This document shows, piece after piece, positions 1 through 64,000 of a DNA stretch of 64,000 nt. A model generated the notes under the pieces. The model saw only the letters and a list, made by a program, of their open reading frames with translations. It had not been told where the DNA came from and made no database searches. Location: positions 62,001 through 126,000 of the forward strand of contig NZ_VHLG01000010.1 in NCBI RefSeq assembly GCF_006516955.1, read 5' to 3'. Each line of letters opens with the position of its first letter. Within the stretch, counting starts at the first letter, position 1. This DNA is from Martelella alba. GTDB lineage: Bacteria; Pseudomonadota; Alphaproteobacteria; Rhizobiales; Rhizobiaceae. Both the position numbers and the translations under genes were made by a program.

Positions 1-2
1 CG

Positions 3-311
3 CGCCTTGATGGCGCCAGCCAGACGACGATCTTCTGGCGGCTGAAACTGCCGCATCTGCAAGGCACGTTCCGCACCGCCGTGCTGCTCGCGGTGATCGG
101 TTCGATGCGTTACTTCGACCTCATCTATGTCATGACCGAAGGTGGGCCGGAAAATGCTTCGCAGGTGATGGCGAGCTACATGTACAAGCAGGTCTTCGCC
201 TCCTTCGAGCTCGGTTACGGCACCACGGTCGCCTCGGCCATGTTCATCATCATCACCGTGATTGCGGCCATTTCCTTCCGCCTGTCGCGGCGCTTCGAGA
301 CGGAGGTCTGA
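3..311 (+). CDS. Sugar ABC transporter permease, MalF/UgpA-like (C-terminal part, cut by window edge)
   Basis: This is the last ~102 residues of an inner-membrane permease of a binding-protein-dependent carbohydrate importer. The open frame runs from the left edge without a start. It contains the cytoplasmic EAA-loop signature that docks the ATPase (DGAS...FWRLKLPHL), then [14 protein letters not shown], which is typical of MalF/UgpA/LacF-type subunits, and a final hydrophobic helix. It is followed after a GGAGG-containing gap of 4 nt by the MalG-like partner, so the two form the usual heterodimer. Family assignment is secure. The substrate cannot be read from this fragment, although the GH3 glucosidase downstream suggests a beta-glucoside or oligosaccharide. 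Confidence 0.9.
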
Positions 312-315
312 GATC

Positions 316-1161
316 ATGGCAACACATGCAAGAAAATCCGGTTTTTCGGTCAAATCCGTTGTGATCCCGGTGCTCGGCCTGTTCTGGCTGGCGGTGACCA
401 CCCTGCCCTTCATCTTCGTCGTGATGATGAGCCTGAAGACCCAGAACGAAACCTATGTGAACCCGGTCTGGGCATTGCCGGAAAGCTTCAATCTTTCCAA
501 TTATATCGATGTGCTGAAGGGGTCTTTTCTGATCTATCTCAGAAACAGCCTGTTTGTCATCTCGGTCTCGGTCATCCTGATCGTGCTGATTTCGGCCATG
601 GCTGCCTATGCGCTGGCACGGCTGAAGTTCCGGCTTTCCGGCGCTCTGTTCGGGCTGATTGTTGCCGGCATGATCGTGCCGCTTCATGTGACGCTGGTGC
701 CGGTCTATCTGATGACCAAATCGATGGGGCTTTATGATACGCCAGCGGCCCTGATCGGCCCCTATGTGGCAATGAGCCTGCCGATCTCGATCTTCATCCT
801 GACCGAATTCATGCGTCAGGTGCCGAAGGAACTGGAAGAGGCCGCCCTGCTGGATGGCTGCGGTCCGTTCAAGGTGTTCTGGAAGATCTTCTTCCCGCTG
901 TCCGGGCCCGGCCTTTCCACCGTTGCGATCTATAACGGCATCATGCTGTGGAACGAGTTCGTCTTTGCCTATGTGCTGACATCCTCGCCCGACAAACGCA
1001 CCCTGCCGCTCGCCGTCTGGGATTTCCAGGGCCAGTACGCATCCAACATTCCCGCCATTCTCGCCGTCGTCACCTTGAGTTCCCTGCCGCTGATCATCGT
1101 TTACGCGATCGGCCAGGAAAAGATCGTCAACGGCATGATGGCCGGCTCACTGAAGGGCTGA
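316..1161 (+). CDS. Sugar ABC transporter permease, MalG/UgpE-like
   Basis: This 281-residue permease is the second membrane subunit of the carbohydrate importer. About six hydrophobic helices are visible. The EAA loop reads [20 protein letters not shown], and a C-terminal GMMAGSLKG ending is typical of MalG-like proteins. The ATG at 316 is preferred to an upstream in-frame start at 262 because it has a GGAGG a few bases upstream and falls just after the stop of the preceding permease. The ATPase gene follows 13 nt later. The length matches the usual 270-300 residues of the family. Confidence 0.93.
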
Positions 1162-1174
1162 TGGAGACAAGACC

Positions 1175-2317
1175 ATGACCAGTATCACTCTCACAAAGGT
1201 CGAAAAGCGCTTTTCCGCCGTCACCGTTCTGCACGGTATCGACCTTCAGATCGCAGATGGCGAGTTCTGCGTCTTCCTCGGGCCGTCAGGCTGCGGCAAG
1301 TCAACGCTCTTACGCACCATTGCCGGTATCGAGACCTTGAGCGAAGGCACGCTTACCATTGGCGAGGAAGAAATGAACGACGTGCCGCCATCGGAACGCG
1401 GCGTCGCCATGGTGTTCCAGAATTATGCGCTCTATCCGCATATGAGCGTTTACGAAAATATGGCTTTCGGGCTGAAACAGGCGAAAACGCCGAAGGCCGA
1501 GATTGAGCGGCGCGTCGGCGATGCAGCCCGTATTTTGCAGATTGAAAACCTGCTGGAGCGCAAGCCGAAACAGCTTTCCGGCGGCCAGCGCCAGCGCGTT
1601 GCCATCGGTCGTGCCATCGTCCGCCAGCCAGCCGTCTTCCTGTTTGACGAGCCCTTGTCAAACCTCGACGCCGCACTCAGGGTGCACATGCGCACGGAGA
1701 TTTCCAATCTTCACCGCGACTTTCCTGAAGCCAGCATGATCTATGTGACCCACGACCAGACCGAGGCCATGGCGCTGGCCGACAAGATCGTGCTTTTGCG
1801 GGCGGGACCGGATGTGCTGACCAAGGGGTCGATTGCCCAGGTCGGCGCGCCGCTGGAGCTCTACCACCGGCCGAAAAACCTGTTTGTCGCCGGTTTCCTC
1901 GGCTCACCGGCAATGAATTTCCTGCCGGCAACGCTGGCATCGGTCGGCCCGAACGGGGCATCCGTGACGCTTTCAACAGGGGAGACCATAACGGTTCCGG
2001 TGGATGCTTCAGCGCTTTCCATCGGCGCCAAACTGACGCTCGGCATCCGTCCGGAACATATGCAGCCGGCGGTACCCGGTGCCACCGAGCAGGTTTTGAC
2101 CCGCAAGGTCGCCTCGGTCGAGAATTTCGGCGAATATAGCTATCTCTATCTCGATAGTGACGCGCCGATGATCGCCAAGGTCGCCGAGGACATCGTCAGC
2201 CCCGCCGAAGCCCCCACCACTTTTTCCATCAAGCCGACCTCCTGCCACCTCTTCGACGCCGCCGGCGATGCGCTCAGCTATCTGCCGAGTGTTCCCGGAC
2301 CGCGCAAGCAGGCATGA
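1175..2317 (+). CDS. Sugar ABC transporter ATP-binding protein, MalK/UgpC-like
   Basis: This 380-residue ATPase energises the sugar importer. The nucleotide-binding domain has Walker A (GPSGCGKST), the signature LSGGQRQR, Walker B (VFLFDEP) and the H-loop VTHD. The C-terminal third is the TOBE/MalK regulatory domain (GIRPEHMQ). Length and architecture fit the MalK/UgpC/MsmX group, in which one ATPase can sometimes serve several importers. It lies 13 nt downstream of the permease and 30 nt upstream of the glucosidase, so it belongs to the same operon. Confidence 0.94.
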
Positions 2318-2347
2318 CGCCGTCGTATCGCTATTGGAATTCAGGAC

Positions 2348-4738
2348 ATGAACACAATGACCACGCCCCTTTACAAGGACCCTGCCCTCTCGGTCGAAAC
2401 CCGCGCAGAAGATCTGATCTCGCGCATGTCGCTTGCCGAGAAGATCGGCCAGCTGCACGCTGTCTGGCTGTTTCTCGAGGAAAACGGACAGCACCGCACC
2501 CGCTCGGACCAGTTCACCGGCTCCTCGGACCCGGAAACGCTCAAAGCCATGCTGTCATCCGGCCTTGGGCAGGTGACCCGGCCGCTCGGGACGCGCAGTA
2601 TCGACGCGCATGAAGGCGTTCGCGCCCTCAACTGCCTGCAGCGTTTCATGATCGAAGAAACCCGCCTTGGTATTCCCGTCATGTCGCATGAGGAATGCCT
2701 TTCCGGTCTGATGATCAAGGGGGGCACGCTGTTTCCCTCATCGCTCGCCTATGGTGCCACCTTCAACCCGGCACTGATTGAAAAGGTCGGTGAGGCGATC
2801 GGCCAGGAGGCACGCGCCATTGGCTGCCATCAGGGACTGGCGCCGGTGCTTGACGTTGCGCGTGACGCCCGCTGGGGCCGCACCGAGGAAAGCTTCGGTG
2901 AGGATCCCTACCTCGCCGGCATCATGGCGACCCATTATGTGCGCGGTCTGCAGGGCAAAAAGCGCGATCTTCTGGCGACGCTGAAACACTATGCCGGCCA
3001 TTCCGCAAGCGAGGGCGGCCGCAACCATGCGCCCGTTCATATGGGCTGGCGTGAACTGAACGACATGTTCCTGCTGCCGTTTGAAATGGCGGTGAAGCTT
3101 GCCAATGCCGGTTCTGTCATGCCCGCCTATCACGATATCGACAACGAGCCGGTTCATGCCTCGCATCATCTCCTGACGCAGGTGCTGCGCGAGGACTGGG
3201 GTTTTGATGGGCTGATCGTTGCCGACTATGTCGGTGTCAGCCTGCTCTATCAACATCATGGTGTCGCCGCTGACCGGGCGGAGGCTGCAGCGCTTTCCTT
3301 TGGCGCCGGTCTCGATATCGAACTGCCGGGCGATGACTGTGCCAAGGATCTGAAGGATGCGGTCGCACGCGGCCTGATTTCGGAAGACAAGATCACCGAA
3401 ATCGCCCGCCGTGTCCTGGTCGAAAAGTTCCGCATCGGTCTGTTCGAAAAGCCCTACGCCGATGACACCAGGATCGAACTGCAGTCTGAAACAAGCGTGG
3501 AGACCGCCCGCAAGGTCGCAGAACAGTCGGTAACGATCCTTGACAATACCGGGATCCTGCCGTTGAAACCCGGCGTCAAGGTCGCTCTCATCGGCCCCTG
3601 CGCCGATGATCCGCTGGCACTGCTCGGCGACTACTCATTCCCCGTCCATCTCATTCACAATGAGGCTCAGGAAGAGGTCGAAAGCGTTGTCACGCCGCTT
3701 GAAGCGTTCAAGAGGGCTCTGGGGGAGGACAATGTCGTCTATGCACGCGGCTGCAATATCCTTGATGAACGCCGGGCCGGTGCGCCGGTGTTCCCCGGTG
3801 ATGTCGACGACAGTACGTCGCTGGAGCAGGCCTCGTCGCTTTCCACGCGGCTCGACATGATCCCGGACGCCATGGCGGCGGCCAAGTCGGCCGATGTTGC
3901 GGTGGTCTGTGTCGGCGATCTGTCCGGCATTTTCCAGACCGGAACCGTTGGTGAGGGCTCCGACACCGATACGCTGGAACTGCCCGGCGTGCAGCAGAAA
4001 CTGATCGACAGCATCATCGCCACCGGCACGCCGGTGATCGTGGTGCTCTCCTCCGGGCGTCCCTATAATCTTGGCGGAAATGAGGACCGCATCGCAGCGC
4101 AGGTCATGACTTTCTTTGCCGGGCAGGAAGGCGGTACGGCGCTTGCCTCGGTGCTGACCGGTGCTGTCGAACCGTCCGGCCGTCTGACCCTTTCCGTGCC
4201 GAAAAGCGCTGGCGCCGGCCCCTATTTCTACAACCATAATTTCAAGTCTTCAGGCACGCCGATCGCCCGCCATTTCGGCAGCCGTTATCCCTTCGGTCAT
4301 GGTCTGAGCTACACGCGTTTCGACTATTCCAACATCGTGCTGGAGCGCAATGCCGTGGATATCGAAACCGGTACGGTCGAGCTTTCCTTTACCGTCACCA
4401 ATGTCGGTGGACGCAAGGGCGTGGCTGTGCCGCAGCTTTATGTGCGCGACGAACTGGCCTCGGTCGTCCGCCCGGTCAAGGAGCTGAAGGCTTTCGGCCG
4501 CGTGGAACTGGCAGCGGGAAGCTCCGCCCGAGCCCATATCCGGGTGCCAGTCGACATGCTGAATTTCACAGGTCAGGAAGGCAGGCGTGTGGTTGAGCCG
4601 GGCTTTTTCACCCTGATGATTGGCGCTTCAAGCGGTGATATCAAGCTAAAGGCGCGGGTTGAGGTCAAGGGCGCACGGCGTCTTCTGGCGAAGGACTGGC
4701 GCATGGAAAGCCGCTTTTCATACGACTATCAACTTTGA
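2348..4738 (+). CDS. Glycoside hydrolase family 3, beta-glucosidase-like
   Basis: This 796-residue GH3 enzyme hydrolyses beta-linked glycosides with retention of configuration. The N-terminal (alpha/beta)8 domain contains GRTEESFGEDPYL and the nucleophile loop GLIVADY, with Asp293 as the predicted nucleophile. A (alpha/beta)6 sandwich follows (residues ~400-600, GEGSDTDTLELPGVQQKLI), then a C-terminal fibronectin-III-like domain with FGHGLSYTRF and NVGGRKG. There is no signal peptide, so it is probably cytoplasmic and acts on imported oligosaccharides. It is the last gene of the sugar ABC operon, which suggests that the importer takes up a beta-glucoside or xylo/gluco-oligosaccharide. The exact substrate is inference. 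Confidence 0.93.
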   Translation: MNTMTTPLYKDPALSVETRAEDLISRMSLAEKIGQLHAVWLFLEENGQHRTRSDQFTGSSDPETLKAMLSSGLGQVTRPLGTRSIDAHEGVRALNCLQRFMIEETRLGIPVMSHEECLSGLMIKGGTLFPSSLAYGATFNPALIEKVGEAIGQEARAIGCHQGLAPVLDVARDARWGRTEESFGEDPYLAGIMATHYVRGLQGKKRDLLATLKHYAGHSASEGGRNHAPVHMGWRELNDMFLLPFEMAVKLANAGSVMPAYHDIDNEPVHASHHLLTQVLREDWGFDGLIVADYVGVSLLYQHHGVAADRAEAAALSFGAGLDIELPGDDCAKDLKDAVARGLISEDKITEIARRVLVEKFRIGLFEKPYADDTRIELQSETSVETARKVAEQSVTILDNTGILPLKPGVKVALIGPCADDPLALLGDYSFPVHLIHNEAQEEVESVVTPLEAFKRALGEDNVVYARGCNILDERRAGAPVFPGDVDDSTSLEQASSLSTRLDMIPDAMAAAKSADVAVVCVGDLSGIFQTGTVGEGSDTDTLELPGVQQKLIDSIIATGTPVIVVLSSGRPYNLGGNEDRIAAQVMTFFAGQEGGTALASVLTGAVEPSGRLTLSVPKSAGAGPYFYNHNFKSSGTPIARHFGSRYPFGHGLSYTRFDYSNIVLERNAVDIETGTVELSFTVTNVGGRKGVAVPQLYVRDELASVVRPVKELKAFGRVELAAGSSARAHIRVPVDMLNFTGQEGRRVVEPGFFTLMIGASSGDIKLKARVEVKGARRLLAKDWRMESRFSYDYQL

Positions 4739-4747
4739 GGGTCGCGG

Positions 4748-4802
4748 GTGGCGCTGGGGCGAAATGCTGCCAGCGCCACAAGTTTGCCGTGTTATTGGCA
4801 AA
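4748..4802 (+). terminator. Tandem hairpins after the sugar/GH3 operon
   Basis: A perfect 10-bp inverted repeat (GTGGCGCTGG 4748-4757 / CCAGCGCCAC 4770-4779) begins 10 nt after the GH3 stop. A second, smaller hairpin follows (TTTGCC 4783-4788 / GGCAAA 4797-4802). There is no long T tract, so this may be an imperfect intrinsic terminator or a 3' stabilising structure. Confidence 0.6.
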
Positions 4803-4820
4803 ATCGAATATAATATCTGT

Positions 4821-4834
4821 ATATTCTAGAATAT
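4821..4834. promoter_or_regulatory. 14-bp perfect palindrome in an AT-rich promoter region
   Basis: ATATTCTAGAATAT is a perfect palindrome in an AT-rich island, 47 nt before the start of the orphan gene at 4882. Its position suits an operator or promoter element, but no regulator can be named from the sequence. Confidence 0.4.
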
Positions 4835-4881
4835 ATTTGACGGAGATTTTTTCGTTAGCTGAGTGATATTGCGAGTTTGCC

Positions 4882-5418
4882 ATGACCATCAGAACCGGCC
4901 CAGGACAATCTTCGCGCACGTCTGTCGTGCAGGAAGCATCTACACCACCCGCAAGAGACGCCGCAAGGCGTGGCCGTCCCCTCGGCAAGGCCGGTACAGC
5001 CAAGCCCTCGGCCAACGAGGGCAGCATGGCAAATGTCTATGCCCAGGCCGCCGACGGGGCGAATTTGCCCGCGAGAGCTGATCGTCAGGCAGACAAAACA
5101 GCTCACTATCTCACCGGTGGCCAGAAGGCCTTTATCGCGCGCAACGGCGATGCGATGAAAAAACTGGGCCTTGCTTCGGAAAATGGCGAAGTCTCGCGAA
5201 CCATTGCCGCCTTTATCGACAAGCCGGGCGCCGAGCAGTCAATCCGTAACCTGACCGACCCGGCGAAGAAGGCAGCACTGACCACGCGCGGCTTTCTGGA
5301 TGGAGATGGCAAGGTGACCAATTCTGCCCGTTCCATCATGAAGACGCCGACATTGTTCGCCGTCCTGTACGGTGACAGGGCTCTCAAGGACCTGAAGCTT
5401 CTCGGTCTCGCCGAATAG
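4882..5418 (+). CDS. Hypothetical protein, not recognised
   Basis: This is a 178-residue protein of unknown function. The first ~75 residues are low-complexity, basic and rich in Ala/Gly/Pro/Arg (ARRGRPLGKAG) and look disordered. The last ~100 residues look like a small soluble helical domain (LTGGQKAFIARNGDAMKKLG ... LLGLAE). There is no signal peptide, membrane segment or cysteine. It stands alone between the sugar operon terminator and a convergent aminotransferase gene, with its own AT-rich upstream region. The ATG at 4882 has no strong Shine-Dalgarno, so the true start could be further in. I judge it a real gene because the frame stays open and its C-terminus looks protein-like. Confidence 0.6.
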   Translation: MTIRTGPGQSSRTSVVQEASTPPARDAARRGRPLGKAGTAKPSANEGSMANVYAQAADGANLPARADRQADKTAHYLTGGQKAFIARNGDAMKKLGLASENGEVSRTIAAFIDKPGAEQSIRNLTDPAKKAALTTRGFLDGDGKVTNSARSIMKTPTLFAVLYGDRALKDLKLLGLAE

Positions 5419-5439
5419 CAAAATTTTCGAGACCTGATG

Positions 5440-6615
5440 CTACAGTTTCACTGGCAGGCGGGTCGTAAGGGTTTTGATGACCTCGACATCCGCATTGGCG
5501 AAGGCTGCGCGAATATAACCTTCCTGCCTTGCGCCAAAGCAGCTGCCGGGCAAAACCAGAATTCCATGCTCACTGGCAAGATCGCGGGCGACCTCCATGG
5601 CATGCTTGCGATCGAAGGGGTGTCTGAGATAGGCAAAATAGGCACCGATCGAGATGATCTGCCAATGGCCCGCCGTTGCGATTGCCTGTTCGAAGGCCAG
5701 GCGTCGTCGATCGATTTCGTCACGATTCTCGTCCCGCCAGGTCTTCAGCCTTGTCATGGCGCCGACCAGGGCATGTTGGGCAGGGCGCGGGGCGCAGATC
5801 TGCAGATTGTCCATCACCTTGGCGATTTCGGTCATGATCCGGCCGCCTGCGGCGATCGCACCGACACGGTGGCCGGGGATGCAATAGGCCTTGGAAAAGC
5901 TGTAGATGTGGACAAAATGGTCGCGCCATTCCTGTCTGGTGAAAAGATCGTGCGGGGCATTGCTGCCGGCCGGGAGAAAATCGCGATAGGTCTCATCCAC
6001 GACCAGCATGATGCCAGCCTTGATGCAATGATCAAGCAAGGCATCGACAAGTGCCGGCGGATAGATACCGCCGGTCGGATTATTGGGGGTGACGATGAAA
6101 ATGGCCCGGGTTTTTGCATTCGTTGCAGCCTTGATCGCCGCCATGTCCGGAAGGAAACCGGCCGCGGGATCGCCATCGACGACGCGGACGGTGATGCCGA
6201 GCATGCGCAGCGTCATGTCATGGTTGAAATAATGCGGCCCGATCAGGATCACCTCATCGCCGGGCCGTGCAAGCGAAAGCGCCATGACGAAGAAGGCCTG
6301 ATTGCCACCGGCCGTGATTTGCAACTCACTGGCAGCAAGATTGCCGCCATAAAGTGCGTTGATATCGGCCGCGAGCGCATTGCGCAGCACGCCTTCCCCC
6401 TGAATGTCACCATAGCCTGCAAGCGCCGCATCGCCGGCCGTTTCGGAAAGGGCCGTCAGAAGATCCGCATGCGGCGCGTAGCCGGGCACCGCCTGGCAGA
6501 GATCGAGAACCGGGCCGTGCCGGCCGTCATAGGCGGCCAGCGCCTGACGAACCGCCGGGATGGGCGGAGCGTCCATGGTTTCGACAAGCGGGTTCAGCAA
6601 TGGTTTGGCAGACAT
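5440..6615 (-). CDS. Class I/II PLP-dependent aminotransferase
   Basis: This 391-residue fold-type I aminotransferase transfers an amino group between an amino acid and a 2-oxo acid. Visible landmarks are YGDIQGEGVLRNALA, the AGGNQAFF cofactor-phosphate region, NNPTGGIYPP, VVDETYRDF, and the Schiff-base lysine in YSFSKAYCIPGHRVG (Lys242). The ATG at 6615 is preferred over an upstream TTG at 6633. It follows the exported NTF2-like gene by 68 nt on the same strand and probably shares its transcript. The specific substrate is not deducible. Its position beside the creatininase/FolD island suggests it processes an amino compound released by that pathway. Confidence 0.88.
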   Translation of the reverse strand: MSAKPLLNPLVETMDAPPIPAVRQALAAYDGRHGPVLDLCQAVPGYAPHADLLTALSETAGDAALAGYGDIQGEGVLRNALAADINALYGGNLAASELQITAGGNQAFFVMALSLARPGDEVILIGPHYFNHDMTLRMLGITVRVVDGDPAAGFLPDMAAIKAATNAKTRAIFIVTPNNPTGGIYPPALVDALLDHCIKAGIMLVVDETYRDFLPAGSNAPHDLFTRQEWRDHFVHIYSFSKAYCIPGHRVGAIAAGGRIMTEIAKVMDNLQICAPRPAQHALVGAMTRLKTWRDENRDEIDRRRLAFEQAIATAGHWQIISIGAYFAYLRHPFDRKHAMEVARDLASEHGILVLPGSCFGARQEGYIRAAFANADVEVIKTLTTRLPVKL

Positions 6616-6683
6616 GGATTTTTCCGCGAACAAGAAGGAAGGCCTTTCGGGCTTACCCCTTCTTATGCGTCAGGAAAAGGGGG

Positions 6684-7307
6684 TTAGCCATCGCATTCGT
6701 TGACCGGCGCTGCCTTGACGATGGGAAAGCATGAGGCCCACTTCTCGGTCCGGGCCGGCCAGGGCGAAAGCGTTTCCGGGCTCTCTTCCAGCTGCAGCAC
6801 GCCAAGCGCCTGCAGATCCTTCACACGGCCGTCGAGATATTCCTTGATCACCGTGATCTTTCCATCGGTGACATGGGCCACCCAGACATCGTTGACCACC
6901 TGGCGATTGCCGCGCTGGAAGGTGCGGAACTGCAATTCGGCAGCGATCCGGCCCGTTTCGGTATCAACGAAGAAGGCATCGGCCGGCAGGTAGATCGATG
7001 TATCCTTGGCGGCGTCACAAAATGCCGCGAGATCGGCCAGCATCTTGTCCTTGCCGGTGTAGCTGGTGGTTGGATAGGAGAAAGCGACGTCCTCGGCGAC
7101 CGCATTTTCCATCAGCGCCTTGTCGCAGGCCGCCCAGGATGAGGCGAGATCAAGGACAAGATTCTCCATCTCGGCGCGGGCCGGGTCGGTAGAGACCGTG
7201 CCGGCAAAGGTTACCCCTGGCCGGATTTCTTCGGCACTGGCATTGGCGGCAACAAGGCCCATGGCGAAGCTGACCGCAACAAGCGCGCGGCGAAAATTGG
7301 TGTTCAT
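6684..7307 (-). CDS. Exported NTF2/SnoaL-like protein
   Basis: This 207-residue protein begins with a clear Sec signal peptide (RRALVAVSFAMGLVAANASA, cleaved near residue 25). The mature part resembles the NTF2-like/SnoaL fold: an early helix (DLASSWAACDKALMENAVAEDV), a Y-T-G-K-D-K-M turn, and beta strands ending in VWVAHVTDGKITVIKEYLDG. Members of this fold bind small ligands or act as isomerases and dehydratases, so a periplasmic ligand-binding or enzymatic role is possible. Two cysteines are near residues 60 and 92 and two are near the C-terminus. It sits directly downstream of a candidate IclR operator and is probably the first gene of a two-gene operon with the aminotransferase. Confidence 0.65.
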   Translation of the reverse strand: MNTNFRRALVAVSFAMGLVAANASAEEIRPGVTFAGTVSTDPARAEMENLVLDLASSWAACDKALMENAVAEDVAFSYPTTSYTGKDKMLADLAAFCDAAKDTSIYLPADAFFVDTETGRIAAELQFRTFQRGNRQVVNDVWVAHVTDGKITVIKEYLDGRVKDLQALGVLQLEESPETLSPWPARTEKWASCFPIVKAAPVNECDG

Positions 7308-7325
7308 GCTGTTATCCCCTGTCCT

Positions 7326-7350
7326 GTTCGTTTACCGAACTTTTGATCGA
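7326..7350. promoter_or_regulatory. Candidate IclR-family operator, site A
   Basis: The site contains a perfect 5-bp inverted repeat, GTTCG-N5-CGAAC (7326-7340), running into CGAACTTTTGATCGA (7336-7350). Fourteen of these 15 bases recur at 9086-9100 in front of the creatininase gene. The position, just upstream of the gene starting at 7307, suits control by the IclR regulator encoded at 8227-9006. Confidence 0.55.
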
Positions 7351-7375
7351 ATAAAGAAATTCAACCTGATTTTTA

Positions 7376-8227
7376 TCAGATTGACAAGTCTTTCCCTTCT
7401 GTCGTTCCCGCAAGGGCGGCATCGGCGATATTGGTGAAGAGATACGCCGTCGTCAGCGGCCCGACGCCATCAGGCACATGGGTGATGATTGCCGCCTTTC
7501 CCATGACCGCCTCCAGATCCACATCACCGACAAGACCCGCAGCCGTGCGGTTAATCGCCACGTCGATCAGGATTGCGCCCTCGGCGATATCATCCGCGCC
7601 TATGAGACCGGGTTTCCCGGCGGCGGACACGATGATATCCGCTGCCCTCGTATGGGCGGCAAGATCACGGGTCGCGGCATGGGCGATGGTAACAGTTGCC
7701 TCGCGGTCAAGCAGCATCTGGGTCAATGGGCGTCCGACAATGCGTGAGGCGCCGATGAGCACGACATGCTGTCCGGCAAGCGGGCCGGCCAGATGTTCCG
7801 CGATTTCGGCAACAGCCATTGCGGTTGCCGGAAAACGCCCAGAATAGCCCAGCGCCAGCCGGCCGGCATTTTCCGGATGCAATCCATCAATGTCACGATC
7901 AGCGCCGATCAGCGTTGCCACCTTGGCCGCAGATACACCGGTGGGCAGCGGATAAAGCGGTGCGATTGCATCGATTTCGGGTTCATCCGCCAATGCCTGC
8001 AGGCGGCGGTAACAGTCGTCCGGCGTGGCTGGCCAGGGCTCAAACCGCAATCTGACCCCGGCCTCGCCCGCAAGGTCTGCGAGCCGCTGACCATAGGCTT
8101 TCATGCCCGCATCGCACGCATCAAGCAGGATGACGGCCAGAGGGGCAAGATTGTGCGCGGCAAGTCTGGTCCGGGTGGAGGCAATCCGCTCGGCGGCAAG
8201 GCGGTCGGCACGAAAAATCCCGGTCAT
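7376..8227 (-). CDS. FolD paralogue lacking the cyclohydrolase lysine
   Basis: This 283-residue homologue of the bifunctional methylenetetrahydrofolate dehydrogenase/cyclohydrolase keeps the Rossmann part (VLIGASRIVGRPL), DIDGLHP and a VPDGVGPLT version of the C-terminal signature. Aligned by eye to E. coli FolD, the Y-x-x-x-K catalytic motif reads YGQRL, so Lys54 is replaced by Leu. VQLPLP reads PLYPLP, so Gln98 is lost; the Asp121 equivalent (RDIDG) is retained. In characterised FolD enzymes the lysine is needed for cyclohydrolase activity, so this protein may be dehydrogenase-only or act on a modified pterin. It overlaps the IclR gene by one base and is transcribed with it. Confidence 0.8.
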   Translation of the reverse strand: MTGIFRADRLAAERIASTRTRLAAHNLAPLAVILLDACDAGMKAYGQRLADLAGEAGVRLRFEPWPATPDDCYRRLQALADEPEIDAIAPLYPLPTGVSAAKVATLIGADRDIDGLHPENAGRLALGYSGRFPATAMAVAEIAEHLAGPLAGQHVVLIGASRIVGRPLTQMLLDREATVTIAHAATRDLAAHTRAADIIVSAAGKPGLIGADDIAEGAILIDVAINRTAAGLVGDVDLEAVMGKAAIITHVPDGVGPLTTAYLFTNIADAALAGTTEGKDLSI

Positions 8228-9006
8228 CAGAAGGTCGATCCGATATTGTCGGCGCAGCGTTTCAGATGCCCGACGATTTCCATGCGCGCCCGCGGATCAT
8301 ATTGTCCCGGTTCGTGGATAATCGAAACGGAGCCAACCACACCGGCTGATCCGCTTAAAACCGGCACGGCAAGCGAACAGACCCGGTCGACATATTCTCC
8401 TTGTGTCCAGGAATATCCAAGCTCGCGGACGTCATCAAGAATCATCTTCAGGCGGCTATTGTCGGTTTCCGTGCGTTGCGTGAAGGTCGAATGATCGCTG
8501 GCCTGAAGAACGGCATCACGCTCGTCGTCTGGTAGAAAAGCTAGGATGGCGCGGCCAACGGCCGTTGGCAGAAGCGGTGCGCGGCTGCCGACGGTAATGC
8601 GGTTGAGGGTGAATTTCGAAGGAACCACTGAATGGGCGACATAAACCGCCTCAAGGCCATCGCGCATGGCGAAGGACACCGCTTCGCCGATCGCTTCGGT
8701 GGCATTGCGCAGGATTGGCTGGACGATCTGGGCAATGCCGCGCCCCTCAATAAAGCCCTGGCTCAGTGTCAGAATATGCGGGGTCAGTTCATAACGGCCA
8801 CGATCGGCACTCAGATAGCCGAGCTGTTCCAGCGTGCGCACCAGGCGTCGGGCCACGGCCCGGTTCAGCTTCACCTTCTCGGCAATCTCGGAAATCGTGA
8901 TGGCGCGGTCGCGGCCATCAAAGGCGCGTATAACGGCAAGTCCCTTGGCAAAAGTCAGCGAAACTTCCTTGTCGTTCTCATCGAGTTGCACGCCGTGTTC
9001 CCTCAC
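8227..9006 (-). CDS. IclR-family transcriptional regulator
   Basis: This 259-residue regulator has an N-terminal winged helix-turn-helix (residues ~20-85, AITISEIAEKVKLNRAVARRLVRTL) and a C-terminal effector-binding GAF-like domain (residues ~90-255, with VGSRAPLLPTAVGRAILAF typical of IclR/PcaR/PobR). It is divergent from the creatininase-led operon and leads the FolD-like gene. Two near-identical CGAAC-containing sites at 7326-7350 and 9086-9100 are its likely operators, so it probably controls both arms of the island and possibly itself. The effector is unknown. Confidence 0.92.
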   Translation of the reverse strand: MREHGVQLDENDKEVSLTFAKGLAVIRAFDGRDRAITISEIAEKVKLNRAVARRLVRTLEQLGYLSADRGRYELTPHILTLSQGFIEGRGIAQIVQPILRNATEAIGEAVSFAMRDGLEAVYVAHSVVPSKFTLNRITVGSRAPLLPTAVGRAILAFLPDDERDAVLQASDHSTFTQRTETDNSRLKMILDDVRELGYSWTQGEYVDRVCSLAVPVLSGSAGVVGSVSIIHEPGQYDPRARMEIVGHLKRCADNIGSTF

Positions 9007-9053
9007 TTTTTTTGACCTGGTCGGAGAAAATGCAGGCTCAATTGTGAAGCCAC

Positions 9054-9100
9054 TTGACCGGTGTCAGATCTGGATTACTATTTTACGAACATTTGATCGA
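9054..9100 (+). promoter_or_regulatory. Promoter and candidate IclR operator (site B) for the creatininase operon
   Basis: A sigma70-like promoter is visible: TTGACC (9054-9059), 16-nt spacer, TACTAT (9076-9081). The candidate operator CGAACATTTGATCGA (9086-9100) lies just downstream of the -10 and matches site A at 14 of 15 bases; another CGAAC occurs at 9105-9109. Placement over the start of transcription would suit repression. Confidence 0.55.
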
Positions 9101-9113
9101 TAAGCGAACACAT

Positions 9114-9911
9114 ATGTCATTTTCTATCTGGTCTCAACTCCGAACCACCGATTTTTCACAGATCGACCGGGAAAAGTCGATTGCGCTTCTGCCGGTTGGC
9201 GCGACCGAGCAGCATGGTCCGCATCTGCCGCTCAATACCGATAGCCTGCTGGCCGAGGCGATGGCGCTGGGTGCTGCGGCCAAGGCCGCTCAGGCCGATG
9301 TCTACGTTTTGCCGACGATCACCTATGCCAAGTCGGATGAGCATCTTTCCTTTCCAGGCACGCTGACGCTGGATGCGGCAACGCTGGAGGCCACAATCAC
9401 CCAGATCGGACGCAGCGTCGCGCGCAGCGGATTTTCCAAGCTCGTTTTCCTCAATGCCCATGGCGGGAATGTCCCGGTGCTGCAGATTGTGGCGCGGCGC
9501 CTGCGCAATGAGGAAAAGCTCTTTTGCGTTACGGCGGGCTGGATGGGCATGGGCTTTCCGGAAGGCCTCGTCAGTGCAGAGGAGCGCGCAAGCGGTATCC
9601 ATGGTGGATTTGTCGAGACCGCCGCCATGCTGCATTTCCGTCCCGATCTTGTGGATATGGATCAGGCGCGCAATTTCCGGCCCGCTTCCGCCGATGTTGC
9701 TGCCCGGAATGACGTTCTCCGTCTCGTTGGCCCCGTCGGGGCGGGCTGGATCGCCGAGGATCTGACGCCTGATGGGGTTGCCGGCAACGCAGCTGCGGCA
9801 ACGGCTGAGGCGGGCCAGGCGCTCGCCGACCATGCAACGGCCCGTTTCGCCCGTCTTCTCGATGAGACTGCGGCCTACCATCCGCCGTTTTTGGCTCAGG
9901 GAGAGCGTTGA
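9114..9911 (+). CDS. Creatininase-family amidohydrolase
   Basis: This 265-residue metal-dependent hydrolase of the creatininase superfamily opens cyclic amides such as creatinine or related lactams. Characteristic segments are LLPVGATEQHGPHLPLNTD (metal ligands E, H, D), YAKSDEHLSFPGTLTL, VFLNAHGGN and SGIHGGFVETA (H and E). The ATG at 9114 is chosen because the protein then starts like its family (SIWSQLRTTDF); the longer frame from 9054 would run through the promoter. It is the first gene of a tight plus-strand operon and overlaps the next gene by one base. True creatininase activity is unproven, because family members act on diverse cyclic amides and formamidopyrimidines. Confidence 0.88.
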   Translation: MSFSIWSQLRTTDFSQIDREKSIALLPVGATEQHGPHLPLNTDSLLAEAMALGAAAKAAQADVYVLPTITYAKSDEHLSFPGTLTLDAATLEATITQIGRSVARSGFSKLVFLNAHGGNVPVLQIVARRLRNEEKLFCVTAGWMGMGFPEGLVSAEERASGIHGGFVETAAMLHFRPDLVDMDQARNFRPASADVAARNDVLRLVGPVGAGWIAEDLTPDGVAGNAAAATAEAGQALADHATARFARLLDETAAYHPPFLAQGER

Positions 9912-11200
9912 TGCCGCTGCCGGTCCTGTTTCGCAATATTGCCGTCGTAAGCGCACTGACGCAGGGCTTTGCCCTGCGCGCGGCTGGTTCTGACGGGCTG
10001 TCCCACACCGATATCGCTTTCGTCGATGGTGTCTTTGCCGATGCCCGGGGCCTTGGTGAGGTCGAGGGCATTGATGCATCCGGCATGCTGCTGCTGCCGG
10101 GCTTTGTCGATTGCCATGTCCATCTCGACAAGGCCTATACCGCGCGGCGCACCGGTGTCTCACGTGCGGGTCTTGACGAGGCCGTCCGCCTTGCCATGGG
10201 TGATTTCAAAAACCGTAGCGAGGCCGATCTCGATCTGCGCATGGAGCGGGCGCTCGCGCGCGCCTTTGCCAATGGTACTGTGGCGCTCAGAACACATCTC
10301 GATACGCCTGACATGCCAGCCCAAAGCCCGGCCTGGCGCGTGCTTGGCGCGAAACGTCAGGCCTGGGCGGACCGGATTGTCATTCAGCCTGTTGCGCTGA
10401 TGGCGCTTTCGCGCCTTGATGATGTTGATGATTTCGACCGCCGTGCCGGTGAAATTGCCGAGCGTGACGGTATTCTCGGTGCCTTTGTCAGCGCCGGCAG
10501 TGCAACGCCGGAACGGCTGGACCGGTTGTTTTCCATTGCCGAACGTCACCGTCTGGATATCGATCTCCATGTTGACGAGACGCTGGATGCCACTGCCAAC
10601 GGGCTTTCGCTTCTGGCCGACGCGCGTCTGAGAAGCGATTTCTCCGGCCGGGTGGTTGCAGGGCATTGCTGCGCGCTGGCGCACAAGAGCCCGGAGGTTC
10701 TGGCTGATACGATCACCCGTGTTGAAAGTGCAGGGATCGATGTTGTCAGCCTGCCGATGACCAACGGCTATCTTCAGGATGCAGGTCCCGATCGCACACC
10801 GCGCCTGCGCGGGATCGCCCCGGTGAAGGAACTTGCCCAGGCAGGGATTTCCGTCGCCTTTGCCTCCGATAATGTTCAGGATGCTTTCTTCCCTTTCGGT
10901 GATTTTGACATGTTGCAGGTTCTGCGGCAGGCGGTCATGCTGGGCCAGCTTGAGTGTGACGCCGGTCAATGGCTTCCCGCCGTCTTTGACAAGCCTGCCG
11001 CAATGATGGGATTGAAGAAGACCGGCCGCATTGGGCCGGGCGCACGCGCCGATGCCGTGATTTTCGATGCCGGTGATCTCATTGATCTCTTCTCGAAGCC
11101 TTGTCTTTTCCGCCGCGTCTATCGCGCGGGCAGCGAAATTGCAGACCGGCATTTTCCAGATCGTGCTCAACACTCCCCAGAAAGGCTGAAACGCGCATGA
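9911..11200 (+). CDS. Cytosine-deaminase-like (CodA-type) amidohydrolase
   Basis: This 429-residue metallo-dependent hydrolase has a TIM-barrel fold. The metal site motifs follow the CodA pattern: GFVDCHVHLDKAY, DLHVDETLD, GHCCAL and ASDNVQDAFFPFGDFDMLQ. The family hydrolyses C-N bonds of pyrimidines, isocytosines or small ring amides. ATG 9911 overlaps the creatininase stop (TGATG), and the 3' end overlaps the next gene by ATGA, so the three enzymes are translationally coupled. Together with the creatininase it suggests stepwise ring opening and deamination of an N-heterocycle. The substrate is not known. Confidence 0.88.
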   Translation: MPLPVLFRNIAVVSALTQGFALRAAGSDGLSHTDIAFVDGVFADARGLGEVEGIDASGMLLLPGFVDCHVHLDKAYTARRTGVSRAGLDEAVRLAMGDFKNRSEADLDLRMERALARAFANGTVALRTHLDTPDMPAQSPAWRVLGAKRQAWADRIVIQPVALMALSRLDDVDDFDRRAGEIAERDGILGAFVSAGSATPERLDRLFSIAERHRLDIDLHVDETLDATANGLSLLADARLRSDFSGRVVAGHCCALAHKSPEVLADTITRVESAGIDVVSLPMTNGYLQDAGPDRTPRLRGIAPVKELAQAGISVAFASDNVQDAFFPFGDFDMLQVLRQAVMLGQLECDAGQWLPAVFDKPAAMMGLKKTGRIGPGARADAVIFDAGDLIDLFSKPCLFRRVYRAGSEIADRHFPDRAQHSPERLKRA

Positions 11201-12588
11201 CAGCCGATATTGCCGCCGCCAAAGCGGCCCTTGCCCATCTCGATTGTGACGATCACCCGCAGACGGTGCGGCAGAAAAGCCGGGATTTCTACTGGTACAG
11301 CCCGATCCTGAAGCCGATGCTGGAAGACGTCGCCGCCGACTTTGTCGTTGCGCCACGCTCGGAGGCCGAGGTGATCGAGGTGCTTGCCACCTGCTATCGC
11401 TTTGACGTGCCGGTGACCGTGCGCGGGGGCGGAACCGGCAATTACGGTCAGGCCATGCCGCTTGCTGGCGGCTGCGTGCTGCATATGCGGCATATGGATC
11501 GCGTGATTGAAATCGCTGATGATCATCTCGTTTGTGAGGTGGGCGCCATCATCGCCGATATCGAACGGCAGGCGCGGCAAGAGGATCGCGAGATCCGGCT
11601 ATTCCCCTCCACTACGGCAACAGCGACCATTGGCGGCTTCATCGCCGGCGGCTCCAGCGGCGTCGGTGCCATTCGCTGGGGCGGGCTCAGAACGCCAGGC
11701 AATATCCGCCGCGTCCGGCTTGTGACGATGGAGGAGCGTCCGCGCATTGTTGAATTGCAGGGCGAGGATATCTTCAAGGCGGCGCATGCCTACGGCGTGA
11801 ACGGTGTGATGACCGAAATCGAAATCCCCGTAGATCCGGCCGGTGACTGGGTCGACGTTCTGATCGGCGCGGAAGATTTTGCCGCAGCAACGCGGCTGGC
11901 CTTTGCCATCGGCAAGGCGGAGACCATCAAGAAACGCATGGTCTCGACGTTTGAGCCTGAAATTCCGGCGCGCTATTTCACCCGCCATGCGCCTTTTCTC
12001 CATGAGGGCGAGGCCCTTGTCGCGGTTATGGCGGCGCGGGATGATCTTGATGCGCTGGCAATGCTTGCCGCTGACCATGGCGCAAGCCTGCGTTTTCGTG
12101 CGGATCGTGACGGCGCTGGTAAAAGACTGCCGCCAGCCTATGAGATCGCCTGGAACCACACGACGCTCAGGGCACTGAAGATCGATCCGGATACCACCAC
12201 CTATCTCCAGATGATGCTGCCATCCGACGATCTTTATGCCGCGATGGAGCGGGTAAAGGCCATCTTCGGCGATGAATTGCTGCTGCATAGTGAATTTACC
12301 CGCTTTTCCGGCCGGGTCTCGGCGGTGTTTCTGCCGCTGGTGCGCTATAGCGACAATGCCCGTCTTGAGGAGATCATCCTCATCCTTGAGCGCGATCTCG
12401 GCGTCACCGTCTTCAATCCGCATCGCCTGACGCTGGAGGAAGGCGGCATGAAGCGCACCGATCTCGGCCAGCTCGCCTTCAAACGCGAAACCGATCCCAA
12501 GGGACTGATGAACCCGGGAAAAATGATCGCCTGGACGAATCCCGACTGGACAGCCGAACCGGGCAAGGCCTTTCTTTTCACTCATTGA
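11197..12588 (+). CDS. FAD-binding oxidase (GlcD/FAD_binding_4 type)
   Basis: This 463-residue flavoprotein has a PCMH-type FAD domain in residues ~1-230: the P-R-S-E-A-E-V segment, VTVRGGGTGNYGQAMPLAGG, and GGFIAGGSSGVGAIRWGG. An FAD-linked oxidase C-terminal domain follows, ending in a region with LMNPGKMIAW, as in glycolate oxidase GlcD and D-lactate dehydrogenases. ATG 11197 overlaps the amidohydrolase stop by 4 bases, and an in-frame upstream start would lie inside that gene. It would oxidise a hydroxy acid or amine produced by the two hydrolases, with electrons passed on to quinone or oxygen. The substrate is inference. Confidence 0.9.
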   Translation: MTADIAAAKAALAHLDCDDHPQTVRQKSRDFYWYSPILKPMLEDVAADFVVAPRSEAEVIEVLATCYRFDVPVTVRGGGTGNYGQAMPLAGGCVLHMRHMDRVIEIADDHLVCEVGAIIADIERQARQEDREIRLFPSTTATATIGGFIAGGSSGVGAIRWGGLRTPGNIRRVRLVTMEERPRIVELQGEDIFKAAHAYGVNGVMTEIEIPVDPAGDWVDVLIGAEDFAAATRLAFAIGKAETIKKRMVSTFEPEIPARYFTRHAPFLHEGEALVAVMAARDDLDALAMLAADHGASLRFRADRDGAGKRLPPAYEIAWNHTTLRALKIDPDTTTYLQMMLPSDDLYAAMERVKAIFGDELLLHSEFTRFSGRVSAVFLPLVRYSDNARLEEIILILERDLGVTVFNPHRLTLEEGGMKRTDLGQLAFKRETDPKGLMNPGKMIAWTNPDWTAEPGKAFLFTH

Positions 12589-12635
12589 TTCTGACCTGGC
12601 CGAAAGCCGGTCAAATCCGATATTTCGAGACCATT

Positions 12636-13217
12636 ATGAGAGTTCACGTCATCTACGCCCATCCCCTTAATGACAGCCTTGCGGCAAAGCTGCATGAGAC
12701 CGTGGTCGAAAGTCTGATTGCCGCCGGTCATCAGGTCGACGATCTCGATCTTTACGCGGAGAAATTCGATCCGGTTCTGTCCGCTGACGACCGTCGTGAA
12801 TACCATGATATCCCTGAAAACCGGGCCCGGATCGATCCCTATGTCGCACGGCTTCAGGCCGCCGATGCGCTGGTTCTGTGCCATCCGGTTTGGAATTTCG
12901 GCTGGCCGGCCATCCTGAAGGGCTATTTCGATCGCGTCTTTCTGCCGGATGTTTCTTTCAAGCTCACCGATGGCAAGCTTGGGCCGGGGCTGACCAATAT
13001 CCGCAAGCTGGCAACGGTGACCACCTATGGATCGAAGCGCTGGCGGGCAGCCTTTCTCGGCGATGCCCCGCGCAAGAATGCGACCCGTTTCCTCCGTGTC
13101 GTCTGCGCGCCGGGGGTGAAGGTGGAATATCATGCGCTCTACGACATGAATAATGTCGGCGAACACAAAACCGCCGCTTATATCGAGAAGATCCGCCAGG
13201 CCATGCTTCGCTTCTGA
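12636..13217 (+). CDS. NAD(P)H-dependent flavin oxidoreductase (NQO1/KefF/MdaB fold)
   Basis: This 193-residue flavodoxin-like reductase has the FMN/FAD-phosphate region near the start (VIYAHPLNDSLAAKLHE) and the core motif LVLCHPVWNFGWPAILKGYFDRVF. Family members reduce quinones or supply reduced flavin. ATG 12636 is chosen because it places VHVIYAHP at the N-terminus as in relatives. It is 47 nt after the FAD oxidase and 28 nt before the ABC ATPase, consistent with one operon. It may act as the electron-transfer partner of the pathway. Confidence 0.88.
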   Translation: MRVHVIYAHPLNDSLAAKLHETVVESLIAAGHQVDDLDLYAEKFDPVLSADDRREYHDIPENRARIDPYVARLQAADALVLCHPVWNFGWPAILKGYFDRVFLPDVSFKLTDGKLGPGLTNIRKLATVTTYGSKRWRAAFLGDAPRKNATRFLRVVCAPGVKVEYHALYDMNNVGEHKTAAYIEKIRQAMLRF

Positions 13218-13245
13218 CCGGGGACAGCAATCAGAAAGGCGCGTC

Positions 13246-14049
13246 ATGACGACCACGACTGCAAAAGATCCTGCGGCTGACGATGCCGCGCGGCAGGATG
13301 ATCCGCCGGCAATTGCCTTCGAGCAGGTCTCGATGCGTTTTCCCGATGGCACGCTTGCGCTGCGCGATGTCAACCTGAAGGTCATGCCCGGCGAATTCAT
13401 TTCGCTGATCGGCCCATCGGGCTGCGGCAAGTCCACCCTCTTGAAGATTGCCAGTGGCCTTGTCTCCCATACGCAGGGCGATGTCTGGGTCGACCGGGAA
13501 AATCTCGGCTATACGTTTCAGGATGCAACGCTGATGCCCTGGCGTAGCGTCAGGGACAATGTCGAACTGCTGATGGAACTACGCGGTTATCCGCCAGCCA
13601 GGCGCGCGCGCATAGCCCGCGAAAAGATCGAACTGGTTGGCCTTTCCGGTTTTGAGGATCACTATCCGGCACGGCTTTCCGGCGGCATGAAAATGCGTGT
13701 CTCGCTCGCTCGTTCGCTGGCGCTCAATCCCAATGTCTTCATGTTTGACGAACCCTTCGGCGCGCTCGACGAGATTACCCGCGAGCGGCTGAACGAAGAG
13801 GTTCTGACCCTTTACGGGCGCGAAAAGCTGACCGGCATTTTCGTCACCCACTCCATTGCCGAAGCCGTCTACATGTCCGGAAAAGTGGTGTTGATGTCGC
13901 CGCGGCCGGGTCGGATTGTCGAGGTGTTTGACGTGCCCTTTGGCTATCCGCGTCGGCCGGAACTCCGTTATGATCCAGCCTTCTCGGCGCTTTGCGGGAC
14001 GCTTTCGGCGGCGTTGAGGCAGACGATCGAGGATAGCCAGGATGACTGA
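13246..14049 (+). CDS. ABC transporter ATP-binding protein, NitT/TauT (SsuB-like)
   Basis: This 267-residue ATPase belongs to the nitrate/sulfonate/taurine importer class. It has Walker [10 protein letters not shown], signature LSGGMKMR, Walker B VFMFDEP and H-loop VTHSI. The ATG at 13246 follows an AGAAAGG-type ribosome site; the longer frame would start inside the reductase gene. It overlaps the permease by 8 nt. This transporter class commonly imports nitrogen- or sulfur-containing organic molecules and thiamine precursors (family knowledge), which fits an N-heterocycle as substrate. Confidence 0.93.
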   Translation: MTTTTAKDPAADDAARQDDPPAIAFEQVSMRFPDGTLALRDVNLKVMPGEFISLIGPSGCGKSTLLKIASGLVSHTQGDVWVDRENLGYTFQDATLMPWRSVRDNVELLMELRGYPPARRARIAREKIELVGLSGFEDHYPARLSGGMKMRVSLARSLALNPNVFMFDEPFGALDEITRERLNEEVLTLYGREKLTGIFVTHSIAEAVYMSGKVVLMSPRPGRIVEVFDVPFGYPRRPELRYDPAFSALCGTLSAALRQTIEDSQDD

Positions 14050-14899
14050 GACAGACGCGCCAAAGATCACCCGCTATCCGGCGACGCCATTGCCTGGCGC
14101 ACCATCGCTTGGCAAACGCATGGCGCGCGAGCTTTTGCCGCCGGTGCTGATGGGCATTGTCATCGTCATTGCCTATCATGTGCTGCGCTCCACGCTTCCC
14201 GAACATCGCCTGTTCTTGATGCCGGATTCGCGCGGCATGTGGGAACAGGTGCTGACGAGACCCGACTTTCTCGCCGAGCTCCTTAACCGCTCGCTGAAGA
14301 CGATCTCGATTGCTTTGGCCGGACTTTTGATCTCGATCCCGCTCGGCATTGTTCTCGCCATCGTCATGTTCCGCTTTTATGTGATGGAAAAGGCGGTCTT
14401 TCCCTATCTCGTGGCGCTGCAGTCCATTCCCGTTATGGCGATCATTCCGCTGATCCAGAGCGCCATAGGGTTCGGCTTTTTCCCAAAGGTTTTGATCGTC
14501 GCGCTCTTCACCTTTTTCGCCATTCCGACAACATTGCTGCTCGGTCTGAAAAGTGTCGACCGCAACATCATCAACCTCTTCAAGCTGCAAAATGCCAGCT
14601 GGTGGGTCATGTTGACAAAGGCCGGACTGCCCTCCTCCGCACCAACACTGTTTGCGGGGCTGCGCATTTCTGGCTCGCTGGCCGTGATCGCCGCCATTGT
14701 CTCGGAACTCTTCTTTCTGTCGGGGCGTGGCGGGCTGGGTCAGCTCTTGATGAATGCCAAGATCGACTTCAAATACGAACAGATGTATGCCGCACTGATC
14801 ATGTCGTCATTGCTGTCGATCGCGGTCTATCTGATGTTCAATTGGCTCGGGAACCGGCTGTTTTCGAACTGGCACGAATCCGGCGGCAAACCGCAATAG
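14042..14899 (+). CDS. ABC transporter permease, NitT/TauT (SsuC-like)
   Basis: This 285-residue inner-membrane permease has about six transmembrane helices and the BPD_transp_1 domain. The cytoplasmic EAA-like loop lies around residues 180-200 (FKLQNASWWVMLTKAGLPSS), followed by LFAGLRISGSLAVIAAIVSELF as in SsuC/TauC. It overlaps the ATPase gene by 8 nt and precedes the binding-protein gene by 43 nt. Confidence 0.92.
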   Translation: MTETDAPKITRYPATPLPGAPSLGKRMARELLPPVLMGIVIVIAYHVLRSTLPEHRLFLMPDSRGMWEQVLTRPDFLAELLNRSLKTISIALAGLLISIPLGIVLAIVMFRFYVMEKAVFPYLVALQSIPVMAIIPLIQSAIGFGFFPKVLIVALFTFFAIPTTLLLGLKSVDRNIINLFKLQNASWWVMLTKAGLPSSAPTLFAGLRISGSLAVIAAIVSELFFLSGRGGLGQLLMNAKIDFKYEQMYAALIMSSLLSIAVYLMFNWLGNRLFSNWHESGGKPQ

Positions 14900-14942
14900 C
14901 GGGCCGGCAACACAAGGCCCAAAAGGGACAAAGGGGAATTCG

Positions 14943-16100
14943 ATGAAGATGTTTCACAAGGCCGCTCTGACCGGCGTTCTGACACTGGCAACGCTTTCCG
15001 CCGGCAACGCTGCCGCTGGTGAATTTGCCGAAAGCCACTACACGACGCCGCTCGGCGATGTCTGCCCCAATCCGCTGATCCTGCAGAAGGACTGGCTGGC
15101 CGAGGCCGAGCAGGGCATGATCTATCAGCTGATCGGATCCGGCGGCAAGATGGAGAGCGGTAAATATACCGGTCCGCTCGGCTCCACCGGCATCGACCTG
15201 GAAATCCTCGAAGGCGGCGGCGGCATTGGCCTGGGCGATGGCGAAACCGCCTATTCCGCGCTCTATATGGGTAATTCCCGCGCCGGTGTCGTGCCTGATA
15301 TCGCCTATCAGGAACTCGACAATTCCTTCATCTTCTCCAAGCGCTTTCCGGTTGTCGGTGTCTTCGCACCGCTTGATGTCGCCCCGACGGCGCTCCTGTG
15401 GGACAAGGCCACTTATCCGGACGGTTTCAAGTCCATCGATGATCTCAAGGTCTTTGCTGCATCCGACAAGGGCAAGATCTATGTCTCGACCATCAAACGC
15501 ACTTTCGGCCGCAATCTGGTTGACGAGGGCGTGCCGGAGGACGCCTTTATCGAAGGTTACCGCGGTGATCTGGAGAATTTCGTCACCCATAATGGCAGCT
15601 GGCTGAACCAGGGCTTCGTCACCAACGAAGTCTACAAGCTGGAAAACGGTCAGAACTGGTCCAAGCCGATCGATTATCTGCTGATCAACGATCTCGGCTA
15701 TCGCAATTATACCGGCATGCTCTCGGTCGCCAAAAACCGGCTTGACGAGCTGACGCCCTGCCTCACCAAGCTGGTGCCGCTGTTCCAGCAGGCTGCCGTC
15801 GACTATGCCAATGATCCGGCCGAGGTCAACGCGGTGATCTATGAGTTCAATGAGGGAGGCAATGCCGTTGGCTGGTGGAAGACCGACAAGGATCTGCTTG
15901 CCTATGCGTCGAAGGCCATGGTCGACAACCATCTGATCGGCAACGGACCGGATGATACGATCGGTGATTTCGACATGGATCGTGTTGCCGAGATGCTCGA
16001 AATCGTCCGCCCGACGCTGGATGAGCGTTCCGATATGGATGTCAAGCCGGAGGATGTGGTCACCAACCAGTTCATCGATCCGGCGATCGGCCTGAAATGA
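14943..16100 (+). CDS. ABC transporter substrate-binding protein (NMT1/SsuA-like), exported
   Basis: This 385-residue periplasmic binding protein has a Sec signal peptide (HKAALTGVLTLATLSAGNAAAG, cleavage near residue 27). The mature part has the two-lobed NMT1/SsuA layout, with a conserved GDGETAYSALYMGNSRAG strand-loop and a long C-terminal helical part. It is somewhat larger than typical SsuA proteins (~320). The ATG has an AAAGGGG site upstream and the stop overlaps folD by ATGA. The ligand cannot be read from the sequence. Context suggests a small N-containing ring compound imported for the catabolic enzymes upstream. Confidence 0.85.
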   Translation: MKMFHKAALTGVLTLATLSAGNAAAGEFAESHYTTPLGDVCPNPLILQKDWLAEAEQGMIYQLIGSGGKMESGKYTGPLGSTGIDLEILEGGGGIGLGDGETAYSALYMGNSRAGVVPDIAYQELDNSFIFSKRFPVVGVFAPLDVAPTALLWDKATYPDGFKSIDDLKVFAASDKGKIYVSTIKRTFGRNLVDEGVPEDAFIEGYRGDLENFVTHNGSWLNQGFVTNEVYKLENGQNWSKPIDYLLINDLGYRNYTGMLSVAKNRLDELTPCLTKLVPLFQQAAVDYANDPAEVNAVIYEFNEGGNAVGWWKTDKDLLAYASKAMVDNHLIGNGPDDTIGDFDMDRVAEMLEIVRPTLDERSDMDVKPEDVVTNQFIDPAIGLK

Positions 16101-16975
16101 GCGGACCGATGGCGTGTCTTCTAGACGGCGATGCCTTTGCCGCGTCTTTGCGTCAGGATATGGCGAAGCGCGTTCATGCGCTTTCGCTGGCTGGCCGGCC
16201 GCTGAAACTTGTAACCCTGCTTGTCGGTGATAATCCGGCAAGCAGTGCCTATATCGCCCGAAAACATGCCGATTGTGCCGAACTTGGCATTCTGTCGGAA
16301 GATCTGAGGCTTCCGGCGATCATTGATCAGCAGCGGCTGATGGCTGAAATCGCGCGGCTTAACGCCGATGACAGCGTCACCGGTTTTCTGGTGCAGCTGC
16401 CTTTGCCCACGCATCTGAATGAAGCGGAAGCCCTTGAAGCGGTCAGCCCGGCGAAAGATATTGACGGTCTGCACCCAATCAATCTGGGGCGGCTCCTTGC
16501 CGGCACACCCGGCCTGCTGCCCTGCACGCCCCATGCGATCTGGAAGCTTCTCACGCATCACGATATCCCGCTTGCCGGGCGCCATGTCACCATCATCGGC
16601 CGCGGTGCGCTCGTCGGCCGGCCGCTCGCCATGCTTTTGACCCTCAAGGGGATCGACGCAACGCTCACGCTGCTGAACAGTGCAACGCCGGATCTGGCCG
16701 ACTTCACCCGGTCAGCCGATGTCGTCATTTCGGCGGCAGGCGTCGCCGGCCTTGTGACCGCGTCCATGATCCGGCCCGGTGCCACAGTGGTCGGCGTTGG
16801 CATCAGCTATGGTGCGGATGGTGAAATGATTTCTGACATCGCCGATGATGTTGCCGCGACAGCGCAAGCGGTGACTCCACGCCATGGCTCGGTCGGAGCC
16901 GTAACGCGGGCGATGCTGCTTGAAAATCTGATTGCGATTGCCGAGGCCGGTCAGGCCTTGTCGAAGGGGTTGTAG
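16097..16975 (+). CDS. folD: FolD-like methylenetetrahydrofolate dehydrogenase/cyclohydrolase
   Basis: This 292-residue FolD homologue converts methylene-THF to formyl-THF in the cytoplasm. The cyclohydrolase/dehydrogenase residues are present: Tyr and Lys in SSAYIARKHADCAELGI, Gln in VQLPLPTH and Asp in KDIDGLHP. The NADP loop reads IIGRGALVGRPL. The usual PGGVGPMT signature is replaced by RHGSVGAVT, which is unusual. It is the last plus-strand gene of the catabolic operon, overlapping the binding-protein gene by 4 nt. Operon location suggests that the pathway releases a one-carbon unit onto tetrahydrofolate rather than a housekeeping role. Compare the degenerate paralogue at 7376-8227. Confidence 0.88.
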   Translation: MSGPMACLLDGDAFAASLRQDMAKRVHALSLAGRPLKLVTLLVGDNPASSAYIARKHADCAELGILSEDLRLPAIIDQQRLMAEIARLNADDSVTGFLVQLPLPTHLNEAEALEAVSPAKDIDGLHPINLGRLLAGTPGLLPCTPHAIWKLLTHHDIPLAGRHVTIIGRGALVGRPLAMLLTLKGIDATLTLLNSATPDLADFTRSADVVISAAGVAGLVTASMIRPGATVVGVGISYGADGEMISDIADDVAATAQAVTPRHGSVGAVTRAMLLENLIAIAEAGQALSKGL

Positions 16976-17190
16976 CCCGGTTTCTTGTAGAGCGTTTCCG
17001 CGCTTTCAAGGATATCCGGCCGGTAAACCTTTTCGGGCCATTCTTCAGGCGAGAACTCTTCAATCGCCACCGATACAGCCTTTTCAGAACAGCCTGCCCC
17101 TTCCATCACGGCTTTGGTCAGAAGATCGGCGATCTTCTGCTTCTGTTCATCGGTGCGGCCGGCAAAAAGCTTGAGCTGGACATGGGGCAT
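16951..17190 (-). CDS. 4-oxalocrotonate tautomerase-like protein
   Basis: This 79-residue tautomerase-superfamily protein has Pro immediately after the initiator Met (MPHVQLKLFAGRTDEQKQ), the hallmark catalytic N-terminal proline. That decides the start at 17190, where AGAGGAA lies 8 nt upstream. The central part (ALTK..MEGAGCSEKAVSVAIEEFSPEEW) matches the beta-alpha-beta layout. The family catalyses keto-enol tautomerisation or dehalogenation. It converges with and overlaps the 3' end of folD by 25 bp, so the two transcripts are antisense at their tails. It may act on an oxo intermediate of the neighbouring pathway. Confidence 0.85.
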   Translation of the reverse strand: MPHVQLKLFAGRTDEQKQKIADLLTKAVMEGAGCSEKAVSVAIEEFSPEEWPEKVYRPDILESAETLYKKPGYNPFDKA

Positions 17191-17281
17191 GAAACGTTCC
17201 TCTTTCGGTTTTCCGCGAGACAAGCGCCGAACGCGTGCCAAGTCAACCGAAAGCAGCCTCGCTCAGGTAAAATCATCCCTG

Positions 17282-18025
17282 TCAGCTTGTGACCAGCCGT
17301 AAGCCTGGCACGCGCGGCACAAGCGAGCGGTCCTGTTTCATGACGAAATCGAGATTGCGGCGGGCGATCTGCGCATGTTCGCGGCCGAGTGCCTCGGCGC
17401 GCGCACCTTCGCGCCGCTCCAGCGCTTCCAGCATGTCGTGGTGCTGGCGCTGGGCAACAAAGAGCGAGCGGCGAAAGGCCATCACATCGTCCTGGGCTTC
17501 GAGAAAGGCGCTCGGCGCGGCAAAGGGCATGCGGCGCGTGCGCTCGAGTTCGCGGCGCATGGTCTGCGATCCCGGCAGCAATGCCAGCAGACTGTGAAAG
17601 GCAGCGTTGAGTGTGACATAGCGGTTGTAATCGAGATCCTCGATATGGTCGGCGAATGTCTCGTCCATGGCGAGAACCAGTTCACGCATCTGCTCAAGGA
17701 GTTCGGGATCAACGCCACGTTCGGCCGCAAGCCGCAGCGCCGTGCCTTCGAGTACGCCGCGCAACTCGATTGCATCGCAGACATCGGCCAGCGAGAAACG
17801 GCGTACGGCATAGCCGCCTGCCGGAAGGCGTTCCAGCAGGCCCTCTTCTTCCAAACGGAAAAGAGCGGCTCTCAAGGGGGTACGCGACACGCCGAGTTCA
17901 ATCGACAGTGCGACCTCCGAAAGCCGCTCTCCGGGCGCGACTCCTCCTCCCAGAACAAGATTGCGCAGGCCGAGAAGCGCATTCAGCGCCTGTTGGTCCC
18001 GCACGCTCTTATGATCCGCGCCCAT
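17282..18025 (-). CDS. GntR-family regulator with FCD domain
   Basis: This 247-residue FadR/VanR-subfamily repressor has an N-terminal winged helix (residues ~10-75, GERLSEVALSIELGVSRTPLRAALFRL) and an all-helical FCD ligand-binding domain (residues ~85-225) with the D/H pattern that binds a metal and an organic acid (NAAFHSLL, QRQHHDMLEAL). It flanks the catabolic island and lies downstream of a TGTATACA palindrome in its own promoter region. It probably senses an acid intermediate and controls itself and adjacent genes. The target set is inference. Confidence 0.9.
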   Translation of the reverse strand: MGADHKSVRDQQALNALLGLRNLVLGGGVAPGERLSEVALSIELGVSRTPLRAALFRLEEEGLLERLPAGGYAVRRFSLADVCDAIELRGVLEGTALRLAAERGVDPELLEQMRELVLAMDETFADHIEDLDYNRYVTLNAAFHSLLALLPGSQTMRRELERTRRMPFAAPSAFLEAQDDVMAFRRSLFVAQRQHHDMLEALERREGARAEALGREHAQIARRNLDFVMKQDRSLVPRVPGLRLVTS

Positions 18026-18137
18026 ATTGCTTTCCTCCCGAGCAAATCATCCAGCCAGATGGTGGCCCCTTGCTCTTTTTCGATTTATCTTTCACGAAAC
18101 CCGTATTGATAAATTCTTATCCCGTAACAATAGGTAT

Positions 18138-18145
18138 TGTATACA
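18138..18145. promoter_or_regulatory. Candidate GntR operator TGTATACA (first copy)
   Basis: This is a perfect 8-bp palindrome 113 bp upstream of the GntR start, in an AT-rich stretch (GGTATTGTATACACAGG). An identical core recurs at 18275-18282. GntR/FCD repressors commonly bind short palindromes in their own promoters. Confidence 0.45.
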
Positions 18146-18274
18146 CAGGCCGTCAAGACCTTACGCCACTATCGTCTTATAATTGCATTGTCCGTGCGAA
18201 TAGCTGCGAAATGCTAATTGTCGCTCGTTCAGACCAAGGGTTCACTTTCATTTTGCACCAATATTGAAAGGAAC

Positions 18275-18282
18275 TGTATACA
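18275..18282. promoter_or_regulatory. Candidate GntR operator TGTATACA (second copy)
   Basis: This is the second exact TGTATACA (context GGAACTGTATACAAACC), 137 bp from the first. No gene starts immediately next to it, so it could be an auxiliary site, part of an unannotated transcript's promoter, or chance. Confidence 0.35.
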
Positions 18283-18815
18283 AACCAAAGCGCCTGCGAG
18301 AAGACGGAGCCGCCGGCCCTGAGGCTGACGACCCCTACCGGCGCACCCGGATCTTCAGAGGAGATTTGAAACGTCCAGAAGGGGCGAGGCGGAGAGCTAG
18401 CCTCTTAGGTGCTGTTCCCTCCGCCTCGGTTGCATCGCCACAGGGGGGGGCGCGGCGATGCAAGTGTGAGCAAGAAGCCTCAAATCTTTCGTCTTGGTGC
18501 TGCCTTGCGATGACTGGACAGTCGCATGAAACGGGACCTTTCATCTATCGTTCTGAAGCACATTCGCTTGCTTCCTTCGGATAGCTGCGGCCCGAATGGC
18601 GTGGTCTCCTACCTCTTACGCATCACCCGCTATCCTTTCGGATAGTCGCCAGTTACTCATGCGGTCCCATGCGCAGCAATTGAACCGATAAGTTGACCTT
18701 ACCAAAGCAAAGACCGTCTGATACCTTGTCGAACACAATAGTCGCTTTGCCTTGATTGATACGCCGAATGGCGTTCGGCTCTGACAGAGCGGCGAACACG
18801 ATAGGGAGGGCCCCG

Positions 18816-19430
18816 ATGAAGCTGTTGATTGCAGACGACCATGAGCTGGTTCGCGACACGATCTGTGCCTTTCTTGCCCAGGAACCGGGTTTCGACATTT
18901 CCGTCGCCGCAGATTTCCCCGAGGCGGCCACCCGGATGGAGCGCGAGGCACCGTTTGATCTGGTTCTGCTGGACTATTCCATGCCAGGCATGAACGGGCT
19001 TGAGGGGCTGGCCAAGGCGAAGACGTTGAATTTTGGCAGTCCGGTTGCCATTATTTCCGGCACGGCATCACGTGCGGTTGCCGAAGAAGCGCTCGCCTCT
19101 GGAGCGGCCGGTTTTCTGCCAAAGACATTGCCGGCCAAGACGCTTGTTCATGCGATCCGCTTCATGGCCGCCGGGGAACAATATGCGCCCGTGCAATTTC
19201 TGACGGACAAGGAGGAAACGAAGGTCCATCCACTCGCCGAGAAGCTGACCAAGCGCGAGATGGACGTTCTGAAGGGATTGATTGAAGGACAGTCGAACAA
19301 GGAAATTGCCCGTGGTCTCGACCTGCAGGAAGTCACGGTCAAACTTCATGTAAAAACGCTTTGCCGCAAGCTGGAAGCGAAGAACCGCACCATGGCGGCG
19401 ATGATCGCCAAGGAAGCGGGGCTGTTCTAG
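18816..19430 (+). CDS. NarL/FixJ-type response regulator
   Basis: This 204-residue two-component response regulator has a receiver domain in residues 1-120 with the acidic pocket at D7/D8 (LIADDHELVRD), phospho-acceptor Asp53 (LVLLDYSMPGMNG) and Lys in FLPKT. The C-terminal LuxR-type helix-turn-helix reads LTKREMDVLKGLIEGQSNKEIARGL. ATG 18816 is chosen because AGGGAGGG lies just upstream and the receiver then begins normally. It is probably the output partner of the tripartite hybrid kinase at 20757-23360, with one gene between them. The regulon is unknown. Confidence 0.92.
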   Translation: MKLLIADDHELVRDTICAFLAQEPGFDISVAADFPEAATRMEREAPFDLVLLDYSMPGMNGLEGLAKAKTLNFGSPVAIISGTASRAVAEEALASGAAGFLPKTLPAKTLVHAIRFMAAGEQYAPVQFLTDKEETKVHPLAEKLTKREMDVLKGLIEGQSNKEIARGLDLQEVTVKLHVKTLCRKLEAKNRTMAAMIAKEAGLF

Positions 19431-19485
19431 AGCGCCGTGCATCCATTCGGATGGACAAAGAACGATGCTGTGGGATAGCGGGCGT
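19431..19485 (+). repeat. Rhizobial-type intergenic hairpin element, possible terminator
   Basis: Right after the response regulator stop comes AGCGCCGTGC, then ATCCATTCGGATGGACAAAG, then an ACGATGCTGT stretch. The hairpin is CATCC-N4-GGATG. From memory, this layout (GCGCCGTGC, short hairpin, ACAAAG, ACGCTGT) resembles a dispersed intergenic element common in Agrobacterium/Rhizobium genomes. A repeat search would settle this. Confidence 0.5.
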
Positions 19486-19570
19486 CTAGTCATTATCGCT
19501 CGATGCTCTGGCCCATAGCCGGATCATCCAGCCTGAACAGCACGGCCAAACGCCGATCGGCCGGTCGGGA

Positions 19571-20554
19571 TTACGGCGCGTGGGTACCCTGTTGCGGCTG
19601 CCCTTGGCGTTCGCTCCGCGTGGCGAGCGCCGCAGCCTCCGTCCCGGCGATAAGAGCTTTTCTGTTCAGCATTGCCGCGCCGGTACGGCGCAGGCAAAGG
19701 CCTGGCCAGTAGAACAGCATTGTCGGTGTCAGAGTAAAGGCCTCCAGCGCCAGTTTCATGGCCGTTCCATAGCCGCCACCGCATCGAAAGGCACGGCAGG
19801 AAAGCCGGCTCAGATGGGTTGCCAGAAGCTTGTCGGCCCGTTGTCGGGGCGGAGACCATCCTCTTGCCCGCGCCTTTTCCGCGGCCATTTCCCAGCCCTT
19901 GCGCAGCGATTCCAGTTCACCGGGCTCATTACAGCGCGGGATATGCATATGGGTGAGAAACTGGTCGATCCCGCGTATCCGCGCGCCTTTCGCCTGCAGC
20001 CGCAGCAGCCAGTCGAGAAAGTTGCCGTAAAGCATGCCAGTGTCGAAGCCGCCTGCCTCCTCGTACCAGCTGCGCTTGACGACGAAATTCGATATCGTCA
20101 GAACCGGGTTCTCCCCGAGAAGATCAAGCATGTTCAGATCGTGCTCGCGAATACGGGTGACGATGAGAAGGGTCACGGGATCAAGCCTGAAGCAGCCGAC
20201 CCGACCATAGACTGCAGCGGTTTCATCCGTTTCGATCATCCGCTTCAGCGACATGGCCAGCTTGTCGGGCGCCCATCTGTCGCCAGCATCAATGAAAGCA
20301 AGGTATCGGCCGGCGGCGCTGGAGACGGCAAAATTGCGGGCGTGACTGGCACTTTTTTGAACTTCGAAGAACGGTTTCACGCGCGGATCGCGAGCGCTGT
20401 ATCCGGCGATGATTTCACGGCTTTCATCCACCGAACCGCCGTCAACGATCAGGATTTCAAAATCCCGGAAGGTCTGGGCCAGGACAGTTTCCAGCGTGGC
20501 TGCGATATGACGCGCCGCATTGAGACAGGGCATGATGATCGAGACGGTGGACAT
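19571..20554 (-). CDS. Family 2 glycosyltransferase
   Basis: This 327-residue GT-A-fold glycosyltransferase starts with VSIIMPCLNAARHIAATLET. It contains EILIVDGGSVDESREII, SASHARNFAVSSAAGRYLAFIDAGDRW (a D-A-G-D variant of the DXD region) and SWYEEAGGFDTGMLYGNFLDWLLRL, all typical of GT2 enzymes that elongate polysaccharides or decorate lipids. The C-terminal ~90 residues contain a weakly hydrophobic stretch (LTPTMLFYWPGLCL) that may associate with the membrane. It stands alone on the minus strand between the two-component genes. The sugar donor is unknown. Confidence 0.88.
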   Translation of the reverse strand: MSTVSIIMPCLNAARHIAATLETVLAQTFRDFEILIVDGGSVDESREIIAGYSARDPRVKPFFEVQKSASHARNFAVSSAAGRYLAFIDAGDRWAPDKLAMSLKRMIETDETAAVYGRVGCFRLDPVTLLIVTRIREHDLNMLDLLGENPVLTISNFVVKRSWYEEAGGFDTGMLYGNFLDWLLRLQAKGARIRGIDQFLTHMHIPRCNEPGELESLRKGWEMAAEKARARGWSPPRQRADKLLATHLSRLSCRAFRCGGGYGTAMKLALEAFTLTPTMLFYWPGLCLRRTGAAMLNRKALIAGTEAAALATRSERQGQPQQGTHAP

Positions 20555-20756
20555 GGATGCCTTTCAGGAGAGCAAGCATTTATATCGCAGAGTAGCCATG
20601 TCTTAGCCGATCGGGATGAGCGCAGGAGAAACGAGGGCGGATAGTGGTGATCTCATGAGGTGTGCCAGCCTATCCATCGGTATAGAAAACGCCGGTACAA
20701 TGTCAGCGAAAACAGGATGATATGCGCTGGATTGGAGAGCTGGCGCCCGAAGGGGA

Positions 20757-23360
20757 TTAGCCTGTGCGGGGAGGCGCAGTCTTCAGTGCCTGAAGCGTTT
20801 CATTGGCCGCGCAAGACACGGCTTCACGAAGATTTTGAAGATCGGAGCGGTCGTCAGCCTTACATGCCATTTCCAGTGCCTGCAGAGCCCGGCGTAACTT
20901 GCGGGCGCCAAAAACGGCGGCTGAACCGGCGAGCTTGTGGGCAGCATCGGCCCATTGCGGCAATGTCCGCCCTTCCGCGAGTTGATCGTCAAGCACATTT
21001 GTCAGTTCCTGACGAAAGCGCTCCATCTGACGCGAAAAAAGCGCTGGCGGTAAAGCGGCGGCGAGTTCACGAAAGGTCTCGTGGTCGAAAAGCTCATGCG
21101 ATTCTGCTGATATTGCGCTGCTTTCCGGCTGTGTCTTGCCGGATTTACCTGCATATTGCGCCAGAACCCCGGCCAGCCTTGCGGCGCGCAACGGCTTGAA
21201 AATGCAGTCCTGCATGCCAGCTTCCAGCATCCGCTGCCGCTCCTCCGGCAGGGCATGGGCGGTGAGGCCGATAATAACGCTTTGTTGCGATGCTCCATCG
21301 CCGGAACGGATGATCTCTGTCGCGCGGATCCCGTCCAGCCGCGGCATTGATACATCCATGAAAATAATATCGAAACGCCTGGCTGCGGCGGCTTCGACAC
21401 CCTGCTGGCCATCAACAGCCTCGACGATCCGGCAGCCATGGCGGCGCAGCATTTCGCGGGCGATGAAGCGGTTGGTCTCATTGTCCTCGACCAGCAGGAT
21501 ATCAAGGGCGAACTGCGCCCGGTTCGGCGTCGTTTGTGCCACGATCTCATTTTCATGTTCGGCCTGAAGATCCGGCTCGGCAAGCGGCGGCAGGCTGAGG
21601 GTGAACACGCTGCCCTGCCCCAAATTGCTTTCAACGCTCAGCGTTCCCCCCATCAGCGTTGCGATCCGCCGGGCAATGCCGAGACCGAGGCCCGAACCGG
21701 CCACCTTGCGACCATAAGAGGAATCGAGCATGACGAAATCATCGAAGATACGTTGCTGATCAGCGCTGCTGATGCCAATTCCGGTATCGACAACCGAAAA
21801 ATCGATCCCGTTTTCGTCTCCGCGTGCTCTGAGCGTGATCGTGCCGTTTTCGGTAAATTTCACAGCGTTTCCGATCAGATTGATCAGCACCTGGCGCAGA
21901 TAGTGACGGTCCTGCACGAAATCTTCGATGCCGTCGGCGATGTCAACGACAATCTGGTTGCCCGATTTTGCCGCTTCCGGCGTACTGATCCGCTGCAATT
22001 CGTTGAGCAGGCGGGACACCGAAAAACCGGCAGGATTGAGCGTTGCCGCACCGGCTTCCAGTCGGGTGATATCCAGAACCTCGTTGATCCGCCGTTGCAG
22101 GATCTCGCCTGAGGTCAACGCCGTTTGCAGATAGGATTTCTGTTTTGCCGTCAACCGGGTTTCGCCGAGCATGTCGAGCACACCGATCACGCCATTCAAC
22201 GGCGTGCGCATTTCATGGCTCATGACGGCGAGGAATTCCGACTTCGCCCGCGCCGTCGCAATGGCTTCGTCGCGGGCGGCCGTCAGCGTTTCCTGCATCT
22301 TTTTTCGATCGGAAATGTCGCGAATATAGACCGTGAAGATTGCTCCGTCGCTGCCGCGGGTGAAGCCGAAGGAGATTTCGGCGGGAAAGCGCGCGCCATC
22401 GATGCGCTGGGCTTCGATCTCAAGCCGTTCCGACACATGGGAGTGCTGTCCGTTTTCGGCGAGATATTGTGCCCGGCTGTCGAGGTGCATCCTGCGCCGT
22501 TCCGGCGGGATGATCAGGTCTTCGACCTTACGGCCGAGCACATTTTCACGGTGAAAGCCGAAGACGCGCTCGGCGGCGGCATTGCAATCGAGAATGCGTC
22601 CATCCTCCGCCGTTACCAGGATCGGATCGAGCGACACCCCGACTGCGCTGGAATACAGTTCATTGCTGACCCGCAGGGCCTCCGAACGGCGGCGTGAGAT
22701 CCTTGCCTGAAACACAAGCAAAAGCAGGGCCACCACCATGGCGACAAGAACGATCGCTGTAACGATGCTTGTCTCGATCAGGAGGACGGAAAAGGACTGT
22801 CGCTGGGCGTCGGCGTTTGTGGCCAGAACACGAATCCCCTCCAGCATCAGGCGGCGCACATCAGTCTGGATAGCGCTGAACTGCCTGAACAGATCCGGTA
22901 GAGCAGCCTCCAATGTTGCATCGTCGGCATCAATCACCGGGAGTGCGGCCGCAAGCGTTGCCTGAATGTTTCCAAGCGCTTTCATAGCGCGGGGCTGATC
23001 GGTCAGGCGGACAAAAACCTCACCCTGCCGCAGCGTGGCAACACGACTGTAAAAGATATCGAAGCGCTGACGGACATCTGCCAGTGAACTGTCGGCATGG
23101 AGCACCTGTTCATGATTATAGGCATCGATGGCGCCATCGACGGTCTGGGTGAGAACGAGAAGCTCAACCTGAACCTGGGCAAGCGCCCATTGCATGCTGT
23201 CAGAAGGCGCAGCCTGCAGGCTTCTGACCTCGCGCACCAATTGCAGGCCCAGCGACAGCAACAGCAGACCGGTCGCCGTCGCCGTGATGGCGGCGGCGGC
23301 ATAGCGCAGCCATCGATGCTTCCTGCCTGCTGCAGTTTCGCGCTGGTTCATATGGGCCAT
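20757..23360 (-). CDS. Hybrid (tripartite) sensor histidine kinase, BarA/ArcB-like
   Basis: This 867-residue membrane kinase has TM1 (~residues 17-37), a ~150-residue periplasmic helical sensor segment, TM2 (~197-217, TAIVLVAMVVALLLLVF) and a PAS domain (~235-350). HisKA follows with His382 (MSHEMRTPLNGVIG), then HATPase (NLIGNAVKFTENG, DTGIGIS, GSGLGLGIARR), a receiver with Asp669 (FDIIFMDVSMPRLDG) and an HPt domain with His808 (AHKLAGSAAVFG). The phosphorelay would pass to a free receiver, most likely the NarL-type protein at 18816-19430. It is 9 nt downstream of the SUOX-like periplasmic protein gene, which is probably its sensory partner. Confidence 0.94.
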   Translation of the reverse strand: MAHMNQRETAAGRKHRWLRYAAAAITATATGLLLLSLGLQLVREVRSLQAAPSDSMQWALAQVQVELLVLTQTVDGAIDAYNHEQVLHADSSLADVRQRFDIFYSRVATLRQGEVFVRLTDQPRAMKALGNIQATLAAALPVIDADDATLEAALPDLFRQFSAIQTDVRRLMLEGIRVLATNADAQRQSFSVLLIETSIVTAIVLVAMVVALLLLVFQARISRRRSEALRVSNELYSSAVGVSLDPILVTAEDGRILDCNAAAERVFGFHRENVLGRKVEDLIIPPERRRMHLDSRAQYLAENGQHSHVSERLEIEAQRIDGARFPAEISFGFTRGSDGAIFTVYIRDISDRKKMQETLTAARDEAIATARAKSEFLAVMSHEMRTPLNGVIGVLDMLGETRLTAKQKSYLQTALTSGEILQRRINEVLDITRLEAGAATLNPAGFSVSRLLNELQRISTPEAAKSGNQIVVDIADGIEDFVQDRHYLRQVLINLIGNAVKFTENGTITLRARGDENGIDFSVVDTGIGISSADQQRIFDDFVMLDSSYGRKVAGSGLGLGIARRIATLMGGTLSVESNLGQGSVFTLSLPPLAEPDLQAEHENEIVAQTTPNRAQFALDILLVEDNETNRFIAREMLRRHGCRIVEAVDGQQGVEAAAARRFDIIFMDVSMPRLDGIRATEIIRSGDGASQQSVIIGLTAHALPEERQRMLEAGMQDCIFKPLRAARLAGVLAQYAGKSGKTQPESSAISAESHELFDHETFRELAAALPPALFSRQMERFRQELTNVLDDQLAEGRTLPQWADAAHKLAGSAAVFGARKLRRALQALEMACKADDRSDLQNLREAVSCAANETLQALKTAPPRTG

Positions 23361-23369
23361 TGGTTAAGC

Positions 23370-23879
23370 TCAGTCTTCAACCTCGATTTTGGCCAATTGC
23401 CAGATGCTCTGCGAATAGGTCACTTCGCTGCGATATGCAGGGTTGTCGTCAAAGGGGAACACCAGCCATAGCGGGCCCTTGTCGCGCACCGACATCTCTT
23501 CACCATCGAGATGCGAGGCGATGATCGGGGCTTTCGGGTCTATATCGGCGACTGGAATTTCGACGGCATAGTCGTTGAGAGCCACGAGCTTCAGCATTTT
23601 GCCGTTTGCGCCGACAAGCCCAAGAAGGTCCGAAAGTGGCACGCCGGAGAAATGGTTTGTGCCTTCGGTCCAGACCGTGCCTGTGGTGAAATCTTCCTGC
23701 GGCAGGGCATCCAGCATGGCCCGGTCAAAAACGGCCTCGCCGTCCGGCGTGTTCGTGGCTGAAATCGCACCGGAAACGCGCAGGATCACCGGCCCCTCCG
23801 GCATGGCCAGATCAGCTGCGGAAACAGATGTTGCAAGTCCGCAAACAAGAACCGCGTAGCACAGCAGTCGAGGATACAT
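23370..23879 (-). CDS. Periplasmic SUOX-fold (molybdopterin-oxidoreductase-like) protein without cysteine
   Basis: This 169-residue exported protein has a signal peptide (CYAVLVCGLATSVSAADL, cleavage near residue 21). The mature part resembles the sulfite-oxidase molybdopterin-binding fold: W-TEGTNHFSGVPLSDLLGLVG, KLVALNDYAVEIP, IIASHLDGEEMSVRDKGPLWLVFPFD. The catalytic cysteine that binds molybdenum is absent; there is no cysteine at all after the signal peptide. Combined with its tight operon with a hybrid histidine kinase, this suggests a ligand-binding sensory protein rather than a molybdoenzyme. Similar small cysteine-less members occur next to kinases and cyclases (recollection of the family). 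Confidence 0.72.
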   Translation of the reverse strand: MYPRLLCYAVLVCGLATSVSAADLAMPEGPVILRVSGAISATNTPDGEAVFDRAMLDALPQEDFTTGTVWTEGTNHFSGVPLSDLLGLVGANGKMLKLVALNDYAVEIPVADIDPKAPIIASHLDGEEMSVRDKGPLWLVFPFDDNPAYRSEVTYSQSIWQLAKIEVED

Positions 23880-24017
23880 GGTGATTGCCCTTGAATATTG
23901 TCTTCGATCGTTCGGGCAATTATCGACAGTTGCGGCGTGCCATGAAAGAGCGCGTCCGCATGGTTGCGCTATACCGAAGGATAGGATGGCAGCGCGAACC
24001 TATCCACTCTTTGGTGG

Positions 24018-24434
24018 TCAGCGTCTGGATGCAGCGCTGTCCTGCGGCTTCGCCATATCGCTTTGCGCCGGTGCTGCCGACCTCTCAGCCTGCGCTTTGG
24101 TTTCAGCGCTGAGCCGCCGGATCTCCGCAATTTTCCGGGCATTCGTTTGCTGCTGCTCGTCCCAGGCCCGAAGCTGCGCTGCCACATCGCCAAATGGGAT
24201 CGTTTTTCTCTTTTCGTTCAAGGCCTTGATCCCTTCCGCATAGACCTTGTCCTCTTTTTCCTGAAGCCATTGGCCGAGCCGCGATTTCCGGGTTTCACCG
24301 GTGGTGAAGTTCGGCATGCTGGTGCCATCCTTCTGGCCTGCCGATGGTGATCGGTCGCGCGGTGGCGGGGTCATGGCGCCGCTGCGAGAAGAAGAGCTGC
24401 AGGCGGTGCGCACCTTGAGTATTCTGCCAGTCAT
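24018..24434 (-). CDS. Hypothetical protein with coiled-coil-like C-terminal half
   Basis: This 138-residue protein of unknown function was not recognised. The N-terminal ~45 residues are Ser/Pro-rich and probably disordered. Residues ~50-125 are charged and helical (SRLGQWLQEKEDKVYAEGIKA ... RAWDEQQQTNARKIAEI), likely a coiled coil. The start at 24434 is chosen because CCGGAGACAGTG precedes it; an internal ATG (MPNFTTGETRK) is an alternative. It is monocistronic between the kinase operon and the CMD operon. Reality of the gene is moderately supported by the ribosome site and a coherent charged-helix pattern. Confidence 0.5.
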   Translation of the reverse strand: MTGRILKVRTACSSSSRSGAMTPPPRDRSPSAGQKDGTSMPNFTTGETRKSRLGQWLQEKEDKVYAEGIKALNEKRKTIPFGDVAAQLRAWDEQQQTNARKIAEIRRLSAETKAQAERSAAPAQSDMAKPQDSAASRR

Positions 24435-24561
24435 CACTGTCTCCGGGAGTTGCAATTCGCACCGAGTATCCGAGACAGGCAACGCTATAAGTAAATCAGT
24501 TTTTCAGATAGTTTCTGAGCCGCCACGGGTAACCGGTGCGGCAACGCCCTTTTGAATTTGC

Positions 24562-24600
24562 AGAGCCCCGGACGAGATCGCCTGATCGTCCGGGGGCTCT
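24562..24600 (-). terminator. Strong hairpin after the CMD operon
   Basis: A long stem (AGAGCCCC-GGACGA 24562-24575 with TCGTCCGGGGGCTCT 24586-24600, one bulge) ends 8 nt beyond the last gene of the minus-strand operon. No T tract follows on either strand, so it may be a weak terminator or a 3' protective hairpin. Confidence 0.6.
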
Positions 24601-24608
24601 GATCGGGA

Positions 24609-25202
24609 TCACTGCTTCACATGCGGTTCACCCAGCGTATGCATCAGCCGGTTGGCCCAGCCGAAAATTGCAACGGCGTGGATGAGGTCAAGGATTTCGA
24701 GGTCATCAAGGCCGATCTCGCGCAGATGGTAGAATTGGTAGACGCCGACATGATCGGGATGCGCCGTCAGATCGACGCCGAAATTGAACAGGGCCTGCTC
24801 AAAATCGGGCAGATCGGCCTCCAGCCCTTTCTCATAAACCGCGTCGATCACGTCCGGCCGCTTTTCCAGCTGGATATAGCGATTGGCGTGAACCGCGGCA
24901 CAATAGATGCATTTATTGACAAAGGAGGCAGCCAGCGCCCCGATTTCCCGCCCGCCGCGCGACAAACCGTCCGGCGCATACATGATGTCGTTGAAAAGCG
25001 GCGTGCGCTCGGCCAGCGTTTCCGGCTCCTGCGCCAGCACCAGTACATAATCGGAAACCTTGGTATTGGAGGGGGTCACCTTCAATGCGGACAACTGCTC
25101 CGGCGTTGCCTCGGAAAGCTTTACCGGCGTGACATAGGGGTGCCATTCGAGCGGCTCAAGCGTGAATTCATGGATTGGTTTGGACTGGACCGTTTCGGAC
25201 AT
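24609..25202 (-). CDS. AhpD-like alkylhydroperoxidase domain protein (Avi_7169-type)
   Basis: This 197-residue protein of the carboxymuconolactone decarboxylase/AhpD superfamily contains the redox motif NKCIYCAAVHA (C-x-x-C-x-x-x-H) after SRGGREIGALAASFV. That motif supports peroxidase or disulfide-reductase chemistry. It pairs with the adjacent CMD protein (25204-25686). The pair matches what I recall as the Avi_7169/Avi_7170 family couple, whose role is not established. It is the last gene of an eight-gene operon. A role in detoxifying peroxide or a peroxy intermediate formed by the flavin monooxygenase of the same operon is plausible inference. Confidence 0.82.
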   Translation of the reverse strand: MSETVQSKPIHEFTLEPLEWHPYVTPVKLSEATPEQLSALKVTPSNTKVSDYVLVLAQEPETLAERTPLFNDIMYAPDGLSRGGREIGALAASFVNKCIYCAAVHANRYIQLEKRPDVIDAVYEKGLEADLPDFEQALFNFGVDLTAHPDHVGVYQFYHLREIGLDDLEILDLIHAVAIFGWANRLMHTLGEPHVKQ

Positions 25203-25203
25203 A

Positions 25204-25686
25204 TCAGTGATCCCTCAGCATTTTCAGACCGGCAACCACCAGAACCTGGTAATTGATGAAGGCAATCAGGCTAGCCAGCGTGACGATATCCTTGTCGCTC
25301 AGCCCGACTGCATAAAGCTTTTCAATATTGGCACGGCTTGCCTGTTTCGGCTCAAGCGTGATCAGATCGACATGGGCGAGAATGGCTGCCAGGCGGGGAT
25401 CGCTGCCGGGAATGAAGCCCGGCTCGCTCAGCGGCTCCAGCCCTTTTTCTCCGGTTTCAGCCAGAAGTGCGCGATAATGGACAACCAGTTCGTCTGCATG
25501 CCACAGCCCCGCCATGCGCTGGGCAAGGGCGGCGCGCAGGCCATAGGAAAAATTGCCCGGGTCCTTCGGCTTCAAAGCCGCATCATGGCTTGCCTGCGTC
25601 AGCGCCCTGATCTTTTCGCGCTTCGCACGCAGGGCCGTCAGATCGGCATCACTGCCCAGCACTTTATCGATGACGTCAACGCTCAT
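25204..25686 (-). CDS. CMD domain protein (Avi_7170-type)
   Basis: This 160-residue CMD-superfamily protein (MSVDVIDKVLGSDADLTALRAKREK ... LYAVGLSDKDIVTLASLIAFINYQVLVVAGL) lacks the CxxC redox pair seen in its neighbour, so it may be a structural or non-redox partner. Start ATG 25686 is preferred to a GTG 12 nt upstream because TGAGGATTGA precedes it and it immediately follows the stop of the upstream gene (TGAAATG). A single base separates it from the AhpD-like gene. Family resemblance to Avi_7170-type proteins is from memory. Confidence 0.8.
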   Translation of the reverse strand: MSVDVIDKVLGSDADLTALRAKREKIRALTQASHDAALKPKDPGNFSYGLRAALAQRMAGLWHADELVVHYRALLAETGEKGLEPLSEPGFIPGSDPRLAAILAHVDLITLEPKQASRANIEKLYAVGLSDKDIVTLASLIAFINYQVLVVAGLKMLRDH

Positions 25687-25687
25687 T

Positions 25688-26278
25688 TCAATCCTCACTC
25701 AGAGCTTCATCCAGAAAATCGAGACGGTCCTGCCCCCAATAGAGCACGTCCTTGTATATCCATGTCGGTGTGCCGAAGACACCGCGTGCCTTCGCCTCGT
25801 CATGGCTTGCATGCCAGGCAGCAATGATATCGGCATCTTCCTCCATCGCCTGCAGCGCCGTACCATCAAGGCCGAGCCGGTTGGCAACGTCGATACGCAC
25901 CTCTGGCAGGGTCACATCCAGTTCCTCGCTCCACAGCGCGTGCAAAAGTGCGTGCGACAGATCAAGTGCCGGCAGGCCTTCACGATCGGCGGCGATCACC
26001 ATACGGGCGGAAAACTCATTATTGGTGGGATAGTGTTTCGGCTTCAGCACCAGCGGCATGTTGAGGCGTTTGCGCCAGCGATCAAGCTCGACCGCGTGAT
26101 AAGCCTGACGCGGCTCGGGCCGGGTTCTGAGCGGCACGCCGCCATTATCCGGTACGATCCGGGTTGGGCGAACGACCACGTCAAGGTCGTGCTTTACGAT
26201 CAGCGCCTTGAATTGCGGCCAGCCCAGATAGGCCCAGGGCGATGACAGGGCGTGGTAATAGTAAACTGTCTTTTTCAT
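25688..26278 (-). CDS. DsbA-family oxidoreductase / 2-hydroxychromene-2-carboxylate isomerase-like
   Basis: This 196-residue protein has the thioredoxin-like kappa-GST/HCCA isomerase fold: YYYHALSSPWAYLGWPQFKAL at the N-terminus, a helical insert, and the cis-Pro loop GVFGTPTWIYKDVLYWGQDRLDFL near the end. The CxxC of DsbA is replaced by SSPW (a Ser active site), as in glutathione-dependent HCCA isomerases. The start at 26278 has GAGGACAAG before it and yields a normal N-terminus. It lies 10 nt after the flavin monooxygenase gene and overlaps translationally with the CMD gene. It probably isomerises or reduces a monooxygenase product. Confidence 0.85.
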   Translation of the reverse strand: MKKTVYYYHALSSPWAYLGWPQFKALIVKHDLDVVVRPTRIVPDNGGVPLRTRPEPRQAYHAVELDRWRKRLNMPLVLKPKHYPTNNEFSARMVIAADREGLPALDLSHALLHALWSEELDVTLPEVRIDVANRLGLDGTALQAMEEDADIIAAWHASHDEAKARGVFGTPTWIYKDVLYWGQDRLDFLDEALSED

Positions 26279-26288
26279 CTTGTCCTCA

Positions 26289-27740
26289 TCAGGCCTCTTG
26301 AACCGCATCGGCATCACACCATTCGCTGCCGTCCAGTTCCGGCTTCTCATAGACGAGCAATTCCTGCCAATACTGGTCCAGGTCTTTGGCAAAGAAGCTT
26401 GCCGCAAGCCCCTTGGCAAGCCATGTCGCCCCTTCACTGATGGCAGGAATATCGCCCGACACCTTGCCGAGGCTGAGCGCGGAGCCATAGTTGAAGCAGT
26501 GAATATCGGAAAGGAAAGCCGCGTCGCCTTGGTTTTTCGGCGTGAAGGCGAAGTCTTCCGCCAGCCAGGGGAACCGGCCCAACCCATCGCTTTCCTCGTC
26601 TTTTGGCGGTGTGAAATGATCGTCCCAGCAGGCGATCCTGTCGGCGAAGCCGGCAAATTCCTCCCGAGCCAGCGGATCGACCAGAAAGCCGGTCGCCGTG
26701 ATCAGAAAATCACAGCGGAAAACGCGGCCGGCTGTGGTCGTCACGACGATTTCATCGCCTGACTTCTCGACAGAAGCGATCGGGCAGTTGAAATGGAAGA
26801 AGGCATTGTCATGTCGGCTGACCCGAAGGGTCGACCCATGCGGGGCCGGCGTCTGCTGGCGCTCGCCATAGCTCATCAGCCGCCAGCGCCATTCGGCATC
26901 AAGCTTTGGAAATCCGGCCGTCACGCCGTAAGAGCCGATACCCATCAGCTTGTTGATCGTCGGCATGGTTTTACGTCGCGCCAGAAGACGAACCTCGCCT
27001 GCACCATGTTCCAGTGCTTCGGCTGCATTGTCCATGGCAGAGGCGCCAACGCCGATGACGACGATCCTCTTGCCTTTCAGTGCATCAAAATCGATCGCGT
27101 CTTCCGAATGCGCCCAGCATGTGCCGCGCGGCAGGCCGTCGACAAAATCCGGCACCCGTTCCTTGCCCAGCCCGTCGCGCCCGGTCGCCCAGACAAGCTT
27201 GCGGGTGATGATCGTGCTGCCATCGGCCATATCAAGGGCCAAAAGCCCGTCGGCGCGCGGTGTCACCGTCTTCACATCCATGTCGTTTTCGACCGGAATG
27301 CCCAAAACGTCGCGATACCAGATCAGATAATCCTGCCACATCGGCCGCGGAATGCGGTATAGCGCATTCCAGTCGGCTTCGGAGAACTGTGCCTTGTACC
27401 AGGCCTGAAAGGTGAGAGACGCCATGCCGAGCGCCGGGCCGGTAAGGTTGATCGGCGAACGCAGGGTCTCCATCCGGGCGAAGGTGAGCCATGGGCCCTC
27501 AAGTCCCTTTTTCGCCTTGTCGATAATGCGGATATTGCTGATGCCGGCCCTTGTCAGCGCCAGCCAGGCCACCAGACCGCACATGCCGCCGCCGACGATG
27601 ACAACGTCGCTGACCGGTTTTCCATCGACATCAGCGACCGGTTTCACCCAGTTCTTCGGCGGATAGTTGAGGTAGTCGAGATCCTGCCTGACCCGCGCAT
27701 TGAGCGCGTCCAGTCCCTGGCCTGTTATTGTCATGGTCAT
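26289..27740 (-). CDS. Flavin-containing monooxygenase-like NAD(P)/FAD oxidoreductase
   Basis: This 483-residue flavoprotein has an FAD Rossmann motif at residues ~46-56 (DVVIVGGGMCGLVAW) and a second nucleotide motif (IVVIGVGASAMDNAAEA) for NADPH. Between them is WLTFARMETLRSPINLTGP, similar to the monooxygenase fingerprint region of FMO/Baeyer-Villiger enzymes. The late ATGF motif reads FLITATGFLVDPL. The family N-hydroxylates amines or inserts oxygen next to carbonyls. It follows the ABC ATPase by 68 nt on the same strand, suggesting that the imported compound is its substrate. Confidence 0.87.
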   Translation of the reverse strand: MTMTITGQGLDALNARVRQDLDYLNYPPKNWVKPVADVDGKPVSDVVIVGGGMCGLVAWLALTRAGISNIRIIDKAKKGLEGPWLTFARMETLRSPINLTGPALGMASLTFQAWYKAQFSEADWNALYRIPRPMWQDYLIWYRDVLGIPVENDMDVKTVTPRADGLLALDMADGSTIITRKLVWATGRDGLGKERVPDFVDGLPRGTCWAHSEDAIDFDALKGKRIVVIGVGASAMDNAAEALEHGAGEVRLLARRKTMPTINKLMGIGSYGVTAGFPKLDAEWRWRLMSYGERQQTPAPHGSTLRVSRHDNAFFHFNCPIASVEKSGDEIVVTTTAGRVFRCDFLITATGFLVDPLAREEFAGFADRIACWDDHFTPPKDEESDGLGRFPWLAEDFAFTPKNQGDAAFLSDIHCFNYGSALSLGKVSGDIPAISEGATWLAKGLAASFFAKDLDQYWQELLVYEKPELDGSEWCDADAVQEA

Positions 27741-27808
27741 CTTCTTTTCATGTCGTTTAGCCGGGCGGCTACAGCACCGCCGTCGTTTTCGAAAGCGGGT
27801 GTGGCGCC

Positions 27809-28882
27809 TTAATCGGCAAGCACCACAGCATCATTCTCGCGCCAGCCGATCCAGACGGAGGAACTGTCAATCTGGCCAAGGGCGACCGGGTCGAGATCCA
27901 CCGTCAGTTCACGGCCATCGGGAAGCCGAACGGTAAGCAACGAATGGCTGCCCTTGAAGATCTCGCCGACAATCTCGCCCGGCAGTACATTGCGCCGGTT
28001 GAGCTGCTGCTTGACCGCGAAGATCGCCTCGGGCCGGAGTGACACGGTCACAGTGCGGCCCGCCTCGGGAGCCGGGCCGGTCAGGCAGGCATGGATTTCG
28101 AGGCCGCCCCAGTTGAGTGTGGCGATGCCGTCTTCTGCCGAGACCATGGTGGCATCGAGGAAATTGGACTCGCCGATAAAGGTCGCGACGAAGCGGTTTT
28201 TCGGGCGCGCATAAAGCGTCTGCGGATCACCCATCTGCTCGATCCGGCCGCTATTCATCACGACGATCACATCTGACATGGTGACGGCTTCTTCCTGGTC
28301 ATGGGTGACAAAGAGGAAGGTCTTGCCGGTCTGCTCCTGGATTGATTTGAGCTCGATCTGCATCTGGTGACGGAGTTTCGCATCCAGCGCCGAAAGCGGT
28401 TCGTCAAGCAGCAGGACATCCGGATCGGGCGCCAGCGCCCGGACCAGCGCCACGCGCTGGCGCTGGCCGCCGGACAGCGCGCTTGGCATGCGATCGGCAT
28501 AGTCTTCCAGCCGGACAAGAGCGAGCAGTTCGTCAACCCGCTTCTTGATACCGGCCGATGACATGCCCTTCAGTTCCAGCCCGAAGGCAATATTGCGGGC
28601 GACGGTGAGATGCGGAAACAGGGCGTAATCCTGAAACACGATATTGACGTTGCGCTTGTGTGGCGGGAGATAGGTTACGTCATTGCCCGACAGCGTGATT
28701 GCGCCGGACGTCGGTGTTTCGAAACCGCCCAGCATTCTGAGCGTCGTCGATTTGCCGCAGCCAGACGGGCCGAGAAGCGTGACGAATTTGCCCTTTTCGA
28801 TGGCAAGATCGAGCGCATCGACAGCCGGCGCACCACTGCCGTAAGATTTGGTGACGTTGGAAAAATGTACGATAGGCTGCAT
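27809..28882 (-). CDS. ABC transporter ATP-binding protein, spermidine/putrescine type (PotA-like)
   Basis: This 357-residue ATPase has Walker [10 protein letters not shown], signature LSGGQRQR, Walker B VLLLDEPLSALD, an H-loop in VTHDQEEA, and a C-terminal TOBE domain (VSLRPEAIF). ATG 28882 is chosen because GAGGAACTGAA precedes it and it follows the permease stop by 1 nt. Part of a PotDBCA-like cassette; this class imports polyamines, gamma-aminobutyrate-like amines, phosphonates or opines (family knowledge). Confidence 0.93.
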   Translation of the reverse strand: MQPIVHFSNVTKSYGSGAPAVDALDLAIEKGKFVTLLGPSGCGKSTTLRMLGGFETPTSGAITLSGNDVTYLPPHKRNVNIVFQDYALFPHLTVARNIAFGLELKGMSSAGIKKRVDELLALVRLEDYADRMPSALSGGQRQRVALVRALAPDPDVLLLDEPLSALDAKLRHQMQIELKSIQEQTGKTFLFVTHDQEEAVTMSDVIVVMNSGRIEQMGDPQTLYARPKNRFVATFIGESNFLDATMVSAEDGIATLNWGGLEIHACLTGPAPEAGRTVTVSLRPEAIFAVKQQLNRRNVLPGEIVGEIFKGSHSLLTVRLPDGRELTVDLDPVALGQIDSSSVWIGWRENDAVVLAD

Positions 28883-28883
28883 T

Positions 28884-29669
28884 TCAGTTCCTCGAGCGGC
28901 CGGAAAGGCGCTCCGCGTAAAGACCAACGACAGCGGTGACGATTAGCACCAGGGTCGCGATTGCGTTGATATCGGGCGACATGCCGCTGGAAAGCTTTGC
29001 AAAGATCAACATTGGAAGCGTCAGTTCGTAGCCGCCAAGGAAGAAGGTGCGGACAAAGTCATCAATGGAGGTCAGCACGCAGAAGATCATGCCGCCAACC
29101 AGCGCCGGGCCGAGATAGGGCAGCGTGACGCGGATGAAGGCGATGAAATTATCGGCGCCAAGATCACGCGCGGCGTCTGTCAGGCTCTTCGGCATTGATC
29201 GCAGCCGCGTCATCGCCATGATGACAACGAAGGGAACGGCATGGACCGTGTGGCCGAGAATGATGGCGGTCGTACCCGTCGGCATATCGATCAGACGGAT
29301 GAAAATGCGCATCGAGATCGCCTGGATCATGCCCGGTACAACCACCGGAAGACAGGCCAGCGCGAAAATCGCCGCCCGGAACGGCACCTTTTCATTGGAG
29401 GCCAGAAGCGCGATCCAGACGCCGATCACGGTGGCAATCGCGGTTGTCACGAAGGCGATCATGATCGAATACATGACGGCATCCAGGAACTGCTTGCTCG
29501 CCAGCACCTCACCATACCATTTCAGCGTCCAGCTCTGGATCGGGAAGGAGATAAAATTGGCGTCCTTGAAGCTCATCGCCATCATCAGCAGCAATGGTAC
29601 GAGAAGATAGGCGACAAAGGCCCAGTAAAAGCCGGTGAGCAGCCAGTTTTGCGGTTCTCTACGGGTCAT
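28884..29669 (-). CDS. ABC transporter permease, PotC-like
   Basis: This 261-residue inner-membrane permease has ~6 helices (WAFVAYLLVPLLLMMAMSF first) and the EAA loop DAARDLGADNFIAFIRVTLP. The long frame starting at 29789 would overlap the preceding permease by >100 bp; ATG 29669 has GAGGGAGCACGCC before it and fits the family length. It ends 1 nt before the ATPase gene. Confidence 0.92.
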   Translation of the reverse strand: MTRREPQNWLLTGFYWAFVAYLLVPLLLMMAMSFKDANFISFPIQSWTLKWYGEVLASKQFLDAVMYSIMIAFVTTAIATVIGVWIALLASNEKVPFRAAIFALACLPVVVPGMIQAISMRIFIRLIDMPTGTTAIILGHTVHAVPFVVIMAMTRLRSMPKSLTDAARDLGADNFIAFIRVTLPYLGPALVGGMIFCVLTSIDDFVRTFFLGGYELTLPMLIFAKLSSGMSPDINAIATLVLIVTAVVGLYAERLSGRSRN

Positions 29670-29680
29670 GGCGTGCTCCC

Positions 29681-30667
29681 TCACATCAGCTTGACGTTTT
29701 TGCCGCCGCTGGCGACGCGCATGAACAGCCCGACCGTTGTCAGCGAGACAACCAGCATCAGGATAGAAAAGGCAGCACCCGCCGGCCATTTGTCATTCGA
29801 TCCATGGAACAGCTGGGCGATGATTTCCGGGAAGATCACTGTGTTTGGCCCGCCAAGCAGAAGCGGTGCGGAGAACACGCCGATCGTCGTCAGAAAGACG
29901 AGGCTGCAGCCGGAAATGATGCCGTCACGCGAGAGCGGCAGGACCACCCGGCGGAAGCGGGTAAAGGGGCCGGCGCCGAGATCGGCAGCTGCGTCCACCA
30001 GCGAATTCGGGATCTTTTCGATCGACGAATAGAGCGGCAGCAACATGTAGAGAGAGATCAGATAGATGACGCCGAAACTAAGCGAGAAATAGGTGTAAAG
30101 CATCGGGATCGGCCGGTCGATGAAGCCGAATTCGCGCAGGAACATATTCACCGCACCGCGATTGGCGAGAAGCATGATCACCGAAAAGGTACGAATGATC
30201 TCGCCAGCCCAGAATGGGGTCAAAAGCAGAAGCAGCGCCCGATTGCGGAAGGAGGGTTTCACCACCTTGGCGACATAATAGGCAACCGGATAGACAACGA
30301 CCAGCGTGATCGCCGTGACGCCGACCGAGAAGATGACGCTGCGGATAAAGGGTGTGAAATAGAGGCTGTCCTCGAAGAAGAGGCGATATTGCGCCAGTGA
30401 ATAGCTGGCCGACTGCCCGTCCATCAGAGGATAGTTTTCCATCAGCGAGATGTTGACCATCTGCAGGATGGGGCCAATGTTGAAGAAAAGGATCCAGGCC
30501 AGCGGTACGATGACGAGAATGGTCATGCGCAGTCTGGCTGAGTCCGCCACGACCCCGATGGTCGCGCGGTAGAGAGAACTATGTATCAGGCGGCCGAACC
30601 AGCCCGCATAGCGGGGGGCACGTCCTGCCTCTTCGGAGGGTTTTCCGGCCATTGAAATCGAAGCCAT
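29681..30667 (-). CDS. ABC transporter permease, PotB-like
   Basis: This 328-residue permease has a ~45-residue cytoplasmic N-terminal extension followed by TM1 (ILVIVPLAWILFFNIGPIL) and an EAA loop (VDAAADLGAGPFTRFRRVVLP). It pairs with the PotC-like subunit 11 nt downstream. The start at 30667 is uncertain because no strong Shine-Dalgarno is visible; an ATG at 30652 is the alternative. Confidence 0.9.
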   Translation of the reverse strand: MASISMAGKPSEEAGRAPRYAGWFGRLIHSSLYRATIGVVADSARLRMTILVIVPLAWILFFNIGPILQMVNISLMENYPLMDGQSASYSLAQYRLFFEDSLYFTPFIRSVIFSVGVTAITLVVVYPVAYYVAKVVKPSFRNRALLLLLTPFWAGEIIRTFSVIMLLANRGAVNMFLREFGFIDRPIPMLYTYFSLSFGVIYLISLYMLLPLYSSIEKIPNSLVDAAADLGAGPFTRFRRVVLPLSRDGIISGCSLVFLTTIGVFSAPLLLGGPNTVIFPEIIAQLFHGSNDKWPAGAAFSILMLVVSLTTVGLFMRVASGGKNVKLM

Positions 30668-30735
30668 GTGATTGATGCGCCTGTTGGAGAAGTGTTGCGG
30701 GCCGGAAGGGCCGCCCCGCAACCACAAATTGGCCG

Positions 30736-31836
30736 TCAGGCCGCTTTGACTTCGGCCGTTGCGCGGTCGATCATCTCGTTCTTCATTTCACGGTTGGTAT
30801 CGCCAAAGAAGACGATCCGGGCGATCTGCTCTTCCGGCAAGGCGATTGCCGCGCGTTCCTTGTCGGTCAAAAGTGCGTCGACACCGGCAAAGGCGCTGGA
30901 AAAGCCCGACTGGCGCACCATCTGCGCGCCGACCTCCGGATTGGCCAGAAGCGCGTTGAAGAAGGTATAGGCCGCATCCGGGTTCGGAGCATTATTGACC
31001 AGATTGAAGGAGTAGAGGAAGCCGTAGGTACCTTCCTTCGGGATCGAAAGCTCGATCGGGTGACCATCCATGATCAGTTTCGAGGCCGGGCCGGACCAGG
31101 CCTGGGCGACATAGACATCCTCATTGATCAGCATCTGCTGAACCTCGGAGCCGGCATCGTAATATTTGCGCACCATGTCCTTGTGTTCGATCAGATAGTC
31201 GCGCGCCGCATCGGTTGCCTTCTGCGCTTCTTCCGGCTTGTCCATATAGGAGACGAAATCACCGTCATAGCCGAGATACTTCATCGTGATCGACAGGAAA
31301 TCGGAGATGATATAGGTGGTGAAGCCCTTATATTCCGGGTCGAACATCAGTTCCCAGCTGTCGGACGGCTTGGTGTAGTCGGTGTTGCGCACCATGCCTT
31401 CAAAACCGGCAAGGAGCGGCACCCCGTAAACCTTGCCATCAAAGGTCAGCTGCTTGGCGCCTTCATAAGGCTTGGCAAGGTTCTTGAAATTCGGGATCTT
31501 GTCGACATCGAGCGGCTGCAGCAGGTTTGACGTCAGAAACTGGCTGATGCGGTGACCGGCAACAGTGACGATATCGGTCGAGGGCTGATCGCCTTCGGCG
31601 GCGACCAGATTATACTGCTTACCCTGGTCGTCGGTCAGGCGGATGCGGATCTCGATGCCGCTTTCCTTCTGGAAATCCTTGACGAAATCCTCCGGCAGGA
31701 ACTTGTCATAGGTGGTGATGTTCAAAACACTGCCCTGGGCCATGGCCGGGCGGATGATCGAGGGCGCAGCCAGGATACCGGCGCCTGAAGCCATCATTTT
31801 CAGCGTCGATCGACGCGTCGGCTTGATAAGGGTCAT
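30736..31836 (-). CDS. ABC transporter substrate-binding protein, PotD/PotF-like, Tat-type signal
   Basis: This 366-residue periplasmic binding protein leads the operon. The N-terminus has a twin-arginine signal (TRRSTLKMMASGAGILAAPS, cleaved after PAMAQG). The mature protein begins VLNITTYDKFLPEDFVKDFQ and has the extracellular solute-binding family 1/8 layout. Tat export of a PotD-like protein suggests folding before export. The specific ligand (polyamine, amino acid conjugate or opine) is not evident. It has a CTCTCC-reverse ribosome site (GGAGAGTGAC) directly upstream of the ATG. Confidence 0.88.
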   Translation of the reverse strand: MTLIKPTRRSTLKMMASGAGILAAPSIIRPAMAQGSVLNITTYDKFLPEDFVKDFQKESGIEIRIRLTDDQGKQYNLVAAEGDQPSTDIVTVAGHRISQFLTSNLLQPLDVDKIPNFKNLAKPYEGAKQLTFDGKVYGVPLLAGFEGMVRNTDYTKPSDSWELMFDPEYKGFTTYIISDFLSITMKYLGYDGDFVSYMDKPEEAQKATDAARDYLIEHKDMVRKYYDAGSEVQQMLINEDVYVAQAWSGPASKLIMDGHPIELSIPKEGTYGFLYSFNLVNNAPNPDAAYTFFNALLANPEVGAQMVRQSGFSSAFAGVDALLTDKERAAIALPEEQIARIVFFGDTNREMKNEMIDRATAEVKAA

Positions 31837-31919
31837 GTCACTCTCCTTCTTTGATTATTGCTCTACCTGCACTGCCCGGCTCTCATTCCGGACAGAACAG
31901 GCACTTCCCCTTTTAATTG

Positions 31920-31941
31920 CCGGGCCCTTTTTCGGGCCCGG
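31920..31941 (-). terminator. Hairpin between racemase gene and ABC operon
   Basis: Perfect 8-bp inverted repeat CCGGGCCC 31920-31927 / GGGCCCGG 31934-31941 with a 6-nt loop. It lies ~30 nt beyond the racemase stop and upstream of the binding-protein gene, suiting partial termination of the racemase transcript; no T tract follows on the minus strand. Confidence 0.5.
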
Positions 31942-31971
31942 TTTGCTGACATGAGCCGCAGGCGGCGCATC

Positions 31972-32727
31972 TCAGCGAATTGAAGCGTTCAGCTCTGCCC
32001 TCTCAAAAACAGCGCCTGACGCGGCAAAATCTTCCGACAGCGAAAGCGCGACAGCGGCTTCGGCATGAATGAAGGTGGAATCGAAGGCCGGGATCGCAAA
32101 ATCCTTCTGCTCAACCAGAAGGCCGATCTCGGTGCAGCCAAGGATGACGCTGTCGGCACCCTTTTCGGCCGCGCGGCCAACAATTTCGACATAGCGATCA
32201 TGGGATGGCTTCGAGATTACACCGCAGCAGATCTCATCGAAGATCACGTCATGCACGATGGTGCGATCATCCGCTTCAGGCACGATCGGATCGAGCCCAT
32301 AGGCAGAACGCAGCCGGTCGATGTAGAATTCCTTCTCCATCGTATAGCGGGTGGCCAGCAGAAGCGGCCGCTTCGCACCGGCAGAAGCGACAGCCGCACC
32401 GGTAACATCGGCGATGTGGATCAGCGGCACGGAAATGGCCGCCTGAACCTGATCGGCGAGGATGTGCATCGTATTGGTGCAGATCAGCACCATGTCGGCG
32501 CCAGCGGCTTCAAGCTCCCTTGCGACCGAAATCAGCAACTCGGCAGCCTTGTCCCAGAGCCCTGCCTTCTGCAGGGCGACGACATCAGCGAAATTGACCG
32601 AGCGCAGGGCGATATCGGCAGAGGCCAGCCCGTCGCCCTTCAGGCGCCGAACTTCCTCATTGATATGCCGATAATATACCGCCGTGCTTTCCCAGCTCAT
32701 GCCGCCGATCAACCCAATCCGTTTCAT
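31972..32727 (-). CDS. Aspartate/glutamate racemase family protein
   Basis: This 251-residue Asp/Glu racemase-superfamily member begins KRIGLIGGMSWESTAVYYRHIN. The two catalytic cysteines lie in MVLICTNTMH and VILGCTEIGLL, the motifs of pyridoxal-independent racemases. Start 32727 gives the usual N-terminus; upstream in-frame ATGs add unrelated sequence. It is divergent from the Lrp regulator across a 387-bp AT-rich region and upstream of the ABC operon. It may interconvert the enantiomers of an amino acid released from, or incorporated in, the compound handled by this locus. Confidence 0.88.
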   Translation of the reverse strand: MKRIGLIGGMSWESTAVYYRHINEEVRRLKGDGLASADIALRSVNFADVVALQKAGLWDKAAELLISVARELEAAGADMVLICTNTMHILADQVQAAISVPLIHIADVTGAAVASAGAKRPLLLATRYTMEKEFYIDRLRSAYGLDPIVPEADDRTIVHDVIFDEICCGVISKPSHDRYVEIVGRAAEKGADSVILGCTEIGLLVEQKDFAIPAFDSTFIHAEAAVALSLSEDFAASGAVFERAELNASIR

Positions 32728-33114
32728 GGTTATTCTCTTCATTTTGATTGCGGGAAACGATGAACTCATCCTATCAGCCCCACATGAAGAGAGTGTCCAA
32801 ATATTTGCGCCCAACATCATTATTGAGCATATCCATCCTACGTAACGCGACCTAAATAGTCGAAATTTGCATCATTGACCTTCTGCTTGAAAACTGATCA
32901 TAATTGCGTAACGTTTAGGCAAGCTGTCACAAAATCTAAAATTTATGCAAATCATGCGTTATTTTTGCTGTTTGACAAGTGTCTACCTTTGCATTTTTAC
33001 CACGCCGAACCTTTGAGGCCCCGACCTGGAATTGGCGCAACTGCTTGAGAAAAGGAAATTATTTCCTGCCCGCATCACCTAAATTGAAATCTGCGATCAC
33101 GGACAAATAAACTC
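32728..33114. promoter_or_regulatory. Divergent AT-rich promoter region (387 bp)
   Basis: This region between the racemase and Lrp genes is markedly more AT-rich than its surroundings (for example AAATTTATGCAAATCATGCG), as expected for curved DNA bound by Lrp-type regulators. I see no gene here and no single clear palindrome. The likely Lrp binding sites and both divergent promoters should be within it. Confidence 0.55.
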
Positions 33115-33576
33115 ATGTTTGATGAAATAGACCGCAAGATTGTCGATCTGCTGCAACGCGATTCTGACAAGACCGTCACCGAAATCGCCGACGCGGTTGG
33201 CCTATCCCATACGCCGTGCTGGCGGCGGATCAAGCGCATGGAGGAGATGGGCTTCATCCGCAATCGCGTTGCACTGATCGACCGAAAGATGGCCAATGTG
33301 CCGATGACGATCTTCATCGCCATCAAGGCGCCGCGCCACACCGCCGACTGGCTTGACGCCTTCCGCGAACAGCTGCGCGGCATTCCCGAAATCACCGAGG
33401 CCTATCGGCTGACGGGCGATACCGACTATCTCGTGCGCGTTGTCGTGCCGGATATCGAAGTCTACGACCAGGTCTACAAGACCATGATCTCGCGGCTGGA
33501 ATTTTCCGACATTTCCTCCTCCATCGCCATGGAAGAGCTGAAATTCACCACCGCCCTGCCCACCAAGTACATGTAA
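33115..33576 (+). CDS. Lrp/AsnC-family regulator
   Basis: This 153-residue regulator has an N-terminal helix-turn-helix (DRKIVDLLQRDSDKTVTEIADAVGLSHTPCWRRIKRM) and a C-terminal RAM ligand-binding domain (ITEAYRLTGDTDYLVRVVVPD, TALPTKY). Members sense amino acids. It lies 10 nt upstream of the opine-dehydrogenase-family gene and divergent from the racemase, so it probably controls both and perhaps the ABC operon. The effector may be an amino acid or amino-acid conjugate. Confidence 0.93.
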   Translation: MFDEIDRKIVDLLQRDSDKTVTEIADAVGLSHTPCWRRIKRMEEMGFIRNRVALIDRKMANVPMTIFIAIKAPRHTADWLDAFREQLRGIPEITEAYRLTGDTDYLVRVVVPDIEVYDQVYKTMISRLEFSDISSSIAMEELKFTTALPTKYM

Positions 33577-33586
33577 GGACGAGCTG

Positions 33587-34657
33587 ATGAAAATCGCCAT
33601 TCTCGGCGCCGGATCAATCGCTTTCGGCATGGCCGCTTTTCTGGCTGCGGCGGGGCATGAAGCTCGGCTCTGGTCGCCTTCCGGAACCGGCTGCAAGACA
33701 CTTGGTGAAAGGGCCGATCTGGTCGCCTCAGGCGCCGTGACATTCACCGGTACGGTCACCGTTGCCCAAAGCTGCGCCGAAGCGCTGGATGGCGCTGAGC
33801 TTGCCATCATTGCCATGCCCGTCAACGCGCACCGCATGGCGATTGAAGCCCTGAGTCCGGTGATCAATCCGGCCTGCCCGGTGATCATCTCATCGCATGC
33901 CTCCTTCGCCGCGCTCTATCTGTCGAAATGCCTGAAGGCTGAGGGCAAGGACAATCTGATCATCGCCTGGGGCACGACATTGCTGACCGGACGCCGGAAG
34001 GGCGAGACGGCCGTTACGGTCAACACGGTTCGCCAGAAGATCGACATGGCGACCCTGCCGCAAAGCCGGGCGGAAGAGGGGCAATTGCTTTGCACGGCGA
34101 TTTTCGGCGACCGTTTCGTGCCGCGCGCCGGTCTGATGGCGATCGCGCTGTCAAACCTCAATCCGCAAAACCATCTCGGCATCGCGCTTTTGAACCTGAC
34201 GCGAATGGAAAAGGGCGAGATCTGGGGCCAGGGCGAGCATGTGACGCCCGCCGTCGGCCGTTTCATCGAAGCGCTGGACCGGGAGCGCCTGTCGATTGCT
34301 GAGGCTTTCGGGCTGAAGACAAAGACCGTGCAGGAACATTTCTCGCTGTCCTTCCACGTCCCGCTTGGCTCGGTCTCGGCGATGAACCAGGAAATGCATG
34401 CCGCCGGGCGCGGCGGTCAGGGGCCATCAACAGCCGATAGCCGCTATGTCTTCGAGGACGTCCCATTTGGCCTGCATGCAACGGCTGTTCTCGGCCGCAT
34501 CACCGGCAGGCCGGCTCTGCTGCACGAGGCGGGCATCGCGATTTTCTCCGCAGCTTTCGGACGGGATCTCACCGCCGATAATGATCTCCTGCCAGCCCTG
34601 TCGCTGGATCGTCTGGATCAGGCAGCACTCGAAGCCTTATGTCGGGAGGGTTATTAG
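33587..34657 (+). CDS. Opine dehydrogenase family (NAD/NADP octopine/nopaline dehydrogenase-like)
   Basis: This 356-residue enzyme has an N-terminal Rossmann domain (KIAILGAGSIAFGMAAFL, Gly motif residues 7-12). The octopine-dehydrogenase C-terminal domain includes LNPQNHLGIALLNLTRME and PLGSVSAMNQEMHAAGRGG, with the catalytic His region SLSFHVPL and RYVFEDVPFGL. The family reductively condenses an amino acid with a 2-oxo acid, or the reverse oxidation. It is cotranscribed with the Lrp regulator. The neighbouring PotD-like importer, racemase and flavin enzyme suggest opine-like conjugate metabolism, but substrate and direction are inference. Its 3' end overlaps the convergent VapC-like gene by 4 bp. 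Confidence 0.87.
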   Translation: MKIAILGAGSIAFGMAAFLAAAGHEARLWSPSGTGCKTLGERADLVASGAVTFTGTVTVAQSCAEALDGAELAIIAMPVNAHRMAIEALSPVINPACPVIISSHASFAALYLSKCLKAEGKDNLIIAWGTTLLTGRRKGETAVTVNTVRQKIDMATLPQSRAEEGQLLCTAIFGDRFVPRAGLMAIALSNLNPQNHLGIALLNLTRMEKGEIWGQGEHVTPAVGRFIEALDRERLSIAEAFGLKTKTVQEHFSLSFHVPLGSVSAMNQEMHAAGRGGQGPSTADSRYVFEDVPFGLHATAVLGRITGRPALLHEAGIAIFSAAFGRDLTADNDLLPALSLDRLDQAALEALCREGY

Positions 34658-35070
34658 CGATCGGTCCATGGCGAAAGCAGTTTGATGCCGATGGCCGAAA
34701 AATCCTTGAGATTGCGTGTGGCAAGGATCCCGCCATTCACCCGCGCAATGGCGGCAATCATGCCATCCGGCACGGACATGGGACGGCCGTTTCGGATGGA
34801 CTGGCCCATGATCTCACCATAGGCAATTGCCGCATCTTCGGTAAAGGCAAAGAGCCTGTCATGGAACCGGCCACGCCATGCCGACAGCCCTTCGGCAAGC
34901 CGATGCGCGCGTTCATCCGGTCTGATCTTTTCAATACCAAAGGCAATCTCTGCGATAACAACGCTCGACAAGGCCAGTTCACCATCATGGCGGATCAGCC
35001 AGTCCTGAACGTTACGGTCAGGTTCACGGCGCAGCGATTCCGAAACAACATTGGTATCGACAAAAATCAC
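34654..35070 (-). CDS. PIN-domain toxin, VapC/FitB-like
   Basis: This 138-residue PIN-domain ribonuclease has conserved acidic residues in FVDTNVVSE (Asp5), IAEIAFGIEK, and the SVPDGMIAAIA motif that closes the Mg site. It is the toxin of a type II toxin-antitoxin pair. Its start overlaps the antitoxin by 4 nt (ATGA). Such toxins cleave RNA, often tRNA. The pair is inserted between the opine-dehydrogenase gene and the hut operon, a typical position for a mobile two-gene cassette. Confidence 0.9.
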   Translation of the reverse strand: MIFVDTNVVSESLRREPDRNVQDWLIRHDGELALSSVVIAEIAFGIEKIRPDERAHRLAEGLSAWRGRFHDRLFAFTEDAAIAYGEIMGQSIRNGRPMSVPDGMIAAIARVNGGILATRNLKDFSAIGIKLLSPWTDR

Positions 35071-35330
35071 AGGTCGGGACCCTGGTGTGGTGTGCGGCTC
35101 TCGCGGATGACAGCATCGAGATCGACGTCACTGCCATAGTCAGTGGCAAGCCTTGTGAAAAACTGACGGGCAGGCTCATGCCCGATTTCACGCTCAGCAT
35201 AAGCTTCAAGCGCGCGCTCAACCACATCGGCGATGGAGCGGTTTTCACGCTGGGCAAGCCGATGTGCAAGATCACGCGCGCGCGCGCTGCGAACGGAAAG
35301 CTGTGGTTGAGGCATCGCCGAAGTCTCCAT
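35067..35330 (-). CDS. VapB/FitA-like antitoxin
   Basis: This 87-residue partner of the PIN toxin has an N-terminal ribbon-helix-helix-like segment (QLSVRSARARDLAHRLAQRENRSIADVVERALE). The C-terminal acidic tail (GSDVDLDAVIRESRTPHQ) would wrap the toxin. An ATG at 35315 is an alternative start. Antitoxin-first order and 4-bp overlap are standard for VapBC. Autoregulation through the RHH domain is expected from the family. Confidence 0.85.
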   Translation of the reverse strand: METSAMPQPQLSVRSARARDLAHRLAQRENRSIADVVERALEAYAEREIGHEPARQFFTRLATDYGSDVDLDAVIRESRTPHQGPDL

Positions 35331-35399
35331 CTCAATAGCTCTCTATATGGGAGTATCGCAGTAGATGGCAAGATGGCAGCAGCCATCCAGATGGCTTGC

Positions 35400-35957
35400 T
35401 CAGTTCAGGTCAATGCGGATCTGCAGCACGGTGATCGCCACATCTGCCGTCAGGGCGCAGGCCTCGCTCCGGTTGAGCATCAGCGTAGCGAATGGCTGAA
35501 GCCTGATTTCGCCGGCACGGCACGGCATCAGCGGCACCAGCGCCATGGTATCGTTGTCGCAACGGATCTCCAGCCGGTTCTGAGATCGCACCGCCTTCAC
35601 CTGATGGCGGATACGGCCGCGCCGGCTCATGACATTGAAGTCACGGATCGGTCCGGCCGTCAGACGGGCGAAAACCGGCTCATCGCCAGAGAATGCGAAG
35701 GGGACGCCAGGCTCAAGCATTGTTGCCGGTAATTTATCACCGCTCAGCTCCATCCCGGCGCCTTCAATGACAGTCAGCGTCCGATCAATGCCGGGAAAGG
35801 CCGAAAACGGCCCATCCCCGGCGACATCGGCCATGGAAAGCCGCCAGTCAAAATCCGCCATCGAGGCGCCGTCCGGAGAGACGGCAATCTCCGCCGTCTT
35901 TCCACCGCCATTCTTCCATGCCATCACGCGATAGGCACTGACCTTCAGAATCCGCAT
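35400..35957 (-). CDS. hutD: HutD family protein
   Basis: This 185-residue HutD protein has a cupin-like bicupin fold and is associated with histidine utilisation, where it has been proposed to limit hut overexpression. Recognisable segments are AWKNGGGKTAEIAVSPDG near the N-terminus and FPGIDRTLTVIEG. The ATG at 35957 is used, not the TTG 3 nt upstream. It is the last gene of the hut operon, 3 nt after hutU. Confidence 0.9.
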   Translation of the reverse strand: MRILKVSAYRVMAWKNGGGKTAEIAVSPDGASMADFDWRLSMADVAGDGPFSAFPGIDRTLTVIEGAGMELSGDKLPATMLEPGVPFAFSGDEPVFARLTAGPIRDFNVMSRRGRIRHQVKAVRSQNRLEIRCDNDTMALVPLMPCRAGEIRLQPFATLMLNRSEACALTADVAITVLQIRIDLN

Positions 35958-35960
35958 CAA

Positions 35961-37634
35961 TCAGTTTCCGAGAATGCCCGGAAGCCGAAGACCATGCTCC
36001 CTCGCACATTCGACGGCGATCTCGTAGCCGGCATCGGCATGGCGCATGACGCCGGTTGCCGGGTCGTTCCACAACACGCGCGCCAGACGTTCATCGGCAT
36101 CTGCCGTGCCATCACAGCAGATCACCATGCCGGCATGCTGCGAAAAGCCCATGCCGACGCCGCCGCCATGATGCAGCGACACCCATGTGGCACCCGATGC
36201 GGTATTGAGCAGCGCGTTCAGCAGCGGCCAGTCGGAAACAGCATCCGATCCGTCCTGCATTGCCTCGGTTTCGCGGTTGGGAGAGGCGACCGAACCCGAA
36301 TCAAGATGATCGCGGCCGATGACGATCGGCGCTTTCAGCTCGCCATTGCGCACCATCTCGTTAAAGGCAAGGCCGAGGCGGTGGCGTTCGCCGAGGCCGA
36401 CCCAGCAGATTCGCGCCGGCAGGCCCTGAAAGTGAATGCGCTCCTTGGCCATGTCGAGCCAGTTATGCAGATGCTTGTTGTCCGGCAGCAGTTCCTTGAC
36501 CTTCTGGTCGGTCTTGTAAATGTCCTCCGGATCGCCGGAAAGGGCGGCCCAGCGGAAGGGGCCGATACCCCGGCAGAAGAGCGGGCGGATATAGGCCGGA
36601 ACAAAGCCGGGGAAGGCGAAGGCGCGTGTCAGCCCCTCTTCCTTCGCCATCTGACGGATATTGTTGCCGTAATCGACGGTCGGAATGCCCTGATCGAAAA
36701 AGGCCAGCATGGCCTCGACATGGGTGCGCATCGAAGCGCGGGCGGCTTTTTCCACCGCTTTCGGGTCACGCTCCGCCTTCTCGCGCCATTCGCCAAGCGT
36801 CCAGCCAGCCGGCAGATAGCCATTGACCGGATCATGCGCCGAAGTCTGGTCCGTGACGATATCGGGCCGCACACCGCGCTTGACCAGTTCCGGCAACACT
36901 TCGGCGGTGTTGCCGACGAGACCGACCGATTTGGTCAGCCCCGCCTTCGTCCATTCATCGATCATCGCCAGCGCCTCATCGAGGCTGTCAGTCTTCTCGT
37001 CCACATAACCGGTCCGCAAACGAAAATCGATGCGGGAGGGATCGCACTCAACCGCAAGGCATGAGGCGCCCGCCATGACGGCTGCAAGCGGCTGGGCGCC
37101 GCCCATGCCGCCAAGCCCGCCGGTGAGGATCCACTTGCCCTTGAGATCGCCGCCGAAATGCTGGCGACCGGCCTCGACGAAGGTTTCATAGGTCCCCTGA
37201 ACGATGCCCTGTGCGCCGATATAGATCCAGGAGCCGGCCGTCATCTGGCCATACATCATCAGGCCCTTCTTATCGAGCTCGTGGAAGTGATCCCAGTTGG
37301 CCCAGTGCGGCACGAGGTTCGAATTGGCAATCAGCACCCGCGGTGCATGCTTATGAGTACGGAACACGCCGACGGGCTTGCCGGACTGGACCAGCAACGT
37401 CTCGTCATCTTCCAGCGTCTTCAGCGTCTCGACAATCTTGTCAAAGTCGCCCCAGGTGCGGGCCGCGCGGCCGATACCGCCATAGACGACCAGCTCATGC
37501 GGCTTTTCGGCGACATCGGGATCGAGATTGTTCATCAGCATGCGCAGCGGCGCTTCGGTGAGCCAGCTCTTGGCGTTGAGCTCTGTGCCGGTCGGCGCGT
37601 GGATCACGCGTGAATTCAGACGCGGATTGGTCAT
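35961..37634 (-). CDS. hutU: Urocanate hydratase
   Basis: This 557-residue enzyme converts urocanate to imidazolone propionate using tightly bound NAD+ as electrophile. Conserved landmarks are [15 protein letters not shown], the NAD-binding loop [36 protein letters not shown] and [17 protein letters not shown]. The length is standard (~555). It is the fourth gene of hutIHGUD, 17 nt after hutG. Confidence 0.97.
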
Positions 37635-37651
37635 TGTCTCGTTCCCTCTTC

Positions 37652-38452
37652 TTAAATGCGGGCGGAAAGCGCGATGCGCTCGATCCGCTCCAGAATATCT
37701 CTCAGATGCATCCGCAACCGCTCCGCCTTTTCCTCATCATAGGCAAAGGGCGGCTCTTCTGTTGCCAGATGGGTGGATTGCGCCAGTTCCATCTGTATGG
37801 CGTGAACGCCCGCCGCCGGATGGCCGTAATGCCGCGTCGTCCAGCCGCCTTTGAAACGTCCGTTCAGCGCATAATCATAGCCTCTTGTGCCTGAAACCAG
37901 ACTGGCGACAGCGGCTTCGAATTCCGGCGCGCAGGTGATGCCGAGATTGGTGCCAATGTTGAAATCCGGCAGCTTGCCTTCAAAGAGAAAGGGGATGTGC
38001 GAACGGATCGAGTGGCAGTCATAGAGCACGGCAATGCCGTGAATGGCCTTCACCCGGGCAATCTCGGCGGCAAGGGCTGCATGATAGGGCCGGTGAAAGG
38101 CTTCAAGGCGGGCGGCAATATCGTCTGCATCCGGCGTCTCGCCATCCTTCCAGATCGGCGCGCCATCGAAATCGGTTTCCGGCACCAGCCCGGTCGTGTT
38201 CTGGCCGGGATAGAGGCTCACGCCTTCAGGATCGCGATTGGCGTCAATCACATAGCGGTGGAACGTCGCCTGAACCATGGTGGCATCATCGAGAAGACCG
38301 TCATAGAGCCGCTCCACATGCCAGTCGGTATCGGCGAGGATTTTGCCATTGTCGTTCAGCCGCGCGGCGATCGCTTCCGGCACGTTCGTCCCGACATGGG
38401 GAAAGCCCAGAATGACGGGCGATGTGCCCTGACGAATGATGACGGGTTCCAT
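37652..38452 (-). CDS. hutG: N-formylglutamate deformylase
   Basis: This 266-residue N-formylglutamate amidohydrolase catalyses the last step of the five-step histidine pathway, giving glutamate and formate. It has [30 protein letters not shown] and [24 protein letters not shown], which carry the metal-binding residues, and [16 protein letters not shown] 38452 has GAGGAGAGAAAG just before it. Its presence implies use of hutF (formiminoglutamate deiminase), which is not in this window. Confidence 0.93.
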
Positions 38453-38462
38453 CTTTCTCTCC

Positions 38463-39989
38463 TCAAAGGACCGGCAGAACGGCGGCGTCGACCGCGCCGA
38501 CCAGCATACCATCCCCGATCAGCCGGGTGGCTTTCTCAAGATCATCGGCCATGTAGCGATCCTCTTCCAGCGCGGGCACGGCGGCGCGGATGGCGGCGAG
38601 CGCCTTCAGCAAAGCTGGCGAGGTGACGAGCGGTCCGCGCAGTTCCACGCCCTGCCCGCCGCACAGCGCCTCGATGCCGATGATCGCAAAAAGGTTCTCG
38701 GTCATGGCAAGCAGGCGGCGCGCTCCATGACAGGCCATCGAAACATGGTCTTCCTGATTGGCCGAGGTGGGGGTGGAATCCACCGATGCCGGATGCGACA
38801 TCTGCTTGTTCTCGCTCATCAGCGCCGCAGAGGTCACTTCCGCAATCATCAGACCGGAATTCAAACCCGGCTTTTTCGACAGAAAGGCCGGTAGGCCATA
38901 GGACAGCGCTGGATCGACCAGCAGTGCCACGCGGCGCTGGGCAATCGCACCAAGCTCGCAAACTGCGATCGCAATCTGATCTGCGGCAAAGGCGACCGGC
39001 TCGGCGTGGAAATTGCCACCGGATACGACGCTGTCATCGCCAAGCACCAGCGGGTTGTCAGTCGCCGCATTGGCTTCGACTGCCAGCGTCCGGCCAGCCT
39101 GGCGCAGTAGATCGAGACAGGCGCCATCGACCTGTGGCTGGCAGCGGATGCAATAGGGATCCTGCACGCGTTCATCGCCTTCGATATGGGAATGGCGGAT
39201 TTCCGATCCGTCCAGCAGGCCACGCAATGCCGCCGCGGCATCAATCTGCCCTTGATGGCCCCGAAGGGTGTGAATATCGGGGTGAAATGGCGCGGACGAG
39301 CCCATGGCCGCATCGGTGGAAAGCGCGCCAGTGATGAGAGCGGCTTTTGCGGCGCGGAAGGCCCTGAACAGACCCGCAAGGGCAAGCGCGGTTGACACCT
39401 GCGTCCCGTTGATCAGCGCCAACCCTTCCTTGGCGGCGAGCGCGATGGGCTGGAGCCCGGCAGCCGTGAGAGCATCCGCACCGGCAAGGCGCCTGCCATT
39501 ATAAAAGGCTTCGCCCTCCCCCATGATCACGGCAGCCATATGGGCAAGCGGCGCCAGATCACCGGAGGCGCCAACCGAGCCCTTTTCCGGGATCATCGGG
39601 ATCACGCCCTTTTCAAGCATCGCCTCGATCAGCAGGACGATGGTGCGCCTTACACCGGATGCACCCCGGCCGAGCGAGATCAGCTTCAGCGTCATGATCA
39701 GCCGTACGATGGCCTCGTCCAGCGGCTGGCCGACACCGCAGCAATGCGACAGGATCAGATTGCGCTGCAGCGTCGCGGTATCGGCGGCGTCGATCTTGAT
39801 CGAGGCAAGCTTGCCGAAGCCGGTATTGATGCCATAGACGGGCGCATTACCACGGGCGATCTCGGCGATACGGGCAGCTGCCTTGTCAATCCCGCCATCG
39901 AAAGCGCGATCAAGCCGGGCAGCAGTCTTGTTCCAGTAGAGGCTTTCAAGTTCGGCAAGGGTGACAGATCCGGGTTTCAGCGTCAGCAT
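38463..39989 (-). CDS. hutH: Histidine ammonia-lyase
   Basis: This 508-residue enzyme deaminates histidine to urocanate. The autocatalytic MIO cofactor forms from Ala141-Ser142-Gly143 in [15 protein letters not shown]. Other landmarks are [12 protein letters not shown] and [15 protein letters not shown]. The start overlaps the hutI stop by one base, so the two are translationally coupled. The length is normal for HutH. Confidence 0.97.
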
Positions 39990-41236
39990 CAGATAATCCT
40001 CCGGCCTCTGGCATAAAGACTGTTCAGCGGGTTAAAGCCGATCCGGTAGACCAGCTCGGCGGGTTCTTCGACATCCCAGATAGCGATATCGGCGGCCTTG
40101 CCCGGCTCCAGCGCGCCGGTCTCATGCTGAAGGCCGAGCGCCCGGGCGGCATTGATCGTCACGCCTGCGAGGCATTCCCCGACCGTCAGCCGGAACAGGG
40201 TCGCGCCCATATTCATCGTCAGAAGCAGCGATGTCAGCGGCGAGGTGCCGGGATTGCAGTCCGTCGCCAGCGCGATCTTTGTTCCGGCCGCCCTGAGGGC
40301 GGCAACCGGCGGCGCCTGCGGCTCACGCAGCGTATAATAGGCGCCCGGCAGAAGCACAGCCACGGACCCGGCCTCGGCCATCGCCTCCGCGCCTGCCGCA
40401 TCGAGATATTCAAGGTGATCGGACGAAAGCGCGCCGTAAGATGCGGCCATTGCCGCACCGCCGAGATTGGAAAGCTGCTCGGCATGCAGCTTGACCGGAA
40501 GACCGAGCGCTTTCGCCTTTTCGAAGACCGGTTTCAGTTCGTCCGGCGAAAAGGCAATGCCCTCGCAAAACCCATCCACCGCATCAACGAGCCCCTCGCG
40601 ATGCGCAGCCTCAAGTCCCGGCAGTACGACCTCGGCAATATAGGCGGCGTTCCGCCCCTTATATTCCGGCGGTGTCGCATGGGCTGCAAGATAGGTGGTA
40701 ACGATCCGCACCGGGCGGAGATCTGCCAGACGGCGCGCCGCGCGCAGCATCTTCAGTTCGGTCGCGATATTGAGCCCGTAGCCGGATTTGACTTCAACCG
40801 TGGCAACACCTTCGGAAATCAGTGTGTCGAGCCGCGGCAGTGCCGCTTCGACAAGCGCTGCTTCGCTCAGGGCATTGGTGGCGGAAACGGTTGAAACAAT
40901 GCCTCCGCCAGCCCGCGCGATCTCTTCATAGGAGGCGCCATCAAGGCGCATCTCGAATTCACGGGCGCGATTTCCGCCAAAGACGAGATGCGTATGGCAA
41001 TCGATCAATGCAGGGGTCACAAGCCGGTTGGCGCAGTCAATAATCTCGGTTTCACCGGGGATCTCGAAAGCGAGGTCGGCCCGCCTGCCGGAAAAGCTGA
41101 TCCGGCCATCCTGTACGAAAAGTGCGGCATCCTCAATGACCGTGAAATGCGTATCCGCCAGCTCCAGGAGCCGGGCATTCTTGAAGAGAATGGTCCCGTC
41201 GGCGCCTGATTGGGCCGAAGGCTTCAATCCGTTCAT
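39989..41236 (-). CDS. hutI: Imidazolonepropionase
   Basis: This 415-residue amidohydrolase-superfamily enzyme hydrolyses imidazolone propionate to formiminoglutamate. Metal ligands are seen in [34 protein letters not shown] and [16 protein letters not shown]. It is the first gene of the hut operon. The TGTATATACA operator lies 29 nt upstream of its start codon. A GGGGATT sequence precedes the ATG. Confidence 0.96.
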
Positions 41237-41262
41237 GGCAATCCCCGTTGTTGTTTTTTATA

Positions 41263-41274
41263 ATGTATATACAT
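41263..41274. promoter_or_regulatory. HutC-type operator in the hut promoter
   Basis: ATGTATATACAT is a perfect 12-bp palindrome, 27 bp upstream of the hutI start, in an AT-rich promoter. It contains the TGTA-N2-TACA arrangement reported for the GntR-family repressor HutC in Pseudomonas. The hutC gene is not in the window, so regulation would be in trans. Confidence 0.7.
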
Positions 41275-41474
41275 AATAATGATGATGACAAGCGGAAAAC
41301 GAAACAGTCACCGCGACAAAAATGCAAACATCCCGCGCTCAAACTGCCTGACGACCATCAAATCGCGAAACCACTTTTCCACGTCGTTGCCAGCAGTGTT
41401 TCAGGCGAAGTTACTGGAATCGCGACATAAACATGACTGCATTATTCCTATTTTAGGAGTCGACTATATCGCTT

Positions 41475-41491
41475 TCTGGAATCACTCTAAA
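41475..41491. promoter_or_regulatory. Irr-box (ICE-like) iron-responsive element upstream of efeUOB
   Basis: TCTGGAATCACTCTAAA matches the rhizobial iron-control (ICE/Irr) consensus TTTAGAATNATTCTAAA at 13 of 16 informative positions. It lies ~190 bp upstream of efeU. In Rhizobiales, Irr acts on iron uptake and storage genes according to haem/iron status, so this is a sensible place for it. Confidence 0.55.
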
Positions 41492-41678
41492 CAATTGGTA
41501 TTGCAATATGATTTCTTCTTGCCTAAGGGTGACGATCGTTAAGTCGATTATTCGTCTCCGGTTTTAATCATGCTGATCTGAGGCGATAGCGCTTTCATGC
41601 CGCCCGAACTGCCCGGAGGCAAACAAGCGCCGGCTTCAGACTCGGACGGGCAGAAGACGCAAGGATACGATTTCAACA

Positions 41679-43289
41679 ATGCTGGCGACATTCATCATCG
41701 GATTGCGTGAGGGACTGGAAGCCGCACTGATCGTCGGGATCATCGCCGCCTTTCTTGCCAGGAACGGCAAGAGCCTTGCCCCGATGTGGATCGGCGTCAC
41801 CGTCGCCGTCATTTTGTCGATTGCCGTCGGCGTTGCGCTGGCGCTTGTCGAAAAGGCCCTGCCCCAGGCGGCGCAGGAAGCGATGGAGACTGTTATCGGC
41901 GCCATTGCCGTGATCTTCGTCACCGGCATGGTGTTCTGGATGAACAATCATGCGCGCGACCTGAAGCGTTCACTCGAGGCCGAGGCCGCCGAGGCTATCG
42001 GCCAGACCGGCGCGGTCGCGCTCGCCAGTATGGCATTCCTTGCAGTTCTGCGCGAAGGGTTTGAAACCAGCGTCTTTTTGCTGGCGACTTTCTCCGCAGC
42101 CCAGTCTACCGCCTATGCCGCCATCGGCGCCGTGTCCGGCATCGTGCTCGCCGTTCTTATCGGCTGGGGCATTTATATCGGCGGCGTGAAGCTTAACCTG
42201 TCTCGCTTTTTCCGCATCACCGGCGCTTTTCTGATTCTGGTTGCCGCAGGCCTTGTCTTGAGTTCGCTGCGCACGGCGCATGAGGCCGGATGGCTCAATG
42301 CCGGCCAGCAGGCGACCGTGAACCTCACCTGGCTGGTCGCCCCCGGCACCATCCGTTCCGCTTTGATGACCGGCGTGCTTGGCATCCCCGCCGATCCGCG
42401 CCTCATTGAGGTCATCGGCTGGCTCGCCTATCTGCTCCCCGTCAGCCTCATCGTCTACTGGCCTGCCGCCCATCGCCCCGGTCTGCGTCTTGCTGCACAG
42501 ATCAAATGCGTGATCGCAGCCTGCCTGCTGCTGATCGCCGCCATACTGGTGGTCGGCACGCCCTATCTGCCGCTTCAGACCCCGGCAACGGCGGCGCTCA
42601 TCGCGCAGGACAGCAAGGCACCGGCTGGCAGTCTGGCGCTCAAGTCAACGCCGTCCGGCCAGCCTGACAGCCTGGTGCTGTCGCTTGCCGGCGAGGACGA
42701 GGAGCGCTTTGCCATCGATCCGGCATCAGCGATGCAGGAAAGCTATGACGGCCTCGATACCCTTGCCTATGCGCTCACCGATACGTTTTCGCCACCGGCC
42801 CGTCCTGATACGCTTGATCTTAACGATCTTGTTGCACTGGGCGGCGGACATCTGCCGACCGGCATTTCCCCCGGCCGCAACCCTGGCCCCTTCACGGCTG
42901 AGTGGTCGATCCACCGGGCTTTGAAAATCTGGACCGTTGACGGAAGACTTCTGGATGCAAGCGGCCGCGATGCCGTGATCGTGACCCTTTCAGGCGGCGG
43001 CTTGCAAACGCCGCGCAGCTTCACCGCCCGCGATGCGGGGGCGGCCTATTCTGTAGATCCAGCCTATCGCGAGGCCGTCAAGTCCGCTGTTTTGCGCCAT
43101 GCCGCCGCTTTGCATGAATATCGTTTCTGGGCTCGTTTCATGCCCGCCATCCTGCTGCTTGCTGCGGCTTTCCTTGCGCTTTCGGGCCTTGCCGGTTTTT
43201 CGCGCAGCCGCAGGAACACACTTCTCGGACAGGACTGTCCCACCAACACCCATCGTGCGAAAGGAACACCCTATGTCACGCATTCATGA
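41679..43289 (+). CDS. efeU: FTR1-family ferrous/ferric iron permease, long form
   Basis: This 536-residue inner-membrane iron channel has the two REGxE motifs of FTR1/EfeU, LREGLEAAL (residues 10-14) and LREGFETS (125-129), within a seven-helix core ending near residue 300. EfeU proteins are usually ~280 residues. Here an extra ~190-residue segment follows (LNDLVALGGGHLPTGISPGR, TAEWSIHRALKIWTVDG) and then a C-terminal transmembrane helix (FMPAILLLAAAFLALSGLAGF), suggesting a membrane-anchored periplasmic domain. It overlaps efeO by 17 bp. The extra domain was not recognised. Confidence 0.9.
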   Translation: MLATFIIGLREGLEAALIVGIIAAFLARNGKSLAPMWIGVTVAVILSIAVGVALALVEKALPQAAQEAMETVIGAIAVIFVTGMVFWMNNHARDLKRSLEAEAAEAIGQTGAVALASMAFLAVLREGFETSVFLLATFSAAQSTAYAAIGAVSGIVLAVLIGWGIYIGGVKLNLSRFFRITGAFLILVAAGLVLSSLRTAHEAGWLNAGQQATVNLTWLVAPGTIRSALMTGVLGIPADPRLIEVIGWLAYLLPVSLIVYWPAAHRPGLRLAAQIKCVIAACLLLIAAILVVGTPYLPLQTPATAALIAQDSKAPAGSLALKSTPSGQPDSLVLSLAGEDEERFAIDPASAMQESYDGLDTLAYALTDTFSPPARPDTLDLNDLVALGGGHLPTGISPGRNPGPFTAEWSIHRALKIWTVDGRLLDASGRDAVIVTLSGGGLQTPRSFTARDAGAAYSVDPAYREAVKSAVLRHAAALHEYRFWARFMPAILLLAAAFLALSGLAGFSRSRRNTLLGQDCPTNTHRAKGTPYVTHS

Positions 43290-44478
43290 TCCGAAGTTTC
43301 ACCTCAGGGCCACCGTAGCCGCTGCGACCCTGCTTGCAGCTGGCTCGGCCTTTGCCGATGAGGCTCCGGTTGAAAACGGCGCCTCGCAGGTTGCCATTAC
43401 CATGACAGGTGACGATGGCGGCACCTGCGCCATCGACTTCGACAGCGCCAAGGCCGGTCCGGTCACCTTCAGCGTGACGAACAAGACTGCAACCGCCCTG
43501 ACCGAGGTTGAGCTTCTGAGCGAAAACCGCATCCTTGGCGAAAAGGAAAATCTCGCTCCCGGCCTGCCCAAGGTGTCCTTCACGGTGACGCTTGGCGGCG
43601 GCGACTATCAGATCTATTGCCCGGGTGCTGCCAATGAGCAGGTCGCCTTCACGGTCACCGGCGCACCGACGCCGAAGCCAACCGGCGGCGTCTCCGCCAT
43701 TCTGCAGCAGGGCGCGGACGGTTATGCCAATTATGCCGCCGGCATTGCCGACGCCATGCTGACGGCCGTCGACAAGCTGAAGACCGATATCGATGCTGGC
43801 AATCTGGAAGCTGCCAAGCAGGACTATGCCAAGGCCCGTCCCTTCTACGAACGCATCGAATCCGATGTCGACGGCTTCATCATGCCGGGCTTTGACGTGA
43901 CCGACAATCACGGCAATCTCGACTATCTGATCGACATGCGCGCGTCCAATCTTGACCCGGACGTGGGCTGGCACGGTTTCCACGCCATCGAGCGCGATCT
44001 GTTCGAAAAAGGTGAGATCACCGATGAAACCAAGACACAGGCGGCTGAGCTGCAAACCAATGTCGCCATGCTGATCGACGTTGCCAAGGGCCTGCAATAT
44101 ATGCCGGAAGACCTTGCCAATGGCGCCGCCGGCCTGCTTGAGGAAGTCCAGAGCAACAAGATCACTGGTGAAGAAGAAGCCTATAGCCATATCGACCTGG
44201 TTGATTTCGCCGGCAATGTTGAAGGCGCGCAGCAGGCCTTTGCCTTCCTTCAGCCAGGCATGGAAGAGATCGATCCTGAACTGACGGTTCAGATCAACGA
44301 CCAGTTTGCCAAGGTCAACGCTCTTCTGGAAACCTATCGTGACCCCGACGCACTCGGCGGCTATGTTGTCTACACCGAAGAGCTGCGGGCATCCGACGCC
44401 GCCAAGCTTTCCAAGGCGATCCAGTCGCTGCAGGAGCCGCTGTCGACGATCGCCGAGAAGGTTGCGACCGCACAGTAA
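43273..44478 (+). CDS. efeO: Iron uptake system protein EfeO
   Basis: This 401-residue periplasmic protein has a signal peptide (HLRATVAAATLLAAGSAFA), an N-terminal cupredoxin-like domain (~residues 35-140, GGTCAIDFDSAKAGPVTF, GGDYQIYCPG) and a C-terminal peptidase-M75 (imelysin) domain with the metal motif GWHGFHAIERDLF. EfeO binds and passes iron to EfeU. The ATG at 43273 is the only start that places the signal peptide correctly and lies inside the efeU 3' end. Confidence 0.94.
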   Translation: MSRIHDPKFHLRATVAAATLLAAGSAFADEAPVENGASQVAITMTGDDGGTCAIDFDSAKAGPVTFSVTNKTATALTEVELLSENRILGEKENLAPGLPKVSFTVTLGGGDYQIYCPGAANEQVAFTVTGAPTPKPTGGVSAILQQGADGYANYAAGIADAMLTAVDKLKTDIDAGNLEAAKQDYAKARPFYERIESDVDGFIMPGFDVTDNHGNLDYLIDMRASNLDPDVGWHGFHAIERDLFEKGEITDETKTQAAELQTNVAMLIDVAKGLQYMPEDLANGAAGLLEEVQSNKITGEEEAYSHIDLVDFAGNVEGAQQAFAFLQPGMEEIDPELTVQINDQFAKVNALLETYRDPDALGGYVVYTEELRASDAAKLSKAIQSLQEPLSTIAEKVATAQ

Positions 44479-44565
44479 TTTCTGACATCGTGGCATCCGG
44501 TTCCGCCGGGTGCCACTCAAAGCCGGGCGATGAACCGGAAAACCTTATTTTGACGTGATGCTGCC

Positions 44566-45813
44566 ATGACCCAGTCTTCAGACAAGCCGAACCTTTCCCG
44601 CCGCAATCTCCTGATCGGCGCTGCTGCAAGTCCCATTGGTGCGCTGGCCGTTGCCGCCCCCGCCGCAGCCGAAACACCGCCGGCGCCTGAAGACATGATC
44701 AACCTGTCGGGCGAGGTTCCCTTTTACGGTGATGCGGGCCAAGCCGGGATTGACACCCCGCCGCAGCGTTACGTCCACTACATGACCTTCGATCTGACCA
44801 CCGAAAATCCGCGCGACCTGCAAATGCTGCTGGCGCGCTGGTCCGCGGCCATCGCCCAGATGGCCAAGGGTGGCACGATCGGCCAGGTGGAGCCCAAGCG
44901 GCCAAATGGAATCGGTTTCGACACCGGCGAAGCACTCGATCTCGGCCCCGCCTCGCTTACGGTCACCGTCGGCCTCGGCCCCGGCGTCTTCGACGAGCGG
45001 CTTGGCCTTGCCGACAAGAAGCCCGCCTTGCTGCGCGAATTGAAGCACTTGCCGAGCGACGCCTTCCTGCCGCAATTTACCGGTGGGGATCTGTCATTGC
45101 AGGCCTGTGCCGATGATCCGCAGGTCGCCTATCATGCCATTCGCGATCTCGCCCGCATCGCCAAGGATACAGGTGCGGCCTCGACACGCTGGACAGTGAT
45201 GGGCTTTGGCCGGGCGTCCGCCGGCAAGAACCAGAAGACCCCGCGCAACCTGCTCGGCTACAAGGACGGTACCCGCAATATCACCGAGCGCGAGGATTTC
45301 GACCGCTTCGTCTGGGTCGAGAATGATCCAATCTGGGGTCCGAACGGCAGCTATCAGGTGGCCCGCAAGATCAAGATGCATATCGAGAACTGGGATGTGG
45401 ACCGCGTCAGCGACCAGAATGCCATTTTCGGCCGTTTCAAGGTTTCCGGCGCACCGCTTTCCGGCACCCATGAATTCGATACGCCCGACTTCCACAAGAA
45501 GGACGCGGCAGGCGATTACGTCATCCCGCAGACGTCACATATCAGTCTCGCGGCACACGAAAACAATGATGGGCTGAAGATCCTGCGCCGGTCCTATAAT
45601 TATACCGAAGGCATCAACGAGGTCGGGCTCTTGTCGGCCGGCCTGCTGTTTATCTCCTATCAGAACGACCCGGCCCATTTCGAACAGCTGCAGCAGCGCC
45701 TGGGGGCGGCCGATGCGCTTAACGAATATATCGCCCATATCGGCTCGGCGATCTTCTTTGTTCCGCCTGCGCCGGCTGAAGGCAGCTATATCGGTCAGCT
45801 CCTCTTCGATTGA
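44566..45813 (+). CDS. efeB: Dye-decolorising-type haem peroxidase EfeB, Tat-exported
   Basis: This 415-residue DyP-type peroxidase has a twin-arginine signal (LSRRNLLIGAAASPIGALAV). DyP landmarks are LGYKDGTRN (the GxxDG motif, distal Asp), the region with VARKIKMHIENWD, and SAGLLFISYQNDPAHFE. Periplasmic EfeB oxidises ferrous iron or releases iron from haem to feed EfeO/EfeU. It follows efeO by 87 bp on the same strand, completing efeUOB. Confidence 0.95.
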   Translation: MTQSSDKPNLSRRNLLIGAAASPIGALAVAAPAAAETPPAPEDMINLSGEVPFYGDAGQAGIDTPPQRYVHYMTFDLTTENPRDLQMLLARWSAAIAQMAKGGTIGQVEPKRPNGIGFDTGEALDLGPASLTVTVGLGPGVFDERLGLADKKPALLRELKHLPSDAFLPQFTGGDLSLQACADDPQVAYHAIRDLARIAKDTGAASTRWTVMGFGRASAGKNQKTPRNLLGYKDGTRNITEREDFDRFVWVENDPIWGPNGSYQVARKIKMHIENWDVDRVSDQNAIFGRFKVSGAPLSGTHEFDTPDFHKKDAAGDYVIPQTSHISLAAHENNDGLKILRRSYNYTEGINEVGLLSAGLLFISYQNDPAHFEQLQQRLGAADALNEYIAHIGSAIFFVPPAPAEGSYIGQLLFD

Positions 45814-45820
45814 CAGAAGT

Positions 45821-45847
45821 CTTCAGGGCTCAATTCAGGTCCTGAAG
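45821..45847 (+). terminator. Hairpin after efeB
   Basis: CTTCAGG 45821-45827 pairs perfectly with CCTGAAG 45841-45847, 8 nt after the efeB stop. No T run follows, so it is a weak terminator candidate. Confidence 0.45.
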
Positions 45848-45959
45848 AACCCGCCGGTCAAACCGACCTCGTAGTCCGACGCGTCAAAAAGGAAACGAGA
45901 GATTCGGACTAATCGCCACAGATATTGCGATTTCAAGTGTTAAATCGAACTTTTTAAGC

Positions 45960-46338
45960 TATTGATTTATTTATCAATATGTCGATTTATGCGCCAATTT
46001 CTCTATGTTAGGCTTTACTTCCAAAGCGTTTTGAGCATAATTGCTCTTGTCATGGATCTTTCGGATTGATCCCTATCTGCCTGACCGTAATGGTCATATT
46101 CAGGGATCGGCGGACTGTCACTTTCAGTCCGTGGGCTGTTCTTTGATGCGCAATGCGCATGCTTGCTGCAACGAGCAGTGAGCGCGACCTGTGTGAATAG
46201 CCGTCATCCGCAAAGCAAATTCAACCCAAGGCATTTGCCAGCTGGAAAGCATTCCAGCTGCCGGGCCCCCATGACCTTCAGCCTGGCGCATTGTGCCCTG
46301 CTTCGCGCGGGGCCGAAAACCAACGACCAGAGGTATTG
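45960..46338 (+). promoter_or_regulatory. Long hairpin-rich leader before the NCS1-like permease
   Basis: The 525-bp gap before the permease contains no gene but several perfect inverted repeats in a row: TATTGAT/ATCAATA (45960-45979); GATCCCT 46068-46074 / AGGGATC 46102-46108 enclosing TGACC/GGTCA (46082-46086/46092-46096); CGGACTG 46111-46117 / CAGTCCG 46125-46131; and CAGCTGGAA 46239-46247 / TTCCAGCTG 46252-46260. The first is AT-rich and may be an operator; the others would form a structured 5' leader. It matches no riboswitch class I can recall. Confidence 0.5.
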
Positions 46339-48114
46339 ATGTCGATCGCAGACAGTTCCAGCCCTTCCCTAGAACGTTCATTGCCGAATTCCCATGAAAG
46401 ACAACGCCATCTCAAAGATGCCATCCCGGCAGCAGCCCGCCATGTCAGAGGCTGGCGCTATTTTGCCGGCCTGTTTGGCGGTGAACATATCGCCGCGACG
46501 GAGTTCATCATCGGCGTGACCTTCGTCACCATGGGCGTTGGAACCAAGGAAGTGCTTCTGGGGCTTCTGATCGGCAATCTTCTGGCGGTGCTCAGCTGGA
46601 CACTGGTGACGGCGCCGCTTGCCGTCGAGACGAGACGATCGCTGTTCTTCTATCTCGAACAGATCACCGGGCCTTATTTCAGCAAGATCTATAATTTTGC
46701 GATCCTGTTATTCTACGGCTCGCTGGCAGCGGCGATGATTACGGTCTCGGCCTATGCTCTGCGCTTCGCTTTCGGTCTTCCCGTCCAGCTTGAATGGTAT
46801 CCGACCTCAGGCATGTTCATCTTGATCACATTGCTTCTGGCCGTCGTCGTTGTCGTCGTGGCGGCAAACGGCTTCGAAGCGATGGCGAACTTCGCAACGA
46901 TCTGCTCGCCCTGGATGCTGGTCTGCTTCATTTGCGGCGCGGCCATTGCCCTTCCTGCTCTGGCGCTTCAAACCCACGGAACGACGAGTTTTGGCAGTTT
47001 TTCCGGCTTTCTGGAAACAGCCCACAACACGATCTGGACGGGTACGACGCCGGAAGGCGAAAAGGGTATTTCGGTTTGGGAAGTGGCCGCCTTTGCCTGG
47101 GCCAATGGCGCCATGGTGCATCTCGGTCTGATCGACATGGCGATCTTCCGCTTCGCCCGGCGCAAATCCTATGGCCTGTTTTCAAGTGTGGGCATGTTTC
47201 TCGGCCATTATGTCGGCTGGATCTCCGCCGGCCTGATGGGCGCGGGTGCCGCCTTTCTCATCGGCAAGCCGCTGACCGGACTTGATTCCGCCGATGTTGC
47301 CTTTGCCACGCTTGGATTTGTCGGCATTTTCGTCGTCATCTGCGCCGGCTGGACCACGGCGAATGCCTGCCTCTACCGCGCGGGTCTTGCGGCCAGTACG
47401 CTTCTGCCCAACATGTCCCGCCGCAATGTCACCGCCCTTGTCGGGCTCGTGATTGCAATCGCCGCCTGCTTCCCCTTTGTTGCCCGTTCCGTCATGCCAC
47501 TGACGGTTTATGGTGCCATGCTGCTCTCGCCGATTGGCGCGATCGTCATCGCCGAGCATTATCTTCTGCCGCGTCTCGGCATGACCCGCTACTGGTCAAA
47601 CTATCATCGTCACAGCATGAATACAGCAGCACTTCTGACATGGCTGGTGGCTCTTGCCTTCGCCGTCACGATGCTGATGACCAAAGCGGTGAGCTTCTAC
47701 TTCATCTTCATCCCGGAATATCTGATTTGCCTCGCACTCTATCCTCTGGCTGCCGCCTGGCTTGGCGCTCGCGAGAAGTGGCCGAAGCAGGAAGCCCAGC
47801 AGGCCAGGCGGGAAGAAGCCCTGTCTGCCTATGAAGAAAAGCGGGAAATTCGCGAAGAACTGGCCAGTGACGAAGACGACCCGTCCAACGAGCGGACGGC
47901 CCGGCTTGCCAAATGGCTGCTCGCCGGCGCTGGCATTACGCTGCTGGCCATGCTCGCCGCATCGTTCAGCATTGCGGGCACCGACACGGATGGCAGCGCA
48001 CTGACGGCCATGCGCTCCAGCTTCCAGACCATCGCGATCGTATGCACCATCTGCTACTTCATCCTTGCCTTCCTCGCCATGCGCGTCACGGATGGCAATG
48101 AAAGCGGCGGCTGA
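46339..48114 (+). CDS. NCS1-like (purine-cytosine permease-type) membrane transporter
   Basis: This 591-residue polytopic transporter has ~12 hydrophobic helices, starting with FAGLFGGEHIAATEFIIGVTFVTMGVG, and a helix pattern resembling purine/cytosine permeases and other NCS1 carriers. A charged cytoplasmic stretch between the last helices (residues ~490-535, WPKQEAQQARREEALSAYEEK) is unusual and looks like a coiled coil. ATG 46339 has AGAGGTATTG upstream. It is monocistronic behind a structured leader and convergent with the SDR gene. The substrate is unknown; nucleobase, allantoin-like or amine compounds are typical of the family. Confidence 0.75.
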   Translation: MSIADSSSPSLERSLPNSHERQRHLKDAIPAAARHVRGWRYFAGLFGGEHIAATEFIIGVTFVTMGVGTKEVLLGLLIGNLLAVLSWTLVTAPLAVETRRSLFFYLEQITGPYFSKIYNFAILLFYGSLAAAMITVSAYALRFAFGLPVQLEWYPTSGMFILITLLLAVVVVVVAANGFEAMANFATICSPWMLVCFICGAAIALPALALQTHGTTSFGSFSGFLETAHNTIWTGTTPEGEKGISVWEVAAFAWANGAMVHLGLIDMAIFRFARRKSYGLFSSVGMFLGHYVGWISAGLMGAGAAFLIGKPLTGLDSADVAFATLGFVGIFVVICAGWTTANACLYRAGLAASTLLPNMSRRNVTALVGLVIAIAACFPFVARSVMPLTVYGAMLLSPIGAIVIAEHYLLPRLGMTRYWSNYHRHSMNTAALLTWLVALAFAVTMLMTKAVSFYFIFIPEYLICLALYPLAAAWLGAREKWPKQEAQQARREEALSAYEEKREIREELASDEDDPSNERTARLAKWLLAGAGITLLAMLAASFSIAGTDTDGSALTAMRSSFQTIAIVCTICYFILAFLAMRVTDGNESGG

Positions 48115-48141
48115 ACCCGACGCGGTCTCTTAAGGCAGCGA

Positions 48142-49119
48142 TCACGCCTCAGACAGACGTTTCTCGCTGATCGCCCAGAGCCGCTCTGCTGCATCGTCAT
48201 CCGTCGCGTGGGCATTGACGCCGCGATAGCGCGCATAGGGACTGTCAGGATCGGTTGGCAAGGCGATGTCGCAATCCTCGCAATAGACGCCGGGCTTGCC
48301 GTCCAGCAGTGGAGAGGTCGCCGCAAAGGCCGTTGTCGCCGCACCCTGCTCGGGTGATTTAAACCCCTGGCGGGCGAGTTCCGAGGGCTTGCCATCGGGA
48401 CCGAGCCACCCAAGCGCAATCATCTCTTCCTTGGGCAGGTGGCGCTGGAGCGGCGTGAAAATGCCACCCGGATGAACGGCAAAGGCCAGTCCCCCGGTAT
48501 CGCGAAGCCGCCGCGACAGGGCATTGGCGAAAAGCGCATTGGCCGTTTTCGCCTGGCCATAGGCCACCCATTTGTCATAGGGCGTGTCACGAAAATCCAT
48601 ATCATCCCAATGGATGCCGGATATCTTGTGGCCGGTGGAAGACAGCGCCACGACCCGCACGCCCGGCGAGCGCTTCAGCAATGGCCAGAGCCCTTTGCTG
48701 AGCGCAAAATGACCCATGTGATTGACACCGAACTGCATTTCCCAGCCCGGCCCGGTCCGCATTTCCGGACAGGCCATAATACCCGCATTGTTAATCAGAA
48801 AATCAAGCTTTGGCGTCGCCGCTTCGACCTTTTCGGCAAAGCGGCGTACCGAGGCCAGATCCCCCAGATCCATCGGCATTGTCACCACATCGCCGATAAT
48901 ATCGCCAAGGGCGCCTGCTGCCTTTTCAGGCGAACGCACTGGAATGATGACGTGGACACCCTTGGCGGCGAGCGCGCGGACCAGTTCAAGCCCGATACCG
49001 CTATAGCCGCCGGTGACAATTGCCGTGCGGCCACCAAGGTCTGCACCCGCCAGCACCTCAACAGCCGTGCTCTTTGCCGAAAATCCGGAGCCAACCGGAA
49101 CCTGATCTGATGCACTCAT
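48142..49119 (-). CDS. Short-chain dehydrogenase/reductase (retinol-dehydrogenase-like)
   Basis: This 325-residue SDR has the NAD(P) motif TGGYSGIGLE at residues ~36-45, NNAG, catalytic Ser in VVALSSTGHK, and catalytic Tyr/Lys in YGQAKTAN. PGGIFTPL follows. The length exceeds the classical 250 because of a C-terminal extension (YCEDCDIALPTD), as in the WWOX/retinol dehydrogenase group. It lies between the permease and the MarR gene, head-to-tail with MarR. The physiological substrate is unknown. Confidence 0.9.
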   Translation of the reverse strand: MSASDQVPVGSGFSAKSTAVEVLAGADLGGRTAIVTGGYSGIGLELVRALAAKGVHVIIPVRSPEKAAGALGDIIGDVVTMPMDLGDLASVRRFAEKVEAATPKLDFLINNAGIMACPEMRTGPGWEMQFGVNHMGHFALSKGLWPLLKRSPGVRVVALSSTGHKISGIHWDDMDFRDTPYDKWVAYGQAKTANALFANALSRRLRDTGGLAFAVHPGGIFTPLQRHLPKEEMIALGWLGPDGKPSELARQGFKSPEQGAATTAFAATSPLLDGKPGVYCEDCDIALPTDPDSPYARYRGVNAHATDDDAAERLWAISEKRLSEA

Positions 49120-49193
49120 CGAAACCTCCCGAAACAGACGCGCAGTGTTGCCAAGAGATGAGACCCTGTCAACGCCCGCCGGGCCGGGCAGGC

Positions 49194-49673
49194 TCAGCCG
49201 CGCGCGATATCGTCCGGCACCCGGCGCAAGGGCGCTCGTGACAATTCGTTATTGGCATCCGTCAGCTTGCGCAAGAGCACCAGAAAGGTTTCGAGCTCGT
49301 CATCCGAAAGCTCCTTCAGGATGGTCTTCTGCGTCTTGAACACGGACGGCCGGACCGCATCAAGAAAGCGCTGACCCTCATCGGAGAGCTTCAGACTGCG
49401 CGCCCGCCGGTCAGAGGGGCTGACGCGCCGTTCGATCAGGCCGCGCCCTTCGAGCCGTGAAATCACGCCGCCTATGGTCACCCGGTCATAGGCAATCAGG
49501 CCGGCCAGCGTTGCCTGGTCGATGCCAGGATGATTTTCCAGCATGGCCAATACGGCAAATTGCACCGGCGTCAGCTCAAAACCTGCCGTGCCCGTCTCCG
49601 TGATGAAGGCCGACACCGCGATCTGCTGCAAACGGCGGATCAGGTGGCCCGGTAAGTCGTCCAGATTGGTCAT
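49194..49673 (-). CDS. MarR-family regulator of the gentisate operon
   Basis: This 159-residue winged-helix regulator (LTPVQFAVLAMLENHPGIDQATLAGLIAYDRVTIGGVISRL, RRVSPSDRRARSLKLSDEG with the conserved DxR wing) is divergent from the gentisate dioxygenase operon. Two TAGTAAGYATAC direct repeats in the shared promoter are its probable targets. MarR repressors of aromatic pathways usually release DNA on binding the aromatic substrate (family knowledge). Confidence 0.92.
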   Translation of the reverse strand: MTNLDDLPGHLIRRLQQIAVSAFITETGTAGFELTPVQFAVLAMLENHPGIDQATLAGLIAYDRVTIGGVISRLEGRGLIERRVSPSDRRARSLKLSDEGQRFLDAVRPSVFKTQKTILKELSDDELETFLVLLRKLTDANNELSRAPLRRVPDDIARG

Positions 49674-49803
49674 GTTTTCCCCTCTAGCCTATCCCCGATC
49701 AAAACGAAATCATTTTCCCGGCGCAACGCTTCTCATCGCTGCAATCCGCCCGTTCTTTCGCGCTGGCTAGCGCAAGCGGCGGCATCACGGCTCTCCGTCA
49801 TAT

Positions 49804-49854
49804 TAGTAAGCATACATATTAAATATTGACATTGGTCAAGATAGTAAGTATACG
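49804..49854 (+). promoter_or_regulatory. Gentisate operon promoter with paired MarR-type sites
   Basis: Direct repeats TAGTAAGCATAC (49804-49815) and TAGTAAGTATAC (49842-49853) lie 38 bp apart. A sigma70-like promoter TTGACA (49826-49831), 17-nt spacer, TATACG (49849-49854) places its -10 inside the second repeat. A TTGAC-N4-GTCAA inverted repeat (49826-49839) overlaps the -35. This arrangement suits repression by the divergent MarR protein. Confidence 0.65.
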
Positions 49855-49887
49855 ACGCATAATATCGAGCTAAGGAGGAGATGTTCG

Positions 49888-50964
49888 ATGGATATGTCGC
49901 AGCCCGAAGACAGCGCCGAGCTCAAGGCGCTCTACGAGGCCTTTCGCCAGAACCACCTCAATCCGCTCTGGACCCAGATCGGCGATCTGATGCCGGTCCA
50001 TCCCAAGCCCAAAGCTGTGGCGCATGTATGGAAATGGTCGGAGCTTTATCCGCTGGCACAGCAATCCGGTGAACTTGTACCCGTCGGACGCGGCGGGGAA
50101 CGCCGTGCGATCGGCCTTGCCAATCCCGGCCTCGGTGGCGAGGCCTATATCTCACCGACGCTCTGGTGCGCCATTCAGTATCTTGGCGCCAAGGAAACGG
50201 CGCCGGAACATCGCCATTCGCAAAATGCCTTCCGCTTTGTCGTAGAAGGCGAAGGCGTGTGGACGGTCGTCAACGGCGATCCGGTGCGCATGAGCCGCGG
50301 TGATTTTCTACTCACGCCCGGCTGGAATTTCCACGGCCATCACAATGAGACCGATCAGCCTATGGCCTGGATCGATGGTCTCGACATCCCCTTCTCCTAT
50401 CAGAATGATGTCGGCTTTTTCGAATATGGCTCCGACCGGGTGACCGATTATGCGACGCCGGACTTTTCGCGCGGCGAAAGGCTCTGGTGCCATCCCGGCC
50501 TGCGGCCGCTGTCGGGGCTGGAAAACACGGTCAGTTCGCCGATCGGTGCCTATCGCTGGGAGTTTACCGACCGGGCGCTCACCGAACAGCTACTGCTGGA
50601 AGAAGAGGGCCAGCCCGCGACCTATGGCCAGGGTCATGCCGCCATCCGCTATGTCAATCCGACCACCGGCGGCGATGTCATGCCGACAATCAGGGCCGAA
50701 TTCCACCGCCTGCGTGAAGGCGTTGAAACGGCAACCCGGCGCGAGGTCGGCTCCACCGTGTTCCAGGTCTTCGAAGGCCGTGGCGCTGTTGTCATGAACG
50801 GCGAACGCAAAATCATCGAGAAGGGCGACATCTTCGTCATCCCATCCTGGGTGGCCTGGTCGCTGGAGGCGGAAACGCCATTCGACCTCTTCCGCTTCTC
50901 CGATGCGCCGATCATGGAGCGGCTCAATTTCGCCCGCACCCTGGTTGAAGAAGCTGCAGCATGA
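49888..50964 (+). CDS. Gentisate 1,2-dioxygenase
   Basis: This 358-residue bicupin Fe(II) enzyme cleaves gentisate to maleylpyruvate. The first cupin has the iron ligands in EHRHSQNAFRFVVEGEG and GWNFHGHHNE; the second is VFQVFEGRGAVVMNGERK. The length is typical (~350). The ATG at 49888 follows AAGGAGGAGATG, a very strong ribosome site. It is the first gene of the gentisate operon and overlaps the next gene by 4 nt. Confidence 0.95.
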   Translation: MDMSQPEDSAELKALYEAFRQNHLNPLWTQIGDLMPVHPKPKAVAHVWKWSELYPLAQQSGELVPVGRGGERRAIGLANPGLGGEAYISPTLWCAIQYLGAKETAPEHRHSQNAFRFVVEGEGVWTVVNGDPVRMSRGDFLLTPGWNFHGHHNETDQPMAWIDGLDIPFSYQNDVGFFEYGSDRVTDYATPDFSRGERLWCHPGLRPLSGLENTVSSPIGAYRWEFTDRALTEQLLLEEEGQPATYGQGHAAIRYVNPTTGGDVMPTIRAEFHRLREGVETATRREVGSTVFQVFEGRGAVVMNGERKIIEKGDIFVIPSWVAWSLEAETPFDLFRFSDAPIMERLNFARTLVEEAAA

Positions 50965-51545
50965 CGAGCCTTGATGACGCCCGCCGCGCGCTGATGGCAC
51001 GGCAGGGCTCTGGCGCACGCTATGATGCGCCGGAAGCCCCTGCCGATATGCTTCATCTCGCCCGCACCGGCACAGCCTATTTCGCCCGCTTTTTGAACCG
51101 GCTTCCGGATCGGGCGCTCTATGAACCGCTGCGTGCCGATGGCCTGACGCCTGCTCATGTGATCTCGGCCATCTCCTATCAGGCGCGCGCCATTGCCCGA
51201 CAGGCCGAAGCCATCACGGCGGGGGATACCATCCCGCCGCTTTATGACAGTCAGGCCGCTCTGAAGGCGATGATCGATCTCGGCGCCACGTTGCCGGCAC
51301 GGGCGCTCAGGCATCTGTTCGACCATGCGAGTGTTCACCTGAACGTGGTCTGGCGCGATCTGCCGGGCGATGGCTGGCAGGTTCTGGTCCCCGGCATTGA
51401 CGGGACCATGCATGCCTTTGCCGACACAGTCCGCACCAGAGCCTGCAGTATTTGGGCAGCAGCTTTCGATCTCGGCAACGGTGCGCGAAAGCGCGATCTG
51501 CCGGTAGCACTTCTTGCCGCCGGTTGCAGTGAATTTACCGCATAA
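50961..51545 (+). CDS. Maleylpyruvate isomerase, DinB/MDMPI-type
   Basis: This 194-residue four-helix-bundle protein of the DinB/MDMPI (mycothiol-dependent maleylpyruvate isomerase N-terminal) superfamily has metal-ligand His residues in ADMLHLARTGTAYF and LRHLFDHASVHLNVVWRDLP. Such proteins convert maleylpyruvate to fumarylpyruvate in gentisate pathways, mycothiol-dependently in actinobacteria. This organism is not expected to make mycothiol, so another thiol or none may be used. A GST-type isomerase is also encoded nearby (52276-52926), giving two unrelated candidates for one step. Confidence 0.75.
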   Translation: MTSLDDARRALMARQGSGARYDAPEAPADMLHLARTGTAYFARFLNRLPDRALYEPLRADGLTPAHVISAISYQARAIARQAEAITAGDTIPPLYDSQAALKAMIDLGATLPARALRHLFDHASVHLNVVWRDLPGDGWQVLVPGIDGTMHAFADTVRTRACSIWAAAFDLGNGARKRDLPVALLAAGCSEFTA

Positions 51546-51577
51546 ATGCGGCAAGACGACGTGAAAGGACATTACCG

Positions 51578-52279
51578 ATGACCAAAGAGGCACTCTTTCC
51601 CTCCCCCGCCTGGCCGACCATTCCGGTTGAAGGCGAGACCCGTGAATATCCGGTCCATCGCATCTTCTGCGTTGGCCGCAATTACGCCGCCCATGCCGCA
51701 GAGATGGGCGTTGAGGTTGACCGTGAAGCACCCTTCTACTTCACCAAATCGGCGCTGATGACCGAGGCCACCGGCACTACGGTCGCCTATCCGCCGGGCA
51801 CGGAGAATTTCCACTACGAGATGGAACTGGTCATCGTCATCGGTGCGAAAATCTTCCGGGCAGACCGCGATAGCGCACGCGCCGCGATCTATGGCTATGC
51901 CTGCGGCCTCGACATGACCCGGCGCGACCTGCAGCTTGCCGCACGCGCCAAGCAGCGTCCCTGGGATCTTGGCAAGGATGTCGAACAGTCCGCCGTCTTC
52001 GCCGCGATTACGAAAGCTGATGCCTTCGGCGCAATCGGCCCACAGCGGATCCACCTCGAAGTCAATGGCGCGGTCAAGCAGGATGCCCACCTTTCCGATC
52101 TCATCTGGAAGGTTGACGAGATCGTATCCGACCTTTCGAAATTCTATCACCTCGCCCCCGGCGACGTGATCATGACCGGCACGCCGGCCGGTGTCGGCGC
52201 GGTTGTTCCCGGGGACGTGATTACCGGCGGTATTGACGGTCTTCAGCCGGTTAAGCTGACGATCGGGGCAGCGGAATGA
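51578..52279 (+). CDS. Fumarylpyruvate hydrolase (FAH family)
   Basis: This 233-residue FAA-hydrolase-family enzyme splits fumarylpyruvate into fumarate and pyruvate. It has IFCVGRNYAAHAAEMG and the metal ligands in FHYEMELVIVIG (E-x-E). DMTRRDLQ, and GDVIMTGTPAGVG near the C-terminus, are typical. It overlaps the GST-type isomerase by 4 nt, the same pair order seen in nag-type gentisate clusters. Confidence 0.93.
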   Translation: MTKEALFPSPAWPTIPVEGETREYPVHRIFCVGRNYAAHAAEMGVEVDREAPFYFTKSALMTEATGTTVAYPPGTENFHYEMELVIVIGAKIFRADRDSARAAIYGYACGLDMTRRDLQLAARAKQRPWDLGKDVEQSAVFAAITKADAFGAIGPQRIHLEVNGAVKQDAHLSDLIWKVDEIVSDLSKFYHLAPGDVIMTGTPAGVGAVVPGDVITGGIDGLQPVKLTIGAAE

Positions 52280-52926
52280 TCCGCTTCTACGGCTATTTCC
52301 GCTCGTCATCGGCCTATCGTTGCCGGATCGCCTTCAATCTCAAGGGGATCGACTACGACTTCGTCTCGGTGCATCTGCGCAAGGATGGCGGCCAGCAGAA
52401 GACGGCCGATTACCGCGCGAAAAACCCGCAGGCGCTGGTGCCGGCGCTTGAGGATGGCGACCTGACCCTGACTCAGTCGCTCGCCATCATCGAATGGCTG
52501 GACGAAACATTCCCGGAAAAGGCGCGTCTGATCCCTGGAGACAAGGATCTGCGCGCGAAGGTCCGCGCCTTCTCGCAGGCGATTGCCTGCGACATCCACC
52601 CACTTCAGAACCTGCGCGTGCTTGACTATCTCAAAGCAGAATTTGGTGCCGATCAGGCCGGTCTTGACCGTTGGTGCGGTCGCTGGATCGGCGATGGTCT
52701 CGCCGCCTGCGAGGCGCTGCTGGAGAAGGAGCCGTCATCAACATTCTGTTTCGGAGAAAATCCGACCCTTGCCGATATTTGCCTCATTCCGCAGGTCTTT
52801 TCGGCTCACCGATTCGGTGTGGATCTTTCCGCCATGCCCCGCTTGACGAGAATTGCCGCGGCAGCTGATGCGCTGCCCGCCTTTGCCAATGCCCATCCGC
52901 GAAACCAGCCAGACGCGGAAGGATAA
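52276..52926 (+). CDS. Maleylpyruvate/maleylacetoacetate isomerase, zeta-class GST
   Basis: This 216-residue zeta-class glutathione transferase has the active-site motif RSSSAYRCRIAFNLKGIDY near the N-terminus (Ser10-Ser12 region), QALVPALEDGDLTLTQSLAIIEWL for glutathione binding, and DICLIPQVFSAHRFGVDL in the helical domain. In gentisate pathways, relatives (NagL) isomerise maleylpyruvate with glutathione. It completes the pathway and duplicates the activity predicted for 50961-51545. Confidence 0.9.
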   Translation: MIRFYGYFRSSSAYRCRIAFNLKGIDYDFVSVHLRKDGGQQKTADYRAKNPQALVPALEDGDLTLTQSLAIIEWLDETFPEKARLIPGDKDLRAKVRAFSQAIACDIHPLQNLRVLDYLKAEFGADQAGLDRWCGRWIGDGLAACEALLEKEPSSTFCFGENPTLADICLIPQVFSAHRFGVDLSAMPRLTRIAAAADALPAFANAHPRNQPDAEG

Positions 52927-52931
52927 ATAGA

Positions 52932-52969
52932 CGGCAGATGCAGGGCCGAGGAGGGCCCTGTTTCTGCCG
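52932..52969 (+). terminator. Two-tier hairpin between the gentisate and TRAP genes
   Basis: An inner stem CAGGGCC 52941-52947 / GGCCCTG 52954-52960 is nested in an outer stem CGGCAGA 52932-52938 / TCTGCCG 52963-52969. It begins 6 nt after the isomerase stop and ends before the TRAP binding-protein gene. It is probably a partial terminator or a processing/stability element that lets upstream and downstream genes be expressed at different levels. Confidence 0.65.
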
Positions 52970-52996
52970 GTGTCATGAACATCAGGAGGAGAAACC

Positions 52997-53983
52997 ATGA
53001 CCATTTCGAATTTCGGCCTGAAGGCCCTTCTTGCCACCGCCACCATTCTTGCCCTTCCCTTCTCGGTAGAAGCGCGCGAATTGCGTATGGGGCTGATCAC
53101 GCCGCCCAGCCATGTCTGGACCAAGGTCGCAGAGCGTATGGCCGAGAAGCTGCCCGAGGCCACCAATGGCGATCTGACGCTGGCCATCTTCCCCGCCGGT
53201 CAGCTCGGCACGGAACAGGAAATGTTCCAGCAGATGTCGACCGGCCTGCTTGATGCAGGCCTGATGACGGCGGCGATCACATCACTGCGCGCGCCCTCGC
53301 TTCAGGGCTGGTTCACGCCCTATCTGTTCCCCGATGTCTCCGCAGCGATCAAGGCCGCCGATACGCCCGCCGCCCAGCAGATGCTCGGTGAGCTTGACAA
53401 TGCCGGGCTTCACGGCATGGGCTACACCTTTGCCGGCATGCGCCACATCCTCATGCGCGACGAACCGGCAACCGATGTTGCAGCGCTTCAGAACAAGAAG
53501 ATCCGCATCGTTCCCTTCCCGGCGATGAAAGTCTGGTGGCAGGCCGTCGGCGCCGTGCCGACACCGGTGAACCTGACCGAGGTTTATCAGGCGCTCCAGA
53601 CCGGTCTTCTTGATGGCGTTGATATCGACCTTGATGCGCTGGTGGGCCTCAAGTTTCAGGAAGTCGCGCATGATCTGACGCTGACCAGCCACATGACCTT
53701 CCCGGCGGTGATGATGGTCTCCGACATGACCTGGTCCGGCCTGACCCAGGACGAACAGGACGCCTTCCAGAAAGTGGCTTCCGAAGCGCTGGCCTGGGGA
53801 TCCGAGCAGCAGATCGCCGCTGAGGCGGCCAATCTGGCAACGCTGGAACAGGAAATGAGCGTCACGAAGCTTTCCGATGGCAAGCAGGCCTTCGCCAAGG
53901 CCAATGAAGCGGTTGACGCAAGCTTTGCCGCCTATCCGCTGATCGGCGAATTCCAGACCCAGGTCGCGGAGCAGGCCAAGTGA
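52997..53983 (+). CDS. TRAP transporter substrate-binding protein (DctP)
   Basis: This 328-residue periplasmic binding protein has a signal peptide (LLATATILALPFSVEA). The DctP fold shows ELRMGLITPPSHVWTKVAERM, IFPAGQLGTEQEM, the carboxylate-binding Arg in KKIRIVPFPAMKVWW, and NLTEVYQALQTGLLDG. It probably captures 3-hydroxybenzoate or a related aromatic acid, inferred from its position inside the gentisate module. GGAGGAGAAACC precedes the ATG. Confidence 0.92.
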   Translation: MTISNFGLKALLATATILALPFSVEARELRMGLITPPSHVWTKVAERMAEKLPEATNGDLTLAIFPAGQLGTEQEMFQQMSTGLLDAGLMTAAITSLRAPSLQGWFTPYLFPDVSAAIKAADTPAAQQMLGELDNAGLHGMGYTFAGMRHILMRDEPATDVAALQNKKIRIVPFPAMKVWWQAVGAVPTPVNLTEVYQALQTGLLDGVDIDLDALVGLKFQEVAHDLTLTSHMTFPAVMMVSDMTWSGLTQDEQDAFQKVASEALAWGSEQQIAAEAANLATLEQEMSVTKLSDGKQAFAKANEAVDASFAAYPLIGEFQTQVAEQAK

Positions 53984-54474
53984 ACCCTCTGGGCAAAATC
54001 TCGGCCGGCCTGGCCCAGCTTGAACGCTGGGCCAGCAGGATCCTGGTGGTGGGGTTTGTCGGATTGATCGTCGCCAATGTCGGCATGCGCTATATTGTCG
54101 GCCGGCCGATTATCTATGCCGAGGAGCTGGCAGCCATCCTGCTCGTCTGGCTCGCCTTCATCGCCACTTCGATCTCGATCCATACGAGCGCGCAGATCGG
54201 TGTGACGCTGCTGGTTGACAGCTTCTCCGCCCCCTATCGCAAGCTTGTCGATCTTGTGGTCTGGGTCCTGATCGCAGCCATGCTGGCCATCCTGCTGAAG
54301 GCGGGTATTGCCTGGGTCCGCTCACCCGTTGTCGCCTTTGAACAGGTCATCACCACCGGCTGGCCCAAGGCACCGTTTTTCACCATCTTCCCGATCTTCT
54401 GTGCCTCTGCGCTGATCCATGCGAGTGCTCATGTGGTCCGTGCGGCTGGCGCATTGAGGGAGAAAACCGCATGA
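53980..54474 (+). CDS. TRAP transporter small membrane subunit (DctQ)
   Basis: This 164-residue four-helix DctQ-family protein (ILVVGFVGLIVANVGMRYIVGRPIIYAEELAAILLVWLAFI...) joins the binding protein to the large permease. Its start overlaps dctP by 4 nt (GTGA; GTG start) and its end overlaps dctM by 4 nt, giving the canonical coupled dctPQM order. Confidence 0.92.
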   Translation: MNPLGKISAGLAQLERWASRILVVGFVGLIVANVGMRYIVGRPIIYAEELAAILLVWLAFIATSISIHTSAQIGVTLLVDSFSAPYRKLVDLVVWVLIAAMLAILLKAGIAWVRSPVVAFEQVITTGWPKAPFFTIFPIFCASALIHASAHVVRAAGALREKTA

Positions 54475-55733
54475 CCGGCCTTTCCTTTCTCGTTCTGCTT
54501 CTGACCGGAATGCCGGTGGCCTTCGTGCTGATCGGTGCGACGCTGGTCTTCATCTTCATGTCCGGCCGCGAGCAGCTGATCGCCGCGATCCCGCAGATTT
54601 CCTTCGGCTCGGTCGAAAATTTCGATCTTCTCGCCATCCCGCTCTTCATCCTGCTCGGCGAGATCATGAATGAGAGCGGGCTGACGCGGCGCATCATCAC
54701 CTCGGTCAGAGTGTGGATCGCGCGGCTGCCGCATAATCTCGTCATCGTCAATCTGATCTCCAATCTGGCGCTGGCAGCCATCATGGGGTCTGCCACGGCG
54801 CAGATGGCGGTGATGAGCCGGGTCGTCGTGCCGGAAATGGAACGCGACGGCTATGATCGCGGCTATGCCGCCAGTCTCACGGCATCGGCCGGCCTGCTCG
54901 GTCCGATCATTCCGCCCTCCATGCTGTTCATCATTTTCGGCGTGATCGCCCAGGTCTCGATCGCTGACATGTTCATGGCCGGTATCGTGCCGGGCATGAC
55001 ATTGTTCGTGCTGATCCTGTTGCTCGCCTTCTGGCAGGCGATGCGCAATCACAAACAGCAGGGCGCGACCGATCGTCTGAACCTTAAACAGAAGGTCGCC
55101 GCAACCATTCCGGGCCTCGCCGCCATGTCGATCCCGGTCGTCATCGTCGGCGGTATTTCCTTTGGTGTTTTCACACCGACGGAATCGGCTGCGGCGGCTA
55201 TCGTCGTGGCGCTTTTCTTCGCCGTACTGGAATTTCGCGGCCAGACCTTCAAACGGCTGATGGCGATTATCGACCGTACCGTTGCCAATTCGGCGATCGT
55301 ATTGTTTCTCGTCGTTGCCGCGAAAATTTTCGGCTGGGTCCTGACCTTCAATCAGGTGCCGCAGCATGTCGCTGATTTCATCGTCTCGCTGACGGATAAT
55401 CCGACCGTCTTCCTGCTGCTGATTGTCGTCTTCCTGTTCATCGTCGGCATGTTTCTTGACGGCATCGCCGCGCTGATCATCCTGACGCCGATCCTTCTGC
55501 CAGTGGCGATCAGCCAGTATGGCATTGATCCGATCCAGTTCGGCGTAATCCTCGCCATGACACTGGTGCTGGGCCTTCTGACCCCCCCGGTGGGAACCGG
55601 TCTCTATATTGCCGCGGCCCTTTCAAAAGTGCCTGTGATGCGGCTGTCCAAACTTGTACTGCCCTATGTATTGGCGACGCTCGCCGTCATTCTCGCAGTG
55701 GTATTCATACCCTGGATGGTCCACCCGTTCTGA
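54471..55733 (+). CDS. TRAP transporter large permease (DctM)
   Basis: This 420-residue polytopic permease has ~12 helices. Conserved DctM segments are NFDLLAIPLFILLGEIMNESG, LLGPIIPPSMLFIIFGVIAQ, FTPTESAAAAIVVALFF and LGLLTPPVGTGLYIAAALSKV. It would use the sodium gradient to import the captured aromatic acid. It is the last of the three TRAP genes, 158 nt before the hydroxylase. Confidence 0.95.
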   Translation: MTGLSFLVLLLTGMPVAFVLIGATLVFIFMSGREQLIAAIPQISFGSVENFDLLAIPLFILLGEIMNESGLTRRIITSVRVWIARLPHNLVIVNLISNLALAAIMGSATAQMAVMSRVVVPEMERDGYDRGYAASLTASAGLLGPIIPPSMLFIIFGVIAQVSIADMFMAGIVPGMTLFVLILLLAFWQAMRNHKQQGATDRLNLKQKVAATIPGLAAMSIPVVIVGGISFGVFTPTESAAAAIVVALFFAVLEFRGQTFKRLMAIIDRTVANSAIVLFLVVAAKIFGWVLTFNQVPQHVADFIVSLTDNPTVFLLLIVVFLFIVGMFLDGIAALIILTPILLPVAISQYGIDPIQFGVILAMTLVLGLLTPPVGTGLYIAAALSKVPVMRLSKLVLPYVLATLAVILAVVFIPWMVHPF

Positions 55734-55891
55734 ACGGACGGGTGAACCGGCACTCTGTCTGTTGAGCGCCAGACTTTTAAAACCGCCGGAAAACGGAAAC
55801 GACCCGATCGGGATCGCCAGCCCCGGCAACCAAAACAAAAACATCTTGAATGTCTAAAGCCATTGCTTTGGGCAAACGGAGGAGATTTGCC

Positions 55892-57103
55892 ATGTCGAAA
55901 CTTGCAAATGAAGCACATCCTATTCTGATCGCCGGTGGCGGGATCGGCGGTCTGGCCGCAGCCATCGGCCTCGCCAATAAGGGGCTGAAATCGCTGGTGC
56001 TGGAACGCGCGCCGAAGCTCGGCGAAATCGGCGCCGGCATCCAGCTCGGCCCCAACGCCTTCCACGCCTTCGATTATCTGGGCGTTGGTGATGCAGCACG
56101 GGCAATCGCCGTCTATATCGACAATCTCAGGCTGATGGATGCCATCGATGGCACCGAGATTACCCGCATTCCGCTGGATGACGCCTTTCGCACCCGGTTC
56201 AAAAACCCCTATGCGGTGATCCATCGCGGCGACCTGCATGGCGTGTTCCTGAGGGCCTGCGAGGACCATCCGCTGGTCACATTGCGCACCAATGCCGAAG
56301 TGGTCGACTACGAACAGGATGGCACCTCAGTCACCGCGGTCCTCAAGGATGGTGAGCGCCTGACCGGCTCACTGCTGATCGGTGCGGACGGGTTGTGGTC
56401 GAACGTCCGCAAGAAAGTCGTCGGTGATGGAAGTCCGCGTGTTTCCGGCCATACGACCTATCGCTCGGTGATCCCGACCGAGGACATGCCGGAAGATCTG
56501 CGCTGGAATGCCGCCACGCTCTGGGCCGGGCCGAAATGTCATATCGTCCACTATCCACTCCGCGGCTGGAAGCTGTTCAACCTGGTGGTCACCTATCACA
56601 ATCACGCGCCCTCACCCGAGGCCGGCGTGCCGGTCAGTCATGAAGAGGTGCGCAAGGGTTTTGAACATGTGGCGCCGGTGGCCCGCCAGATCATCGAGCG
56701 CGGCCAGGACTGGAAACGTTGGGTCCTGTGCGACCGCGATCCGGTTGACAACTGGATCGATGGCCGCGTCGTCCTGCTCGGTGACGCCGCCCATCCGATG
56801 ATGCAGTATTTCGCCCAAGGCGCCTGCATGGCCATGGAAGACGCCGTTGCCATGGCGCATGTGCTGGGCGAGGAAGGCGGAGAACTGGATCAGGCGCTGG
56901 CGCGCTATCAGGCGCTGCGCGCTCTGCGCACCGCCCGGGTTCAGCTGCAATCGCGCGAGATCGGCCAGCATGTCTACCATCCGGCGGGCGCCCATGCGAG
57001 CTTGCGCAATGCCGTCATGCGATCGAAATCCCCCACCGACTGGTACGATATTATTGCCTGGCTCTATGGCTCCACCGGGCTCGAAGGCACCGTTTCCTCC
57101 TGA
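55892..57103 (+). CDS. 3-hydroxybenzoate 6-hydroxylase-like FAD monooxygenase
   Basis: This 403-residue class A flavoprotein hydroxylase would convert 3-hydroxybenzoate to gentisate. It has the FAD motif PILIAGGGIGGLAAAIGLANKG, the DG motif LLIGADGLWSNVRKKV, and GRVVLLGDAAHPMMQYFAQG. The C-terminal region (HPAGAHASLRNAV, WLYGSTG) matches 3HB6H/salicylate hydroxylase relatives. Start 55892 is fixed by GGAGGAGATTTGCC. Location after the TRAP genes and downstream of the gentisate pathway supports 3-hydroxybenzoate over salicylate, but a salicylate 5- or 1-hydroxylase cannot be excluded by reading alone. Confidence 0.88.
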   Translation: MSKLANEAHPILIAGGGIGGLAAAIGLANKGLKSLVLERAPKLGEIGAGIQLGPNAFHAFDYLGVGDAARAIAVYIDNLRLMDAIDGTEITRIPLDDAFRTRFKNPYAVIHRGDLHGVFLRACEDHPLVTLRTNAEVVDYEQDGTSVTAVLKDGERLTGSLLIGADGLWSNVRKKVVGDGSPRVSGHTTYRSVIPTEDMPEDLRWNAATLWAGPKCHIVHYPLRGWKLFNLVVTYHNHAPSPEAGVPVSHEEVRKGFEHVAPVARQIIERGQDWKRWVLCDRDPVDNWIDGRVVLLGDAAHPMMQYFAQGACMAMEDAVAMAHVLGEEGGELDQALARYQALRALRTARVQLQSREIGQHVYHPAGAHASLRNAVMRSKSPTDWYDIIAWLYGSTGLEGTVSS

Positions 57104-57154
57104 CGGCGTCCCCGATGCCGGTCGCGCACCTCCGAGAAAAGCGCGGCCGGCACG

Positions 57155-58531
57155 TCAGGACTGATCCGACGTGAGCGGTGCGCATAAAAGCTTGGCCGCC
57201 GCTCTGGCCATGCTCATTTCAAACACCGCCTTCGCACGCTCAAGCCTGGCTTCGGCCAGCGCCACATCGCCACTGCATCGTTCAGCCGCCGGAAGGCTCT
57301 CAAGCGCGAGAGCAGCGGCGCGCACCTTTGGTTCAGCCGCAGCGATATCGCGTTGAAGTGCCGCGATCTTGAGGCTGATATCCTGGTAATCACCGAGAAA
57401 TGTCTGACGGTTTTCCTTGGCGGTCAGGATGGTGCTCAAGAGATCCAGCCGGGCCTGTTCCGTCAGCCTGATGCTGTCACCCTGATCGATAATGGGCAGG
57501 ACATAGCCGACCAGAAACTGGAAACTCAACCCGCCCGTCTGGCTCATAAAGCTTGGCAGCGCCGCTGTCAGCTTGGTGTAACGCGATTTCTTGGCGAGAT
57601 CGAGCTGCGCACCGGCGGCTTCCACCAGCAGGTCCTCCAACTGGCTGTTGCCCGATGCCGCAAAACACATCTTGCCATCATCGGCAGCAGGATCAGGCAG
57701 AAAGTCGAGCGCCGGATAGACCGGTTTTCCGGCATAGACTTTGTCGCCACGCCCTTCGAGACCGGCAAGCGCCAGAACCTTGTCCTGCTGGATCGCCATC
57801 GCTGCCTTGATGGCGGTCACTTCGCTTCTGGCCGCTGACAGCTGGAGGCCGAGACTGTTCTGTTCAGCAACCGAGACATTGCCCAAAGCGCTTTCCGCCT
57901 TCAGCCCGTCGGCCTTGCAGGCAAGCGCGTCAGCCTCAAGACCGGCCTTTTGCCGGGAAAACTCCATCTCGCTCAGCGCGGCATAAGCCTGTAACAGCGC
58001 GAGCAGCGCCTTACGCCGGGTCAATTCATATTGCACCGGAATCAGCTCTTCGGCGATCTCGACCGCATGCTTGTCGAGCCCGAGCAATGTATAGGCAATA
58101 TCCCAGTCGATCCCGAGGATCACATTGTTGCTTGCCGTCAGTCCACCGCTGCGATCATAGGTCACAAAACTGCGCGCATCGGCCGAGATACGCGGATAGC
58201 GACGGGATTTGCGCTCATCCAGCGCCAGTTCCGCCCCAGCTCTGGCGATACGCGCCTTGAGGATGTCCTGTCCGCGCACCCGCGCTGTTTCGACCAGCTG
58301 AACCGGATCGAGCTCTGTACCCGGTTCAGCCGACGGTGCTTCAGAGATCGTCTGCTGCAGCACCTGAATATCCGCACGCGTGCTTTTCAGCGCCGGAGAG
58401 GCACAGGCGACAAGCGATGCTGTGGCAAATAATGCTGCCCAGGACCCAACCCGTCGCCGCCCCCGGCCTTGCTGCCGGTTGCCGGAGCCCCCCCATTGAT
58501 GGTCGCGATTATTGTTCAAGAACGCGCTCAC
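57155..58531 (-). CDS. TolC-like outer-membrane efflux factor, lipoprotein
   Basis: This 458-residue protein of the outer membrane factor family has long helical repeats, duplicated halves with coiled-coil character and a lipobox near residue 43 (TASLVAC), so it is probably a lipoprotein like OprM. Typical OMF features include KSRRYPRISADARSF and RSEVTAIKAAMAIQQDKVLALAGL. It overlaps the membrane fusion protein gene by 23 bp and is the last gene of a five-gene export operon. It converges with the hydroxylase gene. Confidence 0.85.
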   Translation of the reverse strand: MSAFLNNNRDHQWGGSGNRQQGRGRRRVGSWAALFATASLVACASPALKSTRADIQVLQQTISEAPSAEPGTELDPVQLVETARVRGQDILKARIARAGAELALDERKSRRYPRISADARSFVTYDRSGGLTASNNVILGIDWDIAYTLLGLDKHAVEIAEELIPVQYELTRRKALLALLQAYAALSEMEFSRQKAGLEADALACKADGLKAESALGNVSVAEQNSLGLQLSAARSEVTAIKAAMAIQQDKVLALAGLEGRGDKVYAGKPVYPALDFLPDPAADDGKMCFAASGNSQLEDLLVEAAGAQLDLAKKSRYTKLTAALPSFMSQTGGLSFQFLVGYVLPIIDQGDSIRLTEQARLDLLSTILTAKENRQTFLGDYQDISLKIAALQRDIAAAEPKVRAAALALESLPAAERCSGDVALAEARLERAKAVFEMSMARAAAKLLCAPLTSDQS

Positions 58532-59720
58532 CCGGTTTCAGGCCAGACATGATGCGAACCAACCGGCCGTCAACCTCGCCGGGCACGACCTGAACAAGGG
58601 TCTGACCGCCCGCATCCTGCCGCTTGACATAGGCTTTGCCCGCCTGGAACAGAATAGCGTCCACCGGTATGGCCGGTGCAGGTCCGCCCAATGGTTTGGA
58701 GAAACGGCAGACAGCCTGACTGTGGAGAAAATCCGCCCCATTTTCAGCAGAAAACACGATATCAACATCATAGGCGTAACGGCCGCGTGCCTGCTCCAGC
58801 GCGTCCTTGACAAGGCGCGTGGCCGCAATCCGGGCCTTGAGCGCCGGCTGGCCTGCGGGAAACAGCACTTCAACGCTGGAATTTTCAACAACGGCCATGT
58901 CCGCATCATCAATCCGCAGGGTTGCACCAAGCTGATCGGGCTGCACGAGATCGGCAAGTTTCGCACCAGTGCGTACCGACGATGCCTCGCTCACGGCAAA
59001 ATTCGGGTCGGCAAACACCACCCGGCCAGCTTCAGGCGCGCGCAGCACCATCGCCTCCAGTTGCGTTTCGAGATCGGCGAGTGCCTGTTCGGAACGGGTA
59101 ATATTGTCTTTCAGCGCATCGATATCGAGCTTTTCCTGCGCCCGATCGAGACTGAATTGATGACTGAGCCGCGTCAGAGTCTTCGCAGCGGCATCGCGCT
59201 TCAGCTGCGCCTCTTCGACCCTGCTGGGTGCTATCTTGCCCTTTTTTTCAAGTTCTGCCGTTTCCGAAAGCAGGGCTTCCTGCCGCGCGAGCGTGTCTTT
59301 TGCATCTTTTTCATCAAGCTGCCGGATGGCTTCATTCTCCAACCGGGCCGGACCCGTCTTGAACGCCAGTTGTGCCTTCAGACCGGTCAGATCGAGCCGC
59401 GCAAGTTTCTCATCGCTTTGAAGCTTGGCGCGGTCATAGCTGGCAATCACCGCGCCTGCCGCAACGATTGCACCATCTGCAACCTCAGCCGAAAGCCTGC
59501 CATCGGTGGGCGCAACAACCGCAAGCGGGGCGCCATAATCGATATGACAGCGCCTAACGATCGCCTCGGAAAACAGATGCGTGGTCACATTGAAAACCTG
59601 TTGCGGCGGGGTGCTCGCCGCTGCCTTTTCGCGCAACAGCGGCGCAGACCCGGCAAACGCAAACCAGGCACCGCCCCCCAGGACAATCAGGCAAGCCACG
59701 AAAAGAAAAGTCCTGCGCAA
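58509..59720 (-). CDS. Membrane fusion (periplasmic adaptor) protein, MacA/HlyD-like; TTG start
   Basis: This 403-residue adaptor has one N-terminal transmembrane anchor (TFLFVACLIVLGGGAWFAFAG), a lipoyl half-motif (PTDGRLSAEVADGAIVAAGAVIASYD), a long alpha-hairpin coiled coil (residues ~100-220) and the second lipoyl/beta-barrel part (VLRAPEAGRVVFADPNFAVSEA). I choose a TTG start at 59720 because GAGGAGGCCCCC precedes it immediately after the permease stop; an ATG at 59774 would overlap the permease by 44 bp. It bridges the MacB-like transporter and the outer-membrane factor. Confidence 0.82.
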   Translation of the reverse strand: MRRTFLFVACLIVLGGGAWFAFAGSAPLLREKAAASTPPQQVFNVTTHLFSEAIVRRCHIDYGAPLAVVAPTDGRLSAEVADGAIVAAGAVIASYDRAKLQSDEKLARLDLTGLKAQLAFKTGPARLENEAIRQLDEKDAKDTLARQEALLSETAELEKKGKIAPSRVEEAQLKRDAAAKTLTRLSHQFSLDRAQEKLDIDALKDNITRSEQALADLETQLEAMVLRAPEAGRVVFADPNFAVSEASSVRTGAKLADLVQPDQLGATLRIDDADMAVVENSSVEVLFPAGQPALKARIAATRLVKDALEQARGRYAYDVDIVFSAENGADFLHSQAVCRFSKPLGGPAPAIPVDAILFQAGKAYVKRQDAGGQTLVQVVPGEVDGRLVRIMSGLKPGERVLEQ

Positions 59721-59730
59721 GGGGGCCTCC

Positions 59731-60927
59731 TCAGCTTTCACGCAATACGGTTGCCGGGTCCGTGCGCGCCGCATTCAGCGCCGGGACGATGCCTGCAGCA
59801 AGCGAGACCAGCAAAAAGCCCAATACGGCCTTGGCAATGACGATGACATTCTGCACCGGTTCGCCGTCACCGGCGACCAGAAAGAACCGGCTGAGCGGCT
59901 GTTCCAGCACATGCGCCAGCATGACCCCGCCGGCAATGCCGACGACAAGCGCAAGCGAGGCGATCAGCAGGGTTTCCTCGACGATTTCAATGACGATGCG
60001 CAGACGCGTGGCGCCGAGTGTACGCCGGATTGCGATCTCGCGCCGTCGCTCGGTCACGGAAAAGGACATCAATGAAGCAATCGATACGGCACCAATCATC
60101 AGGATGATGGCGCTCAGGCCAACAGAAATGGAGGACGCCACGAATTTCAGCTCGCGCGCCTGATCAACAATCGGTTTCGCCGACCATATCGTCAAGCGCG
60201 AAACATCGAAGACCAGCGACAGCAACGCTTTCAGCCTCGTCTCTTCATGGCTTGCTGCCGGACCCGATATGAGGAAGCTGAAGCCGTTGGTATAGGCCTG
60301 TTCATAGGAGGTTTCCTGAAACGGAACCACCACCGAATCGGCGATGTCGGCAAAGGGTGGCCGGACCGGCGCGTCAAACTCGCCGACGATCCGGCAATAG
60401 CGGCCGTCAATCCAGAGGCCGGTCATGGTCTGGTCAAGGCCAATCCGCTGCGCCAGCCGCACGCCGACAAGGCAATGATCCTGCAATATCCGCCAGCCCC
60501 CGGTCTGCGCCACGCCCTTCAGCGTCAGTCCCGCCCGTGCGGCAAAGCCCTGACCAACGGCATAGACCTTGGCAAGCTGAGCTGCCCCGCCATCCCCAAT
60601 GGAAACTGCAAAGGCGCGAAAGGGAATGACAGTGAAACCCGGCCGCAACAGCGGCTGGACGAGCGCCGGGCCGAGGGCAGCCAGAGCCGGAGCATCAAAG
60701 CGGCCGCCTGTCAGAGCAACAACATCGTCGGCGGCACCATTGATGACAAAGGTTTCGGCATCATTGAGTTCAAGCAGCAGATCGAAATGCCGCAATGCGT
60801 TACCGGACAGCGTGTAATTGGCAATTGTACCGCTCAGCGCCATAGACAGCGTGACAACGGCAAAGGCCAGCCGCGGCAGGCCAAAGGCGCGCAGGCGCCC
60901 GATAATCGCATCAAAGCGAGACAGCAT
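59731..60927 (-). CDS. MacB/FtsX-like ABC transporter permease
   Basis: This 398-residue permease has one N-terminal helix (LAFAVVTLSMALSGTIANYTL), a large periplasmic domain (~residues 45-265) and three C-terminal helices with the FtsX-type VTERRREIAIRRTLGATRLRI and SLAAGIVPALNAARTDP motifs. This is the MacB/LolC layout of a mechanotransmission exporter that moves substrates from the periplasm. Unlike E. coli MacB, the ATPase is a separate protein (60911-61594). ATG 60927 overlaps that gene by 17 bp. Confidence 0.87.
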   Translation of the reverse strand: MLSRFDAIIGRLRAFGLPRLAFAVVTLSMALSGTIANYTLSGNALRHFDLLLELNDAETFVINGAADDVVALTGGRFDAPALAALGPALVQPLLRPGFTVIPFRAFAVSIGDGGAAQLAKVYAVGQGFAARAGLTLKGVAQTGGWRILQDHCLVGVRLAQRIGLDQTMTGLWIDGRYCRIVGEFDAPVRPPFADIADSVVVPFQETSYEQAYTNGFSFLISGPAASHEETRLKALLSLVFDVSRLTIWSAKPIVDQARELKFVASSISVGLSAIILMIGAVSIASLMSFSVTERRREIAIRRTLGATRLRIVIEIVEETLLIASLALVVGIAGGVMLAHVLEQPLSRFFLVAGDGEPVQNVIVIAKAVLGFLLVSLAAGIVPALNAARTDPATVLRES

Positions 60928-61594
60928 GGCACTGCCCCCGCGCAAGCTTCACGACACTATCGAAGTGCCGGGCATGATCGAGATTATGGGTGACCATGAC
61001 AAGGCCGCAGCCCTCTCCGACGTTTTCCATCAGGAGATCAAGGATCTGGCGCCCCGTCACTTCATCAAGATTGCCGGTCGGCTCGTCCGACAGGATAAGG
61101 CGTGGCTTCGTCACCAGCGCCCTGGCGATGGCAACACGCTGTTTTTCACCGCCTGAAAGCCGGCTGGCCTGCAGCCGAAGGCGATCCGCCAGACCGACCT
61201 GTTCAAGCGCATCACCAGCTCTGAGAAGCGCGTCTTTCCGGCTGACCCCGATATAGCGTAACGGCAATGCGACATTCTCGGCAGCGCTGATATGGTCGAT
61301 GAGGTTGAAACCCTGAAACACAAAGCCGATGGTTTCGCGGCGCAACCGCGTGCGCGCCCGGTCATCAATGGCATTCACGTCCTGTCCGCGCAGCAGGACC
61401 TGGCCCGCATCAGGCGTGGACAATGTGCCGAGGATTTCAAGCAGGGACGACTTGCCCGATCCAGACGCACCAATGACACAAAGGCGCTCGCCCGGTCTCA
61501 ATGACAGGTTCACGCCCTTCAGAATTTCTATGGTCTGTGAAGACGATCGGACCGTTTTGGCAACAGCCCGCACGTCCAGCAGCATTTGAGACAT
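60911..61594 (-). CDS. MacB/LolD-like ABC transporter ATP-binding protein
   Basis: This 227-residue ATPase has Walker [14 protein letters not shown], the Q-loop VFQGFNLI, signature [15 protein letters not shown], Walker [14 protein letters not shown] and H-loop MVTHNLDHA, a set typical of MacB/LolD/FtsE. ATG 61594 is chosen as the standard N-terminal start ([13 protein letters not shown]). It energises the FtsX-type permease. It lies 62 nt downstream of the poly-serine lipoprotein gene on the same strand. Confidence 0.93.
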
Positions 61595-61656
61595 ATGCAC
61601 CCCGCCCGGAATGCATGCGGGGCCCTGGATCAGACCCGCATGCACCGTCTAACCGG

Positions 61657-62034
61657 TCAATAGTCGGCAGCGCAGCCGTATTCGGCATACATCTCGTTGG
61701 CGAGATCCGCCGTCTGCGAGAAATAACTCCAATAGGCCGATGCCGAGGAGGAGCCCTCCGAAACGGCTGCCTTGTATTTTTTGTAATAGTCACGTGCTGC
61801 ATCGCATTCGGCAGCAACCTGGATATTCACATTCGAATTCGAGGTGGCGCAGGAGCTGGGGCATTTCAGCGTCGAAGACTTCACGGTTCCCGATGAGGAG
61901 CTCGAAGAGGACGAACTGGAAGAGGAAGACCCGGAAGAAGAACCTGACGAACTGGCTACATCGGAGCCGCTGCCGGAACAGCCAGCCAGAAAAAGAAGCG
62001 CCACAAGCGGCGACAGATACTTGGATTTCGACAT
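61657..62034 (-). CDS. Small lipoprotein with poly-serine linker and four-cysteine domain
   Basis: This 125-residue protein has a lipoprotein signal (LSPLVALLFLAGCSGSGSD; lipobox LAGC). A serine-rich linker of about 30 residues (residues ~20-50, with SSSGSSSGSSSSS-type runs) comes next, then a ~75-residue domain with four cysteines (KCPSSC; AAECDAARDYYKKYKAAV; EYGCAADY) likely to form disulfides. AGGGGATATTG precedes ATG 62034. It leads the operon encoding the MacB-like exporter, so it is a possible substrate, accessory or surface-displayed component. No family was recognised. Confidence 0.7.
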   Translation of the reverse strand: MSKSKYLSPLVALLFLAGCSGSGSDVASSSGSSSGSSSSSSSSSSSSSGTVKSSTLKCPSSCATSNSNVNIQVAAECDAARDYYKKYKAAVSEGSSSASAYWSYFSQTADLANEMYAEYGCAADY

Positions 62035-62178
62035 CAATATCCCCTCGAAAATCAATCTGAACAGAATGCGCTCAGTCAAACCCCTTCAGGCTGGCATTCC
62101 GGAATTGATTTTAGAGAAATTTCAGACGTTCCAAGCCCCCCATTTGGGGGGGCACCATCCAAAAAAAGCGCGGAAAAT

Positions 62179-62193
62179 GCCTTTCTAAAAGGC
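62179..62193 (-). terminator. Hairpin terminator candidate after the MFS gene
   Basis: GCCTTT 62179-62184 pairs with AAAGGC 62188-62193. On the minus strand it is followed by ATTTTCCGCGC and a run of seven T, ~65 nt beyond the MFS gene stop. A second G/C-run hairpin (CCCCCC 62136-62141 / GGGGGG 62146-62151) is nearby, in the upstream region of the lipoprotein gene. Confidence 0.5.
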
Positions 62194-62258
62194 CTTGGCG
62201 CCTCACAAAATATGCCAGCCGCGTCCAAGCCGGAACAATTCAGACCCCAGTGACCGCG

Positions 62259-63467
62259 TCAACCGACCCTGCTTTGGTCGGTTTTTGCAATACGCCCGAG
62301 CATCATGGCAATCATGGAGCCGCCTGCAAGAATAACGGAGGCAGACAGGAAAACCATCGGTGGCGGCCCATGATCGGCAACAAATCCGCCAAACGCCATG
62401 CCTGCGGCGCTCCCCGCTGTCAGCACGGCGGCGAGCCAGGACTGCCCCTCGGCCGTGCGGCCGCGCGGCAGCGCGTGGTCAATCATCTGCTGCATCAGGA
62501 TGAGGCTCGGCGAAACGAACAGGCCGGCCACGTAGAGCAGTGGCAGCAGGATGAGAACAGGCAGACCGGCAAAAAGTGCTGTTGCTGCACCGGCGAGACC
62601 GAGGCCGAAGCCACCCAGAAAAAGTGGCAGCAGAATGCGCGGCGCCGTTTTCCATTCGCGCGCCCCGAAGGCAAGCCCGCCCGAAATCGACCCCGAAGCG
62701 GCGACGGCGAAAAGCAGACCAAGAAGATAGCCCTGAGAGGATCGCGCCTGCGCAGTCGCCGTCATCGCGACATCCATCTGCCCGAAGCCAAGCGAAAGAG
62801 CCATCGCGATCAGAAGCACCGGAAGAATGATGATGACCGTCCTTCCGCCTTTAGTCAGCTGATCATTCTCATGTTCGCCGCCAATCTTTCCAGCCGGTGT
62901 CGTTGCATAGAAAAGCCCACCGGCAAGCAGGAAAACGGCAGATGCGACCACCGGCAGCGCCGGTCCGCCGCTATAAAGCAGGCCAACCAGCATCGGTCCG
63001 ATGACAAACAGCGCCTCCACAGCGACAGCATCCAGCGCATAGGCTGAAGCGAGCAGTCCCGGCCGATCCGCCGTCAGATGCCGCCAGGCCAGCCGCATGG
63101 CAGGTGTGACCGGCGGAAAGAACAGGCCGACCATGAGTGCTGATCCAGCGATCGGCAGGAGGCCGAAACCAAGCCTCGCCGCTGCCAGTGCGATCAGCAG
63201 AAAGAAGGCAGAGACCGTACCCGTCAACATCATGATACGGCCGTGCGACCGGGCATCAAGCGCGCGGCCCCAGCCGGGGGCGGCAATTGCCGTTCCAACG
63301 GCAAAAGCGCCAGAAACCAGCCCGCCAGATGCATAGGAGCCGGTGGCGGCCTCGACCAGGATGAGAAGGCCCAGCGGTGTCATCGCCATCGGCAGCCGGG
63401 CGATGAAGGCTGCCAGACAGCACGAACGGATCGAGGCTAAGCTCAAAAGCGTGAGATAAGTCCTCAC
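62259..63467 (-). CDS. Major facilitator superfamily transporter
   Basis: This 402-residue polytopic protein has ~12 hydrophobic helices. N-terminal landmarks are FIARLPMAMTPLGLLILVEAATGSYASGGLVSGAFAVG and GRALDARSHGRIM (the loop 2-3 motif in variant form); a central cytoplasmic segment (PAGKIGGEHENDQLTKGGR) separates two six-helix halves. It resembles drug/sugar efflux-type MFS proteins. The substrate is unknown. It lies upstream of the lipoprotein-exporter operon but has its own terminator candidate. Confidence 0.88.
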   Translation of the reverse strand: MRTYLTLLSLASIRSCCLAAFIARLPMAMTPLGLLILVEAATGSYASGGLVSGAFAVGTAIAAPGWGRALDARSHGRIMMLTGTVSAFFLLIALAAARLGFGLLPIAGSALMVGLFFPPVTPAMRLAWRHLTADRPGLLASAYALDAVAVEALFVIGPMLVGLLYSGGPALPVVASAVFLLAGGLFYATTPAGKIGGEHENDQLTKGGRTVIIILPVLLIAMALSLGFGQMDVAMTATAQARSSQGYLLGLLFAVAASGSISGGLAFGAREWKTAPRILLPLFLGGFGLGLAGAATALFAGLPVLILLPLLYVAGLFVSPSLILMQQMIDHALPRGRTAEGQSWLAAVLTAGSAAGMAFGGFVADHGPPPMVFLSASVILAGGSMIAMMLGRIAKTDQSRVG

Positions 63468-63584
63468 CCGGCAGCGCTCCGCCGATCACACATCAGATTG
63501 AAAAACATTGCGATTCCCCCCCCTCGTCCTGGGCGTGAGATTATCCGGCTTTCATGAACGCAACAAGAACGAAAAGAGGCATGG

Positions 63585-64000
63585 TCAGCCACAGGCCTCC
63601 GGTCTCTGAATGCCGAGTTCGCGCGCCAGATGCGCCCAGGTCGCGGCTTCCAGCGCCTCAGGCCAGGCAACGCCGGATCGCGCGGCAAGCGCCCGCGCGC
63701 GCGGAAGAAAGGCACAGGCAAAAGCCAGATGCGCGTCAATGACGGCATCATGTTCCGGAGCAGGGATGGCAAGGGATGAAAGCAGGGCCTGCTGCTCCGC
63801 TGTTATCAGCCGGTTCAGATGCAAGGCTCCGCCACGATGGGGGGCCGCCGTTTCAGCGATCAGTAACCCAACCAGCAGATTGCGCAGATGAAAGACGCCG
63901 GCCGGAGCGTTGCAATAGTCCTTGCGACCGAGAACGACAGGCATCAGACCAAGAATACGGATGAATTCCTCGATCTGCCACAAAAGGCGGGCCGGATCGG
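63585..64000 (-). CDS. Unrecognised protein, C-terminal part (cut by window edge)
   Basis: An open frame enters from the right edge with no stop before it, so at least 138 C-terminal residues of a larger protein are here. The frame reads ARLLWQIEEFIRILGLMPVVLGRKD, then a helical, alanine- and leucine-rich stretch ending in QRPEACG. It looks soluble and mostly helical, and vaguely like the C-terminal region of nucleotidyltransferase-type proteins, but this is weak. The family cannot be named. Confidence 0.55.
   Translation of the reverse strand, partial: DPARLLWQIEEFIRILGLMPVVLGRKDYCNAPAGVFHLRNLLVGLLIAETAAPHRGGALHLNRLITAEQQALLSSLAIPAPEHDAVIDAHLAFACAFLPRARALAARSGVAWPEALEAATWAHLARELGIQRPEACG

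Follow-up and report, generated by a model that had tools for sequence, protein, structure and literature searches.

A conserved gene cluster in Martelella alba that may serve the uptake and catabolism of folate-type pteridines, with two divergent FolD paralogues

How folic acid is degraded in the environment has not been fully elucidated, according to the abstract of one report, which follows the breakdown as far as deamination and the release of glutamate, with the Variovorax F1 and A. radiobacter Arad3529 pterin deaminases acting as hydrolases that deaminate folic acid (PMC9513972). A further described protein is that of PDB entry 6v42, the title of which includes ‘flavin oxygenase ... involved in folate catabolism’; a literature search, most subscription journals being outside its reach, found no paper naming 6v42 or 6v43. 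Nor was a published description of the present cluster found among papers on the gene set and on folate or pterin catabolism, as judged by titles and abstract openings and with subscription journals mostly outside the search.

Here we analyse positions 5440–18025 of a Martelella alba window (the whole stretch of DNA analysed, 64,000 nt; Table 1). The gene set at this locus is real and conserved, and we consider it, with a probability of roughly 0.6, to be a variant form of an operon, widespread in Proteobacteria, by which folate-type pteridines are taken up and broken down. The link to folate is suggested by the PDB title of 6v42 together with indirect signs, and if catabolism of a folate-like ring holds, the folate-type molecule looks like food here, not a helper. 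We are less sure of the catabolic role that the sequences suggest for the FolD proteins inside such an operon.

The conserved gene set and its probable flavin oxygenase

Pfam and NCBIfam scans of the window ORFs recovered, each in its place, all of the gene families named in a first-pass annotation of this DNA, and these families fit its proposal of N-heterocycle catabolism. Neighbouring reading frames share a few bases at the IclR/FolD2, CodA/FADox, ATPase/permease and SBP/FolD junctions. The annotation had bounded the island at 5440–18025: the conserved core does lie inside this span, but the aminotransferase, the GntR regulator and the tautomerase (found in one of 14 other sister loci searched) fall outside the conserved set, and a core including these three was rejected because they are missing from most sister clusters.

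Table 1. Features of the Martelella alba locus, in window coordinates.
Feature	Position	Strand	Basis or remark
Aminotransferase class I, accessory, poorly conserved	5440..6633	-	2/15 sister clusters, window counted
SnoaL-like protein, signal-like N-terminus	6684..7307	-	SnoaL_2; 6/15 sister clusters
Weaker copy of operator-like site, just upstream of SnoaL gene	7329..7349	-	2 mismatches
FolD2, divergent FolD paralogue	7376..8227	-	catalytic-domain Pfam 24 bits, under 32.8 cut-off
IclR-family regulator, nearest PcaR/PcaU/PobR subfamily	8227..9006	-	profile match
Sigma-70-like promoter TTGACC-N16-TACTAT, before Crn	9054..9081	+	read by eye
Operator-like site CGAACATTTGATCGATAAGCG, between promoter and Crn start	9086..9106	+	conserved across sister clusters
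Crn, creatininase-family amidohydrolase	~9114..9911	+	PF02633 E 2.3e-75, above cut-off
CodA-like amidohydrolase/deaminase (candidate pterin-type deaminase)	~9911..11200	+	Amidohydro_3, Amidohydro_1
FADox, FAD/FMN-containing dehydrogenase or flavin oxygenase (FAD_binding_4)	11197..12588	+	match to PDB 6v42
Flav, flavodoxin-fold NAD(P)H oxidoreductase (Flavodoxin_2)	12636..13217	+	PF02525 E 7e-32
ABC importer ATPase	ORF 13153..14049, true start probably near 13300	+	ABC_tran E 3e-28; taurine/nitrate-type models
ABC importer permease	14042..14899	+	BPD_transp_1 E 6e-21; SaoP/SsuC-type models
Substrate-binding protein, 385 aa, signal-like N-terminus, enlarged THI5/NMT1 relative	14943..16100	+	profile homology
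FolD1, FolD paralogue	16097..16975	+	both Pfam domains above cut-off
4-Oxalocrotonate-type tautomerase, accessory	ORF 16951..17241	-	PF01361 E 5.6e-12
GntR/FCD regulator, probably outside core	17282..18025	-	4/15 sister clusters, window counted

Co-occurrence was sampled within a radius of 8 kb around FADox in 55 loci, comprising 15 sister clusters (window counted) and 40 others, across which the neighbourhood proved to be kept far beyond the Martelella alba genome, a point that the first-pass annotation had left for checking. Specifically, the CodA-like gene was present in 51 of the 55 loci, Crn in 47, the permease in 49, Flav in 43 and the ABC ATPase in 50, the last from a query that may also pick up unrelated ABC ATPases. 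Within the sample of loci examined, only the sub-clade to which the window belongs has an IclR regulator, an enlarged binding protein of the THI5 type and the pair of FolD paralogues.

The same annotation had held that the gene set matches no pathway; this is not supported, as FADox is a close relative of the flavin oxygenase assigned by its depositors to folate catabolism (E 8e-149, 50% identity over 456 residues, that is, full length, and TM 0.91 against 6v42). In the FADox tree, 6v42 and the window protein fall inside one group of 47 rows (support 100/100), the 6v42 branch within it being different from the sub-clade of the window, which holds 15 distinct clusters on a long stem (0.5). The Rhizobium copies of FADox, which belong to clusters without FolD, are 66% identical to 6v42 as against 50% for the window protein. 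Given this long stem and the greater closeness of 6v42 to the non-FolD clusters, the substrate of the sub-clade may differ.

Two divergent FolD paralogues

Tyr, Lys, Gln and Asp, the catalytic residues of bifunctional FolD, are kept in FolD1 in all 13 distinct rows. A loop that we take to be part of the folate site is rewritten: housekeeping FolD has PVPGGVGPMT exactly in 24 of 27 rows (and with one substitution in the other three), whereas FolD1 in the window reads PRHGSVGAVT and the loop is changed in 13/13 distinct FolD1 rows (PxHGSVGxxT in 12, PRRGSVGAVT in one). FolD2 has lost both the catalytic Lys and Gln in 11/11 rows, while housekeeping FolD retains the two in 27/27; both residues are required for the cyclohydrolase activity of FolD. 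Each paralogue forms a clade separate from housekeeping FolD (support 100/99 for FolD1 and 100/100 for FolD2), and the two are present in 12 of the 15 sister clusters and in none of the 40 non-sister loci, where the single FolD match (L093) carries housekeeping motifs. A FolD match was found in each of the 26 relatives searched, and all 25 rows checked have the standard residues (the 26th, from G385, is a short fragment); FolD1 is present in three of the 26. Three FolD matches of ~40% outside the clusters (G535, G597 and G625:C86) have K and Q together with the usual loop sequence and were not counted as FolD2, and a ‘GAS’ motif near the FolD2 nucleotide site was dropped as a marker because FolDs with standard residues share it.

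We tentatively hypothesize that both paralogues have been neofunctionalised into catabolic FolDs acting on C1-bearing folate, FolD2 perhaps performing a partial or new reaction without Lys and Gln, such that natural C1-folates would be mineralised, pterin and p-aminobenzoate halves alike, under one IclR regulon; this is a possibility well short of even odds. A reading that differs from the proposed pteridine operon only with regard to the FolDs, and which we find doubtful, is that a pteridine is degraded while the FolDs are passengers, or suppliers of C1 units or NADPH, that share its promoters. Three of the 15 sister clusters manage without Flav, FolD1 and FolD2 together, so that these three genes are not essential to the core, but these clusters make up one branch of the FADox tree (support 99/91) and may thus reflect a single loss. 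Against mere passengers, moreover, each FolD is one clade with unusual residue changes shared among its members, and among the loci examined neither is seen outside clusters of this type.

The first-pass annotation had instead proposed a pathway in which an N-methylated or formyl-yielding heterocycle is opened and the C1 unit set free is taken up on tetrahydrofolate, here by the FolDs, for which the FolD–PurU pair beside the demethylating gamma-N-methylaminobutyrate oxidase on plasmid pAO1 is presumably an analogue. Part of this survives in FolD1, which has the four residues of a working FolD, and some sister clusters contain a DadA/ThiO/SoxB-like oxidase and a HyuAB hydantoinase, the combination used in N-methylhydantoin routes. 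The proposal nonetheless appears unlikely, and weaker than a folate-directed role, because the two paralogues are confined to one FADox sub-clade with altered motifs and because PurU, formate-THF ligase and GcvT had no match among the window ORFs scanned. The altered loop of FolD1 would be odd for an enzyme needing only standard tetrahydrofolate, the Lys and Gln missing from FolD2 argue in the same direction, and the closest solved relative of FADox is assigned to folate catabolism.

Hydrolases, importer, accessory genes and regulation

The two hydrolases and the importer bear on whether the cluster could instead break down pyrimidines or compounds of the creatinine type (creatinine, N-methylhydantoin, methylcytosine or the thiamine pyrimidine) with no pteridine involved. 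Their creatininase and cytosine-deaminase families speak for it, but both proteins remain under the respective equivalog cut-offs: Crn reaches 117.8 bits against TIGR04448 (cut-off 235), and is also under the MftE equivalog cut-off, and the CodA-like protein, whose top NCBIfam model is cytosine deaminase PRK07583, reaches 381.4 bits against a cut-off of 403. Five motif residues of Crn, which we take to be metal ligands, are invariant in 39/39 aligned rows. In the CodA-like protein the HxH, H..E, H and D residues (presumably metal-binding and catalytic) are invariant in 45/45 rows, with an Asn directly after the Asp in all 45, where E. coli cytosine deaminase has an Asp.

The THI5-type binding proteins likewise lend the pyrimidine reading some support. 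The window protein had no Pfam or NCBIfam match at E 0.001, no direct match to the NMT1/THI5 model PF09084 and no PDB sequence match, but its profile is homologous to PF09084 relatives and matches the binding proteins of the other clusters (probability 98.7, E 4.6e-16); one of the latter is NMT1/THI5 by Pfam, and as a profile they match 3ix1, which binds formylaminopyrimidine. By these profile comparisons the window protein appears to be a homologue of binding proteins of the THI5/ThiY aminopyrimidine-binding family, a kinship that also counts in favour of the pteridine reading; its AlphaFold model (pLDDT 48.6) was unusable. Remote relatives (31–35% identity) lie beside an importer, without a FADox match, in two loci (L047 and L048), so that this family of binding proteins is not limited to FADox clusters.

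Some sister clusters contain HyuAB and ureidoglycolate-lyase-like genes, again as a pyrimidine- or creatinine-type pathway might, but HyuAB is missing from the window cluster and was found near FADox in none of the 40 non-sister loci, being present within 8 kb in six of the 15 sister clusters and farther out in a seventh. Such a pathway would also leave the FolD paralogues, the aromatic-amine module and the kinship with 6v42 unexplained, and we regard it as quite unlikely. Homarine catabolism was also considered as another route for the cluster. The aromatic-amine module, consisting of a Rieske oxygenase that resembles phthalate-type oxygenases, a ferredoxin reductase and a glutamine synthetase (GS)-like aromatic-amine glutamylase, is added in some sister clusters, and its GS-like and Rieske genes would fit an aromatic amine or acid. 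Neither carboxypeptidase G nor p-aminobenzoyl-glutamate hydrolase had a match among the window ORFs scanned, which counts against the folate reading.

The IclR regulator is present in 15/15 sister clusters, in 13 within 8 kb of FADox and in two farther away. A TTGAC stands at the place of the promoter in the eight sister loci compared, and the operator-like motif lies ahead of all 15 sister clusters. Allowing two mismatches, the window holds two such sites against 0.5 expected by chance, a count reached in seven of 100 shuffles. Four of the five sister clusters that have a Rieske gene carry a site before it (two with one mismatch and two with two); the two-mismatch pattern also yields ten matches in seven of the 40 loci outside the sister group, which total 810,136 bases, so that lone two-mismatch sites carry little weight. 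We infer that the IclR regulator probably binds the operator-like site.

A proposed pathway and its relation to known systems

If the cluster does serve pteridine catabolism, the importer and its binding protein would take in folate or a pterin, and the CodA-like enzyme would turn a pterin-type into a lumazine-type ring by removing its 2-amino group. FADox would then oxygenate the ring, with Flav as a possible electron donor, and Crn would open an amide. In the sub-clade of the window, the two FolDs may have been recruited onto the incoming folate to interconvert or strip its C1 substituent and not for housekeeping C1 metabolism, and the p-aminobenzoate half may be handled, in some sister clusters, by the Rieske oxygenase, the ferredoxin reductase and the aromatic-amine glutamylase. 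IclR would control the operon, probably through the conserved site in the Crn promoter. Such a conserved, apparently co-regulated set of importer, deaminase, oxygenase and hydrolase would supply named genes to test beyond the deamination and glutamate-release steps given in PMC9513972. Were the FolD pair catabolic, this would be a new use of a textbook enzyme family, and C1-bearing folates could feed growth.

The closest neighbourhoods are the CodA–FADox–NitT–creatininase–RidA clusters on Rhizobium plasmids (for example pRL12 of R. johnstonii and pC of R. etli), which share the core genes as a conserved neighbourhood but differ from the window in having LysR for IclR, a standard NMT1 binding protein and RidA, and no FolD. 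The biuret genes that adjoin the R. etli cluster were provisionally treated as a unit of their own. Two Rhizobium proteins listed as pea-specific in bacteroids match a related CodA–FADox pair in replicon, order and position, a hint of a plant-derived substrate. RidA-type proteins are often named endoribonucleases. According to PMC9513972, V. paradoxus has conserved endoribonuclease genes downstream, and the Variovorax F1 and Arad3529 deaminases are, like the CodA-like protein of the window, hydrolases, a likeness by description only.

Some sister clusters have GS-like and Rieske genes similar to those of the NpaA1 aromatic-amine glutamylase and its Rieske dioxygenase (PMC11335346), such a module being absent from the window. 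The 6v42/6v43 flavin oxygenase is like FADox in full-length sequence (50%), fold and tree group, but its closer kin are in clusters that lack FolD. Finally, housekeeping FolD shares its two-domain family with FolD1 and FolD2, and FolD1 retains its Y, K, Q and D; it differs from both in that the loop is rewritten in FolD1 and the K and Q are gone from FolD2.

The conserved gene set and its spread

ORF reading and family scans place the genes of the window cluster in two divergent units, as laid out in the table below. The gene set, for which the first-pass annotation had been able to name no pathway, recurs beyond this genome: a named genome scan gave 19 loci, comprising 15 close FAD oxidase (FADox) loci (L004–L018, 51–92% identity) and four remote homologues, while FADox matches at E 1e-90 occur in 32 of 398 genomes sampled evenly across the phylum; a plasmid collection yielded 136 records, 109 of them Rhizobium. 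Remote FADox homologues, at 36–39% identity, lie on Klebsiella and Pantoea plasmids (plasmid matches H99 and H96).

Features of the window cluster
Feature	Position	Strand	Details
Cluster under study	5440–18025		
178-aa ORF	4882–5418		between GH3 gene and aminotransferase; no Pfam or NCBIfam match
Minus-strand unit		-	order: IclR regulator, FolD2, then SnoaL-like protein, aminotransferase
SnoaL-side operator-like copy	7329–7349		
FolD2	7376–8227	-	
Plus-strand unit		+	order: Crn, CodA-like amidohydrolase, FADox, Flav, ABC ATPase, permease, SBP, FolD1
Crn start codon	9114	+	ATG
FolD1	16097–16975	+	
Far end of stretch			tautomerase and GntR regulator

Co-occurrence within 8 kb of FADox was counted at 55 loci, namely 15 sister clusters (those of the window's own FADox sub-clade, window included) and 40 others. 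The cytosine-deaminase-like amidohydrolase CodA is present in 15/15 sister and 36/40 other loci, the creatininase-family hydrolase Crn in 14/15 and 33/40, the ABC ATPase in 15/15 and 35/40, the permease in 15/15 and 34/40, and the flavodoxin-fold reductase Flav in 12/15 and 31/40, with a looser core in the 11 most remote loci (CodA in 7, Crn in 10, ATPase in 7, Flav in 3). As the window's own 5 Mb genome has only five CodA-like and seven Crn-like genes at E 1e-8, this co-occurrence with FADox is not explained by chance. Motif residues that we take to be catalytic are intact in 45/45 CodA and 39/39 Crn rows, which come from the sister clusters and, for the other kind, from the inner clusters only, with the 11 most remote loci set aside.

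The window's genome contains a second cluster, of the other (Rhizobium) kind and without FolD, that encodes Crn, LysR, two binding proteins, ABC, CodA, FADox, Flav and RidA (L079, G000:C44:185000–204999). Elsewhere, a DIOX_N-type 2-oxoglutarate/Fe(II) oxygenase, which may be an alternative oxygenation step, recurs near the clusters of L016, L017, L092 and L096 and, more remotely, of L006, L015 and L101, and a biuret hydrolase, allophanate-hydrolase and urea amidolyase set adjoins the FADox cluster on R. etli CIAT 652 plasmid pC (L023).

Marks of the window's kind of cluster

The window's kind of cluster is rare: a search of 385 genomes drawn from the class found its type of binding protein (SBP) nowhere but in the genome of the window itself; among 297 genomes of the family, 10 gave a match, G417 by a remote copy only. 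Its sister clusters feature this larger binding protein, an IclR regulator (within 8 kb in 13 of the 15, farther out in genomes G625 and G482) and, in 12 of the 15, FolD1 and FolD2 together, although FolD2 scores 11 in the 8-kb count as the twelfth copy, in G625, is cut by a contig end. The three sister clusters that have no FolDs have no Flav either, and on the FADox tree they make up a single branch (support 99/91), so that both absences probably reflect one loss. No IclR, window-type SBP or FolD2 was found in the 40 other loci, whose single FolD match (L093) has housekeeping motifs.

Fifty-one distinct FolD rows fall into three tree groups, two strongly supported (FolD1, 13 rows, 100/99; FolD2, 11 rows, 100/100) and one less so (housekeeping, 27 rows, 98/74). 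The Lys and Gln kept in 27/27 housekeeping rows (human K56 and Q100, which matter for cyclohydrolase) are both missing from FolD2; FolD1 retains them and carries the loop PxHGSVGxxT (PRRGSVGAVT in L004) against the standard PVPGGVGPMT. FolD2 matches at E <1e-70 occur in 5 of 297 family genomes, all with SBP, in a search that missed the G625 fragment, and three weaker matches carry standard residues. A FolD match occurs in 26/26 relatives searched, with standard residues in the 25 whose row was checked, and FolD1 in 3 of the 26; the extra pair is thus not needed for ordinary C1 metabolism. In our best reading the pair would act on the operon's own substrate, a reading whose bold form we rate at less than even odds.

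An operator-like site of pattern CGAACNNNNGNTCGATADNCG lies immediately upstream of Crn, adjoining the downstream end of TTGACC-N16-TACTAT, which by eye reads as a promoter. At up to one mismatch it precedes Crn in 15/15 sister clusters, nine of which served to build the pattern, which leaves six as independent cases, L015 and L006 being close to each other; at the same threshold none was found in the 810,136 bases of the 40 other loci, seven of which hold 10 sites at two mismatches. The sole exact match in the window's genome is the site before Crn; a further seven matches there carry one mismatch, and a reversed control gives two matches. Sites also precede the Rieske oxygenase gene in four of the five clusters having it: L005 and L041, where they show one mismatch, and L024 and L045, where they show two, L007 being the cluster without. 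A SnoaL gene is preceded by a site with one or two mismatches in three of six clusters, the window's included. Two sites at two mismatches were found in the window against 0.5 expected by chance, a number reached in 7 of 100 shuffles, and the SnoaL-side copy is therefore weak on its own, its position directly before the gene being a point in favour.

The candidate substrate and related systems

We read the window cluster as most likely a variant folate/pteridine catabolic operon (probability roughly 0.6), whose reactions are all putative. FADox matches PDB 6v42, a flavin oxygenase whose entry title mentions involvement in folate catabolism, at E 8e-149, the next relatives standing at E 1e-12, and its predicted model (pLDDT 79) aligns to 6v42 with TM 0.91 and 50% identity.

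The SBP gave no sequence match in Pfam, NCBIfam or PDB. A profile comparison makes it a homologue of the binding proteins in the other clusters (probability 98.7, E 4.6e-16), its stretch WLAEAEQG aligning with their WLAQAEHG. The one of these scanned is NMT1/THI5, and their profile matches the formylaminopyrimidine-binding protein 3ix1 (E 3.5e-7) and, better, 4nmy (E 2.7e-12), a binding protein without a named ligand. From this kinship to NMT1/THI5 and 3ix1, an aminopyrimidine-like ligand, a class taking in the pterin ring, would be reasonable. Remote SBP relatives with an importer, a LysR-like gene and no FADox match occur at L047 (G625:C28) and L048 (G417:C1), possibly a sister uptake system.

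In some sister clusters there is also a Rieske oxygenase, a ferredoxin reductase and a GS-like protein; taken with IclR, these would fit p-aminobenzoate, the central moiety of folate. The window cluster has just one member of this group, IclR. IclR is closest to the PcaR/PcaU/PobR group, yet under its cut-off (190 of 285 bits). The Rieske protein, with a LigXa_C domain, has Rieske-domain proteins as best PDB matches, one named phthalate 4,5-dioxygenase, and a match at 30% identity also occurs in 2/40 other loci. The GS-like protein scores 434 bits against NpaA1 and at most 196 against other solved GS; NpaA1 glutamylates aromatic amines and works together with a Rieske oxygenase (PMC11335346).

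A plant link comes from R. leguminosarum UPM791, for which PMC7950203 gives RLV_169 (cytosine deaminase like) and RLV_170 (putative FAD-binding dehydrogenase) as pea-specific in bacteroids relative to lentil. Plasmid pRlvA of this strain (L139) carries a Rhizobium-kind CodA–FADox pair near 182 kb (about 181–185 kb), which fits these gene numbers; as the record is unannotated, the pair is probably RLV_169/RLV_170 by replicon, order and position.

Locus L091 (G189:C1:546000–565999) has two FADox genes from different tree parts less than 5 kb apart, which suggests two related substrates. In the 59-row FADox tree, the window's protein and 6v42 share one 47-row group (100/100), inside which the window's group is a single 16-row clade (100/100; 15 distinct clusters, given two near-duplicates) with a long stem (0.5 changes per column), and 6v42 lies in a different branch, next to clusters that have neither FolD1 nor FolD2. 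Judging from this separate branch and long stem, the window's group may have a substrate related to, yet different from, that of 6v42.
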